Shown here: positions 1 to 64,000 of the stretch, piece after piece
How the letters are laid out: each line of letters opens with the position of its first letter
How positions within the stretch are numbered: position 1 is the first letter of the stretch
Source of the DNA: Halorubrum salipaludis
Lineage (GTDB): Archaea > Halobacteriota > Halobacteria > Halobacteriales > Haloferacaceae
Assembly (NCBI RefSeq): GCF_002286985.1
Contig: NZ_NSKC01000001.1
Coordinates: 310,001-374,000 of the forward strand
Length of the DNA stretch: 64,000 bases
Direction of reading: 5' to 3'
The notes under the pieces: generated by a model
The model's database searches: none
What the model was told of the DNA's origin: nothing
Seen by the model: the letters and a program-made list of their open reading frames with translations, nothing else
Translations under genes and position numbers: made by a program

Positions 1-2
1 CG

Positions 3-266
3 CGGGTGACGGTGGAGGGAACAATCAGCTACTCGTCGAGCTCGTGCGGCGAGGTCGCGCTCGACCGCGCGACGTACGACGCGGCGGAGAGCGCGGCCAG
101 CGTGCGGGTGGTTGGCCGCCGGGACGCCGAGGCGGGCGAGGAGTGCACGGACGACATCGCGGCCGACTCCTACCGGGTCGAGCTGACGTTCGACGGGGGC
201 GTCCCCGAGACGGTCGAGGCGGTCGAGGACGGGGAGTTCGACGAGTTCGTCGTGACCGCGCCGTAG
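3..266 (+). CDS. C-terminal end of an unidentified protein (partial)
   Basis: The window opens inside an open frame that ends with TAG at 264-266. About 87 residues are visible. The fragment is acidic, mostly beta-like, and has two cysteines about 33 residues apart (SSSCGE and EECTDD), as in small secreted or lipoprotein-like haloarchaeal proteins. A GTG at position 6 is in frame, but the frame is open further upstream, so it is probably not the start. I do not recognise the family. It converges with the NCS2 permease. Confidence 0.45.
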   Translation, partial: RVTVEGTISYSSSSCGEVALDRATYDAAESAASVRVVGRRDAEAGEECTDDIAADSYRVELTFDGGVPETVEAVEDGEFDEFVVTAP

Positions 267-315
267 CGGCGGCGAACGGAGAGAGAAGGCCGAGCCGCGT
301 TTGGACCGACCGTGC

Positions 316-1695
316 TTAGAGGATGACGCCGCGCGTCTGCAGCACGTAGTAGAGCGCCAGCAGCGCCGCGATCACGTACTGGCCGAGCGCGACCTCGTCG
401 TACTCGCCGACCGCGACCTTGATCAGCGGGTAGGCGATGATCCCGGCCGCGAGCCCGTCGGCGATCGAGTAGGCGAACGGCATCACGGTGACGGTGAGGC
501 CGGCGGAGACGGCCCACGCGGGGTCGTCCCAGTCGACATCGACGAGCCCCTGCAGCATCATCACGCCGACGACGATCAGCGCGATGAAGGAGGCGTACGC
601 CGGGATGGCGGCGACGAGGGGGATCACGGCGAGCGACGCCAGGAACAGCAGCGCGACGACCAGCGCCGTCAGGCCGGTGCGGCCGCCCTCCTCGACGCCG
701 GTCGACGACTCGATGTACGTCGTCACCGTGGAGGTGCCGAGCACCGCGCCCGCGGTCGTCCCCACCGCGTCGGCCATCAGCGGCTTGTCCATGTCGGGGA
801 GGTCGCCGTCCTCGTCGAGGAAGTCGCCGAACTGCGAGACGCCGATGAGCGTCCCGGCGGTGTCGAAGAAGTCGACGAAGAAGAACGTGAACACGACCAG
901 AACGAACGTCAGGGGGTCGATCTGTCCCAGCCCGTCGACGAACGCGCCCGCGAGCGGGGTGATGTCGTACTGGGCGCTCGGGAGTGACTCGGGCGTGATC
1001 GCGCCGCGCTCGAAGACCCCGGCGAGGGTGAGCCCCCAGCCGGCCAGCGACGTGGTCACGATGCCGATCACGATCGAGCCCGTGATCCCGCGGGCCCAGA
1101 GGCCGAAGGTGAACGCGAGCCCGAGCAGGCCTAAGATCGCCCACGGGTTCCCGAAGACCCCGCCGAGCGTGACGAGCGTCGCCTCGTCGGGGACGACGAT
1201 CTGGAGCTCCTGGAAGCCGATGAACAGCAGGAACAGCCCGATACCCGCTCCGACCGAGCGCTTCACCGGCTCGGGGAACAGCCGGATGACGTACTCGCGC
1301 GCGCCGACCGCGGTGAGGATCATGAACAGGACCCCTTCGACGAACACCGCGGCCAGCGCCGTCTGCCACGGGATTCCGAGCCCCAGCACGACCGTGTACG
1401 CGAAGAAGGCGTTGAGGCCGAGCCCCGGCGCGAGCCCGAACGGCCGGTTGGCGTACAGCGCCATCACCGCCGTCGCGATCGCCGCCGAGAGGATCGTGGC
1501 GATGGCGATCATCTGGAAGACCTCGTTCGGTCCGTACCCCTCGATCTGGATCGCTTCGGAGAGGATCGCGGGGTTCACCACGATGATGTACGACATCGCG
1601 AGGAACGTCGTGAGCCCCGCGACCAGCTCCGTCCGAGCGTCGGAGTCGTGCCCCTCCAGGTCGAACCGCGCAGCGAGCGTGTCTGTAAGCCCCAT
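316..1695 (-). CDS. NCS2 family nucleobase permease (AzgA-like)
   Basis: A 459-residue polytopic membrane protein of the NCS2 (xanthine/uracil/adenine permease) family, closest in style to the AzgA purine branch: early FLAMSYIIVVNPAIL motif, then APGLGLNAFFAY, and a late segment with FFDTAGTLIGVS. It should import purine bases by cation symport. I chose ATG 1695 (MGLTDTL); the frame is open up to 1761, but the extra 22 residues (Arg/Ser/Thr-rich) are unlike the family N terminus. An AT-rich TTTTTATG box near 1770-1777 would give a leader of roughly 50 nt. The gene upstream on the same strand encodes an HTH-phosphoribosyltransferase protein, which supports a purine salvage context. Confidence 0.85.
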   Translation of the reverse strand: MGLTDTLAARFDLEGHDSDARTELVAGLTTFLAMSYIIVVNPAILSEAIQIEGYGPNEVFQMIAIATILSAAIATAVMALYANRPFGLAPGLGLNAFFAYTVVLGLGIPWQTALAAVFVEGVLFMILTAVGAREYVIRLFPEPVKRSVGAGIGLFLLFIGFQELQIVVPDEATLVTLGGVFGNPWAILGLLGLAFTFGLWARGITGSIVIGIVTTSLAGWGLTLAGVFERGAITPESLPSAQYDITPLAGAFVDGLGQIDPLTFVLVVFTFFFVDFFDTAGTLIGVSQFGDFLDEDGDLPDMDKPLMADAVGTTAGAVLGTSTVTTYIESSTGVEEGGRTGLTALVVALLFLASLAVIPLVAAIPAYASFIALIVVGVMMLQGLVDVDWDDPAWAVSAGLTVTVMPFAYSIADGLAAGIIAYPLIKVAVGEYDEVALGQYVIAALLALYYVLQTRGVIL

Positions 1696-1821
1696 TGAAC
1701 GGGTGAGTGTACCCCGGGATCGGGTGATAAGCTTTGCTGAACGCCAGCGTCTAGTGTACAAGATGCTGCATAAAAATCCGCCTCTAACCGTTGGATCTCC
1801 GAGGGAAATGCGCGAACGTGA

Positions 1822-2535
1822 TTACTCGAACGTCGTCAGCGCGCCAACTGGGGCGTCGGTGATCGCCCGCGCGCGGTCCATCCCCTCGTCGCCGACGGCG
1901 ATGAGCGTGAACACGCCGGTGACGTCGGCGTCGGCCTGCAGGGCGATGTCCAAGAGGAGCTCCTGGGTCTCCCCCGACCGGATCAGGTCGTCGACGACGA
2001 GGACCGTGTCGCCCGCGTCGATCGCGCTCGCCGGGAGGTAGTAGGTGAGCTCGATGCCGGAGGCGAGCCGCTGGCGCGACTCGATGAACTCCTCGACGGC
2101 GGTCTCCTTCGACTTCTTGGCGTACGCTAAGCGGGCGTCGAAGAAGGAGGCCATCGCCGCGCCGAGGGTGATCCCGTCGGTGGCGGCGGTGAGCACCACG
2201 TCGGGCGACTCGAACTCGAACGTCTCCGCGGCGACGGGCGCGACCAGGTCGAGGAACGGCTGGTCGAAGACGACGCCGGAGTTGTCGACGTACCCCTCGT
2301 CGTCGAACTCGACGCGGGCGAGCAGCTCGTCCGCGAGCGCCTCGCGGCCGACCGCCTCGACGACCTCGCTCGCGCGGTCGGTGCCGGGGAGCACGTGGCC
2401 GTTGACGTACCGGTTCAGGTCGCCCGCGGGCAGCCCCGTCACGTCGGACAGCTCCTCGTAGGTGCGCGTCTCCTTCAACATCCGCAACACGGCGACCGCC
2501 TGCAGCTGGAGGGCGGCCTTCTCTGCTCGGTTCAT
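1822..2535 (-). CDS. HTH-phosphoribosyltransferase fusion protein (purine salvage enzyme or GfcR-like regulator)
   Basis: A 237-residue protein. Residues about 20-50 form a helix-turn-helix (TYEELSDVTGLPAGDLNRYV); the rest is a type I phosphoribosyltransferase domain with its PRPP loop at 178-190 (VLVVDDLIRSGET). The loop has SGE where most enzymes have TGG or TGK. In haloarchaea such fusions are either salvage enzymes or transcription factors; GfcR of Haloferax is the known precedent of a PRT-like regulator. The NCS2 permease lies downstream on the same strand, so control of, or metabolism after, purine uptake is likely. A TTCATACTT box at about 2559-2567 lies 27 nt upstream of ATG 2535, indicating a leaderless start. 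Confidence 0.75.
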   Translation of the reverse strand: MNRAEKAALQLQAVAVLRMLKETRTYEELSDVTGLPAGDLNRYVNGHVLPGTDRASEVVEAVGREALADELLARVEFDDEGYVDNSGVVFDQPFLDLVAPVAAETFEFESPDVVLTAATDGITLGAAMASFFDARLAYAKKSKETAVEEFIESRQRLASGIELTYYLPASAIDAGDTVLVVDDLIRSGETQELLLDIALQADADVTGVFTLIAVGDEGMDRARAITDAPVGALTTFE

Positions 2536-2637
2536 GCAGATGATCGTGATCGCACAAGTATGAATACGTCGAAGTCGTCGGGGGAGCCGATCGCCACGAA
2601 CGTGGGTCCCACGGGAGGACGGGCGGCGCGGCCGGCG

Positions 2638-3093
2638 TTACTCCGGCGGATCCCGGAAGAAAATCTCCGGGTCGTCGACGGCGAACTCGACGCGGTCGCG
2701 GTCGTCGAGCGGGCGGAGTCGGATCGTCACGCGGCCCGCGTCGGCCGCGGCCGCTTCGAGCGCCTCCCCGTCCGAGTCGAGAACGAACGTCGGGACGCAG
2801 ACGGCGATCTCGTCCGTCGCGTTCTCCGCGACCACCAGCCGGTAGATCGCCGTCTCGCCCGGCGCCGCGTACACGCGGACGGACTCGATCGTCGCCCCGG
2901 AGAGCAGGTCGTTGGCCTCGTCGAACTCCGATCCGGGCAACAGGACGTGGAGCCGCGCCTCGTCGACGATCGGGTTCACGTCGCCGGGGTGGAGCGCGAG
3001 CGCCTCCCACCCGCGGTCGCGGTACTCCGCCGCGGTCGCCTCGGTGTCGTCGAACACGCGCTGCCACCGCTCGCCGAGGTCGGCTCTGCTCAT
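2638..3093 (-). CDS. Uncharacterised haloarchaeal protein, paralogue of the protein at 16761-17261
   Basis: A 151-residue soluble acidic protein. Its N terminus (WQRV, then AAEYRDRGWEALALHPGDV) closely matches the protein at 16761-17261 (AEEYRERGWTAFAPIPGDV), and both end in a short segment naming acidic residues before a PLF or IFF motif. Neither has a signal peptide or membrane segment. I chose ATG 3093 because TTTACC at about 3118-3124 lies 28 nt upstream, and the longer frame to 3195 would read through the promoter. It is transcribed divergently from the first peptide ABC operon. Function is unknown; from memory the family may be a numbered DUF restricted to haloarchaea. Confidence 0.75.
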   Translation of the reverse strand: MSRADLGERWQRVFDDTEATAAEYRDRGWEALALHPGDVNPIVDEARLHVLLPGSEFDEANDLLSGATIESVRVYAAPGETAIYRLVVAENATDEIAVCVPTFVLDSDGEALEAAAADAGRVTIRLRPLDDRDRVEFAVDDPEIFFRDPPE

Positions 3094-3194
3094 AGGGGGG
3101 AGCGACGCCGCGGGAAGGTAAACCTTCTCGCCTCTCCGTCGCGGATCGCCCGAGGCGAAAATCGGCCGCGAGCGCCGGTTTGACGCCGTCGACA

Positions 3195-3222
3195 CTGTGC
3201 TATGTGACCACAGATCTTATAA
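3195..3222 (+). promoter_or_regulatory. Promoter of first peptide ABC operon with inverted repeat
   Basis: TTATAA at 3217-3222 is centred 26 nt before ATG 3246, as for a leaderless haloarchaeal mRNA. Just upstream, CTGTG (3195-3199) and CACAG (3209-3213) form an inverted repeat with a 9-nt gap, overlapping the place expected for BRE and activator or repressor contacts. Confidence 0.6.
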
Positions 3223-3245
3223 CCTCCGGTAGTATTGAACCGCCT

Positions 3246-4904
3246 ATGCCACGCGATGACTCGGACGTGAACCGCCGGACGTACCTCAAGTACGTCGGAG
3301 GCACTGCGGCCGCCGTCGGGCTGGCCGGCTGTTCGGACGACGGCGGCGACGGAGGGGACGGAAGCGACGGGAGCGACGGCGACGACGGGTCGGACGGGAT
3401 GGACGGCTCCGACGGGGAGGACGGAGACGACGAAGAGCAGCTCCCGGAGCCGGAGACCCGCGAGGAACACCTCCAGCGCGCGAACCTGCGGCTCAACGAG
3501 CGCGCCCCGTGGATCTTCCTCAACCGGCAGTACAGCGTGTACGGCATCGCGAGCCGGCTCGACTGGGACGCCCGCCGGGACGAGCGGATCGAGGCGCAGG
3601 CCATCTCGGTGACGGAGGGCGAGCCGTCTGTCACGATCACCCAGTCGTCGATGGACTCGGGGCTCGACCCCCACGACCACCGCGAGACGCCGACCGACAA
3701 CATCGTGGTGCAGGCCCACGACGGCGTGCTCGGCCGCAACGCCGACGGCGACATCATCGATGCGCTCGCGACCGACTACGAGCGGCTCGAAGACGGGCGG
3801 GTCCGGTTCGAGATCCGCGACGGCGTCACCTTCCACAACGGCGACGAGCTCCAGCCCGCGGACGTCGCCTACAGCGTCAACCGCGTCGTCGACCCCGAGG
3901 TCGGGATCGAGAGCCCGCAGAGCGACCAGCTCGCCGGCGTCACGGGCGCCGAGGTCGTCGACGGCGGGGTCGAGGTGACCTCCGACGGGATCAACCCGAT
4001 CGTGTTCTCGCTTTTCGCCTCGTACTGTAAGGTCGTCCAGCAGGACTGGATCGAGTCGCGCGAGTCCTCGGAGATCAACTCCGACATGAACGGGACCGGT
4101 CCGTTCCAGGTCGTCGAGTACGAGCAGGACGTGGAGATCGTCTACGAGCCCTACGAGGACTACTGGGGCGACGCGCCGGAGATCGATGAGCTGACGATCC
4201 GCGCCGCCAGCGAGTCGAGCACGCGGGTCTCGGAGCTGCTCGCCGGCGAGACGGACCTGGTCGTCAACGTGCCGCCGCAGGAAGTGAGCCGCGTCCGCGA
4301 CGAGGACAGCACGGAGGTCGCGGCGGTGCCGAGCACCCGCGTCATCTTCAACGCCATGCGCTACGACGTGGAGCCGTTCTCCAGCCCGGAGTTCCGGCGG
4401 GCGCTGAACTACGCGATCGACCTGGACAGCATCATCGAGAACATCTTACAGGGGTTCGCCGACCCGACCGGCCAGCCCACCCTCGAGGGATTCGTCGGCT
4501 ACAACGAGGAGGTCGACCCGTACCCGCAGGACGTCGAGCAGGCCGAACAGCTCGTCGAGGACTCCGGCCACGCCGGCGCCGAGATCACCCTCGAAACGCC
4601 CGTGGGACGGTACCTCCGCGACGTGGAGATCGCGCAGGCGGTCGCCAGCCAGATCGACGAGCTCTCGAACGTCTCCTGCGAGGTCGAGCAGCGCGACTTC
4701 GGCTCGCTCGCGGGCGAGGTGACGAGCGGCAACATCGAGGACATGCCGCACTTCTACCTGCTCGGCTGGGGGAACACCACGTTCGACGCCAGCCAGACGA
4801 TCATCCCGCTTCTCACCTCCGACGGGGCGCTCTCCAGCTACCGGGAAGACGAGGAAGTCGACGAGCTCATGGCGGACTCCCAGAGCCTGCCGGGCGGAAA
4901 CTGA
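3246..4904 (+). CDS. Peptide ABC transporter substrate-binding lipoprotein, apparently circularly permuted (SBP_bac_5)
   Basis: A 552-residue exported solute receptor. A Tat signal (NRRTYLKYVGG) is followed by lipobox LAGC (Cys29) and an Asp/Gly-rich linker to about residue 65. Residues 127-212 are the usual start of the mature family 5 fold (SGLDPHDH, then RDGVTFHNGDEL, PADVAYSVNRVV). Oddly, residues about 70-121 (REEHLQRANLRLNERAPWIFL and following) match the segment that normally closes the C terminus of this family, while the protein ends early at ADSQSLPGGN. The second receptor in this window has the equivalent APWVYMDY segment at residues 539-545 of 576. The gene heads an operon; dppB starts 6 nt after the stop. 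Ligand is inferred to be peptides or similar solutes. Confidence 0.88.
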   Translation: MPRDDSDVNRRTYLKYVGGTAAAVGLAGCSDDGGDGGDGSDGSDGDDGSDGMDGSDGEDGDDEEQLPEPETREEHLQRANLRLNERAPWIFLNRQYSVYGIASRLDWDARRDERIEAQAISVTEGEPSVTITQSSMDSGLDPHDHRETPTDNIVVQAHDGVLGRNADGDIIDALATDYERLEDGRVRFEIRDGVTFHNGDELQPADVAYSVNRVVDPEVGIESPQSDQLAGVTGAEVVDGGVEVTSDGINPIVFSLFASYCKVVQQDWIESRESSEINSDMNGTGPFQVVEYEQDVEIVYEPYEDYWGDAPEIDELTIRAASESSTRVSELLAGETDLVVNVPPQEVSRVRDEDSTEVAAVPSTRVIFNAMRYDVEPFSSPEFRRALNYAIDLDSIIENILQGFADPTGQPTLEGFVGYNEEVDPYPQDVEQAEQLVEDSGHAGAEITLETPVGRYLRDVEIAQAVASQIDELSNVSCEVEQRDFGSLAGEVTSGNIEDMPHFYLLGWGNTTFDASQTIIPLLTSDGALSSYREDEEVDELMADSQSLPGGN

Positions 4905-4910
4905 GGCCCG

Positions 4911-5930
4911 ATGGCGCTGGGACGGTTCCTCCTGAAACGCGGGATCCAGGGCGTGCTGGTCGTGTGGGGGGTCGTGACCGCGGTGTTCCTGCTGCGGTTC
5001 ATCACCCCCGGCGACCCGGTGACGTTCGTCGCCCCGCTGGACGCGAGCCCGGAGCTTCGCGCGCGGATAGCCGCGGAGCTGGGGCTCGATCAGCCGCTGT
5101 ACGTCCAGTACGTCGACTACGTCGGCGGACTCCTGCAGGGTGACATGGGGTACTCGTACCTCCGCGGGACGGAGGCGAGCACCATCGTGTTCGCCCGCGT
5201 GCCCGCCACCGTCGAGCTCGCGGTCGCGGCGACGGTCGTCGCCGTCGTCATCGCGATCCCGCTCGGCGTCATCAGCGCGACGCGCCGGCGCGAGCCGGCG
5301 GACTACGGGGCCACCCTGTTCTCGCTGGTCGGCATCTCGACGCCGAACTTCTGGCTCGGGATCATGCTCATCCTGGTGTTGTCCGTGGAGTTCGGGCTGT
5401 TCCCGACCAGCCGGCGGCCGATCGGCTTCTTCGAGGCGTTCGCGTTCCTCGTCACGGTCGAGAACGGGCTCGCCGCGCCGATGGACGTCGGCGCCTTCCT
5501 CGACGGGCTGGGGACGTGGCTGTGGCACATCGCGCTGCCGGCGGTGACGCTCGGTACGTACTTCACCGCGCTCATCACTCGGCTCACCCGCAGCGGGATG
5601 ATCGAGGAGCTCGGACAGCCGTACGTCCGGGCGGCGCGCGCGAAGGGACTCCCAGAGTCGCTGATCCAGTACAAACATGCGCTTCAGAACACCCTCATCC
5701 CGATCGTCACCGTGCTGGGGCTCCAGCTCGGGACCCTGATCGGCGGCGCGGTGATCACCGAGGCCGTGTTCTCGTGGCCCGGGCTCGGCACGCTCGTGAT
5801 CGACTCGATCAACGTCCGCGACTGGCCGCTGATCCAGGGGTCGCTGATCGTGATCGGGACCGGCTTCGTGCTGATCAACATCTTCGTCGACGCGCTCTAC
5901 GCGTACCTCAATCCGCGGGTGGTCCACTGA
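4911..5930 (+). CDS. dppB: Peptide ABC transporter permease, DppB type
   Basis: A 339-residue inner-membrane permease. The N-terminal TM segment is followed by the family hallmark (RFITPGDPVTFVAP, then ELGLDQPLYVQYVDYVGGLLQGDMGYS), and the cytoplasmic EAA loop appears near the middle-late part (YVRAARAKGLPESLIQYKHALQNTLIP). It ends with VVHW-type DppB tail NPRVVH. It pairs with the DppC-type permease downstream to form the translocation pore. Starts 6 nt after the receptor gene. Its TGA overlaps an ATG at 5930 that opens a 40-codon frame leading to dppC. Substrate class is inferred from the receptor family. Confidence 0.9.
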   Translation: MALGRFLLKRGIQGVLVVWGVVTAVFLLRFITPGDPVTFVAPLDASPELRARIAAELGLDQPLYVQYVDYVGGLLQGDMGYSYLRGTEASTIVFARVPATVELAVAATVVAVVIAIPLGVISATRRREPADYGATLFSLVGISTPNFWLGIMLILVLSVEFGLFPTSRRPIGFFEAFAFLVTVENGLAAPMDVGAFLDGLGTWLWHIALPAVTLGTYFTALITRLTRSGMIEELGQPYVRAARAKGLPESLIQYKHALQNTLIPIVTVLGLQLGTLIGGAVITEAVFSWPGLGTLVIDSINVRDWPLIQGSLIVIGTGFVLINIFVDALYAYLNPRVVH

Positions 5931-6048
5931 TGACGAACCGATGTCTCCCCGTTCTCTCGGGCGGTGTCGAGCGTCGCACGGGCGACTCCCGAACGACCGA
6001 GGCGTCGCGCGGGGTCCCTCCCGTTACGATTCCGGGGGTGATCCTCGG

Positions 6049-7068
6049 GTGATCTCTCCGCGGACGCTCCGGAACCTCCGGAGCGAGCTCTCGCGGAGCC
6101 TCCTCGCGAAGCTCGGGATCGCGATCCTCGCGGTGATCCTCTTTACCGCGCTGTTCGCCCCGCTTCTGGCGCCGCACGACCCGACGGACCAGAACCTCGA
6201 CAACGCGAACGTCCCGCCGCTCGGGTTCACGGCGACCGAGAACCAGACGACCTCGCAGATGGTCGACGGCGAGGTGCAGATCGTCGAGGAGGAGGTCGTC
6301 GTCAACACCACGGCCGAACACCCGCTGGGCACGGACTCGCTCGGCCGCGACGTGCTCTCCCGCACGATGTTCGGCGCGCGCACGTCGCTTCTGGTCGGCC
6401 TGCTCGGGACCTCGATCGCCGTCGTGCTCGGCGTCACCGTCGGGATCACCGCCGGCTACTACGGCGGCCGGATCGACGACGCGCTGATGCGCTTCGCCGA
6501 CGTCATGCTCGCGTTCCCGTCGCTCGTGCTGGCGATCGCGCTGATCGGGCTGTGGGGGCAGGCGTCGTGGCGCATCCCCGATCCGCTGGTCGCCCTCGGG
6601 ATCGCCTCCTCGGAAATGCCGGAACACGTCGTGTTACCGGGGACCGTGATCGTCGTCGTCGCGCTCGTGAACTGGGTGTGGTTCGCCCGCGTCGCGCGGG
6701 GGGAGGCGCTCTCCGTCCGCGATCAGGAGTACGTGAAGGCGGCGCGATCGATGGGCGGAAGCGATCTCCACGTGATACTCAAACACGTGCTCCCGAACAG
6801 CCTGACGCCGATCTTAGTGCTCGCGACGATCCAGATCGCCGCGATCATCCTGTTAGAGTCCTCGCTGTCGTTCCTCGGCTTCTCGGGGGCGCAGCTCTCG
6901 TGGGGCTTCGACATCGCGCAGGGCCGGCAGTACCTCTCGTCGTCGTGGTGGATCGCGACCGTCCCCGGACTGGCCATCGTCGCCGCCGTCATCGGGATCA
7001 ACCTGATCGGCGACTGGCTCCGCGACGCCCTCGATCCGGGCATCGAGGGGCAGGGGGGTGCGCCGTGA
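6049..7068 (+). CDS. dppC: Peptide ABC transporter permease, DppC type
   Basis: A 339-residue permease: N-terminal TM (IAILAVILFTALFAPLLAPHDP), the HPLGTDSLGRDVLSR motif typical of DppC/OppC, and an EAA loop (YVKAARSMGGSDLHVILKHVLPN). I prefer the GTG at 6049 (ISPRTLRNLR) because family similarity begins there. A longer in-frame ATG at 5941 would add a low-similarity Arg/Ser-rich stretch. The GTG overlaps the TGA of a 40-codon frame opened inside the dppB stop, so translation from dppB to dppC may be coupled through that mini-frame. The stop overlaps the GTG of the next gene (GTGA at 7065-7068). Confidence 0.85.
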   Translation: MISPRTLRNLRSELSRSLLAKLGIAILAVILFTALFAPLLAPHDPTDQNLDNANVPPLGFTATENQTTSQMVDGEVQIVEEEVVVNTTAEHPLGTDSLGRDVLSRTMFGARTSLLVGLLGTSIAVVLGVTVGITAGYYGGRIDDALMRFADVMLAFPSLVLAIALIGLWGQASWRIPDPLVALGIASSEMPEHVVLPGTVIVVVALVNWVWFARVARGEALSVRDQEYVKAARSMGGSDLHVILKHVLPNSLTPILVLATIQIAAIILLESSLSFLGFSGAQLSWGFDIAQGRQYLSSSWWIATVPGLAIVAAVIGINLIGDWLRDALDPGIEGQGGAP

Positions 7069-8327
7069 CCGACCTGCTGCGCGTCCGGGACCTCTCGACG
7101 CGCTTCTTCACCGAGGAGGGCCAGATCAACGCGGTCGAGAACGTCTCCTTCACGGTGGAGGCCGGCTCCGTCCTCGGCGTCGTCGGCGAGTCCGGCAGCG
7201 GGAAGTCCGTCACCGGGCTCTCGCTCATCGACCTCGTCGAGTCGCCGGGGCGGATTACGAGCGGCGAGATCTGGTACAACAACGCCGACCTCGCGGAGCG
7301 GGTCGACGGCGACCGGCCCGAGGCGGTCGACGGCGACTTCGTCGACCTCCGCCGGCTCTCCGAGGCGGAGCGCCGGTCGCTCCGCGGCTCCGCGTTCAGC
7401 ATGATCTTCCAAGACCCGATGAGCAGCTTCAACCCCTCGATCACCGTCGGCGAGCAGATCGCCGAGGCGGCCGAGGTGCAGCGCCGCGCGAGCGCGAACC
7501 CCCGCTCGACCCGATCGCGGACGCAGGGGTACGGGCTGGGGAAACTGCTCCTCGACGGCGTCCTCCCCGACCGCTCGTACACCTCCGCGGAGAGCTGGGA
7601 CCGCGCGGTCGAGCTGCTCGAGCGCGTCGGCATCCCCGACCCCGCCGAGCGCGCCGAGGAGTACCCGCACCAGTTCTCCGGCGGGATGCTCCAGCGCGCG
7701 ATGATCGCGCAGGCGCTCGCCGGCGACCCGGACCTGCTCGTCGCGGACGAGCCGACGACCGCGCTGGACGTGACCATCCAGGCGCAGATCCTCGACCTCC
7801 TCGCCGACCTCCAGGAGACCATGGAGATGAGCGTCGTGCTCATCACCCACAACCTCGGTGTCATCGCCCGCGTCGCCGACCGGGTGAGCGTCATGTACGC
7901 CGGCGAGGTGGTCGAGCGCGGCACCCTCGAAGACGTGTTCGACGACCCGGTCCACCCGTACACGAAGGGGCTGTTGGGCTCGGTGCCGGACATCGACCGC
8001 CCGGGCGAGCGGCTCGAACCCATCGCGGGCAACGTGCCGGACCTCGTCGACGCGAACATGCCCGACCGCTGTTACTTCGCCGACCGCTGTCCGAAAGCCA
8101 TGACCGACTGTCTCACCCGACCGCCGGAGTACGACGTGAGCGAGGGGCACCGCGCCCGCTGCGTCCTCGCCGAACGCGAGTACAGCGAGGCCGACGCGGT
8201 CCCGGAGGGGAGACTCTCGGGCCCGACGGACGACGCGGGGACGCCCGGGGGCGGGTCGGTCGGCCCCGGCGAGTCGGGTGCCTCCGACCGGTCCAGCGAG
8301 ACCGACGCGGAGGTGAGCGATGACTGA
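7065..8327 (+). CDS. dppD: Peptide ABC transporter ATP-binding protein, DppD type
   Basis: A 420-residue cytoplasmic ATPase starting at GTG 7065 within the dppC stop. Walker A is GESGSGKSV, the Q-loop [11 protein letters not shown], the signature FSGGMLQRA, Walker [13 protein letters not shown], and the H-loop ITHNLG. After the nucleotide-binding domain lies the oligopeptide-transporter C-terminal region with a cysteine motif ([14 protein letters not shown]), which in this family can bind an Fe-S cluster or zinc. The last 40 residues are low-complexity and acidic. It should pair with the DppF-type ATPase downstream, whose ATG overlaps this stop (8320-8327). Confidence 0.9.
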
Positions 8328-9651
8328 CCCGCTCGTGACCGTCGACGGCCTCGAGAAGTACTACTACGAGAACGACACCCTGCTCGACCGGCTGACCGGC
8401 GCGGAGCGGGAGGCGGTGCGCGCGGTCGACGGCGTCTCCTTCGAGGTCCGCGAGGGCGAGACGCTCGGCGTCGTCGGCGAGTCCGGCTGCGGGAAGTCGA
8501 CGCTCGCGGAGACGCTGATGCGCCTCCGCGAGCCCACCGGCGGCTCCGTGACGTTCGACGGCGACCCCGTCTACGAGCTCTCCGGCGACGACATGGACGC
8601 GTTCAGGCGGCGGGCGCAGGTGATGTTCCAGGACCCGTTCTCCAGTCTGGACCCGCGGATGACCGCCGGCGAGATCATCACGGAACCGCTCGCGATCCAC
8701 GGCGTGGGAACCGGCGCGGAGCGGCGCGAGCGCGCCGAGACCCTCCTAGAGGAGGTGGGGCTCTCCGCCGACCAGATCGACCGGTACCCCCACGAGTTCT
8801 CCGGCGGCCAGCGCCAGCGCATCGGGTTCGCCCGCGCGCTCGCCATCGATCCGGAGTTCGTCGTCCTCGACGAACCGGTGAGCGCGCTCGACGTGAGCGT
8901 GCAGGCGCAGGTGCTGAACCTGCTCGCCGACATGCAGGCGGAACGCGACCTGACGTACCTGTTCATCGCGCACGACCTGTCGGTAGTCCGTCACATCTCC
9001 GATCGGGTCGCCGTGATGTACCTCGGCGAAATCGTCGAGATCGGCCCCACCGAAGAGATCTTCGAGGACCCGCAACACCCGTACACGAAGGCGCTTCTGG
9101 AGTCCGTCCCGCGGGCGGACACCGACGAGCGGGACCGCGTCGTCGAGACGATCCGCGGCGACGTGCCCTCGCCGCGGGACCCCCCCTCGGGCTGCTCGTT
9201 CCGGACGCGGTGTCCGGAGCTTATCCAGCCGCCGTGGCTGGACGCGCCGCAGGCGGCGTTCCGCGAGATCAGCGAGTTCAGGACCCGGATCGAGAACGGC
9301 GACATCGACGTGGACACGCGGTGGGAGCAGGTGGGCGACCCCGACCGCGAGGACCGGGCGGCGTTCGTCGACTCCCTGTACGCCGAGGCGTTCGACGAGG
9401 ACCTCCCCGACGACGACGAGGGGACGGTCCGCGAGGCGATCCGCGCGCTCGCCGACGGTGACCGCGAGGCCGCCGCGGCGACGCTGCGAGAGCGCTATCG
9501 GTCGCCCTGCGAGGCGGTCGATCCCGCGTTACCGGCTGGGGAACACCCCTCCGCGTGCCTGTTGAACGAGCAGCCGGACGACGTGGAGGCGGCCCGCGAG
9601 GAGTGGGAGGCCGACCGCGACGCTCCGGGGGTCGGCGCGTCGTCGCGGTAA
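8320..9651 (+). CDS. dppF: Peptide ABC transporter ATP-binding protein, DppF type
   Basis: A 443-residue ATPase: Walker [10 protein letters not shown] at 53-61, Q-loop [11 protein letters not shown] at 103-113, signature FSGGQ at 160-164, Walker B VVLDEP at 181-186. The C-terminal region has the cysteine motif [10 protein letters not shown]. Beyond the usual DppF end there is an extension ([19 protein letters not shown]) that matches the tail of the fused ATPase at 13942-16653, so the extension is a shared haloarchaeal trait. It completes the five-gene importer. Start ATG overlaps the dppD stop by 8 nt. It converges with the second importer cluster. Confidence 0.9.
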
Positions 9652-9660
9652 CGGGACCGA

Positions 9661-10014
9661 TCAGCCGACCGCGGTTCCGACGATCGGCGCGACGAGCATC
9701 ATCCCGGCGCCGAACCCGCCGATCCGCGCCATCGCGCGTCGCGACCGGCGCTCGGTCCAGCCCGAGTCCGCGTCGAGATGCTCCTGAGCCGCTTCGATCG
9801 CTCGACCGGAGGCGACGGAGCCGGCCCAGCCGAGGAGCGCGAGCCCGAACCAGAGACCGCCGAACGCGAACGCCGTCTCGGCGGCGGAGAGCGGAGCGAA
9901 TCCCCCGACTGCGACCAGCCCGATCACGAGGACCGGCGTCGCGACGGCGCCGACGGCGGCGCCGCCGGCGACGAGCCGCCCGCGATCGCGGACGGCCGAC
10001 GGCACCGGCGACAT
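9661..10014 (-). CDS. Small membrane protein of the second ABC operon
   Basis: A 117-residue protein with three probable TM helices: residues about 12-36 (LVAGGAAVGAVATPVLVIGLVAVGG), about 42-68 (around ETAFAFGGLWFGLALLGWAG), and a C-terminal one (IGGFGAGMMLVAPIVGTAVG). A charged stretch with WTERRSRR lies before the last helix. It begins 3 nt after the stop of the DppC-type permease gene on the same strand, so it is probably co-transcribed as the last operon gene. I do not recognise a function; a transporter accessory role is only an inference from position. Confidence 0.7.
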   Translation of the reverse strand: MSPVPSAVRDRGRLVAGGAAVGAVATPVLVIGLVAVGGFAPLSAAETAFAFGGLWFGLALLGWAGSVASGRAIEAAQEHLDADSGWTERRSRRAMARIGGFGAGMMLVAPIVGTAVG

Positions 10015-10017
10015 CGG

Positions 10018-10947
10018 TCAGTCGACCGCTTCCCGCATGCGGGGGTCAAGCGCGTCCCGCATCCCGTCGCCGAGCAGGTTGAACCCGAGGACGGTCAACG
10101 CGAGGAACAGGCCGGGGAAGAACGACCACCACCAGACGCCGGTGAGCAGTCCCTGACTCACGCCGTTCGAGAGCATGAGCCCCCACGAGGGCGTACCGGC
10201 CGAGGCGCCGAAGCCGAGGAACGACAGGGCGGCGAGGTCGATGATCGCCAGCCCGAAGTTCAGCGTCGACTGGACGGTGATCGGCGCGAGGCAGTTCGGG
10301 AGCACGTGCCTGACGAGCACCCGCGGGTCCGTGGCGCCGAGCGCGACGGTCGCGTCGATGTACTCGTTCTCCAGCACGGTGAGCGCGGCCCCCCGGACGA
10401 CGCGGGCGAACCGCGGCGTGTACACGAGCGTGAGGGCCGCGACCGCCCGCCACAGCCCGAGCTCGTCCGGGAAGATGGAGACGAGCGCGAGCGCCAACAG
10501 CAGCGAGGGGAACGCCAACAGCACGTCCATCGTCCGCATGATCACGTTGTCGGTGATGTCGCCGTAGTAGGCGGCGACGATGCCGAGGCCGACCCCGAGC
10601 ACTGTTGACGCGCCAACGGTCACCGTCCCGAACAGCATCGCGTACCACGCGCCGTACGCGACCCGCGGGAGCAGGGCCCGCGCCTGCCCGTCGGTCCCGA
10701 ACGGGTACTCCAGGCTCGGCGCGGCGCGGTTCGGGTTCGTGCCGAGCTGCGAGCGGGAGATGACCTCCAGATCGAGCGTGAGCCGAGCGTACACGGCGAT
10801 CACGATCATCGCCAGGATGATCGCGAGCCCGGCCAGCGCGAGGCGGTTCGACAGCAGCTGTGAGAGGAACGGCGAGGCGCGGACGCGGTCGACGAGCCCC
10901 CGGCTCGCCGTCTCCGCCTCTCCGTCGGTGAGTGTTTCGGTGCTCAT
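10018..10947 (-). CDS. Peptide ABC transporter permease, DppC type (second system)
   Basis: A 309-residue permease: cytoplasmic N terminus, first TM (LALAGLAIILAMIVIAVYARL), then YPFGTDGQARALLPRVAYG replacing the more usual PLGTD-GRD motif, and an EAA loop (YIDATVALGATDPRVLVRHVLPN). It ends with a typical GDGMRDALDPR tail. The Asp-Arg pair of the LGTDxxGRD motif is altered here (GTDGQARAL), an unusual but tolerable variation. ATG at 10947 overlaps the TGA of the DppB-type gene by 4 nt (ATGA). Its partner permease, receptor and ATPase lie upstream on the same strand. Confidence 0.88.
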   Translation of the reverse strand: MSTETLTDGEAETASRGLVDRVRASPFLSQLLSNRLALAGLAIILAMIVIAVYARLTLDLEVISRSQLGTNPNRAAPSLEYPFGTDGQARALLPRVAYGAWYAMLFGTVTVGASTVLGVGLGIVAAYYGDITDNVIMRTMDVLLAFPSLLLALALVSIFPDELGLWRAVAALTLVYTPRFARVVRGAALTVLENEYIDATVALGATDPRVLVRHVLPNCLAPITVQSTLNFGLAIIDLAALSFLGFGASAGTPSWGLMLSNGVSQGLLTGVWWWSFFPGLFLALTVLGFNLLGDGMRDALDPRMREAVD

Positions 10948-11963
10948 TGTTGGATCCTCGGATCGAGGTACGAGTAGGTCACGTCGACGACGAGGTTCAC
11001 CAAGGTGAACAGGAACGCGAACGTCAGGACGGTTCCCTGAACGATCGGGTAGTCGCCGACCTCGATCGCCTCGACGAGGAGGGTACCGATGCCACCGATC
11101 GCGAACACGGTCTCGGTCAGCACCGCCCCGCCGAGGAGCCCGCCGAACTGGATCCCGATGATCGTGACGACCGGGATCAGCGCGTTACGGAACCCGTGTT
11201 TCAGCACGGTGATCTTCGCGCCCTGCCCCTTCGCGCGGGCGGTGCGCATGTAGTCCTGCCTGACGACCTCCAGCATCGACGAGCGCATCATCCGCGAGAT
11301 GAGCGCCATCGAGTACACGCCGATCACGAGCGACGGCAGAAGCATGTGCCTGACCGCCGAGCGGAACATCTCCCAGTCGCCGGCGATCAGCGTGTCGATC
11401 GTCACCATCCCGGTGACCCGGATCGCAGCGACGTTGTAGGTCGACGAGATCCGGCCGCTGGTCGGGAGGATCCCGAGCACCTGCGCAAAAAGCAGGATCA
11501 GCAGCGGACCGCTCCAGAAGATCGGGACGCTGATTCCGGTGAGCGCGCCGACGCGGGTGGCGTGGTCGGTGATCGTGTCCTGTTTCACCGCGCTCAACAC
11601 GCCTAGCGGGATGCCGAACAGGATCCCGAACAGCTGGCCGTACAGGGCCAGTTCGAGCGTGACGGGCAGGGTGTCCGCGAGCACCTCCCGGACGGAGGTG
11701 TTCCGGTTGATGACGTACGACTCCCCGAAGTCGAACTGCGCGACGTTGCCGAGGAAGTCGATGTACTGGACCCAGATCGGGTCGTTGAGCCCGAGGTCGG
11801 CGCGGATGCGCTCGACGAACTCCTGGCTCGCGCGCTCCCCGGCGATCGTGAGCGCCGGGTCGCCCGGCGAGAGGTGGAGGATCGAGAAGACCAGCGTCGC
11901 CACTCCGATGAGCACCGGGACGAGCAACAGCAGCCGCTTGAGTACGAATCGCTTTGGAAACAT
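10944..11963 (-). CDS. Peptide ABC transporter permease, DppB type (second system)
   Basis: A 339-residue permease of the same length as the first system's DppB. Hallmarks are the N-terminal TM (RLLLLVPVLIGVATLVFSI), the LSPGDPALTIAG motif, GLNDPIWVQYIDFLGNVAQ, and an EAA loop (YMRTARAKGQGAKITVLKHGFRN). It ends in a DPRIQ-type tail. It follows the receptor gene by 24 nt and overlaps the DppC-type gene by 4 nt, so the three are one transcript unit. Substrate is inferred as peptides from family membership only. Confidence 0.9.
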   Translation of the reverse strand: MFPKRFVLKRLLLLVPVLIGVATLVFSILHLSPGDPALTIAGERASQEFVERIRADLGLNDPIWVQYIDFLGNVAQFDFGESYVINRNTSVREVLADTLPVTLELALYGQLFGILFGIPLGVLSAVKQDTITDHATRVGALTGISVPIFWSGPLLILLFAQVLGILPTSGRISSTYNVAAIRVTGMVTIDTLIAGDWEMFRSAVRHMLLPSLVIGVYSMALISRMMRSSMLEVVRQDYMRTARAKGQGAKITVLKHGFRNALIPVVTIIGIQFGGLLGGAVLTETVFAIGGIGTLLVEAIEVGDYPIVQGTVLTFAFLFTLVNLVVDVTYSYLDPRIQQ

Positions 11964-11987
11964 CGAGGGGGTGAAGTGGCCGGTCGG

Positions 11988-13718
11988 CTACTCCAGCGAG
12001 ACCAGGTTCAGGTACGGACCGCTGATCGCGGCGATCTGGAACCCGCTGACCCTGTTCGCGACGCCGCGGAGCTCCTCAGCGTAGTCCATGTACACCCACG
12101 GCGCCTCGTCGTGGGCGACTTCCATCGCGTCGTTGTACAGGTCGACGCGGTCGCTCTCGTCGGTCGTCTGCTGGGCCTCCTCGACCAGGTCCATGTACTC
12201 TCGGTTCGCCCACGCCGAGCGGTTGCTCGTGTTGTACCCCTCGGCGTCGAAGCTCACCCAGTCCTCTCCCTCGGTGAGCTCGCTCTCCTCGACCTGCGGG
12301 TGGAGGAGGACGTACGCGAAGTTGTCCGGGTCCGCGTTGTCGGTGTACCACCCGAGGAAACACGCGTCGTGACGGCCCTGCGCGGTGTACTCGAGGTACG
12401 GCGAGAACGACTGCTGGTTGATCTCCACGTCAATACCGATCTCACCGAGGTTGGACGCGACGGTCTCGGCGGTCTGGATCGGCGAGGGGTTGTATCCGCG
12501 GGGGTTCTGGAACGTCGCCAGCTCGAAGGAGAACCCGTCGCCGTAGCCGGCCTCCTCGAGCAGGCTCTGGGCCTGCTCGGGGTCGTACTCGTACGGGTCG
12601 AGGTCGTCGTTGTGCCCCAGCACGTTCGGCGGCAGCGGCTGGCTGGCCTCCGTCGCGAATCCGGAGTAGATCTCGTTGACGATCGCCTCGGTGTTGATCG
12701 CGTGGCTGATCGCCTGCCGGACGCGGCGGTCCTGGAACTCCTCGACCGCCGCGATGTTGAACGCCATGTAGCCGATGTTGATCCCCTCGGTGCGGACCAG
12801 TTCGGCGTTGTCGTAGCCGTCGACCTGCTGAGAGGACTGCGCGCCGAGCCCGTCGATGATGTCGAGCTCCCCGCTTCCGAGCGACTGCGCCCGGGTGGAG
12901 TTCTCGCCGACCGTGACGAACACGACCTCGTCGACGTTCGGGCCCTCGCCCCAGTAGTCGTCGTACGCGGCGAGCCGGACCTGCTCGTTGGAGTCGTCGA
13001 GCGTGTCGAGCTCGAACGGCCCCGTCCCGACCGCGTTCTCGGAGAGGTCGGTGCCGTACTCCTCGATGGCGGCCTCGGAGTGGACCGCGGCCGCGAACAT
13101 CGCCAGGTTCCGCAGGAACGGCGCGTACGTCTGGGTGAGCTGGATCGTCAGCTCGTAGTCGCCGTCGACCTGGATCTCGTCGATCCAGCTGCCGAGCGTG
13201 AAGGGGCCGTACGCGGAGACGTAGTCGTCGCCGGCGTAGTACTCGTACTCAGAGTCGACGAAGCGGCGGTACGTCGCCACGAAGTCCTGTGCGGTGAACT
13301 CCTCGCCGTTGTGGAAGGTGACCCCCTCCTTCAGCGTAAGCGACGCCGTCTGGCCGTCGAGCGAGTAGTCGGACGCGAGCCCGTCGGTGAGCGTCGATTC
13401 GCCCGGCTCGAAGTTGATGAGCGTGTCGTAGATCTGCTCGGTGACCTTGGCGACCTCGCCGCTCGTGCTGTTCTGGAAGTCCAGCGTCGGCGAGTGGCTC
13501 CCCCGGCCGTACCGAAGCAGGCTCGTTTCGTCGCCGCCGTCGGAGCCGTCCGACCCGTCGGAGCCGTCCGATCCATCGGACCCGTCGGAGCCGTCCGACC
13601 CGTCCGAACCGTCAGAATCGCCGTTTCCGGAACACCCGGCGAGACCGACCGTAACCGCGGCGCCACCGGCGGCACCGAGGAACTTACGCCGTGAAACGTT
13701 CGTGTCGCGGGATGACAT
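11988..13718 (-). CDS. Peptide ABC transporter substrate-binding lipoprotein (second system)
   Basis: A 576-residue receptor. Tat motif SRRKFLGAAGG, lipobox LAGC with Cys29, then a low-complexity linker of repeated GSD triplets to about residue 60 (nt 13540-13620). The mature fold has the normal family 5 order: KEGVTFHNGEEF near residue 130, and the closing APWVYMDY segment at 539-546 followed by VSGFQIA. It therefore serves as an internal control for the rearranged receptor at 3246-4904. It has its own promoter (TTTATACT at 13742-13749), although the fused ATPase gene upstream ends only about 220 nt before it. Confidence 0.92.
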   Translation of the reverse strand: MSSRDTNVSRRKFLGAAGGAAVTVGLAGCSGNGDSDGSDGSDGSDGSDGSDGSDGSDGSDGGDETSLLRYGRGSHSPTLDFQNSTSGEVAKVTEQIYDTLINFEPGESTLTDGLASDYSLDGQTASLTLKEGVTFHNGEEFTAQDFVATYRRFVDSEYEYYAGDDYVSAYGPFTLGSWIDEIQVDGDYELTIQLTQTYAPFLRNLAMFAAAVHSEAAIEEYGTDLSENAVGTGPFELDTLDDSNEQVRLAAYDDYWGEGPNVDEVVFVTVGENSTRAQSLGSGELDIIDGLGAQSSQQVDGYDNAELVRTEGINIGYMAFNIAAVEEFQDRRVRQAISHAINTEAIVNEIYSGFATEASQPLPPNVLGHNDDLDPYEYDPEQAQSLLEEAGYGDGFSFELATFQNPRGYNPSPIQTAETVASNLGEIGIDVEINQQSFSPYLEYTAQGRHDACFLGWYTDNADPDNFAYVLLHPQVEESELTEGEDWVSFDAEGYNTSNRSAWANREYMDLVEEAQQTTDESDRVDLYNDAMEVAHDEAPWVYMDYAEELRGVANRVSGFQIAAISGPYLNLVSLE

Positions 13719-13741
13719 AGATCGAATCTGAACACTTGCCA

Positions 13742-13777
13742 GTATAAACCTACCGAACGAACCGGCAGGAATATTCC
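13742..13777 (-). promoter_or_regulatory. Promoter of second receptor gene with 10-bp palindrome
   Basis: Read on the minus strand, TTTATACT (13742-13749) is centred about 27 nt before ATG 13718, giving a leaderless transcript. About 20 bp further upstream is the perfect palindrome GGAATATTCC (13768-13777), in the position of an operator or activator site. The rest of 13778-13941, between this promoter and the upstream ATPase stop, shows no gene. Confidence 0.6.
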
Positions 13778-13941
13778 GATTCGAACTATATCTGACCTTA
13801 CGGTTTCGATCCGGGTTACCCGCGAGCCGTTCGGCTCGTCAGTCTCGTCGTCGCCTCATTCGCCATCTCGCCACGTCGCGCCGCCGAGCAGCGCTGGAAC
13901 GGATCGATCGAGAGCGTGACAGATCTGTCCGGCGGTAAAAT

Positions 13942-16653
<2,712 letters not shown>

Positions 16654-16678
16654 GTGGCGATTTTCTGACCGTCTATGG

Positions 16679-16686
16679 ATATACTT
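16679..16686 (-). promoter_or_regulatory. TATA box of fused ABC ATPase gene
   Basis: AAGTATAT on the minus strand, centred about 29 nt before ATG 16653. The 107-bp divergent interval 16654-16760 also has to serve the plus-strand gene at 16761, for which CCTTTACC at about 16729-16736 is the best TATA candidate. The second paralogue of that gene (2638-3093) has a similar TTTACC box. Confidence 0.55.
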
Positions 16687-16760
16687 TTGCCTTCGGTCGT
16701 CGACCGATCGCCGGCCGTCAGGAGGGAACCTTTACCCGCCGTCGACCGCCTACGCCGTGC

Positions 16761-17261
16761 ATGGACGTCGAAGAGCATCCGCTCGCGGACGACGACGACG
16801 CGTGGACGACGGTCATCGAGGAGTGCCGCGCGACCGCCGAGGAGTACCGGGAACGGGGGTGGACGGCGTTCGCTCCGATCCCCGGCGACGTGGTTCCGCT
16901 CCCCGCGCCGGGCGACTCCGCCGACGAGAAGGTGGGCCTCGACGTGTTGCTGTCGGGCGAGGAGTTCGACCGCCTCGCGGAGCTGGTAGAGACCGACGAG
17001 TTCGACGAGTTCGAGGCGTTCCGGGCCCACGAGAACGGAATCGTCTATCTGACGCTGGTGTTCCGGGCGACGGCGAGCCAGACCGCGCTCTGTCTCCCGC
17101 TGTACTACCGGGTCGTCGAGGCGGACCGCATGCTCGATCGCGTCCGGGCCGGCGACGCGATGACCACGTACGTCCACCCCCTCTCCGGCGACGAGCGGCT
17201 CGAGTTCGACCACGAGGATCCCACCCCGCTGTTCCCGCCGCAGGACACCGGGGACGCCTAG
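16761..17261 (+). CDS. Uncharacterised haloarchaeal protein, paralogue of the protein at 2638-3093
   Basis: A 166-residue soluble acidic protein. It shares with the 2638-3093 protein the AEEYRERGW and PGDV motifs near the N terminus, a central hydrophobic segment (IVYLTLVFRATASQTALCLPLYY here, IYRLVVAENATDEIAVCVPTFV there), and an ending with EFDHEDPTPLF against EFAVDDPEIFF. Start ATG 16761 is supported by the paralogue alignment and by a TTTACC box 28 nt upstream. It is divergent from the fused ATPase gene, as its paralogue is divergent from the first ABC operon. Function is unknown; repeated linkage to peptide importers suggests a related role. Confidence 0.78.
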   Translation: MDVEEHPLADDDDAWTTVIEECRATAEEYRERGWTAFAPIPGDVVPLPAPGDSADEKVGLDVLLSGEEFDRLAELVETDEFDEFEAFRAHENGIVYLTLVFRATASQTALCLPLYYRVVEADRMLDRVRAGDAMTTYVHPLSGDERLEFDHEDPTPLFPPQDTGDA

Positions 17262-17276
17262 CTGGCCGTCGCTCTC

Positions 17277-18119
17277 CTACCGCTCGCGGACGACCACGAA
17301 CTCCGCCAGGTCGCGGAGGTACTCGATCGCCTCCGTCTCCGGCGGGTCGGCGTCGTCGAGCGCGGCCAAGGCGAGCTCGGACTGCTCGCGGGCGCGCTCG
17401 TCGATCTCCTCGGGCGACAGCGACGTGACCTGCAGGACCGAGGGCCGGTCCATCTCCGCGTCCTGCCCGGTCGGCTTGCCCAGGTCGTCGGCGTCGGCGG
17501 TCGCGTCGAGCACGTCGTCGCGCATCTGGAAGGCGACGCCGACGCGCTCGGCGTACTCGCCGAACGACTCGACCGCGTCGGGGTCGGCGCCGCCGGCGAT
17601 CGCCCCCAGCTCGGCGGCCGCCCGGAACAGCGCGCCGGTCTTCCGGCGGGCGAGTTCCATGTACTCGGCCTCGGTGGTGGGACGGGCGGCCAGCTCGGTG
17701 GCCTCGCCCTCTCCGAGCTCGACCAGCGCCTCGGCGACGGTCCGCATCGCGCGCGGCTCGGCGGAGAAAAGCGCGAACGCCTCGCCGAGGAGCCCGTCGC
17801 TGGCGATGATCGCCGGCCCGTAGCCGTACTCGGCCCACGCCGAGGGCGTGCCGCGGCGGACCTCGGAGCGGTCGATGATGTCGTCGATCACGAGCGACGC
17901 GTTGTGGACGAACTCGACCCCGGCCGCGAAGTCGACGGCGGCGTCGGGGTCGCCGTCGAACGCCTCGCAGGCGAGGATCGTCACGGCGGGGCGGACTCGC
18001 TTGCCGCCGGCGAGGACGACGTGGCCGACCTCCGCGGACAGCTCGTCGGGTTCGACCTCGTCGATGACGGCCTCCAGCCGGTCCTCGACCAGCGCGACCC
18101 GGCGCTCCAGGTACTCCAT
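17277..18119 (-). CDS. Short-form polyprenyl (isoprenyl) diphosphate synthase
   Basis: A 280-residue all-helical prenyltransferase. First aspartate-rich motif DDIID at 79-83 (NASLVIDDIIDRSEVRRG), second DDVLD at 201-205 preceded by FQMR and followed by DDLGKPTGQD. The GGKRVRP motif for substrate binding is at 38-44. It should condense isopentenyl diphosphate with allylic diphosphates, giving precursors of archaeal lipids or quinones. It is shorter than the common roughly 350-residue enzyme, mainly in the last third, so chain-length specificity cannot be called. It lies just downstream of, and tail-to-tail with, the 16761 gene. Confidence 0.88.
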   Translation of the reverse strand: MEYLERRVALVEDRLEAVIDEVEPDELSAEVGHVVLAGGKRVRPAVTILACEAFDGDPDAAVDFAAGVEFVHNASLVIDDIIDRSEVRRGTPSAWAEYGYGPAIIASDGLLGEAFALFSAEPRAMRTVAEALVELGEGEATELAARPTTEAEYMELARRKTGALFRAAAELGAIAGGADPDAVESFGEYAERVGVAFQMRDDVLDATADADDLGKPTGQDAEMDRPSVLQVTSLSPEEIDERAREQSELALAALDDADPPETEAIEYLRDLAEFVVVRER

Positions 18120-18177
18120 CTATTACCCGGAGGGACCCGCCGCGCAAAGGCCTAACGGAACGTCGACCGGCCTCGGA

Positions 18178-18846
18178 TCACTGAAACTCGATCCCGAGGT
18201 CGTGAAGCCCGTCGTTGTGCTCCGCGACGTTGATCAGAAGCGGCGTGAGCGCCTCGATCTCGGGGGCGTTGGCGACGCCGCCGGCGTCGAGCGCGCGCAG
18301 CCCCTCGATCCCCTCGGCGATGTCGGCCACGGTCGCCTTCGCGTCCTCGTCGTCGCCGATCACGAGCGTGTCGATCCCGAGGTCGGCGTCGAGGTTCGCG
18401 AGGCGGGCGGCCGCGAGGTTGTGGAACGCGCCGACGACGGCGACCCCCTCGGGCGCGGCGTCCGCCGCGATCCGCGTCACCGAGCCGGCGCCGGGCCTGT
18501 GGTAGTGGAACCCCTCGTCGTCGCGTTTCATCCCGGTGGCCGGCGAGACGAGCACGTCGCCGGGGACGAGCTCGTCCGCGATCGCCTCGACGGTGTCGCC
18601 GATATGGTACGGCGGGACCGCGAGCACGACCACGTCGGCCTCGGCGGCGACGACCTCGTTCTCGGCGCCCTCGACCGCGGCGTCGAGGCCGCGGCTGTCG
18701 AGCTCGGTGGTGTACTCCTCGGCCTTGGTCTCCGCCTTCTCCGCGTCGCGCGACCCGATCGCGACCGCGTGGGGGGTGTCGGCCGCGAGCCGGAGCGCGA
18801 GCCCCTGCCCGATGTCGCCCGTGCCGCCGAGTATCGCGATTTGCAT
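18178..18846 (-). CDS. npdG: F420-dependent NADP reductase
   Basis: A 222-residue Rossmann protein of the NpdG family, which moves hydride between reduced coenzyme F420 and NADP. The nucleotide loop is GGTGDIGQG at 7-15; SRDAEKA then fits recognition of the NADP 2'-phosphate, and VVLAVPPYH follows the fourth strand. The conserved middle VSPATGMKRDDEGFHYHRP and late GAFHNLAAARL are typical of this family. It is on the same strand as the prenyl synthase gene that follows about 58 nt downstream. Start ATG 18846 fits the Rossmann beginning MQIAILGG. Confidence 0.9.
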   Translation of the reverse strand: MQIAILGGTGDIGQGLALRLAADTPHAVAIGSRDAEKAETKAEEYTTELDSRGLDAAVEGAENEVVAAEADVVVLAVPPYHIGDTVEAIADELVPGDVLVSPATGMKRDDEGFHYHRPGAGSVTRIAADAAPEGVAVVGAFHNLAAARLANLDADLGIDTLVIGDDEDAKATVADIAEGIEGLRALDAGGVANAPEIEALTPLLINVAEHNDGLHDLGIEFQ

Positions 18847-18947
18847 ACGGTCAGTCGGGTCGCTCGCGACTTCAGGGTTGCGTGACCGGCCGTCCTCGCC
18901 ACCGCCTGAGCGGTACGCTCTTGCGGGAGCGCGCAGAGGCGACGCCC

Positions 18948-19253
18948 ATGGACGAGCAGGACCGCGTGGCCGCGTTCGTCGACGAGCACGACCTCGACGC
19001 CGACCTCCCGTACCGCGTCCTCGATCTGGAGAGCGAGGTCGGGGAGATCGCCAAGGAGGTGACGGCGTCCACCGACTACGGCGCCGCGCCCGCGGAGGTC
19101 TCGATCGCGCCCGACGAGATCGGCGACGCCCTCTTCGCGCTGCTCGCGCTCGCGGACGCGACGGGCGTCGACGCCGGCGACGCGCTCGACGAGTCGCTGG
19201 CGAAGTACCGGTCTCGGATCGACGAGTCGGGCGACGCGGGCTCCGGACGCTGA
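18948..19253 (+). CDS. MazG-like nucleotide pyrophosphohydrolase
   Basis: A 101-residue all-helical protein. The all-alpha NTP pyrophosphohydrolase signature is seen as ESEVGEIAKEV (metal-binding EExxE-like helix) and, about 30 residues later, DEIGDALFALLALAD (second acidic helix). Such proteins hydrolyse non-canonical or surplus nucleoside triphosphates to monophosphates. I chose ATG 18948 because the family begins just before the first helix; the frame continues 22 codons upstream with unlikely content. It is divergent from npdG. Confidence 0.8.
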   Translation: MDEQDRVAAFVDEHDLDADLPYRVLDLESEVGEIAKEVTASTDYGAAPAEVSIAPDEIGDALFALLALADATGVDAGDALDESLAKYRSRIDESGDAGSGR

Positions 19254-19326
19254 CCGGACCGAGCGTCCTGCGCTCCCGTCTCAGTGACCGATCTCCCGTC
19301 TCAGTGGCCGAACCCCCGTACCGCGA

Positions 19327-19515
19327 TCACTCTGCCGCCTCCTCGCGCCGATCGAGCGCGCCGTTGATCGCCAGCGGCACGACGACCCCGCCGCCGAGAA
19401 GCAGCGCGAGGGGCGCCCACTCGGGAGACGACGCGTTCAGCGACTCGAGGAGGAGGGCGGCGGCGAGCGTGAGGGCGATACACGTCCCGATGACGGCGTT
19501 CTCGCGGGAGACCAT
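19327..19515 (-). CDS. Small two-helix membrane protein
   Basis: A 62-residue protein from ATG 19515 (MVSRENAVIG). Two hydrophobic helices: about 6-24 (AVIGTCIALTLAAALLLESL) and about 32-50 (APLALLLGGGVVVPLAINGA), then a charged tail DRREEAAE. A TTG 27 nt upstream is a less likely start. It lies about 50 nt downstream of no obvious partner: the MazG-like gene is convergent with it, and the cobalamin operon ends just upstream on the same strand. No function can be assigned. Confidence 0.6.
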   Translation of the reverse strand: MVSRENAVIGTCIALTLAAALLLESLNASSPEWAPLALLLGGGVVVPLAINGALDRREEAAE

Positions 19516-19567
19516 GCGCGGTCCGTCGGTCGCGTCGACCAAATCGGTTCCGCCCGATCGGCCGTGA

Positions 19568-21175
19568 TCAGCCGCGGTCGCCGAGCGCGAGGGCGTCGAT
19601 GCCGAGCGCGTCGAGCTCGACGTTGTCGGCGACGAGGTCCGCGGCCCGGTCGTACGGGGAGCGGTCGTCCGCCTCCGCGGTCGCGTCTCCGTCCCGAGCG
19701 CGCGAGCCGGCCGCGGGGCGCGATTTCCCCGCGGCCGCGAACGCCCGTTCGACGAACGCCTCCCGGACCGTCTCGTTCTCGAAGATCCCGTGGAGGTAAG
19801 TCCCCAAGGCTCGGTCGGTCGCCGCGCTCTCCGGGCCCACCGGTCGGGCGACCGACTCCGCCGGCGACGACCGGCCCATGTGGATCTCGTAGCCGGTCGC
19901 GGTCCCGGTCGCTCCCGCCAAGGGACCGATTCCGTCGACCGATCGTGTCACGCGCTCGACGCGCTTGTCGGGCGAAAAGTGTGTCTCGACGGGGAGCACG
20001 CCGACGCCCACGACGGTCGAGCGCGAGCCGGTGCCCTCCACGTCGGCGCCCGTGATCCGCTCGCCGAGGAGCTGATAGCCGCCGCAGATCCCGACTATCG
20101 GCCCCTCGAAGCGCCGGATCGCCTCGTCGAGGCCGGCCTCGCGCAGCGCGAGCAGGTCGTCGACAGTGTTCTTCGAGCCGGGAAGCACGACCGCGTCGGC
20201 GTCGGCGAGGGGGTCGCGGGCGGAGGCGTCGAGCGGGACGTACGCCACCCGGACGCCCGGCTCGCGCGCGAGCGGTTCCAGATCGGTGAAGTTCGAGATC
20301 CGCGGGAGCCGCGGGACCGCGATCCGGACCGCCTCCGCGTCGGGGACCCCGTCGTCCGCGCCCAGGGCGGCTCTGCTCCCCTCGCCGCCCCCGCCGCCGG
20401 CGTCTCCCGCGTCCGGCAGCGAGAGGCTGTCCTCCGCCGGCAGACCGGGGTCGTCGTGGGGGACGACGCCGACGATCGGGACGGCAGTCCGGTCCTCGAT
20501 CTCCGCGATGCCCGGTTCGAGGAGGGACGGGTCGCCGCGGAACTTCGTGATGACCGCGCCGGCGACGCGCTCGCGCACGTCGTCGGGGAGGAGTTCGAGG
20601 GTCCCGTAGAGGCTCGCGAAGGCGCCGCCGCGCTCGATGTCCACCGCGATCAGGATCCGGGCGTCGGCGAAGCGGGCGCACTCCACGTTGGCGAGGTCGC
20701 GGTCGTGGAGGTTGATCTCGGCGATGCTCCCCGCGCCCTCGGCGACGATCACGTCGTGGTCGGCCGCGAGGCGGCGGTGGGCCGCGACCGCCGCGTCCCG
20801 GGCGGTCTCCCAGTGCGACTCGTAGTACTCGCCGGCAGCAAAGTGGCCAACCGCCTCGCCGTCGATCACCAGTTGGCTCTCGCCGTCGCCGCGCGGCTTG
20901 AGGAGGACGGGGTTCATGTCGGTCGTCGCCGGGACGCGGGCCGCCCGCGCCTGCACGTGCTGGGAGACGCCGATCTCGCCCCACTCGCCGTCGGGCGCCA
21001 AGGCGACCCGGGCGTTGTTGCTCATGTTCTGGGCCTTATACGGCGCCACCGAGACGCCCCGGCGCGCGAGGAGCCGACAGAGCCCGGCCGCGAGCGTGCT
21101 CTTGCCGGCGTGGCTCGCGGTGCCGGCGATCAGGACGGTCTCCGCCGTCTCGCCGGTGTCCGTCGTCTCGCTCAC
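19568..21175 (-). CDS. cbiP: Cobyric acid synthase
   Basis: A 535-residue glutamine amidotransferase of the CobQ/CbiP family, which amidates adenosylcobyrinic acid a,c-diamide at four peripheral carboxylates. The N-terminal P-loop is [14 protein letters not shown], and [11 protein letters not shown] is diagnostic of the family. The C-terminal class I amidotransferase domain has the nucleophile in [14 protein letters not shown] and its histidine in [12 protein letters not shown]. Internal low-complexity inserts ([12 protein letters not shown] and a 30-residue stretch near the C terminus) are haloarchaeal expansions. It is the last gene of the cobalamin operon, 4 nt after cobA. Confidence 0.93.
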
Positions 21176-21179
21176 GGCC

Positions 21180-21938
21180 TCAGTACTCCGTCCCCCGCCG
21201 GGCGCGGTGGCCCGCGTCGAACGGGTGCGCCACCTTCCGGACGTTGGTGATCAGGTCGGCGACGCCCTCCAGGTACGCCGGCTCGGCGTGGCTCCCGGTG
21301 AGGACGAGTTCGAGGTTCTCGGGCTTCGACTCCGCGAGCGCGACGACGTCGTCCGGGTCGACGAGCCCGCGGTCGGCGGCGTACAGCACCTCGTCGAGTA
21401 CCAGCATGTGGACGCCCTCGTCGGGGTTGCCGTTGAGCGGGAGGGGCTCGGTCAGGTCCGCGTCGCCGGCGCCGGCGACGAGTTCCTCCGCGCGCTCGAA
21501 CGCCGCGCTCGCCTTCGCCGCGTGCTCGTCGTCGCCGGAGCCGTCGAGGAGGCCGTGCCAGCCGTAGTGGCCGGCGTTCTCGTAGGAGAACCCCGGCATG
21601 GCGGCGATCGCGTTGTACTCCCCCCTGACGCCCTCGACGCTGTCGGCGCCGCCCTTCATGAACTGGAGCATGTGGACGCGGTAGCCGTGGCCCGCGGCCC
21701 GGAATCCCATCCCCATCGCCGCCGTGGTCTTCCCCTTACCGTCGCCCCACCACGCCTGCACGAGCCCGAACTCCTCGGGCGCGGCGGGCTCGATGGGCTC
21801 CGGTTCGGGGGCGGCGCCGCCGCCGGGAGTGCGCGCCCGGTTCGCCGCCGACTCGTCGCCCTCGGCCGATGTCGCCGTGGTCTCGTCGCTCGATGCCGCC
21901 GCGTCGCCGTCGTTGGTGTCTGTGTCGTCAGTCGTCAT
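21180..21938 (-). CDS. cobA: Corrinoid adenosyltransferase (CobA/CobO type)
   Basis: A 252-residue protein. After about 60 low-complexity residues comes [25 protein letters not shown], in which GDGKGKTT is the P-loop of CobA-type ATP:corrinoid adenosyltransferases. [10 protein letters not shown] and [17 protein letters not shown] follow, and the C-terminal [19 protein letters not shown] is a typical ending. It attaches the 5'-deoxyadenosyl ligand to reduced corrinoids. The ATG overlaps the cbiZ stop by 4 nt. The acidic Thr/Ser/Ala-rich extension before the domain is unusual compared with bacterial enzymes, but common for haloarchaea. Confidence 0.92.
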
Positions 21939-22696
21939 GGTTCGAAGACCTCCGCCCGGTCGTCGGCGACGACGCCGTGCTCGGCGTCGGCCGGCGGACC
22001 GGGGTAGTCGCCGTCCGGGTACCGCGACCGCAGGCTCGCGCGGACCGCGTCCCGGACGCAGACGCGAGCCGCCGCGCCGACCGGGGTGGCGCTGCCCGAG
22101 AACGCCGCCGGATCTCCGGTCGGGTCGTCGCCGACGACCACCGCGTCGCTGGTGGTCCCCGGCACGCCTGCCGTCGCGAGCAGCGTCGCCGCCTTCGCCT
22201 CCGCCGCGACCGCGACGAGATTCTCGGCCGCGCCGTCCGCGAGCCGGCGCGTCGTGCCGACGATCAGGTTGACCGTGCCGGGGCGGTCGGGGCGCGCCGT
22301 CGGTTCCGCGGGGGGCACCTCGCCGGACCCGTCCGCGTCGCGCTCGGCGTCGTCGGGGGCGGCCGCCGTCGCTCCCGCCGGGTCCATCGGGAGCATCGCC
22401 GGGTTCGACAGGCCGGCGGTCGCGTACGCGACGACCGGCCCGCGACGCGCGCCGCGGGCGTGGTCCATCGAGACGCCGGTAAAGAGGGTCGGCGGCTCGC
22501 CTTCAGTTCCGAACCCCGCCCGAGACAGCCGCTCGTCGCGGTACGCGCCGAGGTCGGTCCGGTCGAACCCCTCCGGCACCGAGACGTTGTAAGCGGCCGC
22601 CGACCGCGATCGACCCCCGTTCCAGCCGGTCGAGAGCCAGCGCGTCCCGGGCCGGCGCAGGCGGAGCACGCCCTCGCGGACGGTCGCGTCAAACAC
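21935..22696 (-). CDS. cbiZ: Adenosylcobinamide amidohydrolase
   Basis: A 253-residue CbiZ-family enzyme, which in archaea cleaves the aminopropanol amide of adenosylcobinamide so that cobinamide can be salvaged through adenosylcobyric acid. Family features are LSTGWNGGRSRSAAAYNVSVPEGF, TLFTGVSMDHARG and the C-terminal RDAVRASLRSRYPD. A low-complexity insert of about 40 residues rich in Pro, Ala and Asp lies mid-protein. It overlaps cobD by 8 nt and cobA by 4 nt. Its presence beside synthesis genes means both de novo and salvage routes are wired into one transcript. Confidence 0.9.
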   Translation of the reverse strand: MFDATVREGVLRLRRPGTRWLSTGWNGGRSRSAAAYNVSVPEGFDRTDLGAYRDERLSRAGFGTEGEPPTLFTGVSMDHARGARRGPVVAYATAGLSNPAMLPMDPAGATAAAPDDAERDADGSGEVPPAEPTARPDRPGTVNLIVGTTRRLADGAAENLVAVAAEAKAATLLATAGVPGTTSDAVVVGDDPTGDPAAFSGSATPVGAAARVCVRDAVRASLRSRYPDGDYPGPPADAEHGVVADDRAEVFEP

Positions 22697-23732
22697 GCGA
22701 ATCCGCCTCCGGTTCCCCGTTCACGCCCAGCGCCGCCAGCAGCCGATCGTTCTCGGCGGGCCGGCGCACGGCCACCCGGACGTGCGAGTCGAGCCCGCGG
22801 AAGGTGGTCGCGTCCCGGACCGCCACGCCGCGGTCGCGGGCGTCGGCGACGACCCGGTCGACGGACCGGCCGCTCTCCGCCACGTCGAGGAGCAGGAACG
22901 GCGCCTCGGAGGGCGTCACGTCGTAGCGCTCCGCGAGCGCCGCCGCCATCCGCGAGCGCTCCGCCCGGACGCGGTCGCGGGTCTCCCGGACGAACGCGTC
23001 CCGTCGCATGCAGTGCGCGCCGGTCGAGAGCGCCGGGACGCTCACGTTCCACGGCCGCCGGGCGCGCGCTAACGCCGCGCCCAGCTCCCCCGTCGCGACC
23101 GCGAACCCCGTCCGGATCCCGGGGAGCCCGAACAGCTTCGTCAGCGACCGGGCGACGACGACGCCCGCGGTCCCCGCGAGCGAGGGGCGGTCGGTGAACC
23201 CGCGGAACGCCTCGTCAATGAGGAGGACGGTGTCGGCCGCGCGGCACCGCGCCGCGAACCGCTCCAGCTCCCCGCGCTCGTAGTCGGTTCCCGTCGGGTT
23301 GTTCGGGGCGCAGACGACCGCGAGCGCGTGGTCTTCCGGGTCGGCGTCGAGGATATCGTCGGCCGAGGCGAAGGCGGGGTCGCCGCCTTCGAGGCGGACC
23401 TCGCGGGCGTACTCGCCGAAGCTCGGCGCCGGGAGCAGGGCGGTGTCGCCCGGATCGACCGCGAGCCCGATCGCGGCCCGGATCGCGGCGAGCCCGCCGG
23501 GCGAGGGAACGACCGCGTCCGGGTCGCAGTCGACGTACGCGGCGGCGGCCTCGCGGAACGACTCCGGGGGCTCCGCGGGGTACGACCGCGCGGCCGCGAA
23601 CGCCTCGCGGTACGCCTCCTCGACCCCCGGCGGGACCTCGGGGTTGGTGTTCGCCGAGAAGTCCAGCAGGTCGGGGTCGTCGCTGCTTCCGTGCGGTTCG
23701 CGGTCGAGGCCGAGCGCGCTGTCGAGGTTCAT
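22689..23732 (-). CDS. cobD: L-threonine-O-3-phosphate decarboxylase, CobD type
   Basis: A 347-residue PLP enzyme of the aspartate aminotransferase fold. The PLP lysine lies in VVARSLTKLFGLPGIRTGFA, and substrate features include FSANTNPEVPPGV near the N terminus and CAPNNPTGTDYERG. The family makes (R)-1-amino-2-propanol phosphate for the nucleotide loop of cobalamin. Histidinol-phosphate aminotransferase is the closest alternative, but the position between cbiZ and cobY favours CobD. Naming is unfortunate because CobD also denotes CbiB in other schemes. The ATG overlaps the cobY stop by 4 nt. Confidence 0.88.
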   Translation of the reverse strand: MNLDSALGLDREPHGSSDDPDLLDFSANTNPEVPPGVEEAYREAFAAARSYPAEPPESFREAAAAYVDCDPDAVVPSPGGLAAIRAAIGLAVDPGDTALLPAPSFGEYAREVRLEGGDPAFASADDILDADPEDHALAVVCAPNNPTGTDYERGELERFAARCRAADTVLLIDEAFRGFTDRPSLAGTAGVVVARSLTKLFGLPGIRTGFAVATGELGAALARARRPWNVSVPALSTGAHCMRRDAFVRETRDRVRAERSRMAAALAERYDVTPSEAPFLLLDVAESGRSVDRVVADARDRGVAVRDATTFRGLDSHVRVAVRRPAENDRLLAALGVNGEPEADSRV

Positions 23733-24412
23733 GGGTCGGTGGGGTGTCGGTCCGGTCCGTCGTCCGTCAGCAGCCGTTCTGCCGTCCGCACGTCCGACGG
23801 GTAGTTGACGTTGACGGCGAGCCGGGCGTCGTCGGTGAGGTGGACCGCGCCCGCGTCGCGGTCCGCCGACGCTTCGCCTTCGTCGTCGCCCTCCGCGTCA
23901 CTCTCGTCGCCCGCCCCGCCGACGACGTTGATCCCGGCCGGAACGACCTCGCGCCCGTCGATCTCGGTCGTCGCGTCCGCGCTGACGCCCAGGTCGCGCT
24001 TCCGGGCCGCCGGCACGCAGACGGTGAGCGAGTCGCCGTCGGCGGCGCGGGCCGCGTCGAGGACCGCGTTCACCGCCGCGGCGTCGAGCAGCGGGAGGTC
24101 GGCGGCGACGGTCAACAGGGGGTCTCCGCCCGCGTCGACCGCCTCCATCGCGTGCCGCAGGTCGGCGACGTACCCGTTCCCGGGCGCGTCGACGACCGAC
24201 AGGGACGGGGAGCCGCTCGCGCGTTCGGCGAGGCGCTCGCGCGTCCGCGTCGCGTGCGGGGAGACGACCGCGTGAGTCGCCTCGATCCGGCTCGCGGCGA
24301 GCGCGTCGAGCACGCGGTCGACCATCGGGCGCCCCGCGACCTCGCGGAGCGGCTTCTCCGCCTCGCCGCCGAGGCGGGTCCCCCGGCCGCCGCACATCAG
24401 AAGCGCGTCCAC
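23729..24412 (-). CDS. cobY: Adenosylcobinamide-phosphate guanylyltransferase (archaeal CobY)
   Basis: A 227-residue nucleotidyltransferase, starting at GTG 24412 (VDALLMCGG) inside the end of cobS. The N-terminal CGGRGTRLGGEAEKPL motif is the GTP-binding loop and lysine of the NTP-transferase fold, and VAADLPLLD supplies the metal-binding aspartate. CobY is the archaeal replacement of bacterial CobU and activates adenosylcobinamide phosphate with GMP. The Asp/Glu-rich insert near the C terminus (about 30 residues) is low-complexity. It overlaps cobS by 16 nt and cobD by 4 nt. Confidence 0.88.
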   Translation of the reverse strand: MDALLMCGGRGTRLGGEAEKPLREVAGRPMVDRVLDALAASRIEATHAVVSPHATRTRERLAERASGSPSLSVVDAPGNGYVADLRHAMEAVDAGGDPLLTVAADLPLLDAAAVNAVLDAARAADGDSLTVCVPAARKRDLGVSADATTEIDGREVVPAGINVVGGAGDESDAEGDDEGEASADRDAGAVHLTDDARLAVNVNYPSDVRTAERLLTDDGPDRHPTDP

Positions 24413-25182
24413 GCGATCACCCCCGCGTGCAGCGCGGCGACCCGCGCGACCTCGGTCGTCGCCCCGAGCACGTCGCCCGAGACGCCGCCGAGCCGCCGGC
24501 GGGACCACAGCCGGATCACCGGCGCCGTCGCCAGCGCGGCGAGCACGGCTGCGAGAGCCGGCAGGAGCCGCGGCCACGCGAACAGCGCGGCGGGCGCCGC
24601 CAGCGCGAGGACCGGGAGCGCGGCCCGAGCCGACGACTCGCCGGTCAGGGCGGAGCCGAGCCCCTCGTGGGGCGCGTCGCCGACGCAGACCAGCGTCGCG
24701 GTCGCGGCCTTCGCGCCGACCTCCGCGGCGACGACGAGGCCGAGCGCGGCGAGGGGGACGCCGCCGCGCGCGGTCGCCCCGACCTCGACCAGTCCGAGCG
24801 CGGCGGTCGCCAGCCCGAGGACGACCAGCGCGAGCGCGACCGTCCCGCCGACGCCGAGCTGGGAGTCCTTCAACACGCGCCGGCGCTCCTCGCGGTCCCC
24901 GTGGACGACGGCCGCGTCGCCGAGGTCGGCCACGCCGTCGAGGTGACCGATCCCGGTGACGGCGTAGACGGCGAGCACGAACGCGAGCGCGACCGTGGGA
25001 GCGGGGACGGACGCGGGCGGCGAGGCGAGCAGCAGCGGCAGGGCGACGAGCCCGCCGACGAGATACCCGACGACCGGGAACGCCCACGGCGAGCGCGCGA
25101 ACGCGTCCCACGCCGCCTCGTCGCGGCCGACCGGGATCCGGGTGAGGAAGCCGACAGCCCCCCGGAGCGCGGTCAGGGCCAT
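24397..25182 (-). CDS. cobS: Adenosylcobinamide-GDP ribazoletransferase (cobalamin synthase)
   Basis: A 261-residue polytopic membrane protein of the CobS family: FLTRIPVGRDEAAW near the N terminus, GIGHLDGVADLGDAAVVHGDREERRRVLKDSQLGVGG (the family's acidic metal-binding stretch) and about six hydrophobic helices. It joins adenosylcobinamide-GDP to alpha-ribazole or its phosphate at the membrane. I set the start at ATG 25182 (MALTALRGAVGFLTRIPVG); the frame continues upstream into the cbiB gene without similarity. It overlaps cbiB by 10 nt. Confidence 0.9.
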   Translation of the reverse strand: MALTALRGAVGFLTRIPVGRDEAAWDAFARSPWAFPVVGYLVGGLVALPLLLASPPASVPAPTVALAFVLAVYAVTGIGHLDGVADLGDAAVVHGDREERRRVLKDSQLGVGGTVALALVVLGLATAALGLVEVGATARGGVPLAALGLVVAAEVGAKAATATLVCVGDAPHEGLGSALTGESSARAALPVLALAAPAALFAWPRLLPALAAVLAALATAPVIRLWSRRRLGGVSGDVLGATTEVARVAALHAGVIAWTRF

Positions 25183-26240
25183 CCGACCACCCCTGATGGG
25201 GACAGGATCCATCCAACCGCCGCCAACCACCCCGCCGCGAGCGCGACCGCGACCGCGCCGGCGACGCCGACGAGCCGGACCGCCCGCTCCGCGTCGGCGA
25301 CGCTCGGCGGGCTCGCGTCCGGGTTGAGGACGTAGTGGCCGGGCTTCTCCAGCCGGGCGTCGAGCGCGGCCGCCGCGGTCGCCATCGGCCACCCGGAGTT
25401 CGGCGACGACGGCTCCTCCGCCCACGAGGTCCCTCGGCGGAGCGCGTCGAGAGAGCCGGCCGCGAGCGCCAGACACCCGGCGGTCGCGCGGGCCGGGAGG
25501 AACATGATCGCGTCGTCGAGGCGCGCGCTCGCCCAGCCGACCGGCTTCGAGCGGTAGCCGAGCATCGAGTCGAGGGTGTTGACGGCCTTCACCCATACCG
25601 CGCCGGCGGTCCCCGCGGCGAGCGGGAGGGCGGATCCAGAGGGCGCCACGGGGGCGGCGGACCCCGCCATCGCCCCCGCCGCGAGTCCGACCGCCGCTCC
25701 GAGCGCGAATCCGCCCAAGGGCGCGACGAAGCCGTCGGCGAGGTTCTCGGCGGCGCTCTCGACGGCCGCGCTCCGGAGGTCGGCCGGCGAGAGGTCGGTC
25801 GCGTCCCGGCCCGCGAGCGCCCGGAGCGACTCCCGGGCCGCGTCGGGATCGGTCTCGGTCAGCTCGACGACCTCCGCGGTCGTCTCAAGCAGCATCCGGA
25901 GGCTGACGCTCGCGAAGAGGAGCGCACCGGCGACGAGGACGGGGGAGACGGGGAACCCCCCCGCGGCGGGGAGACCGCCCGCGGCCGCGACGGTCACGCC
26001 CGCGACCGCCGCGGCGGCGAGGGGGAGCCCGACTGCGACTGCGAGTCCGACGAGCCGAGGATGCGACCACGTCCGGTCGAAGCGACCCACGACCGACCCG
26101 AACAGCGCGACGGGGTGGAGCTGCGTCGGCGGCTCCGCGAGCGCGAGGTCGAGGGCGACCGCGATCGCCAGCGCGGCGAGGGACGGGAGCGCGGGGCCGA
26201 GAGGAGTTGCGGAGCCGAGGAGCGGGAGCGCGGTCGCCAT
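25173..26240 (-). CDS. cbiB: Adenosylcobinamide-phosphate synthase
   Basis: A 355-residue membrane protein of the CbiB family, which attaches aminopropanol (phosphate) to adenosylcobyric acid. Family motifs include LAEPPTQLHPVALFGS near the N terminus, AVESAAENLADGFVAPL in the middle and KAVNTLDSMLGYRS, followed by RLDDAIMFLPARAT. ATG 26240 (MATALPLL) is a good start; a GTG at 26249 overlapping the cbiA stop is an alternative that adds three residues. It sits between cbiA and cobS in pathway order. Confidence 0.9.
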   Translation of the reverse strand: MATALPLLGSATPLGPALPSLAALAIAVALDLALAEPPTQLHPVALFGSVVGRFDRTWSHPRLVGLAVAVGLPLAAAAVAGVTVAAAGGLPAAGGFPVSPVLVAGALLFASVSLRMLLETTAEVVELTETDPDAARESLRALAGRDATDLSPADLRSAAVESAAENLADGFVAPLGGFALGAAVGLAAGAMAGSAAPVAPSGSALPLAAGTAGAVWVKAVNTLDSMLGYRSKPVGWASARLDDAIMFLPARATAGCLALAAGSLDALRRGTSWAEEPSSPNSGWPMATAAAALDARLEKPGHYVLNPDASPPSVADAERAVRLVGVAGAVAVALAAGWLAAVGWILSPSGVVGWP

Positions 26241-26245
26241 CGCGG

Positions 26246-27562
26246 TCACAGCCCGTCGAGGAACGCGTCGAACGCCCCGCTCTCCGGGTGGACGTGACAG
26301 TACGTTCCGAGCGTTCGGTGTTCGGTCAGTCCGTCGTGTTCCCCGTCGATCCCGGTCCCGCGCTCCACGTCGAAGGCAAACCGGGCGTCGCTCGCGGCGT
26401 CGGCCTCCGAGTAGTGGAACTCGTGGCCCCGCAGGGTCGCGCCCGCGGAGGCCGTCGGCGCGTCCCGCCGCGCCCGCAGCTCGACGTGGTCGAGCGCCTG
26501 ATACCGGTCGCGCATGGCCACGTCCGCCGGGAGGACGCCCGCCATCGCGTGCGTCTCGCCCGCGACGGTCGTCACCGACTCGGCGAGCGCCATCAGCCCG
26601 CCGCACTCGCCGAGCACGGGGGTCCCCTCGGCGGCCGCGCTCGCGATCTCGTCGAGCGCCGGGCTTTCGGCCAGCTCCGCGGCGTGCAGTTCCGGATAGC
26701 CGCCGGGGAGGTAGACGCCGTCGCAGGGCGGGAGGGGGTCGCCCGCGACCGGGGCGAACGTCTCGACGGTCGCCCGCTCGCGCAGGCGTTCGATCGTCGC
26801 CGGGTACGCGAACCGGAACGCGTCGTCGCGGGCGACCGCGACGCGGGGGCGGGCGTCGGGCGCCTTGGCCGTGCTCCGCGCGCCGTTCGGCTCCGCCCCG
26901 CCCGCCGGCTCCCGGGCGAGATCGACGAGCCGGTCGGTCCGGAGCCCCTCCGCGGCCGCGTCGAGCGCGTCGTCGGGCAGGGGCGACTCGTCGCCCATCT
27001 GGAGCCCGAGGTGGCGGTCGGGGACCGTCAGGTCGTCGTTCGGCGGGATCCGACCGAAGTACGCGAGGTCGTCCGGGAGCGCGTCGCGGATCCCCTCGGC
27101 GTGTCGCCCGCCGTGCGCGCGCTGGGCGATCACCCCGGCCACGTCGATGTCCCGGCCGATCCGGTCGGCGTAGGTCCGGAAACCGAGCGCGGTCGCCGCG
27201 ACGCTCTCCATGCCGGCGCTCGCGTCGACCACGAGGACGACCGGGAGGTCGAGCGCCTCGGCGACCGCGGCGGTGCTCGACCCGTCGCCGTCGTACAGCC
27301 CCATCACGCCCTCGACGACGCAGACGTCGCCCTCGCCGCGGGCGTAGTTCCGGCGGAGGCCGCCCTCGCCCTGGAGCCACAGGTCGAGCGTGCGCGACGG
27401 GCGCCCCGCCACGCGCTCGTGGTGGCTCGGGTCGATGAAGTCGGGGCCGGCCTTCGCCGGCTGCACCGCGTGCCCGGCGGCTTCCAGCGCCCGGATCGTC
27501 GCGAGCGTCGCGACCGTCTTGCCGACGCCGGAGGCGGTGCCGCCGAGGACGAGGCCCCTCAC
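26246..27562 (-). CDS. cbiA: Cobyrinate a,c-diamide synthase
   Basis: A 438-residue ATP-dependent glutamine amidotransferase starting at GTG 27562, overlapping the cobT stop. The P-loop is GGTASGVGKTVATLATIRAL, and GPDFIDPSHHERVAG is the family's substrate motif. The C-terminal amidotransferase domain has VLGECGGLMAL with the nucleophilic cysteine and GTYCHVHPES with its histidine. It converts cobyrinate (or the anaerobic-route Co-form) to the a,c-diamide. It is the second gene of the cobalamin operon. Confidence 0.93.
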   Translation of the reverse strand: MRGLVLGGTASGVGKTVATLATIRALEAAGHAVQPAKAGPDFIDPSHHERVAGRPSRTLDLWLQGEGGLRRNYARGEGDVCVVEGVMGLYDGDGSSTAAVAEALDLPVVLVVDASAGMESVAATALGFRTYADRIGRDIDVAGVIAQRAHGGRHAEGIRDALPDDLAYFGRIPPNDDLTVPDRHLGLQMGDESPLPDDALDAAAEGLRTDRLVDLAREPAGGAEPNGARSTAKAPDARPRVAVARDDAFRFAYPATIERLRERATVETFAPVAGDPLPPCDGVYLPGGYPELHAAELAESPALDEIASAAAEGTPVLGECGGLMALAESVTTVAGETHAMAGVLPADVAMRDRYQALDHVELRARRDAPTASAGATLRGHEFHYSEADAASDARFAFDVERGTGIDGEHDGLTEHRTLGTYCHVHPESGAFDAFLDGL

Positions 27563-28623
27563 GGCTGGGCCCCCTTCTCGGCCAGCAGGCGGTCGGTGAG
27601 CGCGACCACGCGGTCCCGCACGTCGCTCGCGGGGACGCCGGCGCGCTCTGAGAGCGCCAGCGCGCCCCCCATCCCGACGCCCTCCTTCGCCTCGCCGCGG
27701 GCGTACGCCGCCGTCGCCGGGTGGTCGCCCTCGCCGAACGCCGGGTCGGTCGCGGCCAGCCGCAGGTCGAGGTCGTCCGCGAGCGCCGCCACGTCCGCGG
27801 AGGGGTCGTCGGCGACGAACGAGGTGGTCGCGAGCGGGAGGCGGCGCTCGACGCCCGCGTGTCGCGCGAGCGCGGCGACCGCCGCCAGCTGGGTCCCGCC
27901 CGCGAGCGTGACCGGCACGCCGCGCTCGACCGCCCCGACCGCGAGGCCGGCGGCCGCGGCGAGCACGGGGTCGCCCATCAGCCGGAGCGCGTCGAGGGGG
28001 TCGCCCGCGGCGTCGCCCGCGGCGATCCCGCTTTCGGCCAGCCCCTCCTCGACGACCGCGCGCTTGGTCTCGAGGGGGTTCGCCGCCAGCGATGAGGAGA
28101 CCGCCGGGCGCTCCCCGAGCGCGGTGAGCACGCCGAGCGCGGTCGTCGTGCCGCCGGGGATCGTCTCGGCGACGAGGAGCTCGGGGTCGGTGGTGTCGTT
28201 GTCACCGTCGCCCGCGTCCGTCTGTCCCCCCACCACCTCCGGCACCAGCCCGCGCGCCGCCTCGAAGACGGCCGCGGCGTCCGGAACCGGCTCCGCGTTC
28301 CGCACGTCGCCGCCGGGCGCGGCGCCCGCGTCGAGCACGGGTGCCTCGGTCGGCGCCGTCGGGACCGCGAGCCCGGCGTCGACCCCGACGAAGTCGAACC
28401 CGACGACCTCCCGCACGGCGCGGGTGACGACCGCCGGCGTCGGGCAACCCGAGGGACTCACCGGGACGACCGAACTCGGGGCCGGTCGCCCGTCAGCGAC
28501 GATCTCGAGGTCCGCGCTGGGCGTGTGTCTCCGCAGTTCGGGGTCGGCGCCCGCGGCGCTAATTCCGTCGATCGCGGCGGTTGCGGTCGTTCCCGCGACG
28601 ACCGCGAGGATCGCGTCCGTCAC
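27559..28623 (-). CDS. cobT: Archaeal nicotinate-nucleotide:base phosphoribosyltransferase CobT-type (UPF0284 family)
   Basis: A 354-residue protein from GTG 28623. Its family is the archaeal CobT-like group with the glycine-rich AETIPGGTTTALGVLTALGE stretch, DPLDALRLMGDPVLAAAAG, VTLAGGTQLAAVAALA and a C-terminal EGVGMGGALALSERAGV. Such proteins resemble bacterial CobT, which makes alpha-ribazole phosphate from the lower base; the biochemical role of the archaeal branch is less firmly established. It is the first gene of the nine-gene operon. The upstream region 28624-28740 holds a TATA-like box and nested inverted repeats. Confidence 0.85.
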   Translation of the reverse strand: MTDAILAVVAGTTATAAIDGISAAGADPELRRHTPSADLEIVADGRPAPSSVVPVSPSGCPTPAVVTRAVREVVGFDFVGVDAGLAVPTAPTEAPVLDAGAAPGGDVRNAEPVPDAAAVFEAARGLVPEVVGGQTDAGDGDNDTTDPELLVAETIPGGTTTALGVLTALGERPAVSSSLAANPLETKRAVVEEGLAESGIAAGDAAGDPLDALRLMGDPVLAAAAGLAVGAVERGVPVTLAGGTQLAAVAALARHAGVERRLPLATTSFVADDPSADVAALADDLDLRLAATDPAFGEGDHPATAAYARGEAKEGVGMGGALALSERAGVPASDVRDRVVALTDRLLAEKGAQP

Positions 28624-28693
28624 GCGACACCACCGCCCCGTCGCCTCAGTCGGTCGGCGGTCCCGTCCGACCGATCGCGTCCGTCGTCCGCCC

Positions 28694-28730
28694 TATCGAT
28701 AACAACCACTAGCGGTTGATTAGCACAACC
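28694..28730 (-). promoter_or_regulatory. Promoter and nested inverted repeats before the cobalamin operon
   Basis: On the minus strand, TTATCGATA (28694-28702) is the best TATA candidate and predicts a leader of about 48 nt before GTG 28623. Immediately upstream, CAACC (28703-28707), GGTTG (28714-28718) and CAACC (28726-28730) form two overlapping inverted repeats that share the middle arm. This has the layout of a regulator-binding site. There is no room for, and no sign of, a cobalamin riboswitch. Confidence 0.45.
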
Positions 28731-28824
28731 GGACTTTAACTGATCGGGATGCCGGACTCGCGGCGAGGTGGCTCACGATCTTCGGCGCGGCGCATCTCGT
28801 CGTCCTCTCCGACCGAGACGGCGC

Positions 28825-29472
28825 CTAGACGTACCCGTCGACCATGTTCTCGACGTACTTCGCGATCACGTCCACTTCGAGGTGCACGGGGTCGCCGACC
28901 GACTTCTGCGAGAGCGTCGTCAGCCGGTAGGTCGTCGGGATGACGGCCACGTCGAACGCTCCGTCCCGCTTCTCGGCGACCGTCAGCGAGATGCCGTCGA
29001 GCGTCACGGACCCCTTGTCGACGAGGTAGTCGGCGTGGCCCTCGGGGATAGAGAAGCTGAACCGCCAGTCCTCGCCGACGCGCTCGATCGCGGTCACCTC
29101 TGCGACCGTGTCGACGTGACCCTGCACGACGTGGCCGTCGAACCGGCCGTCGGCGGGCATCGCGCGCTCGACGTTGACCGCGTCGCCCTCGCGGACGTCG
29201 CCGAGGTAGGTCTTCGCGACGGTCTCGCTCGCGAGGAACACCTCGAACCAGTCGGCGTCGTTCGAGGCGCCGTCACCCTCCTCGCCGTCACCCTCGCCGC
29301 CGTGGCCGTACTCCTCGACCGTGAGACAGACGCCGCTGACGCTGATCGACTGGCCGTGGTGGAGGTCGTCGAACCCCTCGACCCCGTCGACGGCGATCCG
29401 GAGCCGGAGGCCGTCGTCGGTCGCGGTCCGCTCGCGGACGGTTCCGGTGTCCTCGACGATGCCGGTGAACAT
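28825..29472 (-). CDS. ribE: Riboflavin synthase (bacterial-type alpha subunit)
   Basis: A 215-residue enzyme made of two lumazine-binding barrels. It begins with the hallmark MFTGIVEDTG; each barrel has its own substrate motif: ISVSGVCLTVEE in the first, and VTLDGISLTVAE in the second, with HVVQGHVDTVAEV marking the junction. It dismutates two lumazines to riboflavin. An acidic Gly/Glu-rich insert (about residues 56-70) interrupts the first barrel. I chose ATG 29472, with TAATGT about 25 nt upstream. It is divergent from the small membrane protein gene at 29602. Confidence 0.92.
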   Translation of the reverse strand: MFTGIVEDTGTVRERTATDDGLRLRIAVDGVEGFDDLHHGQSISVSGVCLTVEEYGHGGEGDGEEGDGASNDADWFEVFLASETVAKTYLGDVREGDAVNVERAMPADGRFDGHVVQGHVDTVAEVTAIERVGEDWRFSFSIPEGHADYLVDKGSVTLDGISLTVAEKRDGAFDVAVIPTTYRLTTLSQKSVGDPVHLEVDVIAKYVENMVDGYV

Positions 29473-29601
29473 ACCGGATCTGGGCGCGCGCGACACATTA
29501 TCGGTTCGGTGTTCGGTCGGAGCGATCGCCGCCGACCGCGACGCGGACGCGCTCCGCCGACGCCGCGCCCCTTTTGACCCCCGGGAGCCAATCCGGTCGC
29601 A

Positions 29602-29931
29602 ATGAGGCTCGGACTGACCGACATGATCGGGCTGGCGGCGTCGCTGATCTTCGCCATCCCGCTCGCGAACTACGCGGTCATCCGGCTGTTCGCCGGCGAG
29701 GTGGCGCTCGGCGTCGGCCTGCTCGTCGTCGCCGCCGCGATGGTCGTGCTCCCGCAGTACTTCCTCGACCCGGGGCGGATCGTCCGGGGGCTGCTCGCGG
29801 GGCTCCTCCCCCGACAGCTCCGCGGGCTCGCCGGCCTCGACCCTGCGGACAAGAGCCCGTCCGACGCGGACTCGATCGACGGAGAGCAGACCGAGGCGAC
29901 GCCCGAGGACGCGACCGCGGTCGAGAAGTGA
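29602..29931 (+). CDS. Small membrane protein with acidic tail
   Basis: A 109-residue protein: two TM helices (about 8-28, IGLAASLIFAIPLANYAVIRL, and 34-52, around ALGVGLLVVAAAMVVLPQY), an amphipathic basic stretch (RGLLAGLLPRQLRGL) and an acidic Thr/Asp-rich tail. From memory it resembles a haloarchaeal DUF family (possibly DUF7533), with no known function. ATG 29602 is the first in frame. Gene order beside riboflavin synthase is not informative. Confidence 0.75.
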   Translation: MRLGLTDMIGLAASLIFAIPLANYAVIRLFAGEVALGVGLLVVAAAMVVLPQYFLDPGRIVRGLLAGLLPRQLRGLAGLDPADKSPSDADSIDGEQTEATPEDATAVEK

Positions 29932-29961
29932 GGGTTCCGCCGGAGGCGCGAGCGCCGTCTT

Positions 29962-31404
29962 TCACTCGCGCGCGGCCGGCGCGATCCCGAACGGATACTC
30001 GGCCAGCACCTCGTACCCGTCCTCGGTGACGGCGACGAGGTCCTCCAGCCGGACGCCGCCGATCTCGGGGTCGTACACGCCCGGCTCGACCGTCACGACG
30101 TGGCCCGGCCGCAGTTCGCCGGCCCCCGACAGCGACGGCGACTCGTGGAGGCTCACGCCCACGCCGTGGCCGGTGCCGTGGGTGAAGCCGACCTCGCCCT
30201 CCCCCGCGTTCGGGTCGAACCCGTACGCGCCCAACTCGGCGGCGGCCTCGCCGTGGACCGTCTTGGCCGGCACGCCCGGCTCGATCTCGTCGAGCGCGAC
30301 CTCGCGGGCCGACTCGACCGCGAGGTGAGCCCGCCGCTCCCAGCCGCCGTCGCCGTCGACGACGAACGTCCGGGTGAGGTCGCCGCGGTAGCCGTCGGGC
30401 CCGCGCGGCGAGACGTCGATCAGCACGGTCTCGCCCGGCCGGATCGGGTCGTCGCCGACGTAGTGGAGGTCGGCCGCCGACGGCCCGGCACCGATCGCGG
30501 TGTCGCCGGCGTCCCGGACGCCGCGGGCGGCGAGCGCCGCGTTCACGGCCCGGCGCAGGCGCTCGGTCGTCAGGGGCGCGCCCTCCCAGCGGAGGGGCGG
30601 TCTGCGGTCCGCGTCGGGATCGGCGTCCGCGTCCTGGTCCGCGTCGGGATCGGCGTCCCCCTCGACGACCGCGCTCTCGGCCAGCACGGTCTCGGCGCGG
30701 GCCATCCCGGCGACCGCCGCGCGCTGGACGCGCCGGAGTCGCTCGATCTCGCGGTCGGTCTTCCGCGCTCTGGCAGTCTCGACCGCGTCGGTCGACGCGA
30801 GCGCGTTGCCGGCTCGTTCGAGGTACACCGCCGCGTCGTGGGGGATCGACGGAGGAACGAGGAGGGTGGGGTCGTCGTCTCGTTCGGTGGCGGCGTCTCG
30901 GTCGTTCTCGTCGCCTTCTCCGTCCCCGAGCAGGTCGCGCACGGCGGCCGCAGCGCGCTCGCCCGCGTGGTCGCCGACGCGCTCCGTCCGTACCTCGCGG
31001 ACGACGCCGTCGTGGAACGCGGCGCCGTCGGCGCCCTCACCGCCGTTTCGAGTGCGCGCGCCGGCGACGAACTCCCGGTGGGCCTGCTCGCGGAACAGGG
31101 CGGGGGCACAGAGGGCGGCGCGGCCGGCGGCGTGGGCGTCGCGGTCGCCGCTCTCGGAATCAGGGTCGTCACTCTCGGCGTCGCGGTCGTCATCCGGAAC
31201 GATCACCAGCGCGTACGCCCGGTCCGGTCCAGAAAAACGCGTGAGGTACCGAAGGTCGTCGTCGAACCGGTCGCCGACCGCGACGAAGGCGGCGGCGTCC
31301 GCGGCCGCGACCGCCTCGGCGATCGGGGCGAGGTCGGTGCGGAGCGGGGAGAGTCGGTCGGAGTCGGACGAGCCCCCGCCCGCGTCGTCGCTCCCGTCGC
31401 TCAC
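29962..31404 (-). CDS. M24 family metallopeptidase (Xaa-Pro aminopeptidase-like)
   Basis: A 480-residue protein from GTG 31404, overlapping the helicase gene stop by 4 nt. The C-terminal pita-bread domain has all expected metal ligands: two Asp in VLIDVSPRGPDGYRGDLTRTF, His in FTHGTGHGVGVSLHE, and two Glu in VTVEPGVYDPEIGGVRLED. The N-terminal creatinase-like domain is expanded by acidic low-complexity inserts, including tandem DPDAD repeats (about nt 30598-30662). It should remove the N-terminal residue before proline from short peptides. Coupling with a helicase gene has no obvious functional logic. Confidence 0.88.
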   Translation of the reverse strand: MSDGSDDAGGGSSDSDRLSPLRTDLAPIAEAVAAADAAAFVAVGDRFDDDLRYLTRFSGPDRAYALVIVPDDDRDAESDDPDSESGDRDAHAAGRAALCAPALFREQAHREFVAGARTRNGGEGADGAAFHDGVVREVRTERVGDHAGERAAAAVRDLLGDGEGDENDRDAATERDDDPTLLVPPSIPHDAAVYLERAGNALASTDAVETARARKTDREIERLRRVQRAAVAGMARAETVLAESAVVEGDADPDADQDADADPDADRRPPLRWEGAPLTTERLRRAVNAALAARGVRDAGDTAIGAGPSAADLHYVGDDPIRPGETVLIDVSPRGPDGYRGDLTRTFVVDGDGGWERRAHLAVESAREVALDEIEPGVPAKTVHGEAAAELGAYGFDPNAGEGEVGFTHGTGHGVGVSLHESPSLSGAGELRPGHVVTVEPGVYDPEIGGVRLEDLVAVTEDGYEVLAEYPFGIAPAARE

Positions 31405-33245
31405 GGCTCGGGCTCGGGGACGGCCAGCTCCGCCTGCACCTCCTCGACGAGCTCCTGCGGGGGCTCGTCGCGGAGCTCGTTGAACAGGAGGACGCTGATC
31501 GGGAGCGTCGGGGCGCCGCTGATCAGGCTCTCCATGATCACGAGCCGCTCGCGGGCGCGGGACATCCCGACGTAGAACACGCGGCGCTCGTTGTCCGTGA
31601 GGACGGGGACCGGGCTCGTCGTCTTCGTGAACTCCTCGACGCCGTCCACGTCGGTCGGGTCGTCGATGGAGGCCGCCATCTGCTCGACCACCTTCTCGGT
31701 GAGGTCGGTCGCGACGAACACGTGGTCGGCCTCGCGGCCCTTCGCGGAGTGGATGGTGCCGACGCGGACGCGGGTCGGGTCCATCCCCTCGTAGTCGCCG
31801 CCGAAGTACGCGCCCATCGACTTCCGCTGGAAGCTCGTCACCTTCCGGACCATGTCGTCGGCGCTCGACGCGTCCGGCATGAAGGGGATGAACTCGTCGA
31901 GCTCGTCGACGGTCACCTCGATCTGGGCGACGTCGTCGGCGTCGGCCGCCTCCTCGCGGTCGTCGAGGAAGTCGTAGAACTCGTCGCGCTCGTGGGTGCC
32001 GAACGCCGAGTCCTGCAGCATGTCGGCGAGGCGCCGGGCCTCGAGCCCGTTCACGGGGTCGCCGGCGTCGGCCTTCTCGATGGCGCTGACGTAGTCTTGC
32101 ACGCGGTCGGTCCACATCCGACCGTCGGTCAGCATGGTGAAGGGGATCCCGTGGTCGATGAACTCGTCGATGAAGTCGAACATCTGGTAGCGCGCCCGGA
32201 ACAGGCACATCACGCTGCCTTCGTCGTCCTCGACGGTGTACCGGACGTTCCGGACGAGCTCGAGCATCGACGGCGACTCGATCGCCTCGACGGTGCCGCC
32301 CTCCTTGCGGGGGTGGAGGTCCTTCTCCTGCCGCTTGTCGATGTGGCGGATCTCGGCGTTGACGACGTTGAGGATCTCGGAGGGGAGCCGGTAGGAGTTC
32401 GGGAGCACCACGTCCTCGTCGACGTCGGTGTCCAAGAGGAGGTCGGGGTCGGCGCCCTGCCACGCGTAGACGACCTGGTCGTCGTCGCCGGCGATGAGCA
32501 CCTTCCGCATGTGGGGTTCCCACTCCTCGAAGACGTTGTACTGCAGCGTCGTGATGTCCTGGAACTCGTCGATGATCAGGTACTCGACGTTCGGGACGAG
32601 CGAGCGCTGGGCGACGCGTTCGAGCATGTCCGCGAAGCCGACCAGGTCGTGGTCGCCCTTGTAGCCGCGCCACGCGCGGATCGTCTCGGGGATGTCGATC
32701 CGGTCGTCGTCGGAAGGCCAGGTTGGCGTGTACTTGTTCCCCTGCTGGGCGTTGGGGTCCTCCTCGGGCGGGAGCCGGACCTCCTCGACGTTCCACTGGA
32801 AGGGCACGTCGTACCAGTCGGCCACGTCGCGCTCGGTGCGCTGGAGCCACTGCGAGGTGGCGATGATCTTGTTGCCGATGGTCGTCGACCGCGCGGTCCG
32901 GCGGCCGGCGCCGCCATGCTGGTCCTCGAACTCGATGCCGTACTCCTCGCAGAACGCCTCCTTGTCGTCCTCGCCGACCACGTCGCCGCGTGAGAGGTCG
33001 AGCAGCTCGTACGCCTTCGCGTGCATGGTACAGACGTTCCCCTGGAGGGTGCGGGGGGAGATGTCGAGGCGCTCGGCGAGGCGCTCGCGGATCTCGGCGG
33101 CGGCCGCGCGCGTGTACGAGACGACGAGCACGTCGCGGACGTCGGCGTCCTCGTCCTCGAGGATCCCCTCGACGCGGTCCAGAAGCGCCGTGGTCTTCCC
33201 GCTGCCCGGACCGCCGAACAGTCGCGTCACCGTGGGATCGGTCAT
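31401..33245 (-). CDS. UvrD/Rep-type superfamily 1 DNA helicase
   Basis: A 614-residue SF1A helicase. Walker A GGPGSGKT is at 11-18, motif Ia VSYTRAAAAEIRERL at about 43-57, motif II DEFQD at 226-230, motif III DDQVVYAWQGAD shortly after, motif V VRVGTIHSAKGREADHVFVA and motif VI RRVFYVGMSRARERL near the C terminus. It is shorter than Escherichia coli UvrD, with reduced 1B/2B domains. It is expected to unwind DNA in repair or replication-fork processing. A leaderless-like start at ATG 33245 is plausible. The M24 peptidase gene overlaps its stop. Confidence 0.9.
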   Translation of the reverse strand: MTDPTVTRLFGGPGSGKTTALLDRVEGILEDEDADVRDVLVVSYTRAAAAEIRERLAERLDISPRTLQGNVCTMHAKAYELLDLSRGDVVGEDDKEAFCEEYGIEFEDQHGGAGRRTARSTTIGNKIIATSQWLQRTERDVADWYDVPFQWNVEEVRLPPEEDPNAQQGNKYTPTWPSDDDRIDIPETIRAWRGYKGDHDLVGFADMLERVAQRSLVPNVEYLIIDEFQDITTLQYNVFEEWEPHMRKVLIAGDDDQVVYAWQGADPDLLLDTDVDEDVVLPNSYRLPSEILNVVNAEIRHIDKRQEKDLHPRKEGGTVEAIESPSMLELVRNVRYTVEDDEGSVMCLFRARYQMFDFIDEFIDHGIPFTMLTDGRMWTDRVQDYVSAIEKADAGDPVNGLEARRLADMLQDSAFGTHERDEFYDFLDDREEAADADDVAQIEVTVDELDEFIPFMPDASSADDMVRKVTSFQRKSMGAYFGGDYEGMDPTRVRVGTIHSAKGREADHVFVATDLTEKVVEQMAASIDDPTDVDGVEEFTKTTSPVPVLTDNERRVFYVGMSRARERLVIMESLISGAPTLPISVLLFNELRDEPPQELVEEVQAELAVPEPEP

Positions 33246-33373
33246 TGTCTACTCCAGAGTCCGACTCTCCTTAAACGCCGTGGCTCGGCCCGTTCCGGAG
33301 GGAACGCCGCGTCGGGCCGTCTCGCCGTCTTCCGTCGGGGGGTCGACATGGGCTCAGTCGGTCGCCGGCGCGC

Positions 33374-33532
33374 TCAGTTGCTCCGCGTCGCCCGCGCCTC
33401 TCGCACGTCGGCGCCGTCGCGGACGAGGTCCTCGCAGGCGGGGCAGACTCTGGGCCGATCGACCTCGTTCGGCGTGAACACCCGAACGTAGTCGGTCGTG
33501 ACGAACGAACCGCAGTTCTGGCAGGTCGGCAT
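33374..33532 (-). CDS. Zinc-finger microprotein (DUF7563-like)
   Basis: A 52-residue protein from ATG 33532 with two cysteine pairs, CQNC at 4-7 and CPAC at 30-33, forming a treble-clef or rubredoxin-like zinc site. The spacer carries SFVTTDYVRVFTPNEVDRPR, and the tail is DGADVREARATR. From memory this matches a very common haloarchaeal family (DUF7563). Function is unknown; such one-finger proteins are often regulatory. The longer open frame upstream is rejected because similarity begins at MPTCQNCG. AT-rich promoter-like sequence lies at 33550-33570. Confidence 0.8.
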   Translation of the reverse strand: MPTCQNCGSFVTTDYVRVFTPNEVDRPRVCPACEDLVRDGADVREARATRSN

Positions 33533-33620
33533 ACTCGCCACTATCGATTGATACCACATAATACTGCCGCCGACTATCGTCGAAAGAAAACCGCTAACCG
33601 GTCGTGCGACGCCGTCGGCG

Positions 33621-33803
33621 TCAGGTCGGACGCCAGTCGCACACGTCGCACTGCGCGGTTCCCTCGGGGTGTAGCGCACCGCATTCCGGACACTGAAGCT
33701 TGTTATAGGATCGCTCCCAGCGTACGATCTCCGTCTCGTGGCCGCGATCGGACAGGAACTCGTCGAACACGTCGTCGTCCGCGCTGGGTGCACTACTAGA
33801 CAT
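33621..33803 (-). CDS. Zinc-finger microprotein (HVO_0416-like)
   Basis: A 60-residue protein with an acidic N-terminal half (ADDDVFDEFLSDRGHETEI) and a C-terminal zinc site made of CPECG at 38-42 and CDVC at 52-55. It resembles a conserved haloarchaeal family named after HVO_0416. The leaderless start at ATG 33803 is backed by the strong TATA at 33828-33836. Function is unknown. It is the second zinc microprotein in 450 bp on this strand. Confidence 0.82.
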   Translation of the reverse strand: MSSSAPSADDDVFDEFLSDRGHETEIVRWERSYNKLQCPECGALHPEGTAQCDVCDWRPT

Positions 33804-33827
33804 GCATGCTAGTGAATGCCACGCGAG

Positions 33828-33836
33828 TATAAATAT
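33828..33836 (-). promoter_or_regulatory. Strong TATA box of zinc-finger microprotein gene
   Basis: ATATTTATA on the minus strand, centred about 29 nt before ATG 33803. It is among the strongest TATA matches in the GC-rich part of the window. Confidence 0.65.
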
Positions 33837-34010
33837 CTTGTTGTGGCTCTATCAATCTGCGAAAACGGCAACGAACGATCGACGATCGACGACAGAACTG
33901 TGCAAAAGCTATCCCGCGAACCGACACCCACCTGCGGCGGCGGCCCCGTCTCCGCGGCGGCGACGTCCTTCTGCGACGCCCCTTTCACGTCCGGGCGTGT
34001 GGGGGCCGGC

Positions 34011-34460
34011 ATGCCGACCGTCAGCGACACCTACATGGAGAACCGCCAGCGGGTCCAGCCGACCCACACCAACAACTACGAGTCGGCCCACGGGGGCAAC
34101 GTCGTCAAGTGGATGGACGAGATCGGCGCGATGTCTGCGATGCGCGCCGCCGGGGAGACCTGCGTCACGGCCAAGATCAACGGGCTCGACTTCAAGCGGC
34201 CGGTCCCCCAGGGCGACACCTGCATCGTCGAGTCGTACGTGTACGCGGTCGGGCGGACGAGCCTCCGGACGCGGATCCGCGCGTTCCGCGAGTCCCCCCG
34301 GACCGGCGACCGCGAGCTGACGACGGAGTCGTACTTCGTGTTCGTCGCGGTCGACGCCGACGGGGACCCGACGCCGGTTCCGGAGCTGACGGTGGAGGGC
34401 GAGCGCTGCCGGGAGCTGCGCGACGCCGCGCTCGCGGCCGAGCCGGACGGGGACCGCTGA
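34011..34460 (+). CDS. Acyl-CoA thioesterase, hot-dog fold
   Basis: A 149-residue YciA/BFIT-like thioesterase. After MPTVSDTYMENRQRVQPTHTN the hallmark HGGNVVKWMDEIGAMSAMRAAG carries the catalytic acidic residue in the central helix, followed by FKRPVPQGDTCIVESYV for the second strand region. It hydrolyses acyl-CoA thioesters, chain length not predictable. I chose ATG 34011 by family similarity. The roughly 200 bp between this start and the strong promoter at 33828-33836 holds nothing convincing. Confidence 0.85.
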   Translation: MPTVSDTYMENRQRVQPTHTNNYESAHGGNVVKWMDEIGAMSAMRAAGETCVTAKINGLDFKRPVPQGDTCIVESYVYAVGRTSLRTRIRAFRESPRTGDRELTTESYFVFVAVDADGDPTPVPELTVEGERCRELRDAALAAEPDGDR

Positions 34461-34491
34461 GGACAGCCCTCCCGGCGGAGCACCGCCGCGG

Positions 34492-35355
34492 TCAGTAGTC
34501 CCCCAAGACGCCCAGCCGCCGCGCCCGCCGCGTGGCGTAGTGGAAGACCACGTAGCCGCCGAGGAGGTAGCCGACGGCGACGGCGACGAGGAGCGCGAGG
34601 TCGGCGAGCCCGAACTCCCACAGCCGCACGCCGTCGACCATCGCGCGCTGGAGCATGGCGCTCCCGTGCGCCAGCGGGAGGAACCGCGTCCACGGCGCGT
34701 CGAGGACCGGTGCCGATATCAGCGCGATGAACCCGAACTGCAGCAGGTTCAGCCAGTTGCCGATCCGCTTGTACAGCACCGTCACGCCGCCGGCGGCGAA
34801 CCCCAGCCCCAGCACCGACGTGATCGCGAGCCCGGCAACGGGGACGACCGTGATCGGGTCGAGGCTGAGCCGGGTCCCGGTGAGTAAAAGCATGACGGCG
34901 AGCACGACCGCCGAGGTGAGGAACGTCCGGACCACCTTCGCGACCCCCTTCAGCAGGGCGACCGGCGCGAACCCGAACGGCGTGGTGATGTGTCGCTCCA
35001 AGGTCCCCCACTGCACCTCACTGCCGATGTCGTTCGACACCGACGAGTACGCGCCGACGGAGAGCGTCCACAGGAAGTAGCCGACGATGATCCCGGACAG
35101 CGAGTCCGTCAGCGCCTGCCCGGCCAGCAGCCGCCCGCCGTAGAAGAGGACGCCGAAGAAGAACAGCGCGACGACGATCCCGCCGATCGCGTTCGCCGGG
35201 TACCGGACGAAGATCAGGTACTCACGGTAGAGGACGGCCCGCGCGAGGTGGGAGTACGTGGCCGGCCGCGGGTCGTCGACGGGGTCGGCGGGGTCGGCGG
35301 GAGCCGAAGACCGGGCGCGCTCGGACCCGGACGCGGCTGAGCCGTCGCGGCTCAC
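34492..35355 (-). CDS. ABC-2 type exporter permease
   Basis: A 287-residue membrane protein with six TM helices and the ABC-2 features YREYLIFVRYPANAIGG (N-terminal amphipathic helix) and SSVSNDIGSEVQWGTLERHITTP before helix three. The N-terminal 30 residues are low-complexity. It overlaps the ATPase gene by 4 nt and forms a two-gene exporter with it. Substrate cannot be told; comparable pairs export drugs, lipids or peptides. Confidence 0.87.
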   Translation of the reverse strand: MSRDGSAASGSERARSSAPADPADPVDDPRPATYSHLARAVLYREYLIFVRYPANAIGGIVVALFFFGVLFYGGRLLAGQALTDSLSGIIVGYFLWTLSVGAYSSVSNDIGSEVQWGTLERHITTPFGFAPVALLKGVAKVVRTFLTSAVVLAVMLLLTGTRLSLDPITVVPVAGLAITSVLGLGFAAGGVTVLYKRIGNWLNLLQFGFIALISAPVLDAPWTRFLPLAHGSAMLQRAMVDGVRLWEFGLADLALLVAVAVGYLLGGYVVFHYATRRARRLGVLGDY

Positions 35356-36446
35356 GGCGACCGCCCCCGCGGCTCCGCGCCCGGCTCCGTCCCGGTGAGA
35401 TCGACGAACACGTCCTCCAGTTCGGGACGAACGGTCTCGATCGCCTCCACCGTGACCCCCGCCTCGCGGAGCGCGTCCATCAGCTCGTACAGGGCGTCGC
35501 CCGCGGCGGCGACCTCGACGGCCGTCGAGCCGGGTCGGTCTCGTCCGCCCTCACCGAGACCGGTCTCGACGCCCCGCACGTCGAACCGCTCGCGGAGGCT
35601 CGCCGCGAGGGCGTCGTCGATGTCGGCGCTGACGACGCGGACGACGTCGCGGTCGGTCCCCGTGAGGAGCGCCGCGACGGTGTCGTCGGCGACGATCCGT
35701 CCGTTCGCCATCATCACCACCCGGTCGCAGACGTCCTCGATGACGCCCATGTCGTGGCTGCTGAGGACGATGGTGAGTCCTTCCTCGCGGGCGAGTCGCC
35801 GGAGCTCCCGTCGGAGCGTCCGCGAGCTCTCGACGTCGAGCCCGAGCGTCGGCTCGTCGAGGAAGACGAGCTCCGCGCCGCCCGCGAGCACGCTCGCCAG
35901 CGACACCTTCTGTTTCATCCCCCGCGAGAGCTCTCGGACCGGCGTGTCGGCCTTCTCGGTCAGCTCGAGCCGGTCGAGCAGCCGGTCGTGCCGGGCCCGG
36001 ACCGAGTCCGGGTCGACGCCGGCGATCGTCGCGAAGTACCGCAGGTTCTCGCGGACGGTGAGCCGCCAGTAGTCATTACGGGCGCCCTCCAACATCGCGT
36101 CGACGTTCGCGTAGGCGGCCCGGCGCCCGTCGCCGACGTCGGCGCCGAACACCCGGACCGAGCCGGCGTCGGGGAGGACGATCCCGAGCGCGCACTTGAT
36201 CAGGGTCGTCTTGCCGGCCCCGTTCGGGCCGAGCAGGCCGACGATCGAGCCGCGCTCGACGGTCAGGCTGACGTCGTCGACGGCGAGGACCGAGTCGTCG
36301 CCGTCGCCGAACCGCTTCGAGACGCCCTCGATCGCCAGCGCCGGCGGGGAGGCGTCCGCCTGCTCGTCGTTGGACCGGGACTCGTCGAACCGGGACTCGT
36401 CGCGCCCGCGGGGACCACCGCGTTCGCTCGCCGCGCTGCGTGCCAT
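35352..36446 (-). CDS. ABC-2 exporter ATP-binding protein
   Basis: A 364-residue ATPase from ATG 36446 (a GTG one codon upstream is also open). Walker A GPNGAGKT is at 73-80. The signature is degenerate: LSRGMKQKVSLA has Arg in place of the first Gly of LSGG. Walker B is VFLDEPTLGLD and the H-loop SSHDMG. The C-terminal extension is of the DrrA/CcmA kind (VTVEAIETVRPELEDVFVDLTG). It drives the permease downstream. Transcription starts from a TATA at the centre of a 26-bp perfect palindrome (36463-36488), implying autoregulation or effector control of this exporter. Confidence 0.88.
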   Translation of the reverse strand: MARSAASERGGPRGRDESRFDESRSNDEQADASPPALAIEGVSKRFGDGDDSVLAVDDVSLTVERGSIVGLLGPNGAGKTTLIKCALGIVLPDAGSVRVFGADVGDGRRAAYANVDAMLEGARNDYWRLTVRENLRYFATIAGVDPDSVRARHDRLLDRLELTEKADTPVRELSRGMKQKVSLASVLAGGAELVFLDEPTLGLDVESSRTLRRELRRLAREEGLTIVLSSHDMGVIEDVCDRVVMMANGRIVADDTVAALLTGTDRDVVRVVSADIDDALAASLRERFDVRGVETGLGEGGRDRPGSTAVEVAAAGDALYELMDALREAGVTVEAIETVRPELEDVFVDLTGTEPGAEPRGRSP

Positions 36447-36462
36447 CACGGGACGGTACGTG

Positions 36463-36488
36463 CCGAGCGCGGATATATCCGCGCTCGG
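36463..36488. promoter_or_regulatory. 26-bp perfect palindrome overlapping the exporter TATA box
   Basis: Each half reads CCGAGCGCGGATA from either end (36463-36475 and its complement 36476-36488), with GGATATATCC at the centre. The centre lies about 29 nt before ATG 36446, exactly where the TATA box of a leaderless gene should be. A dimeric repressor bound here would block TBP. Confidence 0.7.
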
Positions 36489-36570
36489 GAAGGTCCCGGG
36501 GCGGGACGGTCTCAGACGCCCGGACGGGTCCGGAGAATCGATCGCAGACGGAGACGATATGAAACTTACA

Positions 36571-36677
36571 TTTTATAACCAATGACCGTGATGTACCTCG
36601 CGTCGCATGTGGGTGGTAACCTGTCACATGAGTCGGGGACGGAATCGAGTAGTCAATCATAACGAGGGGGAGGAACG
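36571..36677 (+). promoter_or_regulatory. Promoter and leader of lactate permease gene, with inverted repeat and Shine-Dalgarno site
   Basis: TTTTATAA (36571-36578) predicts transcription near 36600 and a leader of about 75-80 nt, unlike the mostly leaderless neighbours. The leader begins with CATGTG (36606-36611) and CACATG (36625-36630) in inverted orientation, and ends with the purine-rich GGGGGAGG (36665-36672) 5 nt before ATG 36678, a clear ribosome-binding site. Confidence 0.55.
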
Positions 36678-38444
36678 ATGACGACCGGGATCGACGTGGC
36701 GGTGGCCGCGGTCCCGCTGCTTCTCGCCGGCGTGCTGCTGGTCGGGTTCCTCTGGCCGGCGACGCGAGCGATGCCGCTGGCGTGGGTCGCCGCGCTGGTG
36801 ATCGGGTACACCGCGTGGAGCATGCCGGTGAACTGGCTGGCCGCGGCGTCCGCGGTCGGCGTGATGACGGCGATCGAGATCCTCTGGATCGTCTTCGGTG
36901 CGCTCGTCCTCCTGTACACCCTGATGGAGGCCGGCGCGTTCGACCGGATCAACCGCGGGTTCGCGACGGTCAGCGACGACCGGCGCGTACAGATCGTGTT
37001 GATCGCCTTCTTCATGGCGACGTTCATCGAGGGGGCCGCCGGCTTCGGGACGCCCGCCGCCGTCGTGGCGCCGCTGCTCTTGGGGCTCGGCTTCCCGGCG
37101 CTCGCGGCGGTCGTCGCGGCGATCATCGGACACATTATCGCGGTCACGTACGGCGCGGTGGGGACGCCGATCGTGGTCGGGATCCAGAGCCCGTTGGAGG
37201 ACGTCGCGTTCACCCGCGACGCGATCGAGGCCGGCGGCATGACCGTCCAGGACTTCTCGGTCGAGGTGGCGGCGTGGGCCGCGACGTATCACGCGTTGGT
37301 CGGGTTCGTGATGCCGCTGTTCGCGGTCGGCATGGTCGTGTACTTCTTCGGCGACCCCGACGAGCGCTCGCTGGCGCCGGCCTGGGAGGTCGCGCCGCTG
37401 TGTATCGCCTCGGGGATCGCGTTCGCGGTCCCGTACTGGGTCTCGGCGTGGTACCTCACGGCCGAGTTCCCGGCGCTCATCGGCTCGATGGTCGGCGGCG
37501 CGATCATCCTGAGCATCCTGCGTGCGGGGTACCTCCTGCCCGACGAGGAGTGGGACTTCCCCGAGCGCGACCGCTGGGAGGACCACTGGGTCGGCTCGAT
37601 CGAGCCCGGGCAGTCGAACGGGTCGAACGCCGGCGGCGCGGAGAGCCGCGGCGGCGTCTCGCCGGAGACCGAGTCGACCGACCTCAGCGGCGGCGAGGAG
37701 ATGTCGCTCCTGAAGGCGTGGTCGCCGTACGTCCTGCTCGTGGTCCTGCTGGTCGTGACCCGCGCGGTCGGACCGATCTCCGATTTCATCAACCGCGACA
37801 TCTTCATCGTCAGCTGGAGCGACATCCTCGGGACCACGCTCGGCGGGAGCGTCGCGTGGATGAACGTGCCGGGCTTCTGGCTGCTCGTGAGCGCCGTGCT
37901 CGCGATCCCGATCTTCGGGATGTCCGGAAAAGAGGTCGGTGACGCCTGGAAGGAGGCCGGCCGGAAGATCGTCTCGCCGTTCATCGCCCTCGTCTTCGTC
38001 ATCGCCATGGTGCAGGTGATGCTCCAGTCCGGCGCGCATCCGGGCGCGCCCGAGGTCGGCAGCATGATCGTCCTGCTCGCGCAGACGACCGCCGACATCC
38101 TCGGCGTCGCCTACCCCGCGTTCGCCTCGCTGATCGGCGCGCTGGGCGCCGCGATGGCCGGTTCGAACACCGTCTCGAACATCACCTTCGGCGCGTTCCA
38201 GTTCGAGGCGGCGACGCAGCTCGGGCTCCCGCGGACGATCATCGTCGGCGCGCAGGCCGTCGGCGGCGCGATCGGGAACCTGGTCGCGATCCACAACCTC
38301 GTCGCCGCGCTGGCGACGGTGGGCCTCCTCGGACAGGAGGGGCGGGTGATGCGGCTCAACCTCATCCCGCTGCTGTACTACGCGACCGGCGTGGGACTGC
38401 TCTGCCTGCTGTTCAGCTACGTGCTGTTCCCCGGCGTGTTCTGA
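36678..38444 (+). CDS. lctP: L-lactate permease
   Basis: A 588-residue polytopic membrane protein of the lactate permease (LctP) family with some 12-13 hydrophobic helices. Diagnostic stretches are FFMATFIEGAAGFGTPAAVVAPLLLGLGFP and the late GSNTVSNITFGAFQFEAAT followed by GNLVAIHNLVAA. A hydrophilic loop with Ser/Gly-rich insertion lies around residues 285-345. It should import lactate or glycolate by proton symport. The large FAD/Fe-S dehydrogenase encoded convergently (38917-42018) is the logical first catabolic enzyme. Confidence 0.93.
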   Translation: MTTGIDVAVAAVPLLLAGVLLVGFLWPATRAMPLAWVAALVIGYTAWSMPVNWLAAASAVGVMTAIEILWIVFGALVLLYTLMEAGAFDRINRGFATVSDDRRVQIVLIAFFMATFIEGAAGFGTPAAVVAPLLLGLGFPALAAVVAAIIGHIIAVTYGAVGTPIVVGIQSPLEDVAFTRDAIEAGGMTVQDFSVEVAAWAATYHALVGFVMPLFAVGMVVYFFGDPDERSLAPAWEVAPLCIASGIAFAVPYWVSAWYLTAEFPALIGSMVGGAIILSILRAGYLLPDEEWDFPERDRWEDHWVGSIEPGQSNGSNAGGAESRGGVSPETESTDLSGGEEMSLLKAWSPYVLLVVLLVVTRAVGPISDFINRDIFIVSWSDILGTTLGGSVAWMNVPGFWLLVSAVLAIPIFGMSGKEVGDAWKEAGRKIVSPFIALVFVIAMVQVMLQSGAHPGAPEVGSMIVLLAQTTADILGVAYPAFASLIGALGAAMAGSNTVSNITFGAFQFEAATQLGLPRTIIVGAQAVGGAIGNLVAIHNLVAALATVGLLGQEGRVMRLNLIPLLYYATGVGLLCLLFSYVLFPGVF

Positions 38445-38473
38445 GCGCGGGAGCCGCACCGCTGCGCGGTCTC

Positions 38474-38480
38474 TTTATAA
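38474..38480 (+). promoter_or_regulatory. TATA-like box without an obvious gene
   Basis: TTTATAA lies 30 nt after the lctP stop. No convincing plus-strand coding frame follows before the dld 3' end. A transcript starting near 38505 would run antisense to the 40-residue frame at 38586-38708. Confidence 0.35.
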
Positions 38481-38585
38481 GCGTCGACGGCGACCGGCGA
38501 GCGGTGCGGCCGGTGGTCGGGGAACGGTGCGGTCGGCGGTGGGCGAGCGAATCGAATCGGCTACCGGTTCAAAAGTGAGCGTCGC

Positions 38586-38708
38586 TCAGGCGCGCAGCCA
38601 CGCCAGCAGGCGCGCGGCCGGGCTGGTCGTCGCCTCGAGGTCTTCGGGGCGCGGGGTGTCTTTCAGTCGCGCGGCGTCGTTTTCGAGGATCGTTTTGCTC
38701 TCTGCCAT
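38586..38708 (-). CDS. Putative 40-residue microprotein
   Basis: A 40-codon frame from ATG 38708: charged N-terminal half (MAESKTILENDAARLKDTPR) and a short hydrophobic C terminus (ARLLAWLRA). TTATCC at about 38732-38738 lies 26-27 nt upstream, fitting a leaderless start. It lies between the 3' ends of lctP and dld and reads in the dld direction. The codon choice is GC-rich like the neighbours. I know no family; coding status is an inference from promoter spacing. Confidence 0.45.
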   Translation of the reverse strand: MAESKTILENDAARLKDTPRPEDLEATTSPAARLLAWLRA

Positions 38709-38916
38709 AACAATGACTGATCGTGGCCATACGCGGATAAGCAGCTCGGAATCGTACCGTATCGTGGAGAATAGTTCATTATGCATCAATTATCTGTCCG
38801 CGACTTTCGTGAAGGTTCAGGCGCGGCTCCGCCTCCTTCGAGCGACCGGCGCGATCGACCCGGAACCCCCGCGTGGGTGACGGCGTCGTTCGCGTTGCGA
38901 GCGCCCGGGGGTCGGT

Positions 38917-41900
38917 TCAGTCGTCGGCGGCCGCCGGTCCGGTCGCCTCGGCGGCGCCCGCGTCGGCGACGTCGTCGGGGTCGGGGCCGGTCACGGCGCG
39001 GGCGACCTTCTCGATCGGGTGCGGGGGGTTCTCCGCGTCGGCGTCGCGGTCGCCGAGCTGGGAGCGGCAGGACGCGCCGGGCGCGGTGACGGTCTCCCCG
39101 TCGCTCTCGTCGACCTGATCGAAGAGGATCCGGCCGATCGCCTTCGAGAGGTCGTAGTGCTCCGACTCGTAGCCGAACGAGCCCGCCATCCCGCAACACG
39201 ACGAGTCCAGCGGGTCCACGTCGTAGCCGGCGCGCCGGAGCACGCCGACCGCGTGGTGGTCCTTCTTCGTCGCCTTCTGGTTGCAGTGGCCGTGGTAGGT
39301 GAGCGACTCCGCAGGCGCGTCGAACGCCAGCCGCTCGTCGACGCGGCCGGCGTCGAGGTACTCCAACACGCCGTACGCCGCCGCCGACACCGCCTCGACC
39401 TCCTCGCCGTCCAGCAGGTCGAGGTACTCGTCCTGGAACATCACCGCGTCCGACGGCTCGACGAAGACCACGGACTGGCCCTCGCGGACGCGCGGGGCGA
39501 GCCGCTCGACGTTGGTCGCCGCGCGCTCACGAGCGTCGTCCAGAAAGCCCGTCGAGAACGCCGCGCGGCCCGACGGTGCGAGGTCACCGGGAACCTCCAC
39601 GCGGACGTTCGCGGCCTCCAACACCTCGACCGCCGCTTTGCCGGCCTCCGGGTAGCTGTAGTTGGTGTAGGTGTCGGGGAACAGCGCGACCGTGTCGACC
39701 GCCTCCCCGGGGGCGACCGTCGACCCGCCGCGGGCCTCGAACCACTCCTCGAAGCTCTCCGAGCGGAACGTCGGCAGCTCCCGGTCGGGCGCGATCCCCG
39801 CGACCGCGTCCATCACCTTCCGGGCGCCCGGGATCTTCGTCGCCGCGTTCGACACCGGCGCGAACGCGCTCCCGAGCGCCGAGAACCGGTCGATGTCGCG
39901 GAAGATCCGCTCGCGGAGCCCCGCGCCCTCTTTCTCGTGGTGCTCGTGTTTCACCTCGGCCTTCAGCTTCGCGAGGTCGACGCCGGTCGGACAGTCGCTC
40001 TGACACCCCTTACAGCCCACACAGAGCCCGAGCACCTCCTCCTGGAAGCGGTCGGAGTGGATCTCGTCGTCGTCGAGCTCGCCGCTGATCGCGGCGCGGA
40101 GCATGTTCGCCCGGCCGCGCGTCGCCTGGATCTCCTCCTCCGAGGCGCGGTAGGTCGGACACATCACGCCCGAGTCGGTCTCTCGGCAGGTGCCACAGCC
40201 GTTACAGAGTTCGACGAGGTGTGAGAACCCGCCCTCATCTTCGAAGTCGAGTTCGGTCTGGGGTTCGATCGACTGGTACTGCGGTCCGTAGCGGAGGTTT
40301 TCGCGCATGTCCGTGTCGGCGGCGGTGTCCGGGTACCCCCGCTCGGCCGCGGTGTCGCCGTCGACGTACACCACCTTCCCGGGGTTCATCCGCCACTCGG
40401 GGTCGAACGTCGACTTCAGCTCTTGGAACGCGCCCCAGAGCGCCTCGCCGTACATCTTGGGGTTGAACTCGGTGCGCGCGAGGCCGTCGCCGTGCTCGCC
40501 CGAGAACGCGCCGTGGTGCTCGATCACGAGGTCGGTGACGTCGTCGGCGATCGAGTGCATCTTCTCGACGCCCTCCTCCTCTTTGAGCGACAGAATGGGA
40601 CGGATGTGGAGCGTTCCCGAGCCGGCGTGCGCGAAGTACGCCGCGGAGGTGTCGTGGGCGTCCAACACGTCCTCGAACTGGCCGACGTACTCGGCGAGCT
40701 CCTCGGGCGGGACGGTGGCGTCCTCGATGAACGGATACGGTTTCGGGTCGCCCCGCATGCTCATCAGGAGGGGAATGGCCGCCTTCCGGAGGTTCCAGAG
40801 GTCGGCCTGGGCCTCCGGGGTGTACGCCTCCAACACGTCGAAGGCGTCGCCCTCGTCGACGAAGTGGGCGTTCGTGTCCGCGATCGCGGCCTCGAAGTCG
40901 TCGACGAGCTCCGAGTCCCACTCCAGCATGAGCGCCGCCGTGGCCCGGTCCGGGATCGGCTCGGCGTACTGGGCGAACTCCTGGGAGTTCGCGGCGAGCG
41001 CGAACACCTCGTCGTCCATCAGCTCGACCGCGCTCACCGGGAACTCCAGGGCCTCCGGGACGGCCTTCATCGCGTCGACCAGCGAGTCGAACGTGTACAG
41101 CGCGAGCGCCGTCTCCTCGGGGCGGGTGACGAGCGACACCTCCGCCTCGACGATCGTGCCGAGCGTGCCCTCGGCGCCGACGAACAGCTTCGAGAGGTTG
41201 ATCACCTCCTCGCCGTCGTCGTTCTCGTAGATCACCTTGTGGAGGTTATAGCCCGACACGGAGCGCTTGAGGTTCGGGTACTTCTCGTCGATCTCGGCCT
41301 GGTTCTCCTCGACCAGCTTCCGGGCGGTCTCGTAGAGCGCGGCCTCCCGGTCGTCTCTGGAGACGATCTCCTCGTACTCCGGCGAGTCGAGGACGACCTC
41401 CCGAGTGTGGATCAGCGAGCCGTCTGCGAGGACGACTTTGAGTTCCTCGGTGTAGGCGTCGGTGATCCCGTACCGCACCGAGTGCGCGCCCGTGGAGTTG
41501 TTGCCGATGCCGCCGACGACGGTGGCCCGCGCGGAGGAGGCCGGGTCGGGCGCGAACTTGAGCCCGTCCTCGGCCAACCGGTCGTCGAGGTGGTCCTGGA
41601 CGACGCCGGGCTGGACCACCGCCCGGCGATCGTCGGGCCGGACCTCGACGATCTCGTCCATGTACGTCGAGAAGTCGAGGACGACACAGCCCGGGCCGAC
41701 GCTCTGCCCGGCCAGTGAGGAGCCGGTTCCGCGGGGGATGACGGGTACTTCGTGCTCGGCCGCGACCTCCATCGTGGCCTGCACGTCTTCGACCGACCGC
41801 GGGATCACGACCCCGGCCGGCCGCGCCTGATAGATGCTCCCGTCGGTGGCGTACAGCACCTGCGCGTACTCGTCGAACTGCACGTCGCCGGCGACGCGAT

Positions 41901-42018
41901 CACGGAGGTCCTCCGCCAGCGCCCGGTACGCGGGCACGTCCGGCCGGTCGTGGCCCAGCGCGGCCGCCGACGTGTCCGGGTCGGGCGTGTCACTCCCCTG
42001 CGTGGGCTCTGTTGCCAT
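38917..42018 (-). CDS. dld: FAD-linked oxidase with Fe-S C-terminal half (D-lactate/glycolate dehydrogenase type)
   Basis: A 1033-residue fusion. N-terminal half: FAD-binding PCMH domain (PRGTGSSLAGQSVGPG at 95-110, NNSTGAHSVRYG) and the FAD-oxidase C-terminal domain (YFAHAGSGTLHIRPIL, then HGAFSGEHGDG). C-terminal half: two 4Fe-4S motifs (CNGCGTCRETDSGVMCP and CVGCKGCQSDCP) and two CCG domains of heterodisulfide-reductase type (HGHCNQKATKK, SSCCGMAG). Such proteins oxidise D-lactate or glycolate and pass electrons to the respiratory chain. TTTTATT about 28 nt before ATG 42018 marks a leaderless start. Convergent with lctP. Confidence 0.9.
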   Translation of the reverse strand: MATEPTQGSDTPDPDTSAAALGHDRPDVPAYRALAEDLRDRVAGDVQFDEYAQVLYATDGSIYQARPAGVVIPRSVEDVQATMEVAAEHEVPVIPRGTGSSLAGQSVGPGCVVLDFSTYMDEIVEVRPDDRRAVVQPGVVQDHLDDRLAEDGLKFAPDPASSARATVVGGIGNNSTGAHSVRYGITDAYTEELKVVLADGSLIHTREVVLDSPEYEEIVSRDDREAALYETARKLVEENQAEIDEKYPNLKRSVSGYNLHKVIYENDDGEEVINLSKLFVGAEGTLGTIVEAEVSLVTRPEETALALYTFDSLVDAMKAVPEALEFPVSAVELMDDEVFALAANSQEFAQYAEPIPDRATAALMLEWDSELVDDFEAAIADTNAHFVDEGDAFDVLEAYTPEAQADLWNLRKAAIPLLMSMRGDPKPYPFIEDATVPPEELAEYVGQFEDVLDAHDTSAAYFAHAGSGTLHIRPILSLKEEEGVEKMHSIADDVTDLVIEHHGAFSGEHGDGLARTEFNPKMYGEALWGAFQELKSTFDPEWRMNPGKVVYVDGDTAAERGYPDTAADTDMRENLRYGPQYQSIEPQTELDFEDEGGFSHLVELCNGCGTCRETDSGVMCPTYRASEEEIQATRGRANMLRAAISGELDDDEIHSDRFQEEVLGLCVGCKGCQSDCPTGVDLAKLKAEVKHEHHEKEGAGLRERIFRDIDRFSALGSAFAPVSNAATKIPGARKVMDAVAGIAPDRELPTFRSESFEEWFEARGGSTVAPGEAVDTVALFPDTYTNYSYPEAGKAAVEVLEAANVRVEVPGDLAPSGRAAFSTGFLDDARERAATNVERLAPRVREGQSVVFVEPSDAVMFQDEYLDLLDGEEVEAVSAAAYGVLEYLDAGRVDERLAFDAPAESLTYHGHCNQKATKKDHHAVGVLRRAGYDVDPLDSSCCGMAGSFGYESEHYDLSKAIGRILFDQVDESDGETVTAPGASCRSQLGDRDADAENPPHPIEKVARAVTGPDPDDVADAGAAEATGPAAADD

Positions 42019-42125
42019 GACTTTACTCCGGGTCGAAAAGCGAATAAAACCTTTGTTAATGACAGTTCTCGGGCCGGTCGTCGCCGCTCGCCGGGATTTA
42101 TTGGGTCCGGGTGAGACTTCGGCGC

Positions 42126-42494
42126 ATGGAGATACTCCACACGTGTCTCAACGTCGAGGACGCCGACCGCACCGCAGACTGGTACGTCGAGCAGCTGGGA
42201 TTCGAGCGCTCGTGGGAGTTCACGACCGCCGACGGCGACACGCGCAACGTGTACGTCGCCGACGACGCCGGCGTCGAGTTCCAGCTGTCCGACACGGACG
42301 GCGAGGCGCCGAGCGCTGACGGCGACCGCTACGACCACATCGCCGTCGGCGTCGACGACGTGGACGCGACGTTCGAGGCGATCGACCACCACGGCGTCGT
42401 CAAAGAGCCGGGCGATCAGCCCGAGGCCGGGGCGCGAACCGCGTTCGTGAAGGACCCCGACGGGCACGCCGTCGAGCTGATCGAGCCGTTATAA
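42126..42494 (+). CDS. VOC (glyoxalase/lactoylglutathione lyase-like) protein
   Basis: A 122-residue protein made of two paired beta-alpha-beta-beta-beta modules. His5-region metal ligand is in MEILHTCLNVEDADRTADWY, a Glu in GVEFQLSD, the second His in DRYDHIAVGVDDVD, and the last Glu in DPDGHAVELIEPL, so all four glyoxalase I metal ligands appear present. Substrate is open; methylglyoxal-derived or other. Leaderless start: ATTTATT at 42096-42102 is 27 nt before ATG 42126. Divergent from dld, which fits lactate/methylglyoxal metabolism but does not prove it. Confidence 0.82.
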   Translation: MEILHTCLNVEDADRTADWYVEQLGFERSWEFTTADGDTRNVYVADDAGVEFQLSDTDGEAPSADGDRYDHIAVGVDDVDATFEAIDHHGVVKEPGDQPEAGARTAFVKDPDGHAVELIEPL

Positions 42495-42555
42495 ATGGAA
42501 CAAACGAGCTGCGAGGGATTTCGGGAGTACGTGAATCATTACGATGGGTCGGTCG

Positions 42556-42598
42556 TTTATAAGTAGAATTGTGGTGTTGCTGGTGGCTATTTATAAGT
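42556..42598 (+). promoter_or_regulatory. Two identical TATA boxes in a convergent intergenic region
   Basis: TTTATAAGT occurs at 42556-42564 and again at 42590-42598, 34 nt apart. The flanking genes point at each other, so neither needs a promoter here. The second box predicts a start at about 42618-42622, just before the left arm of the inverted repeat at 42625. Confidence 0.5.
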
Positions 42599-42624
42599 GA
42601 TCGACGATGTTGCGGTGAAGAGCT

Positions 42625-42858
42625 TCAAAGCCCCAGTCGCTGTGGGCGGCGCACGCTCGCTGTCGTTCGAAAGGCGCGAAGCGCCTTTCGTGATGTCGTC
42701 AGAACGCTTTGCGTTCTGACTGCTAGCCAGAAATCGGTGATTTCTGGCGATGACGAGAGAGATTTGCTCTCTCGAACCACGCGCTTCAGTCGGTCGCTAG
42801 CGTCCCCTCCTTCCAGTGCTTCCGTCGCCTGCGCCGCCCACAGCGACTGCCCCTTTGA
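42625..42858. repeat. Four tandem perfect hairpins enclosed by a 29-bp inverted repeat (possible structured ncRNA or mobile element)
   Basis: Outer arms 42625-42653 and 42830-42858 are inverted copies with one 3-bp mismatch block; the inner 20 bp pair perfectly (CAGTCGCTGTGGGCGGCGCA against its complement). Inside are four hairpins: 42668-42690 (stem CGAAAGGCGC, loop GAA), 42698-42720 (stem GTCAGAACGC, loop TTT), 42726-42748 (stem GCCAGAAATC, loop GGT) and 42754-42774 (stem CGAGAGAG, loop ATTTG). Their centres are 27-30 nt apart and their stems are unrelated. No protein frame fits. The block lies between convergent 3' ends with its own TATA boxes, so a folded RNA of about 240 nt is my preferred reading; a transposable palindromic element is the alternative. 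Confidence 0.65.
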
Positions 42859-42912
42859 GTCCCACCCAACCGCAGACCACAGCCTCACGCCTCCCCAGCC
42901 TCGCCGCTCGCT

Positions 42913-42996
42913 CGGGGCTCCCTTCGGTCGCCCCGTCGCGTCGCGGCGTCCCTCGCGCGTGCTCCTCGGCCGCGAAGCGGCCTCGGAGGCACGCGC
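42913..42996. repeat. Further GC-rich hairpins right of the hairpin array
   Basis: CGGGGC (42913-42918) pairs with GCCCCG (42930-42935). A long hairpin spans 42955-42996: arm GCGCGTGC TCC, a 2-nt internal loop, GGCCGC, a GAA loop, then the complement with one bulge. It uses the same GAA loop as the first hairpin of the array. The remainder of 42495-43176 shows no gene; GTTTATAAAC (43007-43016) and TTTAAATAC (43041-43049) are additional TATA-like sites. Confidence 0.5.
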
Positions 42997-43176
42997 CACC
43001 GCACCGGTTTATAAACGGTTGTCGCCGTCGGTCACGCCTGTTTAAATACTCTATCACCACCGCCGATCTGCAACACCCACACCCCCTCTCGTTCAGAGCA
43101 CTCCCGTTCCAAGGCGCGGTCGACGGTAAAAAGTCGGTGTGTCGAAGGGATTCGAGTCGAGCGCTCGACTGGCCGA

Positions 43177-44088
43177 CTACAGGATGCCGGCGGCCTCGGC
43201 GGTCTCGACGATGTCCTGGGCCATCTTGTTGGTGGCCTCGTCGACCATCTGGCCGTCGACGCTCACGGCGCCTTTGCCCTCCTCCATCGCTTCGGCGTAG
43301 GCGTCGACGATGCGCTTGGCGCGCTCGGCGGTCTCCGGGTCGGGGGCGAAGACCTCGTTACCGATCTCGATCTGCGAGGGGTGGATCGCCCACTTGCCGT
43401 CGCAGCCGATCATGTTGGCGTTCTCGGCGGACTCGCGGAACCCTTCGGGGTCCTCGATGTCGGCGTAGGGGCCGTCGAGACACGGGAGCCCGGCCGACTT
43501 CGCCGCGGAGTTACACTCTGAGAGGGCGTGGTGCCAGTAGTGGCCCGGATACTCGGGGAACTGGCCGATGTCGAGGCCGGGCGTGCCCATCGCCGCGGAG
43601 TAGTCGCCCGGACCGAAGATGATCGACGAGAGCCGGTCGGAGGCGTGCGCGATGTCGTGGACGTTGTGGATCCCCTCGCCGTCCTCGATCTGGGGTTCGA
43701 GGCCGATGGCGCCGACCTCCAACCCGTTGTTCTCCTCGACCTGCGCGAGCAGGTTCTCGACCGTGTGCACGTCGCTGGCGGACTTGACCTTCGGAACGAT
43801 GATGTCGTCGATGAACTCGCCGGCCTCGCCGACGACCGTGATCAGGTCGTCGTACCACCACTTCGTGTCGATCCCGTTCATCCGGAAGCTGAGGACCTTG
43901 TCGCTCCAGTCCTCCTCGCGGGCGGCCTTGATCAGGGGTTCGCGCGCGTCCGGCTTCGCGTTCGGCGCCACCGAGTCCTCCAAGTCGAGGAACACCTCGT
44001 CGGCGTCGCTGTCGGCCGCCGAGTGCATCATCTTCTCGTCGCTCGCCGGCGTCGCCAACTGCGTCCGCCGCAGTGTAACGTCTGACAT
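43177..44088 (-). CDS. HpcH/HpaI-family CitE-like lyase (malyl-CoA type)
   Basis: A 303-residue TIM-barrel protein of the citrate lyase beta/malyl-CoA lyase group. Features are RTQLATPASDEKMMHSAADSDADEVFLDLEDSV with its acidic metal ligands, VLSFRMNGID, IGLEPQIEDGEGIHNV (catalytic Glu region), IIFGPGDYSAAMG and GKWAIHPSQI. In haloarchaea relatives act on malyl-CoA or methylmalyl-CoA in acetate or propionate assimilation; the reaction here is not settled by sequence. I chose ATG 44088; another ATG at 44103 adds five residues. TCTTTATC at 44117-44124 is the probable TATA. Confidence 0.87.
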   Translation of the reverse strand: MSDVTLRRTQLATPASDEKMMHSAADSDADEVFLDLEDSVAPNAKPDAREPLIKAAREEDWSDKVLSFRMNGIDTKWWYDDLITVVGEAGEFIDDIIVPKVKSASDVHTVENLLAQVEENNGLEVGAIGLEPQIEDGEGIHNVHDIAHASDRLSSIIFGPGDYSAAMGTPGLDIGQFPEYPGHYWHHALSECNSAAKSAGLPCLDGPYADIEDPEGFRESAENANMIGCDGKWAIHPSQIEIGNEVFAPDPETAERAKRIVDAYAEAMEEGKGAVSVDGQMVDEATNKMAQDIVETAEAAGIL

Positions 44089-44202
44089 GTACGAGTCTAT
44101 CATGCTTATCCCTGAAGATAAAGATACCTTACGCGGGGGTATTTTCTCTGAGTCGGAATCGAGTAAACGCGAACCGAGAGCGGGCGCGTTTCGCCCCCGC
44201 GT

Positions 44203-44457
44203 TCAGCGGTCCACGCGCCGGACCGCGGCCACGACGAGCAGCGCGAGCAGGAGGGCCCCGACCACTGCGCCGATCGACGTGATCATGACACCGTCGACCA
44301 ATTGGCCGTCGGTCAGGATTGCTTGCCCGGAGGACGCCGAAGGCGTGGAGGCCAGCTCATCCTGTGCCGCCGCGCCGTCGACAACTCCGCCGGCGGCGAC
44401 GGCCGTTGCCACTAACACGATCAGCGTGGCCATTCCAAGCACGTGTTTGATGTTCAT
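44203..44457 (-). CDS. Small secreted or membrane-anchored protein
   Basis: An 84-residue protein: Sec-type signal (MNIKHVLGMATLIVLVATAVAAG, likely cut near AAAQDE), a short extracellular loop rich in Ser, Ala and Gly, and a C-terminal TM helix (GAVVGALLLALLVVAAVRRV) ending in basic residues. This topology resembles small envelope proteins. No family recognised. It is followed on the minus strand by the CitE-like gene about 115 nt away. Confidence 0.6.
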   Translation of the reverse strand: MNIKHVLGMATLIVLVATAVAAGGVVDGAAAQDELASTPSASSGQAILTDGQLVDGVMITSIGAVVGALLLALLVVAAVRRVDR

Positions 44458-44684
44458 GAGGTCGCTGTGTCTGTGAAATCGTTTTTGTTTCTACGTCGGA
44501 ATATGATCACAAGCTCCGGGACCGTTGTAGTATTGTGTCCACTGAAAACGGATCGACCCCTCACAGAACTATTCAGGTAGTTCCTGAAACAATCATAGAG
44601 ACTCCGCTACGCGAGCCTACGGAGGTTCTGAACCCACATTTTGAAAAACTGTCGGGGTTCGAGGCGGAGCCGTCTCCGGGCGCG

Positions 44685-44861
44685 TCAGTCGTCGGCCGGG
44701 GTCCGCGGTTCGGCGGGAGGTTCGCGCTCCTCGGGTCCGTTCCCCCGGTCGTCGACGGCCTCGGCGTCGGGCGTCTCGTCGAGCCGTTCGTCCGCCTCCT
44801 CGGACCGGTGGCGCCGTCGGATCGCCTCGATCGAACGCGCCTCTGTGTAGTGGTGGCACAT
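44685..44861 (-). CDS. Small acidic MCHHY-type haloarchaeal protein
   Basis: A 58-residue protein from ATG 44861 beginning MCHHYTEARS, then a basic-acidic helix and an acidic Pro-rich tail ending TPADD. From memory, short haloarchaeal proteins starting MCHHY and ending in an acidic ADD are widespread; the Cys-His-His start could bind a metal. A TTATCA box at about 44888-44893 is 29 nt upstream, as for leaderless genes. The remaining 44458-44684 shows nothing. Function unknown. Confidence 0.62.
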   Translation of the reverse strand: MCHHYTEARSIEAIRRRHRSEEADERLDETPDAEAVDDRGNGPEEREPPAEPRTPADD

Positions 44862-44935
44862 GACAACAGTTAGCACGGAGTGTCGACTGATAAGCATTGC
44901 GCCGATATCGGAGGGAGGACGGCCGCAGAGCGGGG

Positions 44936-45976
44936 TTACGGCTTCACCAGAACCTTGATCGCTTCGCGTTCGTCCATCATGCGGTACCCCTCGGCGACCT
45001 CGTCGAGTCCGATCGTCTCGGTGAAGATCGGCGCGGGATCGAGCGTGCCCTGCAGTACGTCGGCCATCAGCTCCTCGGCGTAGGCGCGGACGGGGGCGAC
45101 GCCGCCGGCGAGGGTGACGTTGTCGCCGAACATGCCGAACACGTCGAGCCCCTCGTCGTCGACGCCGTAGGGGACGCCGACGTAGCCGACTGTGCCGCCG
45201 GGACGGACGGCGTCGATCGCGGTGTTCATCGCGCTCGCGGCGCCGACGCACTCCATCACGTGGTTCGGCCCGCCGTTGGTGAGCTCGCGGATCCGATCGA
45301 CCGCGGCCTCGCCGCGCTCCGAGACGGTCTCGGTGGCGCCGAACTCCGCGGCGAGGTCGAGCCGGTCCTCGTGGTGGCCCACCGCGACGATCCGCTCGGC
45401 GCCGAGCCGGCGGGCCGCGAGGACGCCGCAGAGGCCGACCGCGCCGTCGCCGATCACCGCGACCGTCGAGCCGGCCTCGACGCCCGCGCTCACGGCCGCG
45501 TGGTGGCCGGTGCCCATCACGTCGGTCAACGGGAGCAGCGACCGGAGCGCGTCCTCGTCGTCGGCGAACCGGTCGGGGACCCGGACGAGGGTCCCGTCGG
45601 CGTGGGTCGACCGGACGTACTCGCCCTGGCCGCCGCCGTTGTCGCCGCCCCACGAGTCGCCGTTCTCGCAGGAGGTGTGGAGCCCCTTCCGACAGAACTC
45701 GCACTCGCCACAGGAGATGGCGAAGGGGGCGAGCACGCGGTCGCCGGGGTCGACGGAGGTCACATCGTCACCGACCTCCTCGACGATCCCCATGGGTTCG
45801 TGACCGACCGGGGATCCCTCCTCGCGGTCGCTGTCGCCGCGGTAGAACCACAGGTCGGAGCCGCAGATCGCGGTGTGGGTCACGCGGACAATCGCGTCGG
45901 TCGGGGCCTCGATCTCGGGGCGTGGTCGCTCTTCGACGCCGATGTCGCCGGGGCCGTTGAAAATGGCTGCGCGCAT
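44936..45976 (-). CDS. Zinc-dependent medium-chain alcohol dehydrogenase
   Basis: A 346-residue MDR enzyme. Catalytic zinc ligands appear as Cys in HTAICGSDLWFYRG and the His-Glu of GHEPMGIVEE; the structural zinc site is CGECEFCRKGLHTSC; the coenzyme loop is VAVIGDGAVGLCGVLAARRLGAERIVAVG, where His follows the second strand (GHHEDR) and could favour NADP. Substrate unknown: alcohol, threonine or polyol. I set the start at ATG 45976 (MRAAIFNGPGDIG). TTTTGT about 27 nt upstream is a weak TATA, and a pair of 16-bp direct repeats lies further upstream. Confidence 0.88.
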   Translation of the reverse strand: MRAAIFNGPGDIGVEERPRPEIEAPTDAIVRVTHTAICGSDLWFYRGDSDREEGSPVGHEPMGIVEEVGDDVTSVDPGDRVLAPFAISCGECEFCRKGLHTSCENGDSWGGDNGGGQGEYVRSTHADGTLVRVPDRFADDEDALRSLLPLTDVMGTGHHAAVSAGVEAGSTVAVIGDGAVGLCGVLAARRLGAERIVAVGHHEDRLDLAAEFGATETVSERGEAAVDRIRELTNGGPNHVMECVGAASAMNTAIDAVRPGGTVGYVGVPYGVDDEGLDVFGMFGDNVTLAGGVAPVRAYAEELMADVLQGTLDPAPIFTETIGLDEVAEGYRMMDEREAIKVLVKP

Positions 45977-46025
45977 ACGATCGCTACCGACGGGCGGGAC
46001 AAAAGGACGGGGGTCGCGGCGGGGT

Positions 46026-46062
46026 CGTGCGGGAACGCGGTAGGGCCGTGCGGGAACGCGGT
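46026..46062 (-). repeat. Two 16-bp direct repeats upstream of the alcohol dehydrogenase gene
   Basis: CGTGCGGGAACGCGGT occurs at 46026-46041 and at 46047-46062, a 21-nt period equal to two helical turns. They lie about 50-86 nt upstream of ATG 45976, behind the TATA position, as an activator site would. The remaining 46063-46253 has only the MscS promoter. Confidence 0.5.
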
Positions 46063-46253
46063 CCGATCGGTTCGGGTTCCCGCGATCGGATCGAGGGCGC
46101 GTCACGCCCGGGCCCGCGTCCCCACGCAGCTACGACAGTCGGACGCGTCCGGTGCGTTCACCCCGCGACGGGACCTGATACCGGGCTCGGAGCCGCGCTC
46201 CGACGGCGCGGTCCGACACCAGAGTTATGTCGTCTGACCAATAGGTGGAGTGT

Positions 46254-47357
46254 ATGCTGGGAGGATCGGTGTTGTCGGAACCGTACCTGGGGAGTACGAT
46301 CCCCCAATATCTCCTGTTTTTCGCGATCCTCGGGGTGGGGGCGCTGCTGGGTCGGTCGCTGGGGTTCGTCTACCGCCGCCGGCTGAAGGCGAAGACCGAG
46401 GCGACCGAGACCGAGATCGACGACATCATCGCCCACGCGCTCGGGCGGCCAGTCGTCCTCCTGGGAGTGGTGCTGGCCGCCGCGGTCGGCCGAGAGGTGT
46501 TGACGCCGGTCGAACCGCTCCGGTCGGTGGTGAACGCGTCGGTCGAGATTCCCGCCATCGCGGCCATGGCCTGGGTCGCCGTCCGGCTCACCGACGGCCT
46601 CATCGAGACGTACATGGTGGAGTACGCCGAGCGGACCGAGTCCAAGCTCGACGACGAGCTCGTGCCCATCGTCAGCCGGGTCACCAACATCGCCATCGTC
46701 TCCATCGCCCTCGTGGTCATGCTGGACACGATCGGCTACGACGTGACGACCGTCATCGCCTCCATCGGCGTCGGCGGCGTGGCGCTCGCGTTCGCCTCCC
46801 GAAAGACCGCCGCGGACATCTTCGGCGGGGCGCACATCCTCACCACCAAGCCGTTCCTCGTCGACGACACCGTCGCCGTCGGCGACGTCGAGGGGACCGT
46901 CGAGGAGATCGGCCTCCGGTCGACCCAGATACGCGACTTCGACGGGCGGATCGTCACGGTCCCGAACGCCACCATCGCCGACGCCGAGGTGACGAACATC
47001 TCCTCGGAGCCGACCCGGCGGACCGTGACGTATCTCCGCCTGACCTACGAGACGACCCCCGAGGAGATGGACGCGGCCCTCGATCTGATCACCGAGACGA
47101 TAAACGCCGTCGACGGCGTCGACACCGAGCAGACCGGCGCCTGGTTCTGGGGGTACGAGGACGCCGCGCTGCGCGTTCGGGTCGAATACCACATCGCGGA
47201 CCGCGAGCGCTGGAAGGAGGTACGGGACGCCGTCAACCGCGACCTCCAGGCGGCGCTCGACGAGGCGGGCGTCGAGATGGGGCTGCCGACCAGGGCCGTT
47301 CGGTTCGAGGGCGACGAGGGAGGCCCCCTCGACGTGGGCGTCGGATCAGACGGGTGA
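46254..47357 (+). CDS. MscS-family mechanosensitive channel
   Basis: A 367-residue membrane protein. Three to four N-terminal TM helices are followed by the pore helix and the MscS beta domain: VTTVIASIGVGGVALAFASRKTAADIFGGAHILTTKPFLVDDTVAVGDVEGTVEEIGLRSTQIRDFDGRIVTVPN, in which the pore Gly/Ala packing and the beta-domain end (VPNATI) are typical. The C-terminal alpha-beta domain continues to residue 360. It releases osmolytes upon hypo-osmotic shock. ATG 46254 is preferred over GTG 46245. Confidence 0.9.
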   Translation: MLGGSVLSEPYLGSTIPQYLLFFAILGVGALLGRSLGFVYRRRLKAKTEATETEIDDIIAHALGRPVVLLGVVLAAAVGREVLTPVEPLRSVVNASVEIPAIAAMAWVAVRLTDGLIETYMVEYAERTESKLDDELVPIVSRVTNIAIVSIALVVMLDTIGYDVTTVIASIGVGGVALAFASRKTAADIFGGAHILTTKPFLVDDTVAVGDVEGTVEEIGLRSTQIRDFDGRIVTVPNATIADAEVTNISSEPTRRTVTYLRLTYETTPEEMDAALDLITETINAVDGVDTEQTGAWFWGYEDAALRVRVEYHIADRERWKEVRDAVNRDLQAALDEAGVEMGLPTRAVRFEGDEGGPLDVGVGSDG

Positions 47358-47440
47358 GCGTCTCGCCGCGAGTCCCGAATCGGACGGCTGAGCCTCTCGA
47401 CGTGGGTCCCGGTCTGGGCTCGCGCGGCGGGAGACGCGAC

Positions 47441-48427
47441 TCAGTCGGCGCCGACCGCCGGCTCGTACTCGGAGACCGGCTCGCCGTCGATCCGGGTGAA
47501 GAGGGTCGCCAGCGCCGGCCCCGAGACGTTGTGCCAGACGCTGAACAGCGCGGGGATCAGCGCCGCGATGGGGTCGAAGAAGGCCGTGGCGAGCGCGACG
47601 GCGAGCCCGCTGTTCTGGAGGCCGACCTCGAAGGCGCACGCCCGCGCCCGGTCCTCGGCCATCCCGGTCAGCTTCCCGACCCCGTAGCCGGCGCCGAGGC
47701 CGAGCCCGTTGTGCAGCACGACGGCGACGACGACCAGCGCGCCGGCGGTGAGGATGTTCTCGACGTTGAGGCCGACGACCGCGGCCACGATGGCGACGAT
47801 GGCGACGACGCTGACCGCGGGGAACACCGAGAGCCCGACCTTCGCCACGGTCGGCGCGTAGCGGTCGAGCAGGAGCCGGAGCGCGAGCCCCGCCACGACT
47901 GGCACTAAGACGACCCAGACGATCGTCTCGGAGAGCTGCGCGAAGGTGACGGAGATCTGCTCGCCCGCCAGGGCGACGATCCACGCCGGCATCACGAGCG
48001 GGGCGGCGATCGTGGTGACGGTCGTGATCGTCACCGACAGCGCCACGTCGCCGCGGCCGAGGTACGTCATCACGTTCGAGGCGGTGCCGCCCGGCGCCGC
48101 ACCGACGAGGATCAGCCCGATCCCGACCTCCCACGGGAGCCCGAGCGCGACGACGAGCGCGTACGCGAGCGTCGGCATCACGAGCCACTGCGCCGCCGCG
48201 CCGATGGCGACGTCGCGCGGGCGCTCGACGATGCGCTTGAAGTCGTCGGGCGTGAGCGTCAGTCCCATCCCGAGCATGATGATCCCCAGGAGGGGCGTGA
48301 TGAACTCGGCGATCGGTGTGAACGCCGTCGGCGCGTACAGCGCGGCCGCGGAGGCGACGAGGACCCAGAGGACGAAGTACTTGCTCGTGACCTGTCCAAC
48401 CCGTTCGAGCCGGTCCAGCGTGCTCAT
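47441..48427 (-). CDS. Bile acid:sodium symporter (BASS) family transporter
   Basis: A 328-residue transporter with nine to ten hydrophobic helices. Hallmarks are MLGMGLTLTPDDFKRIV (helix 3), the crossing GLILVGAAPGGTASNVMTYLGRGDVALSVT and ACAFEVGLQNSGLAVALATAFFDP, which together form the sodium and substrate crossover. Substrates in prokaryotes are organic anions; not predictable here. I chose ATG 48427 (MSTLDRLERV). It converges with the MscS gene. Confidence 0.88.
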   Translation of the reverse strand: MSTLDRLERVGQVTSKYFVLWVLVASAAALYAPTAFTPIAEFITPLLGIIMLGMGLTLTPDDFKRIVERPRDVAIGAAAQWLVMPTLAYALVVALGLPWEVGIGLILVGAAPGGTASNVMTYLGRGDVALSVTITTVTTIAAPLVMPAWIVALAGEQISVTFAQLSETIVWVVLVPVVAGLALRLLLDRYAPTVAKVGLSVFPAVSVVAIVAIVAAVVGLNVENILTAGALVVVAVVLHNGLGLGAGYGVGKLTGMAEDRARACAFEVGLQNSGLAVALATAFFDPIAALIPALFSVWHNVSGPALATLFTRIDGEPVSEYEPAVGAD

Positions 48428-48492
48428 CTCGTCCGCGTTCGCCCGAGCCGTTGAAAGGGCCTGTAGTTCGGGCAACGTTCTCCGTCTGTCTC

Positions 48493-49635
48493 TCAGCGGG
48501 GATCGTCGCCTTCGGTGTCGCCGTCGGCTTCCGCAAGCGCGTCGCCCTCGGGCACGCCTTCCGTCCCCTCGACGCGCTCGAACCGGAGCCGGACCACCTG
48601 CCCCGCTCCGGTCGACTCGAACGCGAGGTCGGCGTCGGAGCGGTCGACGACCCACTGCACGAGCCACAGGCCCAGCCCGTCCGTGTGGCGCATCGACGTC
48701 TCGTAGCCGCGGCGGATCGTCTCGACCGTCTCATCGGGGATCCCCGGGCCGTCGTCGGCGACGCGGAGCGCGGCGCCGCCGCCGACGCGGCGGACCGAGA
48801 CCGAGACCCGCCGCGCGTCGCCCTCGTTGTGCACCACGGCGTTCTCGATCACCTCCGAGACGACGACCTCGGTGAGGGGATGCGCCCGGACCCGACAGAC
48901 CTCCGCGGCGGGCGCGTCGAACGCCGCGTCCGGGTGTTCGGCACGCAGTCGCTCGATCACGCCGTCGACGACCTCGACCAGGTCCACGACCGCCTCGACC
49001 CCCTCGTCGGCGCCGTCGTCGCCGATCACTGCGCCGATGTGACGGGCGTGGTCGCTCACGGACAGCAGCCGGTCGACGTTCTCTTCGACGACGGCGGCGT
49101 TCTCGTCGCCGCCGTCGGCGCGCTCGCGGAGCATCTCGACCCGTCCGCTGACGACCGTCATCGCGTTCCGGATGTTGTGTCGGAGCACGCGGTTCAACAC
49201 GGTGAGCTGGGCGTTCGAGCGTTCGAGCTGGTCCTGCGTGCGCTGCTGTCGCGCGTCGGTCAGCCCGAACGCGAGCCCGAACACCGACCCGACCGACGCC
49301 GCGCCGGCGATGGCGACGAGCAGCCCCTCCGGCGGCGGCCCCTGACTCGTCTCGTAGGCGACGAAAAGCAGCGCGACCGCGGCGAGCGTCAGCGCGCCGA
49401 GCGCGCTCCAACCGGTGATACGGAGAGTGTACGTCGGCGAGAGGGGAGACCGGGCGACCGGCACCGTCGCGGCGACGACGAGCGCGCTACACGCGATCGG
49501 GACGAGCGCCCCGCTCACGATCGCGACCGGGTCGCTCATCGCCGACAGCGAGGTCAGGTGGTGTCCGAGGGGAACGAGGCCGACGGCCGCGAGCAGCCCC
49601 AGCTCGGCGGCGGTCCGGATCCGTGTCGTCCGCAT
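48493..49635 (-). CDS. Membrane-bound sensor histidine kinase
   Basis: A 380-residue kinase. Four or so TM helices lie in the first 125 residues, then a coiled coil and the phospho-acceptor His153 in NRVLRHNIRNAMTVVSGR, typical of haloarchaeal kinases. The ATP domain has the N box VIENAVVHN, the G1 box VADDGPGIP and the G2 box GLGLWLV. No extracellular sensing domain is large, so signals may be membrane-borne. No response regulator gene is adjacent. TTAAAT about 29 nt upstream of ATG 49635 supports a leaderless mRNA. The region 49636-49997 upstream shows only GC-rich imperfect palindromes, such as ATCGGCGA/TCGCCGAT around 49774-49802, and no gene. Confidence 0.88.
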   Translation of the reverse strand: MRTTRIRTAAELGLLAAVGLVPLGHHLTSLSAMSDPVAIVSGALVPIACSALVVAATVPVARSPLSPTYTLRITGWSALGALTLAAVALLFVAYETSQGPPPEGLLVAIAGAASVGSVFGLAFGLTDARQQRTQDQLERSNAQLTVLNRVLRHNIRNAMTVVSGRVEMLRERADGGDENAAVVEENVDRLLSVSDHARHIGAVIGDDGADEGVEAVVDLVEVVDGVIERLRAEHPDAAFDAPAAEVCRVRAHPLTEVVVSEVIENAVVHNEGDARRVSVSVRRVGGGAALRVADDGPGIPDETVETIRRGYETSMRHTDGLGLWLVQWVVDRSDADLAFESTGAGQVVRLRFERVEGTEGVPEGDALAEADGDTEGDDPR

Positions 49636-49997
49636 CTGTTGGTCGGTCGCCGTCGGCGGGATTTAACGGTTCGCGGCTCGGTATCAACTCGGAGAACTCC
49701 GTGGCGACGGGCGGCTGATCGGAGCCGCGCCTCGACGAAGCGGGACGCGGCCGGAGTCGCCCTTGCCGGTATCGGCGACACGCCGTCGCTTCGCCGATCC
49801 GCCCTCGAAGCGCGGCCGACGGCTCGCTCGCTCCGCCGCTACCGCGGTCGCTCGCGCCGCTGTCGGAGCGCTGGCCGCCGACAGTCCGATTCGCGTCGAC
49901 GGGCGGAAGACGGGTTTGGGGAGACCGCCGCGTCACAGATCGCTTCAACTGTGGTCCGTAACGGAGGCGTTTCCCCCGCGGATTCACACCCGTCGAT

Positions 49998-51263
49998 ATG
50001 GCCAGCCTCATCGGATCACTGTGGCGTCGGTATCGGTCGGTACCGCTCATCTACCGCATCGCGGTCGCGTTCCTCCTCGGATCACTCGCCGGTGCGGTCT
50101 TCGGGGAACGGATGGCGGTCGTCGAGCCGTTCGGCGACCTCTTCTTGCGGCTGCTCAACATGCTCGTCGTCCCGATCATCGTCTTCACGCTTTTGACCGG
50201 GATCAGACAGCTCTCGCCGGCGAAGCTCGGGAAGATCGGCGGCGCGACCGTCGGGCTCTACGCCGCGACGACGACGATCGCCGGCGTGATCGGGCTCGCG
50301 GTCGCGAACCTGCTCCAGCCCGGGCGCGGCGTGGAGTTCACGGGCGGCGAGGCGCAGTCGCAGGCGCCGCCGTCGCTGACCGAGGTCGTCCTCGGGATCG
50401 TTCCGAGCAACCCGGTGGCCGCGATGGCCGACGGGAACCTGCTCGCGACCGTCTTCTTCGTGATCGTGTTCGGCATCGCGCTCACCTACGTCCGGGCGCA
50501 GCAGCCGGAGCTCGGAGAGCGGGTCGACGGCATCTTCGCGGCGTTCGAGACGGGCGCCGAGGCGATGTTCGTCGTCGTCCGCGGCGTGTTGGAGTACGGG
50601 GTCGTCGGCGTGTTCGCGCTCATGGCGGTCGGCATCGGCACCGAGGGCGTCGGCGTGTTCTCCTCGCTCGGCGAGCTCGTGTTGGCGGTCGCCGTCGCGG
50701 TGGTCGTCCACATCGCGTTCACGTACCTGTTCGTGCTCATGCGCGTCGTGGTCGGCGTCTCCCCGATCGCGTTCCTCAAGGGCGCGAAGGACGCGATGCT
50801 CACCGCGTTCGCGACGCGCTCCTCCAGCGGGACGCTCCCCGTGACGATGACGAACGCCGAGGAGGACCTCCGGATCGAAGAGCGGGTGTACTCGTTCGCG
50901 CTCCCCGTCGGCGCCACCGCCAACATGGACGGCGCCGCGATCCGACAGGCGATCACCGTGATGTTCGCGGCCAACGCCGTGGGCCAGCCCCTCGCGATCA
51001 CCGAGCAGCTCCTCGTGCTGGTCGTGGCCGTGCTGATCAGCATCGGGACCGCCGGCGTCCCGGGCGCCGGGCTCGTCATGCTGACCGTCGTGTTGAGTCA
51101 GGTCGGCCTGCCGCTCGCGGTCGTCGGCTTCGTCGCCGGCGTCGACCCCATCCTCGGGCGCATCGCGACGATGAACAACGTCACCGGCGACCTGGCGGTC
51201 GCGACCGTGGTCGGCAAGTGGAACGACGCCGTGGACTTCGACGACGGCGTATGGAGTCACTAG
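49998..51263 (+). CDS. Dicarboxylate/amino acid:cation symporter (DAACS family)
   Basis: A 421-residue glutamate-transporter-fold protein. HP1 serine-rich motif is TRSSSGTLPVTM, and TM7 has the NMDGAAIRQ sequence for sodium coordination, followed by the HP2 stretch GTAGVPGAGLVMLT and the ligand-binding helix DPILGRIATMNNVTGDLAVATVV. The Asp and Arg of TM8 in glutamate carriers correspond to positions near DPILGRIAT and VTGD. It should import C4-dicarboxylates or acidic amino acids. ATG 49998 is the first in frame (MASLIGSLWRRYRSVPLIYR). The AT-rich island begins about 45 nt after its stop. Confidence 0.9.
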   Translation: MASLIGSLWRRYRSVPLIYRIAVAFLLGSLAGAVFGERMAVVEPFGDLFLRLLNMLVVPIIVFTLLTGIRQLSPAKLGKIGGATVGLYAATTTIAGVIGLAVANLLQPGRGVEFTGGEAQSQAPPSLTEVVLGIVPSNPVAAMADGNLLATVFFVIVFGIALTYVRAQQPELGERVDGIFAAFETGAEAMFVVVRGVLEYGVVGVFALMAVGIGTEGVGVFSSLGELVLAVAVAVVVHIAFTYLFVLMRVVVGVSPIAFLKGAKDAMLTAFATRSSSGTLPVTMTNAEEDLRIEERVYSFALPVGATANMDGAAIRQAITVMFAANAVGQPLAITEQLLVLVVAVLISIGTAGVPGAGLVMLTVVLSQVGLPLAVVGFVAGVDPILGRIATMNNVTGDLAVATVVGKWNDAVDFDDGVWSH

Positions 51264-51461
51264 CGCCGGGAACCGTCGGACGCTGCCGCCGTCGCCGTCG
51301 TTTTACGTACTAAAAGGACGGTAACAGGTCCGAAGATGAATAGTTAAAATACGGCGCTGACTGAGCTGTGATGTGATAATTGAGGAGTCAGATCGCGGTC
51401 TTGAGGGTGATTAACGTCTGATTAAGAGTTTCTGAGTAATCTCTATAGCTACAGTAGAGTT

Positions 51462-52385
51462 TCAATTGGAACTAGTAAAGTCAGAAAGCGACATATCCTG
51501 ACTTGACGAACCACCTACGTCGTCTGATAGAGTTTCCTCGATGGGATCCGTAGCTAGTCGTTTCCTTATTGAGAGAACAACATCTAAATTGTATTTCGTA
51601 AATGTATATTCCGACTCACCTTGTTTGACTCGACAAGCATTGATTTTGCGTAGGTATTCCAGTACACGATGTCCTAGATCTGTCTCAATTTCCCTTCCAA
51701 AATGGTCCCCCACAGTTGATCCGCGTAACTTGATACCAGTCTCACTCAGGTCACTACCCGCAACGATTTCCTCACAAATTGCAACTGTAAGTGACTCTGG
51801 ATATACTGTACGTGGTAGATGTACGAATTTTCCAGTTCTATTAGGAATAGAGATGCCTTGACTTAGTATTTGATCAATTTTACTGTCATGTATACCACCA
51901 TTCTCCTTAATTAACTTTCCTCCCGGAGATGCCGTAATAATTGAGCCTTCTGTTTTTAGATCGTCTAGCCTTTCTTGTAATTCGGGGCCTCCAGATAGAT
52001 GAGATTCGTATTGTCTTTTTGACATTACGTAACAGGAGTCGAAGTTATCCAATTCATTTTTACTGTAGCCAGAACTTGACAGATCACATCGATCAAGGTA
52101 ATTCTCGACAGATTCTCGATCTAAATTGTTGTATTTACTAAGCCGTGTTACCGTATCTGCAGTAATTCTTCCGGGTTTTACTATATCCACAAATATGAGA
52201 TTGTTATTATCATACAGAGTGAATGGTGGTTGACATCGGACACCTTTCTTTCTATTCTCAGCGATAGTAAATTCACCAGGGACACGATATCCGTAATCCA
52301 CTAGTCCCTGATCAACTTCTCCGTGGACGGCTGAGTAGAATAAGTTGTGTATTTTTAAATACGCCTCCTGTTGTTCCCACTCCAT
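51462..52385 (-). CDS. Unrecognised AT-rich island protein, 307 residues
   Basis: A soluble protein with strongly AT-biased codons, unlike its chromosomal flanks. N-terminal part holds LFYSAVHGEVDQGLVDYGYRV, then TLYDNNNLIFVDIVKPGRITADTVTRL, which could be a nuclease-like beta-strand region but lacks a confirmed catalytic set. Around residue 180-270 it looks mixed alpha-beta, and the C-terminal LGHRVLEYLRKINACRVKQG followed by YTFTKYN resembles a winged helix. It starts 2 nt after the stop of the 437-residue gene, so both are one operon. I do not recognise it; defence or mobile-element function is inference. Confidence 0.7.
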   Translation of the reverse strand: MEWEQQEAYLKIHNLFYSAVHGEVDQGLVDYGYRVPGEFTIAENRKKGVRCQPPFTLYDNNNLIFVDIVKPGRITADTVTRLSKYNNLDRESVENYLDRCDLSSSGYSKNELDNFDSCYVMSKRQYESHLSGGPELQERLDDLKTEGSIITASPGGKLIKENGGIHDSKIDQILSQGISIPNRTGKFVHLPRTVYPESLTVAICEEIVAGSDLSETGIKLRGSTVGDHFGREIETDLGHRVLEYLRKINACRVKQGESEYTFTKYNLDVVLSIRKRLATDPIEETLSDDVGGSSSQDMSLSDFTSSN

Positions 52386-52387
52386 TA

Positions 52388-53701
52388 TTATGCCCTCAGT
52401 TGTGCACTTTCTTTTTCAAATCCGTACGTGGAATTGAAGTCTGTGTCTAGTATATTATAAAATTCCCTGAAACTAGAACTGGTAGTATTAGATTTTGCAT
52501 AAACTCGGATGTTCTGTCCCGATATGATTATTTCAAATGATTCACCATGTTCTCGGTCATACACAAGGAAATTGCATTTTTGTAGTTTGGAATAAGAATA
52601 TCTATCCTTGTAGTCGAAGATCTCTCTTTCGAGATCTTCTGCAACTGCTTGCTCGCCCGGATAGTTTTTTCCGGGCATTTGCTCCTCAAAATGCCATATA
52701 GTTACCCCTTCCATTACGCTGCCCTGATCAAGGGTTCTTAATTCGTCAGGTAGCCCACCATCTGGTTGTTTTTCACTATCATCAACCTCAAACTCGTCTA
52801 AATCAAGTTGAGAAATGAAATACCTCTCTCCCGGTTTAATTCGTTCTGGACGATGGTCTACATTGAACTTCTCTTGGTCAACCTGTTCATAACTAGACAT
52901 TACGTCCTTAATAGTAGATACACCCACATCCTCGGAACCAGACCTAACTTGTGGAACAGAAGCATACCCATCTTGGCGTATCGCAGCATCGACTACGTTG
53001 CTTGTAGAATTGGTCGCGCCACCGTCTTGTCTGATAGGATTCTGACTTGAATCATCCAGATCGGCTTCTTGACCAAATTCAATCCTCTTTGGCCGAGCAC
53101 TAAATTCCGATTCAACATTTTCGAGGTGCTTCTCTGTTCCACCGTGAACTTGTACACTTACTCTTTCCTCTTTGTAAAATGGTTTATATTTAGCAGTGAA
53201 TCCGGTTAAGTTCCTATTTGAGGTATTGTCAACGATTCCTTCTAAGTCGTCAGAGGTTATGAAGAGTCTCTCTAGTGTATCAAAATATTGAATCAACTTT
53301 TCAACTGTTTTTTTGCTCCATTTACGCCTAATTGCCGTTAAGAATTTTGTATATCCACCAGAATCTACGATTAGAAAGTCGTCTTTTCTCTCATATTTCG
53401 GGGTTTTTATTATCAGATGTGCACAATCCTCGTTCAGAATAGAGATGTCAAAGTGGTGTTCCTCAAAGAAGTCACGAGGCCTTTGATTTGTATCATCACT
53501 CGTAAGTATATCATCGATTATATCCGGCAGATCTGATGAGGAAAATCCATTATTTTTTGCAACGAAGAGCTTAAGCTCCGTAGTTGATTTTTTTCCGGTC
53601 TTCGCTTCTTTTGCGAGGTCTTGATCTGTCTTTGAAACATGAGCAATAAATTGCTCATACAGATCATCGTTGTCTGGGTCTTCTAGATGATCGAATTTCA
53701 T
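52388..53701 (-). CDS. Unrecognised AT-rich island protein, 437 residues
   Basis: Two apparent domains are separated by a low-complexity linker (about 205-265) that contains the short repeat IRQDGG/IRQDGY. The first (about 1-165) includes KLFVAKNNGFSSSDLPDIIDDIL and a WSKKTVEKLIQYFDTLERLF helix. The second (about 270-437) includes GVTIWHFEEQMPGKNYPGE, FLVYDREHGESFEIIISGQN and VYAKSNTTSSSFREFYNIL. No known catalytic motif. A TATTAAATAT box at 53721-53730 is about 25 nt before ATG 53701, a leaderless promoter for the two-gene operon. Confidence 0.7.
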   Translation of the reverse strand: MKFDHLEDPDNDDLYEQFIAHVSKTDQDLAKEAKTGKKSTTELKLFVAKNNGFSSSDLPDIIDDILTSDDTNQRPRDFFEEHHFDISILNEDCAHLIIKTPKYERKDDFLIVDSGGYTKFLTAIRRKWSKKTVEKLIQYFDTLERLFITSDDLEGIVDNTSNRNLTGFTAKYKPFYKEERVSVQVHGGTEKHLENVESEFSARPKRIEFGQEADLDDSSQNPIRQDGGATNSTSNVVDAAIRQDGYASVPQVRSGSEDVGVSTIKDVMSSYEQVDQEKFNVDHRPERIKPGERYFISQLDLDEFEVDDSEKQPDGGLPDELRTLDQGSVMEGVTIWHFEEQMPGKNYPGEQAVAEDLEREIFDYKDRYSYSKLQKCNFLVYDREHGESFEIIISGQNIRVYAKSNTTSSSFREFYNILDTDFNSTYGFEKESAQLRA

Positions 53702-53775
53702 GATTACAATTACGGCTAGTTATTAAATATAATACAGTCAAGATTCAATAATCTTTCCCTAGTTATCACAAGAGA

Positions 53776-54651
53776 CTATCTCATGCTTTTCATGTATTCT
53801 ATAACCTCACTCCCATGGTCAGGGATGGTGTGAAGCATTGGTGGCCGATCGAGCTTATCCAGGTCACCTTTCAATCCAGTAAGCGGAATCTCTTCCTCAT
53901 TACCGACAGAAGTTTTATATTTCAATATTATTGATATTTTAATGTCAGTGATTCCGTTATCTTCCAGATTATTTAGTGCCGTATGCATCAACCTTTCATC
54001 ATATTTGTTAGAAGTGAGAAATTCAGGAAGGCAGGTAGTTCGGTAATTCAGTTTTGGGTCACAGACAAACCGTGTGGTTTCTCCTGAAGAGGGTGTCAGT
54101 GCGCCTCCCGTACCAACGGGCCACCAAGATCCTTCATCTTCACGTGTTAACGGGACTTCACATGACTGGATTATAGAGCCTGTTCTCAGATCTGTGTCGT
54201 AGGAGATGCCGAACAAAATTCGCAAATCCCGTGCTGCTGCGTTTCCGTTGTTCACTATATCTAGATATAGTCGATTTTTATCCTTTGGCTGGGGGGTATT
54301 ATCTTCTAGCTCATGACCATATTTCAGATCTGAAACACCCAAGATCGGAGTAAACCCGGCATTCATGAGATTTTCTTGCCTAGACATTATTTTTCTTTGT
54401 AGATTTTGTGACTGAAACTGTAAGATGTAAGCAAATAATAATAGACCAGATATGATCACAGACAATGACGATTGGTTTTCGTCTGCTGTGGCCAGCACAG
54501 CCGTAACAAAGATATCGCCACCATAAAATACAATATCAGATAATGATAAAATAAGGATCAAAATCCCCGAGGCTGGCAGTATATATACACCGATCAAACG
54601 GGCGATATCTCGTAACGAAGACATTATTTTAGTGTTAATATATTCATACAT
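53776..54651 (-). CDS. Membrane protein of the AT-rich island, 291 residues
   Basis: Two TM helices in the first 85 residues (IGVYILPASGILILILSLSDIVFYGG and SSLSVIISGLLLFAYILQFQSQ) are followed by a basic juxtamembrane helix (NLQRKIMSRQENLM) and a beta-rich soluble domain with LYLDIVNNGNAAARDLRILFGI, which looks like an immunoglobulin-like fold. ATG 54651 is the first start; ATG 54624 is an alternative. Upstream of the two-gene operon on the same strand, 75 nt apart. No function recognised; a membrane sensor or effector would fit a defence cassette, but that is inference. Confidence 0.65.
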   Translation of the reverse strand: MYEYINTKIMSSLRDIARLIGVYILPASGILILILSLSDIVFYGGDIFVTAVLATADENQSSLSVIISGLLLFAYILQFQSQNLQRKIMSRQENLMNAGFTPILGVSDLKYGHELEDNTPQPKDKNRLYLDIVNNGNAAARDLRILFGISYDTDLRTGSIIQSCEVPLTREDEGSWWPVGTGGALTPSSGETTRFVCDPKLNYRTTCLPEFLTSNKYDERLMHTALNNLEDNGITDIKISIILKYKTSVGNEEEIPLTGLKGDLDKLDRPPMLHTIPDHGSEVIEYMKSMR

Positions 54652-54688
54652 ATTACCACCGTTTTACATCAAGATTATGATCAGATAA

Positions 54689-55834
54689 TCTATTTTCAAA
54701 CTTCTCACGGAGCTGTTCGTCGCCGTGCTGGTGTTGCCGGCGCTGCTCGTCATCGCGGCGACCGCGCTCACGGTCGTCGTCCCCGAGCTCCTCCCGCCGG
54801 TCGACACCCCGGTCGGCGTGGTGCCGACGCGGGCGGTCGTGCTCTACGGCGCCGTCGCCTTCCTCGTCGCCATCGGCCTCGCCGGCGCCGTCGCGGTCGG
54901 CACGCTCCGGCCGCCGAGCCAGCGCGCGAGCTACGACCTGCCGGCGACGCCCCGCGGAATCGTCGCCTCCGCCGGGCGCAACCCGGCGAGCGCCGCGGTC
55001 GTCTGCGCGCCCCCAGCGGCGGCGCTCGCCGCCGGGCTCGCGGTCGCGGGGTACACCCTCGTCAACGTGGGGCTCCTCTCGTACGCGGCGTTCGCGGTGC
55101 CCGTCGGCGCCGTCGCGGGGAGGCGCACGCGGATCGACGACGCGAAGGACCGCGAGCTGGCCGACTTCGTCCACGCCGTCTCGGGCCACGTCGCGCAGGG
55201 GCGGCCCTTCCCCGCGGCGGTCGAGGCGGTCGCGCGCGACGCGGACCTCGGCGTCCTCGACGACGACGTGGCCGACCTCGCGTTCGCGCTCCGGTCGACG
55301 ACGGCGGCGGAGCGGTCCGGCGGAGAGACCGAGGGCGCGGCGGACGTTCGCGCCGCCGCGATCGACCGGTTCGTCGACCGGGTCGGGACCCCGCTGGCAG
55401 AAGGGACGCTCGGGCTCGTCACCGACGCGCTCAACGCCGGGAACGACGCCGACGCCGTCTTCGAGACGCTCCGGATCGAGGTGGGGCGGCTCTACAGCGA
55501 GCAGCGCGCGCTCCGCTCGTCGATGCACCCGTACGTCGCGGTCGGCTGGGCGGCGGCCGCGCTGGTCGCGGCGGTCGTCGCCGTCGTCAACACGCAGGTG
55601 ATCGACGCCGCGCGGCTCGCCTCCCTCGCGGGCGCCACCGACCTCGTGACCGAGCCGGAGACCGTGCTCCCCGACCTCGAACGGTTCCGGCTGTACGCCG
55701 TCACGCAGGCGACGATGCTCGCGTCGGGGTGGTTCGCCGGCACCGCCTCCCGGGGGCGCTACGCCGCGCTGTTCCACTCCGGGCTGCTCGTGGCGATCTG
55801 CTACGCGGTGTTCACCGTCGGCGGGCTGGCGTAG
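54689..55834 (+). pseudogene. 5'-truncated type II/IV pilus membrane platform protein (PilC/TadC/FlaJ family)
   Basis: The open frame runs from just after a TAA at 54686-54688. Similarity starts abruptly at TELFVAVLVLPALLVIAATAL, which is a TM helix of archaeal T2SSF proteins. The second T2SSF domain is intact (DLDDDVADLAFALRS-like region, then LGLVTDALNAGNDADAVFETLRIEVGRLYSEQRALRSSMHPYVAVGW) and the three terminal helices follow. The N-terminal T2SSF domain is missing, and no pilus ATPase gene lies upstream; the AT-rich island is there instead. A GTG at 54725 could still start translation of about 369 residues. Confidence 0.72.
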
Positions 55835-55906
55835 GGGGAGCCTTCAACGCCGGTCCGGAACCCCCGAACAGCAATCCTTATCAGATTCTCGGCGAAACCG
55901 TCGTCC

Positions 55907-56137
55907 ATGGCTGGTCGGTACGGCAACCTAGACTACCCGACGATCACGAAACGCGGCGTCCTGCTCGGACTCGGGCTGTTCCTGATCGGGGCCGTCGGCG
56001 AGGCGTACATCCACATGACGGGCGCGCAGGTGCCCGGCTGGGAGGAGCAGCTCCTCCTCGATCTGGAGTTCCTCGGCACCGCGATCGCGCTCGTCACGCC
56101 GTTCGTCTTCGGGGTCTTCCTCCCGCTCACCGAGTAG
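55907..56137 (+). CDS. Small two-helix membrane protein (DUF7860-like)
   Basis: A 76-residue protein: polar start MAGRYGNLDYPTITKRG, first TM (LLGLGLFLIGAVGEAYIHM), a polar loop with PGWEEQLLLDLEFLG, and second TM (TAIALVTPFVFGVFLPLTE). From memory it matches a conserved haloarchaeal family (DUF7860); function unknown. CTTATCAGATT around 55876-55886 is about 27 nt before ATG 55907, a leaderless start. Confidence 0.78.
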   Translation: MAGRYGNLDYPTITKRGVLLGLGLFLIGAVGEAYIHMTGAQVPGWEEQLLLDLEFLGTAIALVTPFVFGVFLPLTE

Positions 56138-56205
56138 GCGAGAGCGGAGAAATTACGAGACAGAGAGAAGCGGCCGCAAGCGGTCGGTCGGCCGCGTTCC
56201 GCGAA

Positions 56206-56904
56206 TCAGGCGTCCTTCGCGCCCTTCACCGTCTCGCGGACCGCGTCGACGCCCTCGTCGTGGAGCAGGTCGCCGACGACGATCACGTCGCTGTGCGCGG
56301 CCATCTCGTTGGCCGACTCGTAGCCGTGGATCCCGCCGCCGTAGAAGAGGGTGGCCTCGTCGAGCGCGTCGTGGGCGGCGGCGACCTTCTCCGTGTCGCC
56401 GAAGGTGCCGGAGTACTCGACGTAGACGATCTCCTGACCGAACATGCGCTCCGCCACCTTCGCGTAGGCCCCCACGTCGTCGGCGCTGAGGTCGCAGTCG
56501 GCCTCGGTCAGCTGGGCGACCGACGCATCGGGGTTCATCACGATGTACGCCTCGGTGTGCGTCCGGCCCCAGTCGAGGTCGTCGATGCGGACCCACTCCT
56601 TGTGCGCGCCGGTGATCCAGAACGGGCCGCCGGCGTTGAACACGGTCGGGATCAGGTAGCCGTCGAGGGCGGGCGAGTCGATGACGACGCCCGGGTTCGA
56701 CGGCTCCTGGTAGAGCGGCACGTCGTACTCGGCGGCGGCGTCGACGACGCGGGTCATCTTCTCCGCGGTGACGTCGAGGGTCCCGCCGATCTCGATCGCG
56801 TCGGTTCCGGTCCGGCAGACGTCCTCGAAGGTGTCGTCCCCGTACAGCTCCTTGTCGGGGTCGACCTTCAGGACGTGGTCCCAGTCGTCCCACGGGTTGT
56901 TCAT
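56206..56904 (-). CDS. Geranylgeranylglyceryl phosphate synthase
   Basis: A 232-residue TIM barrel of the PcrB/GGGPS family, which joins geranylgeranyl diphosphate to sn-glycerol-1-phosphate, the first committed step of archaeal ether lipids. Motifs: [14 protein letters not shown] at the start, [12 protein letters not shown] (second strand), [20 protein letters not shown] and the phosphate-binding [13 protein letters not shown] followed by [11 protein letters not shown] chose ATG 56904 ([10 protein letters not shown]) by family comparison. Precursor can come from the prenyl synthase at 17.3-18.1 kb. Confidence 0.92.
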
Positions 56905-57006
56905 CGGAAGCGACTCCACCGGCGGGAACCAAAAAGGTGCGGAACCTGTCTCGCCGGCGCCCGGGCCGCGGAGACGGCGCCTACAGCAGGTCGTCGGTCT
57001 CGGCGC

Positions 57007-58086
57007 CTACAGCAGGTCGTCGATCTCGTCGTTCTGGAACGCGTCGGCGGGGTCGGGCTGCTCCTCCGGTTCGTCCCGGACCGCCTGCCGCGCGCGTTCG
57101 AGGAACTCCTCGACGCGGCGCGAGCGCTCGACGCCGCCGAGGAGGACGAGCGCCGCGACCCGCTCGGAGTCCAGCGGGAAGTCCCCGCCGCGCACCTGCA
57201 TCGAGCCGGTCTCCTCCTGCAGCCACTTGCGCGCCTTCTCCGCGCCCTTCCGGGAGATCCGGTCGGGGTCGCCCGCAATGGCGACGAGGGCCGCGTCCGC
57301 CTCGGTCGCGTTCGGGAGCGACATCCCGGTCATCACCGCGCTCCGAACCGTGCTCATCACGGTCGTGACGTTCTCCTCGGGGTCTTCGGCGGCGGGCGCG
57401 GACGCGAACCCGACCGCGGCCATTCCGCCGGCACGCAGCGTGTTGATCACCTCGCTCGTGTCGACGACCGACTCCGCGACCCCCTCGACCGACTCGCCGG
57501 CCGCGAGCAGGAGGCCGACCCGCTTGGCCATCGAGGCGTTGATCGCCGCGAAGCCGCCCTCGACCGACTCGCCGGAGGAGCGCCACGCGTCGTTATCGAG
57601 CAGGACCGTCGCGTCGGCCTCGCGGACGAGCGTCTTCAGCGAGCGGCCGGCGTTTACCTGATACATCGCCCCCTCGTCGCGGCCGGGGAGGACCCCGAGC
57701 GCGTACACGGGCACGTCGTACACGCGGCTCAGCTCGCGGACGAGGATCGGCGCGCCGCCGGAGCCGGTGCCGCCGCCGAGCCCCGCGACCACGAAGATCG
57801 CCTCCGCGTCGGCGGTTATCTTCGACGCGAGCGCGTCCAACACCTCGACGGCGTCCTCTTCCATCACCTCGGCGCCGAGCTCGTTGTCGCCGCCGACGCC
57901 GTGGCCGTTCACCCGAGACTGTCCGACGAGGACCGTGTCGAGCGGGAGGGGCTCTAAGTCCGCCGACGCGGTGTTCACCGCGAGCGCGTCGAGCACCGCA
58001 CCGTAGCCGGCGTCGGCGTCGAACTCGGCGAGCGCGGTCGTGAGCTTCCCGCCCGCCTGTCCGACGCCGAGGAGGACCGCTTTCAT
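57007..58086 (-). CDS. cetZ: CetZ-type tubulin-like protein
   Basis: A 359-residue GTPase of the tubulin/FtsZ superfamily. GTP-binding motifs: VGQAGGKLTTALAEFD at the N terminus, and the tubulin signature GGGTGSG at 104-110; LLDNDAW and INASMAKRVG follow in the positions of the T5-T6 region. The C-terminal activation domain ends in a DAFQNDEIDDLL tail. CetZ proteins control haloarchaeal cell shape and motility rather than division; which paralogue this is cannot be told. ATG 58086 is preferred, with a TATTAC box about 28 nt upstream. Confidence 0.9.
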   Translation of the reverse strand: MKAVLLGVGQAGGKLTTALAEFDADAGYGAVLDALAVNTASADLEPLPLDTVLVGQSRVNGHGVGGDNELGAEVMEEDAVEVLDALASKITADAEAIFVVAGLGGGTGSGGAPILVRELSRVYDVPVYALGVLPGRDEGAMYQVNAGRSLKTLVREADATVLLDNDAWRSSGESVEGGFAAINASMAKRVGLLLAAGESVEGVAESVVDTSEVINTLRAGGMAAVGFASAPAAEDPEENVTTVMSTVRSAVMTGMSLPNATEADAALVAIAGDPDRISRKGAEKARKWLQEETGSMQVRGGDFPLDSERVAALVLLGGVERSRRVEEFLERARQAVRDEPEEQPDPADAFQNDEIDDLL

Positions 58087-58131
58087 GATCGTTAGATAAC
58101 CGATCCGGTGGTAATACCTTTTCCCCCGAGG

Positions 58132-58153
58132 TTTAAGTGCGGAACCGGGGCCA
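58132..58153 (+). promoter_or_regulatory. Pilus-operon promoter element, copy 1
   Basis: TTTAAGTGCGGAACCGGGGCCA, starting 31 nt before GTG 58163. The element recurs before the ATPase gene (59507) and the pseudopilin-like gene (63362), with 17 of 22 positions unchanged in all three. Confidence 0.6.
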
Positions 58154-58162
58154 CTCGGCCGC

Positions 58163-59005
58163 GTGACCGACGACACTCGCGACCGCGACCGACCGTTCGC
58201 CGGCGGCGGGGAGCCGATCGAGAGGACGAGCGACGGCAGCCCGGGAGAGGCATCCCCGTTCGGGCGGGCCGGCCGCTCGCCAGCCGGAACCGCCGGAACG
58301 ACCGAACCGACGGGGTCGGGGACGGGGCGTTCGACCGTAACCGATCGGAACGGAACGTCGACCGAAGACGCGAACGCCGAGCCGGACGCCGAACGGAGGA
58401 CCTCCTCGAACACCGAACGAAGCGGCGAACGGGGGCCCGCTCCGAACGTCGGCCAGAGCGACGACCGAGTCGAAGCGCGACTCCGCGCGGTCGAGCGGGC
58501 GCTGACCGGAACCGACGACGCCGTCGCCGACCTCGGCGACGAAGCGAGCGCGAGCGCGGAGCGCGAGGCGCTGTCGACGCGGCTCGACGACCTCGAAGCG
58601 CGGGTCGAGGAGCTGGAGGCGGCGACCCAGGCGATCAGGGGGTACGTCGGATCGATCCGGTCGGTGAACGAGGCGGTCGAGCGCCGCGCCGACCTCGCGC
58701 TCGCGAAGGCGACCGAGAACGCCGGCTCGGCCGCGGACGACGGGTCGACAGCGAGAGACGGCGGGTCCGCGGGCGAAGATCCGGTTGGCGGCGCGACCGC
58801 CGGCGGTTCGCCCGACGCCGGCGTGCCGAGCGAGGCCGACCTCGACGCCGCGGTTCCGGCGGATCGGCGCCGAGGGAACGGCGCGGAGCCGCCGTCCGGA
58901 TCGGCGGTCGACCATTCTGAGAGGGACGGTTCGAGAGCGGACGGCGAGAACGCCGACGGCTCGTGGCGCGCCGGCGCGCTGGATCGGCTCCGTGACTCGC
59001 TGTAA
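58163..59005 (+). CDS. Coiled-coil protein of the pilus operon (DUF7310-like)
   Basis: A 280-residue soluble protein starting at GTG 58163. The first 95 residues and the last 100 are low-complexity, acidic and disordered-looking. The middle (about 105-180) is a coiled coil: RVEARLRAVERALTG, then STRLDDLEARVEELEAATQAIRGYVGSIRSVNEAVERRADLAL. From memory it corresponds to a haloarchaeal family beside pilus ATPase genes (possibly DUF7310). It could scaffold the secretion complex. Divergent from cetZ. Confidence 0.78.
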   Translation: MTDDTRDRDRPFAGGGEPIERTSDGSPGEASPFGRAGRSPAGTAGTTEPTGSGTGRSTVTDRNGTSTEDANAEPDAERRTSSNTERSGERGPAPNVGQSDDRVEARLRAVERALTGTDDAVADLGDEASASAEREALSTRLDDLEARVEELEAATQAIRGYVGSIRSVNEAVERRADLALAKATENAGSAADDGSTARDGGSAGEDPVGGATAGGSPDAGVPSEADLDAAVPADRRRGNGAEPPSGSAVDHSERDGSRADGENADGSWRAGALDRLRDSL

Positions 59006-59032
59006 CCGACGCCGTGTCACGGGGGACGAGGC

Positions 59033-59503
59033 GTGATCCGCGTCGTCCTCACGGTCCTCGTCGCCGTCGCGCTCCTCGCGGCCTCGATGCCGGCGCTGGA
59101 GGACGCCCGCGCCGCGACGACCGACGAGCGGCTCGGGACCGAGTCCGAGCGCGTCGAGCGGGCGATCGGCGGGCTCGCAGCCGGGTCGATGAGCGTGTCG
59201 GACCCCTCGCTCGCCGCGCGAACGACCGTGACGATCCACGCGCCGAGCGGGGTCACGGCCGCGCGGATCGACCGGCTCGCGCTCGTCGAGCCGGAACGCT
59301 CCGAAAACGCGTCCGGCGCCGCGCTCCGGTACCGGATCGCCGGCGGCCACGACCGAACCGTCCCGATCGCTCCCGGGGCGACGGCCGCGACCGTCGAGGT
59401 CGTCGACGGGCCGATCGAGCTCCGGACGCGCGGCGAGAGCCGTCTGGAGCTCCGTCTCGTCGACGACGGCGGCCCGACCGTCGAGGTCTCGCGGGTCGGG
59501 TGA
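59033..59503 (+). CDS. Secreted protein of the pilus operon (DUF7311-like)
   Basis: A 156-residue protein from GTG 59033: N-terminal signal or anchor (IRVVLTVLVAVALLAASMPALEDARA), then a pilin-like helix (TTDERLGTESERVERAIGGLAAG) and a beta-rich domain of short strands. This order resembles archaeal pseudopilins. From memory it may be the family DUF7311. It lies 27 nt after the coiled-coil gene and just before the ATPase gene, whose promoter element overlaps its stop. Confidence 0.75.
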   Translation: MIRVVLTVLVAVALLAASMPALEDARAATTDERLGTESERVERAIGGLAAGSMSVSDPSLAARTTVTIHAPSGVTAARIDRLALVEPERSENASGAALRYRIAGGHDRTVPIAPGATAATVEVVDGPIELRTRGESRLELRLVDDGGPTVEVSRVG

Positions 59504-59506
59504 GGG

Positions 59507-59528
59507 TTTATATGCGATACCGCGGCCA
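59507..59528 (+). promoter_or_regulatory. Pilus-operon promoter element, copy 2
   Basis: TTTATATGCGATACCGCGGCCA, starting 30 nt before ATG 59537 of the ATPase gene. It lets the ATPase/platform genes be expressed without the two upstream genes. Confidence 0.6.
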
Positions 59529-59536
59529 CGCCCGCC

Positions 59537-61507
59537 ATGAGCTTCGATCTCCCCTCGCTGTCGTCGCTCGGGGCCGACGACACGGCGCTGCGCTCGCTCC
59601 CGTGGGTCGACGGCGACGCCGGCGACTGCCGGTGTGACCCGTCGTTCAGAGAGCCGGTCGGCACCGGCGTCGACGACCGCGTGGTCCTCGCGGTCGACGC
59701 CGGCGACTGCCCCGGGCGCGGGGACCTCGCTGCGAGTCCCCCCTGTCTCGCGACGGTCGTGGAGGCGCTGACGGAGCGCGACGCCGACGTGGTCCGGACC
59801 CGCCACGCGGGCCGAGAGCGGACCTACGCCGGGCGGGCCGCCGCGTGTCTGATAGCCGCCGGGCGGTTCCGCGAACAGGTTGAGTTCCACGAGACGCGAC
59901 TCGCGGACCGCGTGACCCGAGAGCCGATCGCGGCGGCGCGAGAGGCCGGCGGCCGCGAGGGACCGCCGAAGCGGATCGCCGTGGAGACCGGGCTGTCCGA
60001 GGCCGTCGCGAACGCGGGAGAGACCGGCGAGGTGCTCCGAGCGCACGCCGGGCCGACGATCGCGGCCACGCGCGTCGCGTCGTCACCGCCGCCGGGCGCG
60101 GCCCTCGTCGACCGGTGGGAGGTCGACACCGGCGCGACGGTGCGGCTGTACGAGGGGGCGGGACCGCTGCGGACGTACCACCTCACGCCTCCGTCGACGC
60201 GGCTCGACGACGAGGCCGTCGAGCGGCTCGCCGCGGCCAAAGACCGGCTGCTCGACGATCCGACCGGCGGGGACAGGGCGCCGGGGCGGGCGGTGCGATC
60301 GGTGGCCGCGGCGGGCGACCCCGTCTCGACGCTGGTCGACGTGCTCCGACGACACACCCGCGGGTACGGCGCGCTCGAACACGTGTTCGCGGACGACCGC
60401 GTGAGCGACGCGACGCTGTCGGCGCCCGTGGCGGAGAACCCGCTCCGGGTCGTCGTCGACGGGGAGCGCTGTCGCACGAACGTCAGGCTGCCGCCCGAAG
60501 GCGCGGCCACGCTCGCGTCGCGGCTCCGACGGACGAGCGGACGGGGGTTCTCCCGCGCGAGCCCGACGCTCGACGCGACGATCGAGGCCGAAGCCGGTCG
60601 CGTTCGGGTCGCCGCGACGACCGCCCCCGCCAGCGACGGCCTCTCCTTTACGTTCCGCCGCGGCGATCCGGACGCGTGGACCCTCGCACGGCTCGTGGAC
60701 GTCGGGACGGTCACGCCGGCGGCCGCCGGGCTCCTCTCGGTGGCCGTCGAGCGGGGCGTGACCGGGCTCGTCGCCGGCGGCCGCGGCGCGGGGAAGACGA
60801 CGGCGCTCGGCTCGCTCCTCTGGGAGCTACCGGCCGAGACGCGCTCGATCCTGATCGAGGACACGCCGGAGCTGCCGGCCGAGGCGGTGACCGAAGCCGG
60901 GCGAGACGTCCAGCGGCTCCGCGTGGGCGACGGCGCGGAGCCGTCGCCGAGCGAGGCGGTCCGGACCGCGCTCCGGCTCGGCGGCGGCGCGATCGTCGTC
61001 GGGGAGGTCCGCGGCGAGGAGGCGGCGGCGCTGTACGAGGCGATGCGCGTCGGCGCGGCGGGCGAGGCAGTCCTCGGGACGATCCACGGCGAGGACCCCG
61101 ACGCGGTCCGGGAGCGTGTCGTCAGCGATCTCGGCGTCTCTCCGTCCTCGTTCGCCGCGACGGACCTGATCGCCGTGCTCGACGAGCACCGCGTCGAGAC
61201 GATCGCCGAGGTCGTCGGGCACGACGGCGGGTCCTCGTTCGAGCCGCTGTTCGAGCGGACCGGGTCCGGGTTGGTCCCCACGGGGCGGATCGACCGCGGC
61301 GAGAGTCGGCTCGTCGAGTCGCTCGCGGAGACCGGTGAGGCGTACGCGTCCGTCCGCGAAGCCATCGATCGGCGCGGGAGGCGAATTGCTGCGGCCGCGA
61401 GATCCGGTCGAATCTCGCCGGAGCGCTACGTCGACTGCGACGGCGGCGATTCGCAGACGAGCGACGGTCGACTGGGGAACGACGGCTTCGGCGGTGCCGA
61501 CCGATGA
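59537..61507 (+). CDS. Type II/IV secretion (pilus) system ATPase, PilB/VirB11 type
   Basis: A 656-residue cytoplasmic ATPase. Walker A is GGRGAGKTTAL at about 412-422, the Asp box LIEDTPELP, Walker B GGAIVVGEVRGEEAAALYEAMRVG, and the His box TIHGEDPDAVRERV. The N-terminal 150 residues carry a cysteine-rich start (DAGDCRCDPS and DAGDCPGRGDL), known in archaeal pilus ATPases as a possible metal site. It would power assembly of the pseudopilins encoded downstream. Overlaps the membrane platform gene by 4 nt. Confidence 0.9.
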   Translation: MSFDLPSLSSLGADDTALRSLPWVDGDAGDCRCDPSFREPVGTGVDDRVVLAVDAGDCPGRGDLAASPPCLATVVEALTERDADVVRTRHAGRERTYAGRAAACLIAAGRFREQVEFHETRLADRVTREPIAAAREAGGREGPPKRIAVETGLSEAVANAGETGEVLRAHAGPTIAATRVASSPPPGAALVDRWEVDTGATVRLYEGAGPLRTYHLTPPSTRLDDEAVERLAAAKDRLLDDPTGGDRAPGRAVRSVAAAGDPVSTLVDVLRRHTRGYGALEHVFADDRVSDATLSAPVAENPLRVVVDGERCRTNVRLPPEGAATLASRLRRTSGRGFSRASPTLDATIEAEAGRVRVAATTAPASDGLSFTFRRGDPDAWTLARLVDVGTVTPAAAGLLSVAVERGVTGLVAGGRGAGKTTALGSLLWELPAETRSILIEDTPELPAEAVTEAGRDVQRLRVGDGAEPSPSEAVRTALRLGGGAIVVGEVRGEEAAALYEAMRVGAAGEAVLGTIHGEDPDAVRERVVSDLGVSPSSFAATDLIAVLDEHRVETIAEVVGHDGGSSFEPLFERTGSGLVPTGRIDRGESRLVESLAETGEAYASVREAIDRRGRRIAAAARSGRISPERYVDCDGGDSQTSDGRLGNDGFGGADR

Positions 61508-63321
61508 CGGGTCCGGACGGGGATGTCGGCGGGGCGCCGCGAGGCGGCACCGCGGACGATGAAGGGTCGGACGAGCTCCGGCGCGCGATCGCGTTCCTCG
61601 GCTGGGACGCGACGGCCTCTCGTGTTATCGAAGCGGGATACCGGGTCGGCGTGGGCGTCGGCCTCGCCTGCGCCGTCGTCGCCGCGTTCGTCGCCGGACC
61701 CGTTCCAGGGGTGCTGTTCGGACTGGCCGGCGGGCTGGGCGCCACGCACGCCGCCCATCGGGGACCGGTGTGGCTCGCCTCGCTCCGGCGGACTCGGGCC
61801 CTCGGGGCCGCGCCCGGACTCGTCGGCCGGCTGGTGTTGCGGATGCGGTTGGACCCCTCGACGGAACGGGCCGTCCGGTTCGCCGCGCGGACCGGCGACG
61901 GGCCCCTCGCCGACGGCCTCGCGCGGCGCGAGCGGGCGAACGCCGACGGGCCGACCAGCGGCCTCCGGGAGTTCGCCCGCGAGTGGCGGCCGTGGTTCCC
62001 GGCGATCGACCGGGCGGCGGCGCTCGTCCGAACGGCGGCGTCGGCGCCGCCGGAACGCCGGGGACGGTGTCTGGACCGCGCGCTCGATGCGACGATCGCC
62101 GGAACGACCGACCGGCTCGCCGCCTTCGTCGGCGAGGTCCGCGGTCCCGTCTCGGCGCTGTACGCCTTCGGGGTACTGCTTCCGCTCGCGCTCATCGCCC
62201 TCCTGCCGGCGGCCGCCGCGGCCGGTGTCCCGATCGGTCCCGGCGTCGTCGCGGCGCTGTACCTCGGGGTGCTCCCGGCGGGGTTGCTCGCGGCGTCGGC
62301 GTGGCTGCTCTCCCGCCGTCCGGTCGCGTTCGCGCCGCCGAACATCGACGGAGACCACCCGAATGTTCCGGAGCGGAGAGTTCACGCCGCAGGCGCCGGA
62401 CTGGGGACCGGGGCCGTCGCCGCCGCCGTCGCGGCGCGGTTCGTCGCCGGGTGGGCCGCGCCGGTCGCGGGAATCGGAGTCGGCGCCGGCGTCGCGCTGC
62501 TCGTCGCCGTCCGACACCGCAGAGCCGTGCTGTCGAACGTCCGCGACGTCGAGCGCACCCTTCCCGATGCGATGACGGTGATCGGCGGCGACGTGGCCGA
62601 GGGCGTCGCCGTCGAGACGGCGATCGCGAACGCCGGCGAGCGGCTCGACGGCGCCACCGGGGAGCTGTTCGAACTCGCCGGGCGCCGGAGCGACACGCTC
62701 CGCGTCGGCGTCCGCGAGGCGTTCCTCGGGCGTGGCGGGCCGGCGGTTCCGGTGCCGTCGCCGCGGGTGCGAGGCGCCGTCGCGCTGCTCTCCGTCGCCG
62801 CGCGAGAGGGGCGGCCGGCGGGCGACGTGCTGCTCGAGCTCGCCGACCAGCTGGAGGACCTCCGCGAGCTCGAGGGCGACGCGCGGCGACAGCTCGCGAC
62901 CGTGACGGGGACGCTGACGAACACCGCGGCGGTGTTCGCGCCGCTCGTCGGCGGGGCGACGGTCGCGCTCGCCACCGGCATCGACGCGGTCGACGCCGGG
63001 GGGCTCGGCGCCGGAGCGACCGCCGGTGCGGACGCGCTCGGCGTCGGCGGTGTCGGCGACACCGGCGCTTCCAGCGCCGGGACCGCCGGAACAGCCACGG
63101 AATCGTCATCGGGATCGGCCGGCGGAGCGCTCTCGATACCGGTGCTCGGCCGGATCGTCGGCGCGTACGTGCTGATCCTCGCGGCGCTGCTCACCGCGTT
63201 GGCGACCGGCCTCGAACGCGGGTTCGACCGGACGCTCGTCGCCTATCGGGTCGGGATCGCGCTCCCCACTGCGACCGCGACCTACCTCGTCGCGTTCCTC
63301 GGTGCGGGAGCGCTGCTGTAG
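61504..63321 (+). CDS. Type II/IV pilus membrane platform protein, T2SSF/TadC family
   Basis: A 605-residue membrane protein: N-terminal soluble domain, four central TM helices (among them LACAVVAAFVAGPVPGVLFGL and YAFGVLLPLALIALLPAAAAAGV), second T2SSF domain (TVIGGDVAEGVAVETAIANAGERL, then ALLSVAAREGRPAGDVLLELADQLEDLRELE), and three C-terminal helices with a Ser/Gly-rich loop (AGTAGTATESSSG). It anchors the pilus and couples to the ATPase. ATG 61504 overlaps the ATPase stop. The intact domain order here contrasts with the truncated homologue at 54689-55834. Confidence 0.9.
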   Translation: MTGPDGDVGGAPRGGTADDEGSDELRRAIAFLGWDATASRVIEAGYRVGVGVGLACAVVAAFVAGPVPGVLFGLAGGLGATHAAHRGPVWLASLRRTRALGAAPGLVGRLVLRMRLDPSTERAVRFAARTGDGPLADGLARRERANADGPTSGLREFAREWRPWFPAIDRAAALVRTAASAPPERRGRCLDRALDATIAGTTDRLAAFVGEVRGPVSALYAFGVLLPLALIALLPAAAAAGVPIGPGVVAALYLGVLPAGLLAASAWLLSRRPVAFAPPNIDGDHPNVPERRVHAAGAGLGTGAVAAAVAARFVAGWAAPVAGIGVGAGVALLVAVRHRRAVLSNVRDVERTLPDAMTVIGGDVAEGVAVETAIANAGERLDGATGELFELAGRRSDTLRVGVREAFLGRGGPAVPVPSPRVRGAVALLSVAAREGRPAGDVLLELADQLEDLRELEGDARRQLATVTGTLTNTAAVFAPLVGGATVALATGIDAVDAGGLGAGATAGADALGVGGVGDTGASSAGTAGTATESSSGSAGGALSIPVLGRIVGAYVLILAALLTALATGLERGFDRTLVAYRVGIALPTATATYLVAFLGAGALL

Positions 63322-63361
63322 CGAGGCGAGGGGGATCTCCGACCGTCTCTCGGGGCGATCC

Positions 63362-63383
63362 TTTAAGTGCGAAGCCGCGGCCA
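63362..63383 (+). promoter_or_regulatory. Pilus-operon promoter element, copy 3
   Basis: TTTAAGTGCGAAGCCGCGGCCA, starting 30 nt before GTG 63392. Together with copies at 58132 and 59507 it defines a co-regulated set. Confidence 0.6.
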
Positions 63384-63391
63384 GCCGCCCC

Positions 63392-63880
63392 GTGTTCGAG
63401 ACCCACCTCGACGCCACGTACGCGTGGCTCGGCCTGGCGCTGGTGAGCGTCGCGACCGTCGGCGTCGCCGCCGCGCTCCCGGCCTCTCCACCGCCGGACG
63501 CGAGCGGCGTCGCCCACACGATCGACTCGGTCGCCGACGGCGAGCATCCCGCGACGGCGGAGCACGGACTGGCCGCGGACCGCATTCGCCTCACGAGCCG
63601 ATCGGTCGCGCTCGACGGCGGCGGCGGAACCGCGCGGGCGGCGCTCCGAGCGCCGCGGATAACTCCCGTGCCGACCCCTCGGGGCGGGACCGCCGACGCC
63701 GGCGGGCTCCGCCGAGTGCTCGGCGGGGTTCCGGCGGACGCGGCGTTCGACGATCCCGAGACGTTCGAAGCCGCCGCCGAGCGCGCCCGGTCGGGAGACC
63801 GCGAGTGGCGCCCGGCTCCGGATCGGCTGACGGTGAGACGCGTTCACTACGGAGGGGTCCATGTCACGCTCGTCGGGTGA
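63392..63880 (+). CDS. Pseudopilin-like protein of the pilus locus (DUF7283-like)
   Basis: A 162-residue protein from GTG 63392. N-terminal hydrophobic helix (YAWLGLALVSVATVGVAAALPA) follows a short charged segment FETHLDAT, as in archaeal type III signal peptides, then a mostly beta and acidic domain (DADPETFEAAAERARSGDREW type). From memory it matches a haloarchaeal DUF (DUF7283). It overlaps the next gene by 20 nt. Confidence 0.72.
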   Translation: MFETHLDATYAWLGLALVSVATVGVAAALPASPPPDASGVAHTIDSVADGEHPATAEHGLAADRIRLTSRSVALDGGGGTARAALRAPRITPVPTPRGGTADAGGLRRVLGGVPADAAFDDPETFEAAAERARSGDREWRPAPDRLTVRRVHYGGVHVTLVG

Positions 63881-64000
63881 GGAGTTCCTCCGCGGCGAGG
63901 GGAGCGAGAGCCGCGCGGCGGTCGAGCCGATCGCCGCCCTCGTCGCCGTGCTCGCCGTCGGCGCGGCGCTCGGGCTGTACGCGGCCGCGCTCGACGACGC
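63861..64000 (+). CDS. Pseudopilin-like protein of the pilus locus, N terminus (partial)
   Basis: ATG 63861 opens a frame that runs off the window: MSRSSGEEFLRGEGSESRAA, then VEPIAALVAVLAVGAALGLYAAAL. The short polar lead, the E at the fifth position of the hydrophobic run and the helix itself are typical of archaeal pilins cut by a prepilin peptidase. It overlaps the preceding gene by 20 nt, pointing to translational coupling. Confidence 0.65.
   Translation, partial: MSRSSGEEFLRGEGSESRAAVEPIAALVAVLAVGAALGLYAAALDD

Follow-up and report, generated by a model that had tools for sequence, protein, structure and literature searches.

How does a solute-binding receptor come to carry at its front the segment with which its relatives end, and is such a protein a working receptor? 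The question is raised by an open reading frame in the window, that is, the whole stretch of 64,000 nucleotides of haloarchaeal DNA analysed here. An initial annotation had described its product as an apparent natural circular permutation, in which the C-terminal block of family 5 receptors precedes the mature N-terminal block. The open reading frame, its coordinates, its motifs and its ADSQSLPGGN end were all reproduced, including the comparison with the paralogue in the window, in which APWVYMDY stands at residues 539-546 of 576, i.e. the block is C-terminal. The features, in window coordinates, are as follows.

3246-4904, + strand: open reading frame of the permuted receptor, 552 amino acids
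3246-3332, + strand: twin-arginine signal peptide (NRRTYLK) and lipobox LAGC, predicted from the sequence
3333-3443, + strand: low-complexity Gly/Asp/Ser tether, residues 30-66, as seen in the sequence
3444-3608, + strand: transposed block, residues 67-121 (HMM of linear C-termini, identity to L037, AF2)
3597-3629, + strand: join of the old C-terminus (block) to the old mature N-terminus, residues ~118-128, ISVTEGEPS (by comparison with linear relatives)
3630-4901, + strand: receptor body in normal order, residues 129-552, PF00496 (Pfam, Foldseek)
4872-4904, + strand: new C-terminus ADSQSLPGGN and stop; in linear relatives, the loop ahead of the block helix
4911-5930, + strand: DppB-type permease (NCBIfam), adjoining the receptor in permuted and linear loci
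5941-7068, + strand: DppC-type permease (conserved operon)
7065-8327, + strand: DppD-type ATPase (NCBIfam, conserved operon)
8320-9651, + strand: DppF-type ATPase (NCBIfam, conserved operon)
11988-13718, - strand: linear family 5 paralogue, the internal control, with PF00496 at 113-475

Chain order of the receptor

The window protein belongs to solute-binding family 5, cluster C (PF00496), and is a lipoprotein of the Tat type. It matches PF00496 (SBP_bac_5) over residues 171-527 and profile positions 3-365 of 368 (E = 3.4e-66, 224 bits, curated cut-off 32.4 bits). Cys29 is its predicted lipid anchor, and a twin-arginine motif is present in 93 of the 94 homologues with a lipobox. The NCBIfam equivalog models (NikA/GsiB/Opp4A) match the receptor far below their cut-offs, and therefore no ligand can be assigned to it. 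Residues 1-66, which comprise the signal peptide, the lipobox and the low-complexity linker, have kept their N-terminal place; the block follows them and precedes VTITQ, the mature N-terminal strand (residue 129). Residues 67-121 read PEPETREEHLQRANLRLNERAPWIFLNRQYSVYGIASRLDWDARRDERIEAQAIS, with APWIF at 87-91 and VYGIAS just after, while FHNGDELQPADV is found farther on; the counterpart of this block is the closing segment of the linear protein L037, QRESLLQEANALINEQAPWIFLNRQYSVYGVSNRVEWSARRDERINAYAM. The window receptor stops at MADSQSLPGGN, at the loop that in the linear counterpart, as DSLVADAQSTSDED, precedes the block.

With a profile HMM built only from the last 62 amino acids of 16 linear relatives, 101 distinct homologues were searched. 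The profile matches residues 67-121 of the window receptor (E = 6.8e-28), which confirms the placement of the C-terminal block ahead of the mature N-terminal block, and finds no match at the receptor's C-terminus. The block is N-terminal in 42 of the 101 homologues and C-terminal in the other 59, and in none is it present at both ends, an arrangement in linear orthologues that the initial annotation had named as speaking against a permutation; an extra N-terminal domain alongside a retained C-terminal block was rejected on the same count. Beyond the body, permuted proteins have 0-27 residues left, against about 53-66 in linear haloarchaeal proteins. Taken alone, the window block is 62% identical to the C-terminus of L037 over 53 amino acids (E = 1e-22). 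Aligned in its native order, the window protein gives two crossing stretches with L037, but once body and block are restored to the normal order a single colinear alignment results (66% identity, 483 columns), running from 8-488 of the reordered protein to 95-569 of L037. Each segment of the linear protein is thus present once and in rotated order, as defines a circular permutation, and judged by its sequence the window receptor is a natural circular permutation within a retained export leader.

A structure predicted with AF2 for residues 64-552 reached a pLDDT of 76 and a pTM of 0.72 from a shallow alignment of 19 rows; with the full leader, untrimmed, the pLDDT was only 61. In the trimmed model the block is confidently predicted as a helix over residues 72-86 followed by a long strand over 89-102, and its block averages lie between 68 and 85. 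Foldseek aligns the model sequentially to the family 5 structures 5u4o, 5za4 and 1uqw (TM 0.70-0.74). Though of moderate quality, the model matches the cluster C fold. The block would presumably pack as the helix and strand do at a linear C-terminus.

Spread, operon context and number of order switches

The initial annotation had also proposed a search for orthologues of the same order, and these are plentiful: nine further Halorubrum genomes (87-94% identity to the window protein) and dozens from other genera and families. At least six families of the haloarchaeal order have permuted receptors, at 41-70% identity to the window protein, and the metagenome-assembled genome QH_10_67_22 encodes one as well; the permuted forms are intact open reading frames, many of them from near-complete assemblies. 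The apparent permutation is thereby borne out by independent genomes as well as by the HMM counts and the reordered alignment. When the permuted order was sought in the bacterial loci L058-L061, all proved linear, and since the window paralogue and the haloarchaeal outgroups are linear too, the sequences point to linear order as the ancestral state.

In the window and its relatives the receptor is followed by DppB, DppC, DppD and DppF, two permeases and two ATPases as in family 5 operons, with a gap of 6 nt in the window between the receptor stop and the DppB gene. Where the flanking sequence is long enough, orthologous Dpp genes follow the receptor in nearly every locus, whether the receptor is permuted or linear; none was found in the available stretch at the linear loci L139 and L152. 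In Halorubrum, the operon occupies a slot with conserved flanks, between a phosphoribosyltransferase gene and a second dpp operon. This slot holds a permuted operon in L157-L159, a linear one in L153 (both flanks) and in L154-L156 and L161 (phosphoribosyltransferase side), and no operon in L160. The receptor of the slot's linear operon is about 60% identical to that of the permuted operon, and its DppB about 68%. The shared slot and the similar operons suggest that the two orders are exchangeable receptors of the same transporter type.

Some irregular genes were seen in these operons. In the linear dpp operon next door, both ATPases are fused in one protein of 903 amino acids (window 13942-16653, - strand). 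In L187 (G435) the permuted receptor continues in frame into DppB over 915 codons with no intervening stop, possibly as a receptor-permease fusion or through a lost stop codon. In L168 (G347) the receptor frame shifts shortly before the end, and dppB is read through in another frame; this copy is frameshifted or mis-sequenced.

The permuted proteins do not form a single clade. AU tests reject such a clade in the body trees (p = 4.6e-7, and p = 1e-43 with more members) and in the DppB tree (p = 2e-58). A second permuted clade, clade A (L063, L116, L117, L164 and the frameshifted L168), has linear sisters of its own, L166, L167 and L169. The DppB tree keeps the five clade A permuted proteins together (91/85) and apart from these sisters; the body tree places the sisters beside L063 and L117 (98/95), and does not reject the five as one clade (p = 0.06). 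In the block tree, which has only 53 columns and leaves many forks unresolved, the main-clade blocks (FLNRQYSVYG...RRDERI) group together, close to the linear relatives of that clade, and the clade A blocks (FLHQQYSIYG...DEDI) resemble those of linear L067, L072 and L166. Both permuted clades share the loop at which the chain is cut, and in both a short linker connects the old termini. As one clade is rejected, and as the blocks of each clade resemble those of its own linear relatives, I infer that the permutation arose independently at least twice, each time by displacement of the protein's own C-terminus.

On a single origin of the main permuted clade the data sets differ: the body does not reject it (p = 0.18 and 0.38), body and block combined favour it, DppB rejects it (p = 0.005) and the concatenated operon rejects it weakly (p = 0.028). 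A linear clade with a long stem (L136, L137, L144, L082, L044, L047) stands beside the permuted L030/L090 in the DppB and operon trees, with L136, L044, L082 and L144 next to that pair in the operon tree (100/99). This placement hints at either a re-linearisation or recombination within operons; the block tree does not group this linear clade with the permuted blocks.

Alternatively, one ancient permutation in a common ancestor could have been followed by several reversions to linear order. Parsimony on the operon trees counts three changes, with their direction not fixed; the linear clade nested by L030/L090 would fit a reversion, and the DppB rejection of one main permuted clade likewise points to a reversion, or a recombination of operons, on at least one occasion. 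However, the outgroups, the other subfamilies and the sampled bacterial homologues are linear, many reversions would be needed to account for all the linear clades that separate the two permuted ones, and the blocks of each permuted clade resemble their own linear relatives, which together make a single ancient event unlikely. That chain order acts as an evolutionary switch, with at least two permutations in the same loop, at least one return to linear order and operons interchangeable in the slot of one genus, I propose tentatively, at somewhat less than even odds.

Origin of the block and integrity of the receptor

In separate trees the block and the body fall in the same subfamily, and for this reason the block most probably derives from the C-terminus of the protein itself rather than from a foreign source. 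The N-terminal block could instead be a domain acquired from another receptor, with the C-terminus lost independently; such a chimera was weighed for the receptor TpMglB-2 by its authors (PMC4990184), and the short block trees with their many open forks leave it some room. It is nevertheless very improbable, as the blocks are 57-62% identical to the C-termini of those linear proteins that are closest in body, as block and body point to one subfamily in both permuted clades, and as loss of the C-terminal block coincides with gain of the N-terminal one in all 42 permuted proteins.

Still less credible is a decaying, non-functional receptor, in favour of which there is nothing beyond the odd order. 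Among the Halorubrum orthologues, pairwise dN/dS is 0.195 for the block and 0.230 for the body; both are under similar purifying selection (about 0.2), which rules out decay, while the open reading frames are intact in nearly all genomes and the operon is conserved. A misassembly, cloning chimera or other one-off rearrangement of a linear gene, raised in the initial annotation and brought to mind by the 27-contig draft from which the window comes, has a negligible chance, since the same order in independent genomes excludes an assembly error: it recurs in 42 distinct proteins. These come from many assemblies made independently, of which several are nearly closed (G020, G053, G093, G104, G147), and their identity to the window protein ranges from ~41 to 94%, which does not fit one copied error.

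I therefore favour, with a probability of about 0.92, a functional, lipid-anchored, extracellular cluster C receptor of the DppA/NikA/GsiB-like kind that serves DppBCDF and whose own C-terminal segment of ~55 amino acids has moved to the front and been lost from the end. Within this explanation, the data establish the order, its conservation, the operon, the selection and at least two order switches. The receptor would be exported by the Tat pathway in a folded state and lipid-anchored at Cys29, and, from what is established for the family, the cluster C domain would capture a small solute (a peptide, metal chelate or similar) and hand it to DppBCDF. In an ancestor of many haloarchaeal operons, the helix-strand segment would have moved ahead of the mature N-terminus, behind signal peptide and tether, and would then have been absent from the protein's end. 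A linker of ~8-11 residues would bridge the old termini, and the new termini would lie in the loop before the block helix. By analogy with its linear relatives, the permuted receptor presumably folds and closes on its ligand as they do. Whereas the membrane tether of a linear form leads into the mature domain at its first strand, that of the permuted receptor would lead into the opening helix of the block and reach the lobe at a different point, with a free C-terminus left in a surface loop. In L091, L095, L096 and L099 (f4 genomes), a tether-like, low-complexity tail of 16-27 residues rich in Gly, Ser and Asn follows the new C-terminus.

Two routes to the permuted order may be envisaged: either part of the gene was duplicated in tandem and the first body and the last block were then deleted, or a piece of ~165 bp was transposed directly into the repetitive DNA of the linker. 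A duplicated intermediate with both blocks was found neither in the 101 homologues nor in those added later; such a form would favour just one of the mechanisms and is not needed for a permutation. The distance from cysteine to domain has a median of 34 amino acids in permuted and 32.5 in linear proteins, and these similar lengths rule out tether length as an explanation; any benefit is thus to be expected in the attachment point, the folding order or the exposure of the chain end.

Relation to known permuted proteins

Natural circular permutations have mostly been recognised via structure and between distant proteins. Here the linear and permuted forms are 60-70% identical and have the operon, the leader and even the genomic slot in common. 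Such close pairs permit direct tests of how permutations arise, and of folding, ligand affinity, permease docking and selection on the tether position. Profile tools of the Pfam type cover only the middle of the protein, and therefore such permutations are overlooked. Sensor design may further profit from the loop as a split site that is permissive by nature, and if chain order is indeed a switch, these operons form a natural experiment on the causes of a change in tether point and chain order.

A literature search on permuted ABC receptors, with subscription papers largely outside its scope, returned only TpMglB-2 and engineered sensors, and no report of a permuted family 5/cluster C or haloarchaeal receptor. 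Reviewed models of permutation are duplication and fission-fusion, and the transhydrogenase arrangements are considered independently fused (PMC3320104). In saposin/swaposin, the DNA methyltransferases and the transhydrogenases, the order changed and the fold was retained (PMC3320104), as is proposed for the haloarchaeal receptor. However, unlike in these classical permutations, the signal peptide, lipobox and tether remain in front, and therefore a simple tandem duplication that gained a new start and a new stop codon would be insufficient.

The linear family 5 receptors (DppA 1dpe, GsiB 1uqw, 5u4o) have body sequence, fold and operon in common with the window receptor and differ from it in their normal chain order. 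Closer still are the linear haloarchaeal relatives (L037 and L122; L166 for clade A), with 65-70% body identity to their permuted kin and the same operon and Tat lipoprotein leader, but with the block at the C-terminus.

The closest precedent is TpMglB-2 (Tp0684), the glucose receptor of Treponema pallidum, a natural circular permutation for which the class 'Type Ic / Cluster Bc' was proposed (PMC4990184). Like the haloarchaeal receptor it is a lipid-anchored, permuted ABC receptor; its permuted form was found across a clade of organisms, and its authors suggested that tethering might relate to the permutation (PMC4990184). However, TpMglB-2 has the cluster B/type I fold and binds sugars, whereas the haloarchaeal receptor belongs to PF00496 and cluster C, and the type I/cluster B fold of the Type Ic / Cluster Bc class is not found in the window protein. 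TpMglB-2 carries the first three strands of its N-lobe near the C-terminus, and this moved part is only 13% identical to its counterpart (PMC4990184). In the haloarchaeal receptor, by contrast, it is the C-terminal helix and strand that moved frontward, with about 60% identity to their counterpart, with linear sisters, and with at least two switches of order.

Follow-up and report, generated by a model that had tools for sequence, protein, structure and literature searches.

What are four hairpins, set in a row inside a long inverted repeat, doing between two genes of Halorubrum salipaludis? The block lies in a window of 64,000 nucleotides, the whole stretch of DNA analysed here, and its geometry is as the initial annotation described it. 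The outer arms (42625-42656 and 42827-42858), reported there as a 29-bp inverted repeat enclosing the hairpins, are 88% complementary over 32 nt. Hairpins 1 to 3 (42668-42690, 42698-42720 and 42726-42748) each have 10 bp and a 3-nt loop, hairpin 4 (42754-42774) has 8 bp and a 5-nt loop, and the spacing of the four is 28-30 nt. Folding of 281 nt at this place gives -139.1 kcal/mol, whereas shuffled sequences average -96.1 (z -8.4, reached in 0 of 200 shuffles). The neighbouring genes, a glyoxalase-family gene (42111-42494, + strand) and one for an HpcH/CitE-like lyase (43177-44103, - strand), are indeed convergent. We propose that the block is probably a long-form copy of a non-autonomous, modular and dispersed palindromic element of haloarchaeal chromosomes. 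Coordinates 42625-42858, to which the annotation confined it, do hold the arms and hairpins, but the element is larger, about 582 bp (42513-43094). Its parts are as follows.

42513..43094, + strand: whole element copy, 582 bp, between terminal inverted repeats (TIR pair, edge conservation)
42513..42532, + strand: left terminal inverted repeat GAGGGATTTCGGGAGTACGT, consensus GATCGAYNGCGGGAGTRNGT (genome motif count)
42556-42563, + strand: second TATA-box-like sequence, upstream of the left arm
42590..42597, + strand: TATA-box-like TTTATAAG, upstream of the left arm (recurrence at own-genome cores)
42625..42656, + strand: 5' arm of helix P1, containing invariant AAAGCCCC (complementarity, covariation)
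42663..42779, + strand: optional four-hairpin cassette (short copies join 42662 to 42780)
42668..42690, + strand: hairpin 1 (double changes in 4 of 10 pairs, 21 copies)
42698..42720, + strand: hairpin 2 (double changes in 2 of 10 pairs, 21 copies)
42726..42748, + strand: hairpin 3 (double changes in 3 of 10 pairs, 21 copies)
42754..42774, + strand: hairpin 4 (double changes in 4 of 9 pairs, 21 copies)
42781..42819, + strand: small inner helix P2 (covarying helices 3-5)
42827..42858, + strand: 3' arm of helix P1, containing invariant CCCCTTT (complementarity, covariation)
42857..42900, + strand: conserved linker GAGTCCCACCC...GCCTCACGCCTCCCCAGCC (invariant alignment columns)
42901..42950, + strand: variable stem region P3 (own-genome copy alignment)
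42955..42997, + strand: hairpin P4, GCGCGTGC...GGCCGCgaaGCGGCC...GCACGCGC (sequence, own-genome copy alignment)
43007..43016, no strand assigned: palindromic TATA-like GTTTATAAAC, right side of the core (sequence, own-genome copy alignment)
43075..43094, - strand: right terminal inverted repeat, degenerate (TIR pair search)

When 341 bases around the block were used as query, the own genome yielded many copies of two kinds, some with the hairpin block and some with 42662 joined straight to 42780; about 100 places were fetched for alignment and analysis. They share a common plan. A TATA-like sequence is followed by AAAGCCCC with a variable arm and by conserved CTCGCTGCGCTCC...GCGGTGCTTGCGTCG; then come the complementary arm with CCCCTTTGAGTCCC, a linker that ends in CCTCCCCAGCC, a stem that varies and a hairpin with GGCACGCGCCACCGC at its end. 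Thus P1, with its invariant C-C internal loop, encloses P2, and a conserved 3' module comes after. A covariance model made from the first 158 alignment positions matches the own genome 135 times, a few places being counted twice at contig ends and palindromic sites. Both checks put forward with the initial annotation, a count of copies and a search for compensatory changes in other Halorubrum genomes, turned out positively: all 52 of the Halorubrum genomes searched have matches, compensatory changes are found among them, and the block therefore belongs to a high-copy family. This count rules out a lone regulatory RNA. Three contigs of the own genome (C23, C26 and C27; L017, L038) have assembly ends inside element copies.

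The family is spread over the class. Matches occur in 190 of 242 genomes and 63 of 74 genera, figures that give presence and not copy number, since at most 12 candidates per genome were scored, and that omit distant copies, since the model was built on Haloferacales copies. Counted by named record, there are 110 copies in Halorubrum sodomense, 100 in Haloglomus halophilum and 53 in Halosimplex aquaticum; numbers are low in two Haloferax (4-5) and in Halorubrum salinum (4), and zero cores were counted in Halobacterium salinarum DSM 3754. The 4 copies of Halorubrum salinum GX71 (L259) against 110-135 in two other Halorubrum mean either a large loss or no expansion. In the tree of copies, one branch (support 92/100) separates Halorubrum from other genera, a grouping that is expected for turnover within lineages. 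The element is chromosomal: a virus- or plasmid-borne element is ruled out by 0 matches in phage records, by its rarity on plasmids (matches in 5 of 72,556 records) and by a lone pattern match on a viral contig, which comes without arms. In Haloglomus, two Halosimplex and Halomicroarcula (G315, G318, G325, G326), cores also stand in tail-to-tail pairs, separated by a few bases, similar to BIMEs. In two species, a copy is found some 150 nt past the RNase P RNA gene, in differing orientation (G000:C22:69394-69548 and G028:C9:319640-319793). We found no published description of the element in the literature on Halorubrum repeats, haloarchaeal MITEs, REPs or sRNAs, nor under its motif strings, and none of the haloarchaea we looked for is named in a survey of REPs across bacteria and archaea.

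The outer inverted repeat and the small inner helix are the conserved core, and the four-hairpin block is an optional cassette inserted at one fixed junction. P2 is formed in the window copy by GCGCT (42781-42785) and AGTGC (42815-42819), and in other copies by GCTCC with GGTGC or GGTCC with GGTCC. Among 112 own-genome cores, 92 have no cassette, eight have four hairpins and five only hairpins 1 and 4; five carry a different, 3'-side pair of hairpins (TCATCAGAACGC..., CACGAGAGC...) at P2, and two have both kinds. The 3'-side pair is seen in another genus too (L102), and in related species further paired hairpins are placed in other stems. The stems, which had been described as unrelated to each other, are not wholly so, because in several copies hairpins 1 and 4 use an identical one (CGAGACGCC/GGCGTCTCG). 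Stems, cassette and spacing differ freely among copies, and for this reason a degenerated gene, imaginable because open reading frames run through the block, is unsupported.

The annotation had further claimed that pairing, and not sequence, is what has been acted on. Be it by selection or by another process, this is strongly borne out: partners covary in the arms and in each of the four hairpins. Across 56 cores, double changes affect 29 of the 34 pairs predicted, the core is 94.4% paired, and the covariation score of 0.488 falls to 0.04-0.09 after sliding the partners. In 21 four-hairpin cassettes, 98.8% of cells are paired (32-42% after sliding) and 13 of 39 pairs show double changes. Shuffling reached the covariation score in 0 of 500 trials for core and cassette each. 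The closing pair is among those swapped, being C-G in Halorubrum and G-C in other genera. Conserved pairing with compensatory changes is thus present, and as a criterion it fits RNA and DNA alike.

Nearly every change replaces one Watson-Crick pair by another. One-sided and two-sided changes number 28:334 in the core and, with the four hairpins as drawn, 5:55 in the cassette (6:55 by an automatic fold with extra pairs), against 89:168 in RNase P RNA of 25 haloarchaea. One-sided changes of the G-U type are therefore about six times rarer in the element than in this RNase P RNA of the class. As a control the latter is imperfect, because its divergence differs from that of the repeat. Hairpins with 3-nt loops near cores have a C-G closing pair in 142 of 145 cases, and their loops are often GNA (42) or TNC (36; 78 of 145 together), about equally on both strands relative to the element. 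In DNA, loops of the type C(GNA)G have exceptional stability. In one copy (L047:1037-1488) the interior of P1 is inverted between its arms, as from recombination of inverted repeats. The scarcity of G-U-type changes, the strand-neutral loops and this inversion suit pairing at the level of DNA, or copying of one arm from the other; judged from these patterns we lean towards either of them over RNA alone, a lean rather than a proof.

Could each Halorubrum copy nevertheless encode an sRNA from a TATA box of its own, P1 and the cassette arms forming a structured RNA that serves as protein partner or decoy? The covariation of pairs would suit such a family, as would the invariant C-C internal loop within covarying helices. 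The TATA box before the left arm, to which the initial annotation drew attention, recurs: TTATAA precedes 80 of the 112 own-genome cores by at most 60 nt (shuffled expectation 0.55), in a narrow interval of 31-43 nt before AAAGCCCC. One copy (L247:853-1093, between a glyoxalase-family gene and citE) has four perfect 57-bp tandem units of the TATA-leader upstream of its core, and such arrays would also be in favour of transcription. Upstream TTATAA is, however, present in 22 of 63 cores of other Halorubrum and in 0 of 31 cores of other genera, so that the predicted TATA boxes, by their recurrence, are real but Halorubrum-specific. The few one-sided changes and the loops without strand preference likewise disagree with an RNA, and a known one is ruled out, since no curated Rfam family matched and the best score of 19.1 bits is far from the gathering score of 48. 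We thus consider an RNA family unlikely. The specific four-armed RNA of the annotation is at most putative: most copies do without the hairpin block, which is optional, and the near-lack of G-U intermediates fits DNA pairing better. It is also conceivable, though we would not expect it, that no selection is involved and the arms owe their perfection solely to template switching (quasi-palindrome correction) and to gene conversion among copies. Double changes that come in blocks, the paucity of one-sided ones and the recurrence of identical arm and stem sequences in unrelated copies are what these processes would leave behind. They do not readily account for the three C-C mismatches close to the base of P1 and the mismatch in the middle of P2, whose positions are constant across copies while neighbouring pairs swap, or for sequence motifs kept across families of the class.

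Position between genes brings up another idea, that of a 3'-end element acting as bidirectional terminator, insulator or stabiliser of mRNA 3' ends. For 98 copies scored, with simple and somewhat noisy gene calls, the upstream gene is on the same strand in 66 and on the other in 32, and 42 of the spacers are convergent and 11 divergent. Control spacers of at least 200 bp (n=34) include 12 convergent and 6 divergent ones, so the convergent excess over other long spacers is not convincing, and a terminator of convergent genes is rejected on this ground. Tandem and divergent sites are common, the window hairpins are followed by no T-run, and the orthologous gene pair of several Halorubrum species has no element between its members, which makes such a role very improbable. 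In the orthologous glyoxalase-citE spacer, the element or its parts are present in about 13 Halorubrum species, once as an inverted copy (L227), and absent in L233, L238, L240 and L252 (spacers of 104-170 bp). Besides the window, the four-hairpin cassette is found there in a single lineage, the uncultured genome L288 (L249 is apparently the same or very near), whose hairpin 1 differs in sequence from that of the window and still pairs perfectly.

Part of a transposon was an explanation that the annotation itself had reckoned with, and the window copy goes some way towards it, having terminal inverted repeats of ~20-35 bp and a site that is occupied or empty in orthologous spacers. The 20-bp TIR motif, with up to 3 mismatches, has 136 matches in the genome against 8 for a reversed control pattern. 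It forms an inverted pair at 42 of the fetched own-genome places, mostly around a core, and conservation drops sharply just outside the edges, from 1.4 to 0.2-0.3 bits per position. Many copies are core-only and without TIRs, and two layers may therefore be mixed. One TIR pair (G000:C23:58767-58905) is only 139 bp apart and leaves no room for a core. Some observations are at odds with a mobile element: orthologous copies persist across species, the core is kept across families of the class, beyond what a pure parasite would need, and in the own genome there is neither a linked transposase nor a target duplication, as no 3-9 bp repeat stood clearly above shuffled pairs in 37 copies. A family search in this genome gave a single Y1_Tnp match, the ends of which carry no element motifs; with this one Y1 transposase unrelated, a REP/RAYT or IS605 partner in the genome is rejected.

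Returning to the non-autonomous palindromic element, we suggest that its copies might be spread by an enzyme that acts in trans and reads the folded single strand or the cruciform. Arms and hairpins would then stay complementary through recognition of folded DNA, or through one arm templating the other, and cassettes would be gained, lost and exchanged among copies. The TATA box in Halorubrum may also give RNA starting at the left arm, possibly as a by-product. A bolder version, which we regard as tentative and rather doubtful, is a class-wide system in which each chromosome bears over 100 folded DNA sites, with hairpin cassettes that can be exchanged at helix junctions, and the fold, not the sequence, is the conserved signal for a dedicated protein reader involved in mobility or chromosome organisation. 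If our assumptions are true, one unnamed element fills 100 or more spacers of certain haloarchaeal genomes and reaches most genera of the class. This would explain contig breaks at copies and spurious open reading frames called inside them. It would also provide a natural assay for the upkeep and copying of palindromic DNA in Archaea, and, with its many covarying arms and cassettes, ample natural material on which selection for RNA and DNA pairing could be told apart.

The nearest described haloarchaeal repeats, compared by description and not by sequence, are the PATEs and SMRs of Haloquadratum walsbyi, transposase-free chromosomal repeats with tens to hundreds of copies (PMC3119063); a PATE, with transcription, has also been reported from Halorubrum lacusprofundi and its virus (PMC10544981). 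Our element resembles both in being a short, transposase-free, multi-copy repeat of haloarchaeal chromosomes. PATEs contain palindromes and have IS605-like termini but no inverted ends, whereas SMRs (about 80-110 bp; SMR-A, of about 110 bp, is inserted into PATEs) have inverted ends and no target duplication (PMC3119063), two features which the element shares. It differs from SMRs in that a copy of 582 bp lies in ordinary spacers and only the core measures about 110 bp, and from both in its hairpin cassettes and covarying core, which do not appear in their description (PMC3119063).

Further comparisons, with REPs, BOX elements and MITEs, are analogies in which features are partly shared. Bacterial REPs and BIMEs, too, are imperfect palindromes that lie between genes in high copy number, keep certain mismatches and at times form inverted pairs; the element is much larger (core about 110 bp, copy about 580 bp), has no linked RAYT-type transposase, and the sequence of its arms is not fixed. 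The BOX elements of Streptococcus pneumoniae are intergenic repeats built of modules, in which the number of internal modules varies and the fold is stable. The likeness is one of plan, since the modules here are pairs of hairpins at helix junctions, and in archaea. With MITEs the element has in common terminal inverted repeats, dispersal and lack of coding capacity, but not target duplication or an assigned parent transposon, and its core occurs without inverted ends too. Taken together, we file it under a known kind, that of non-autonomous palindromic intergenic repeats.
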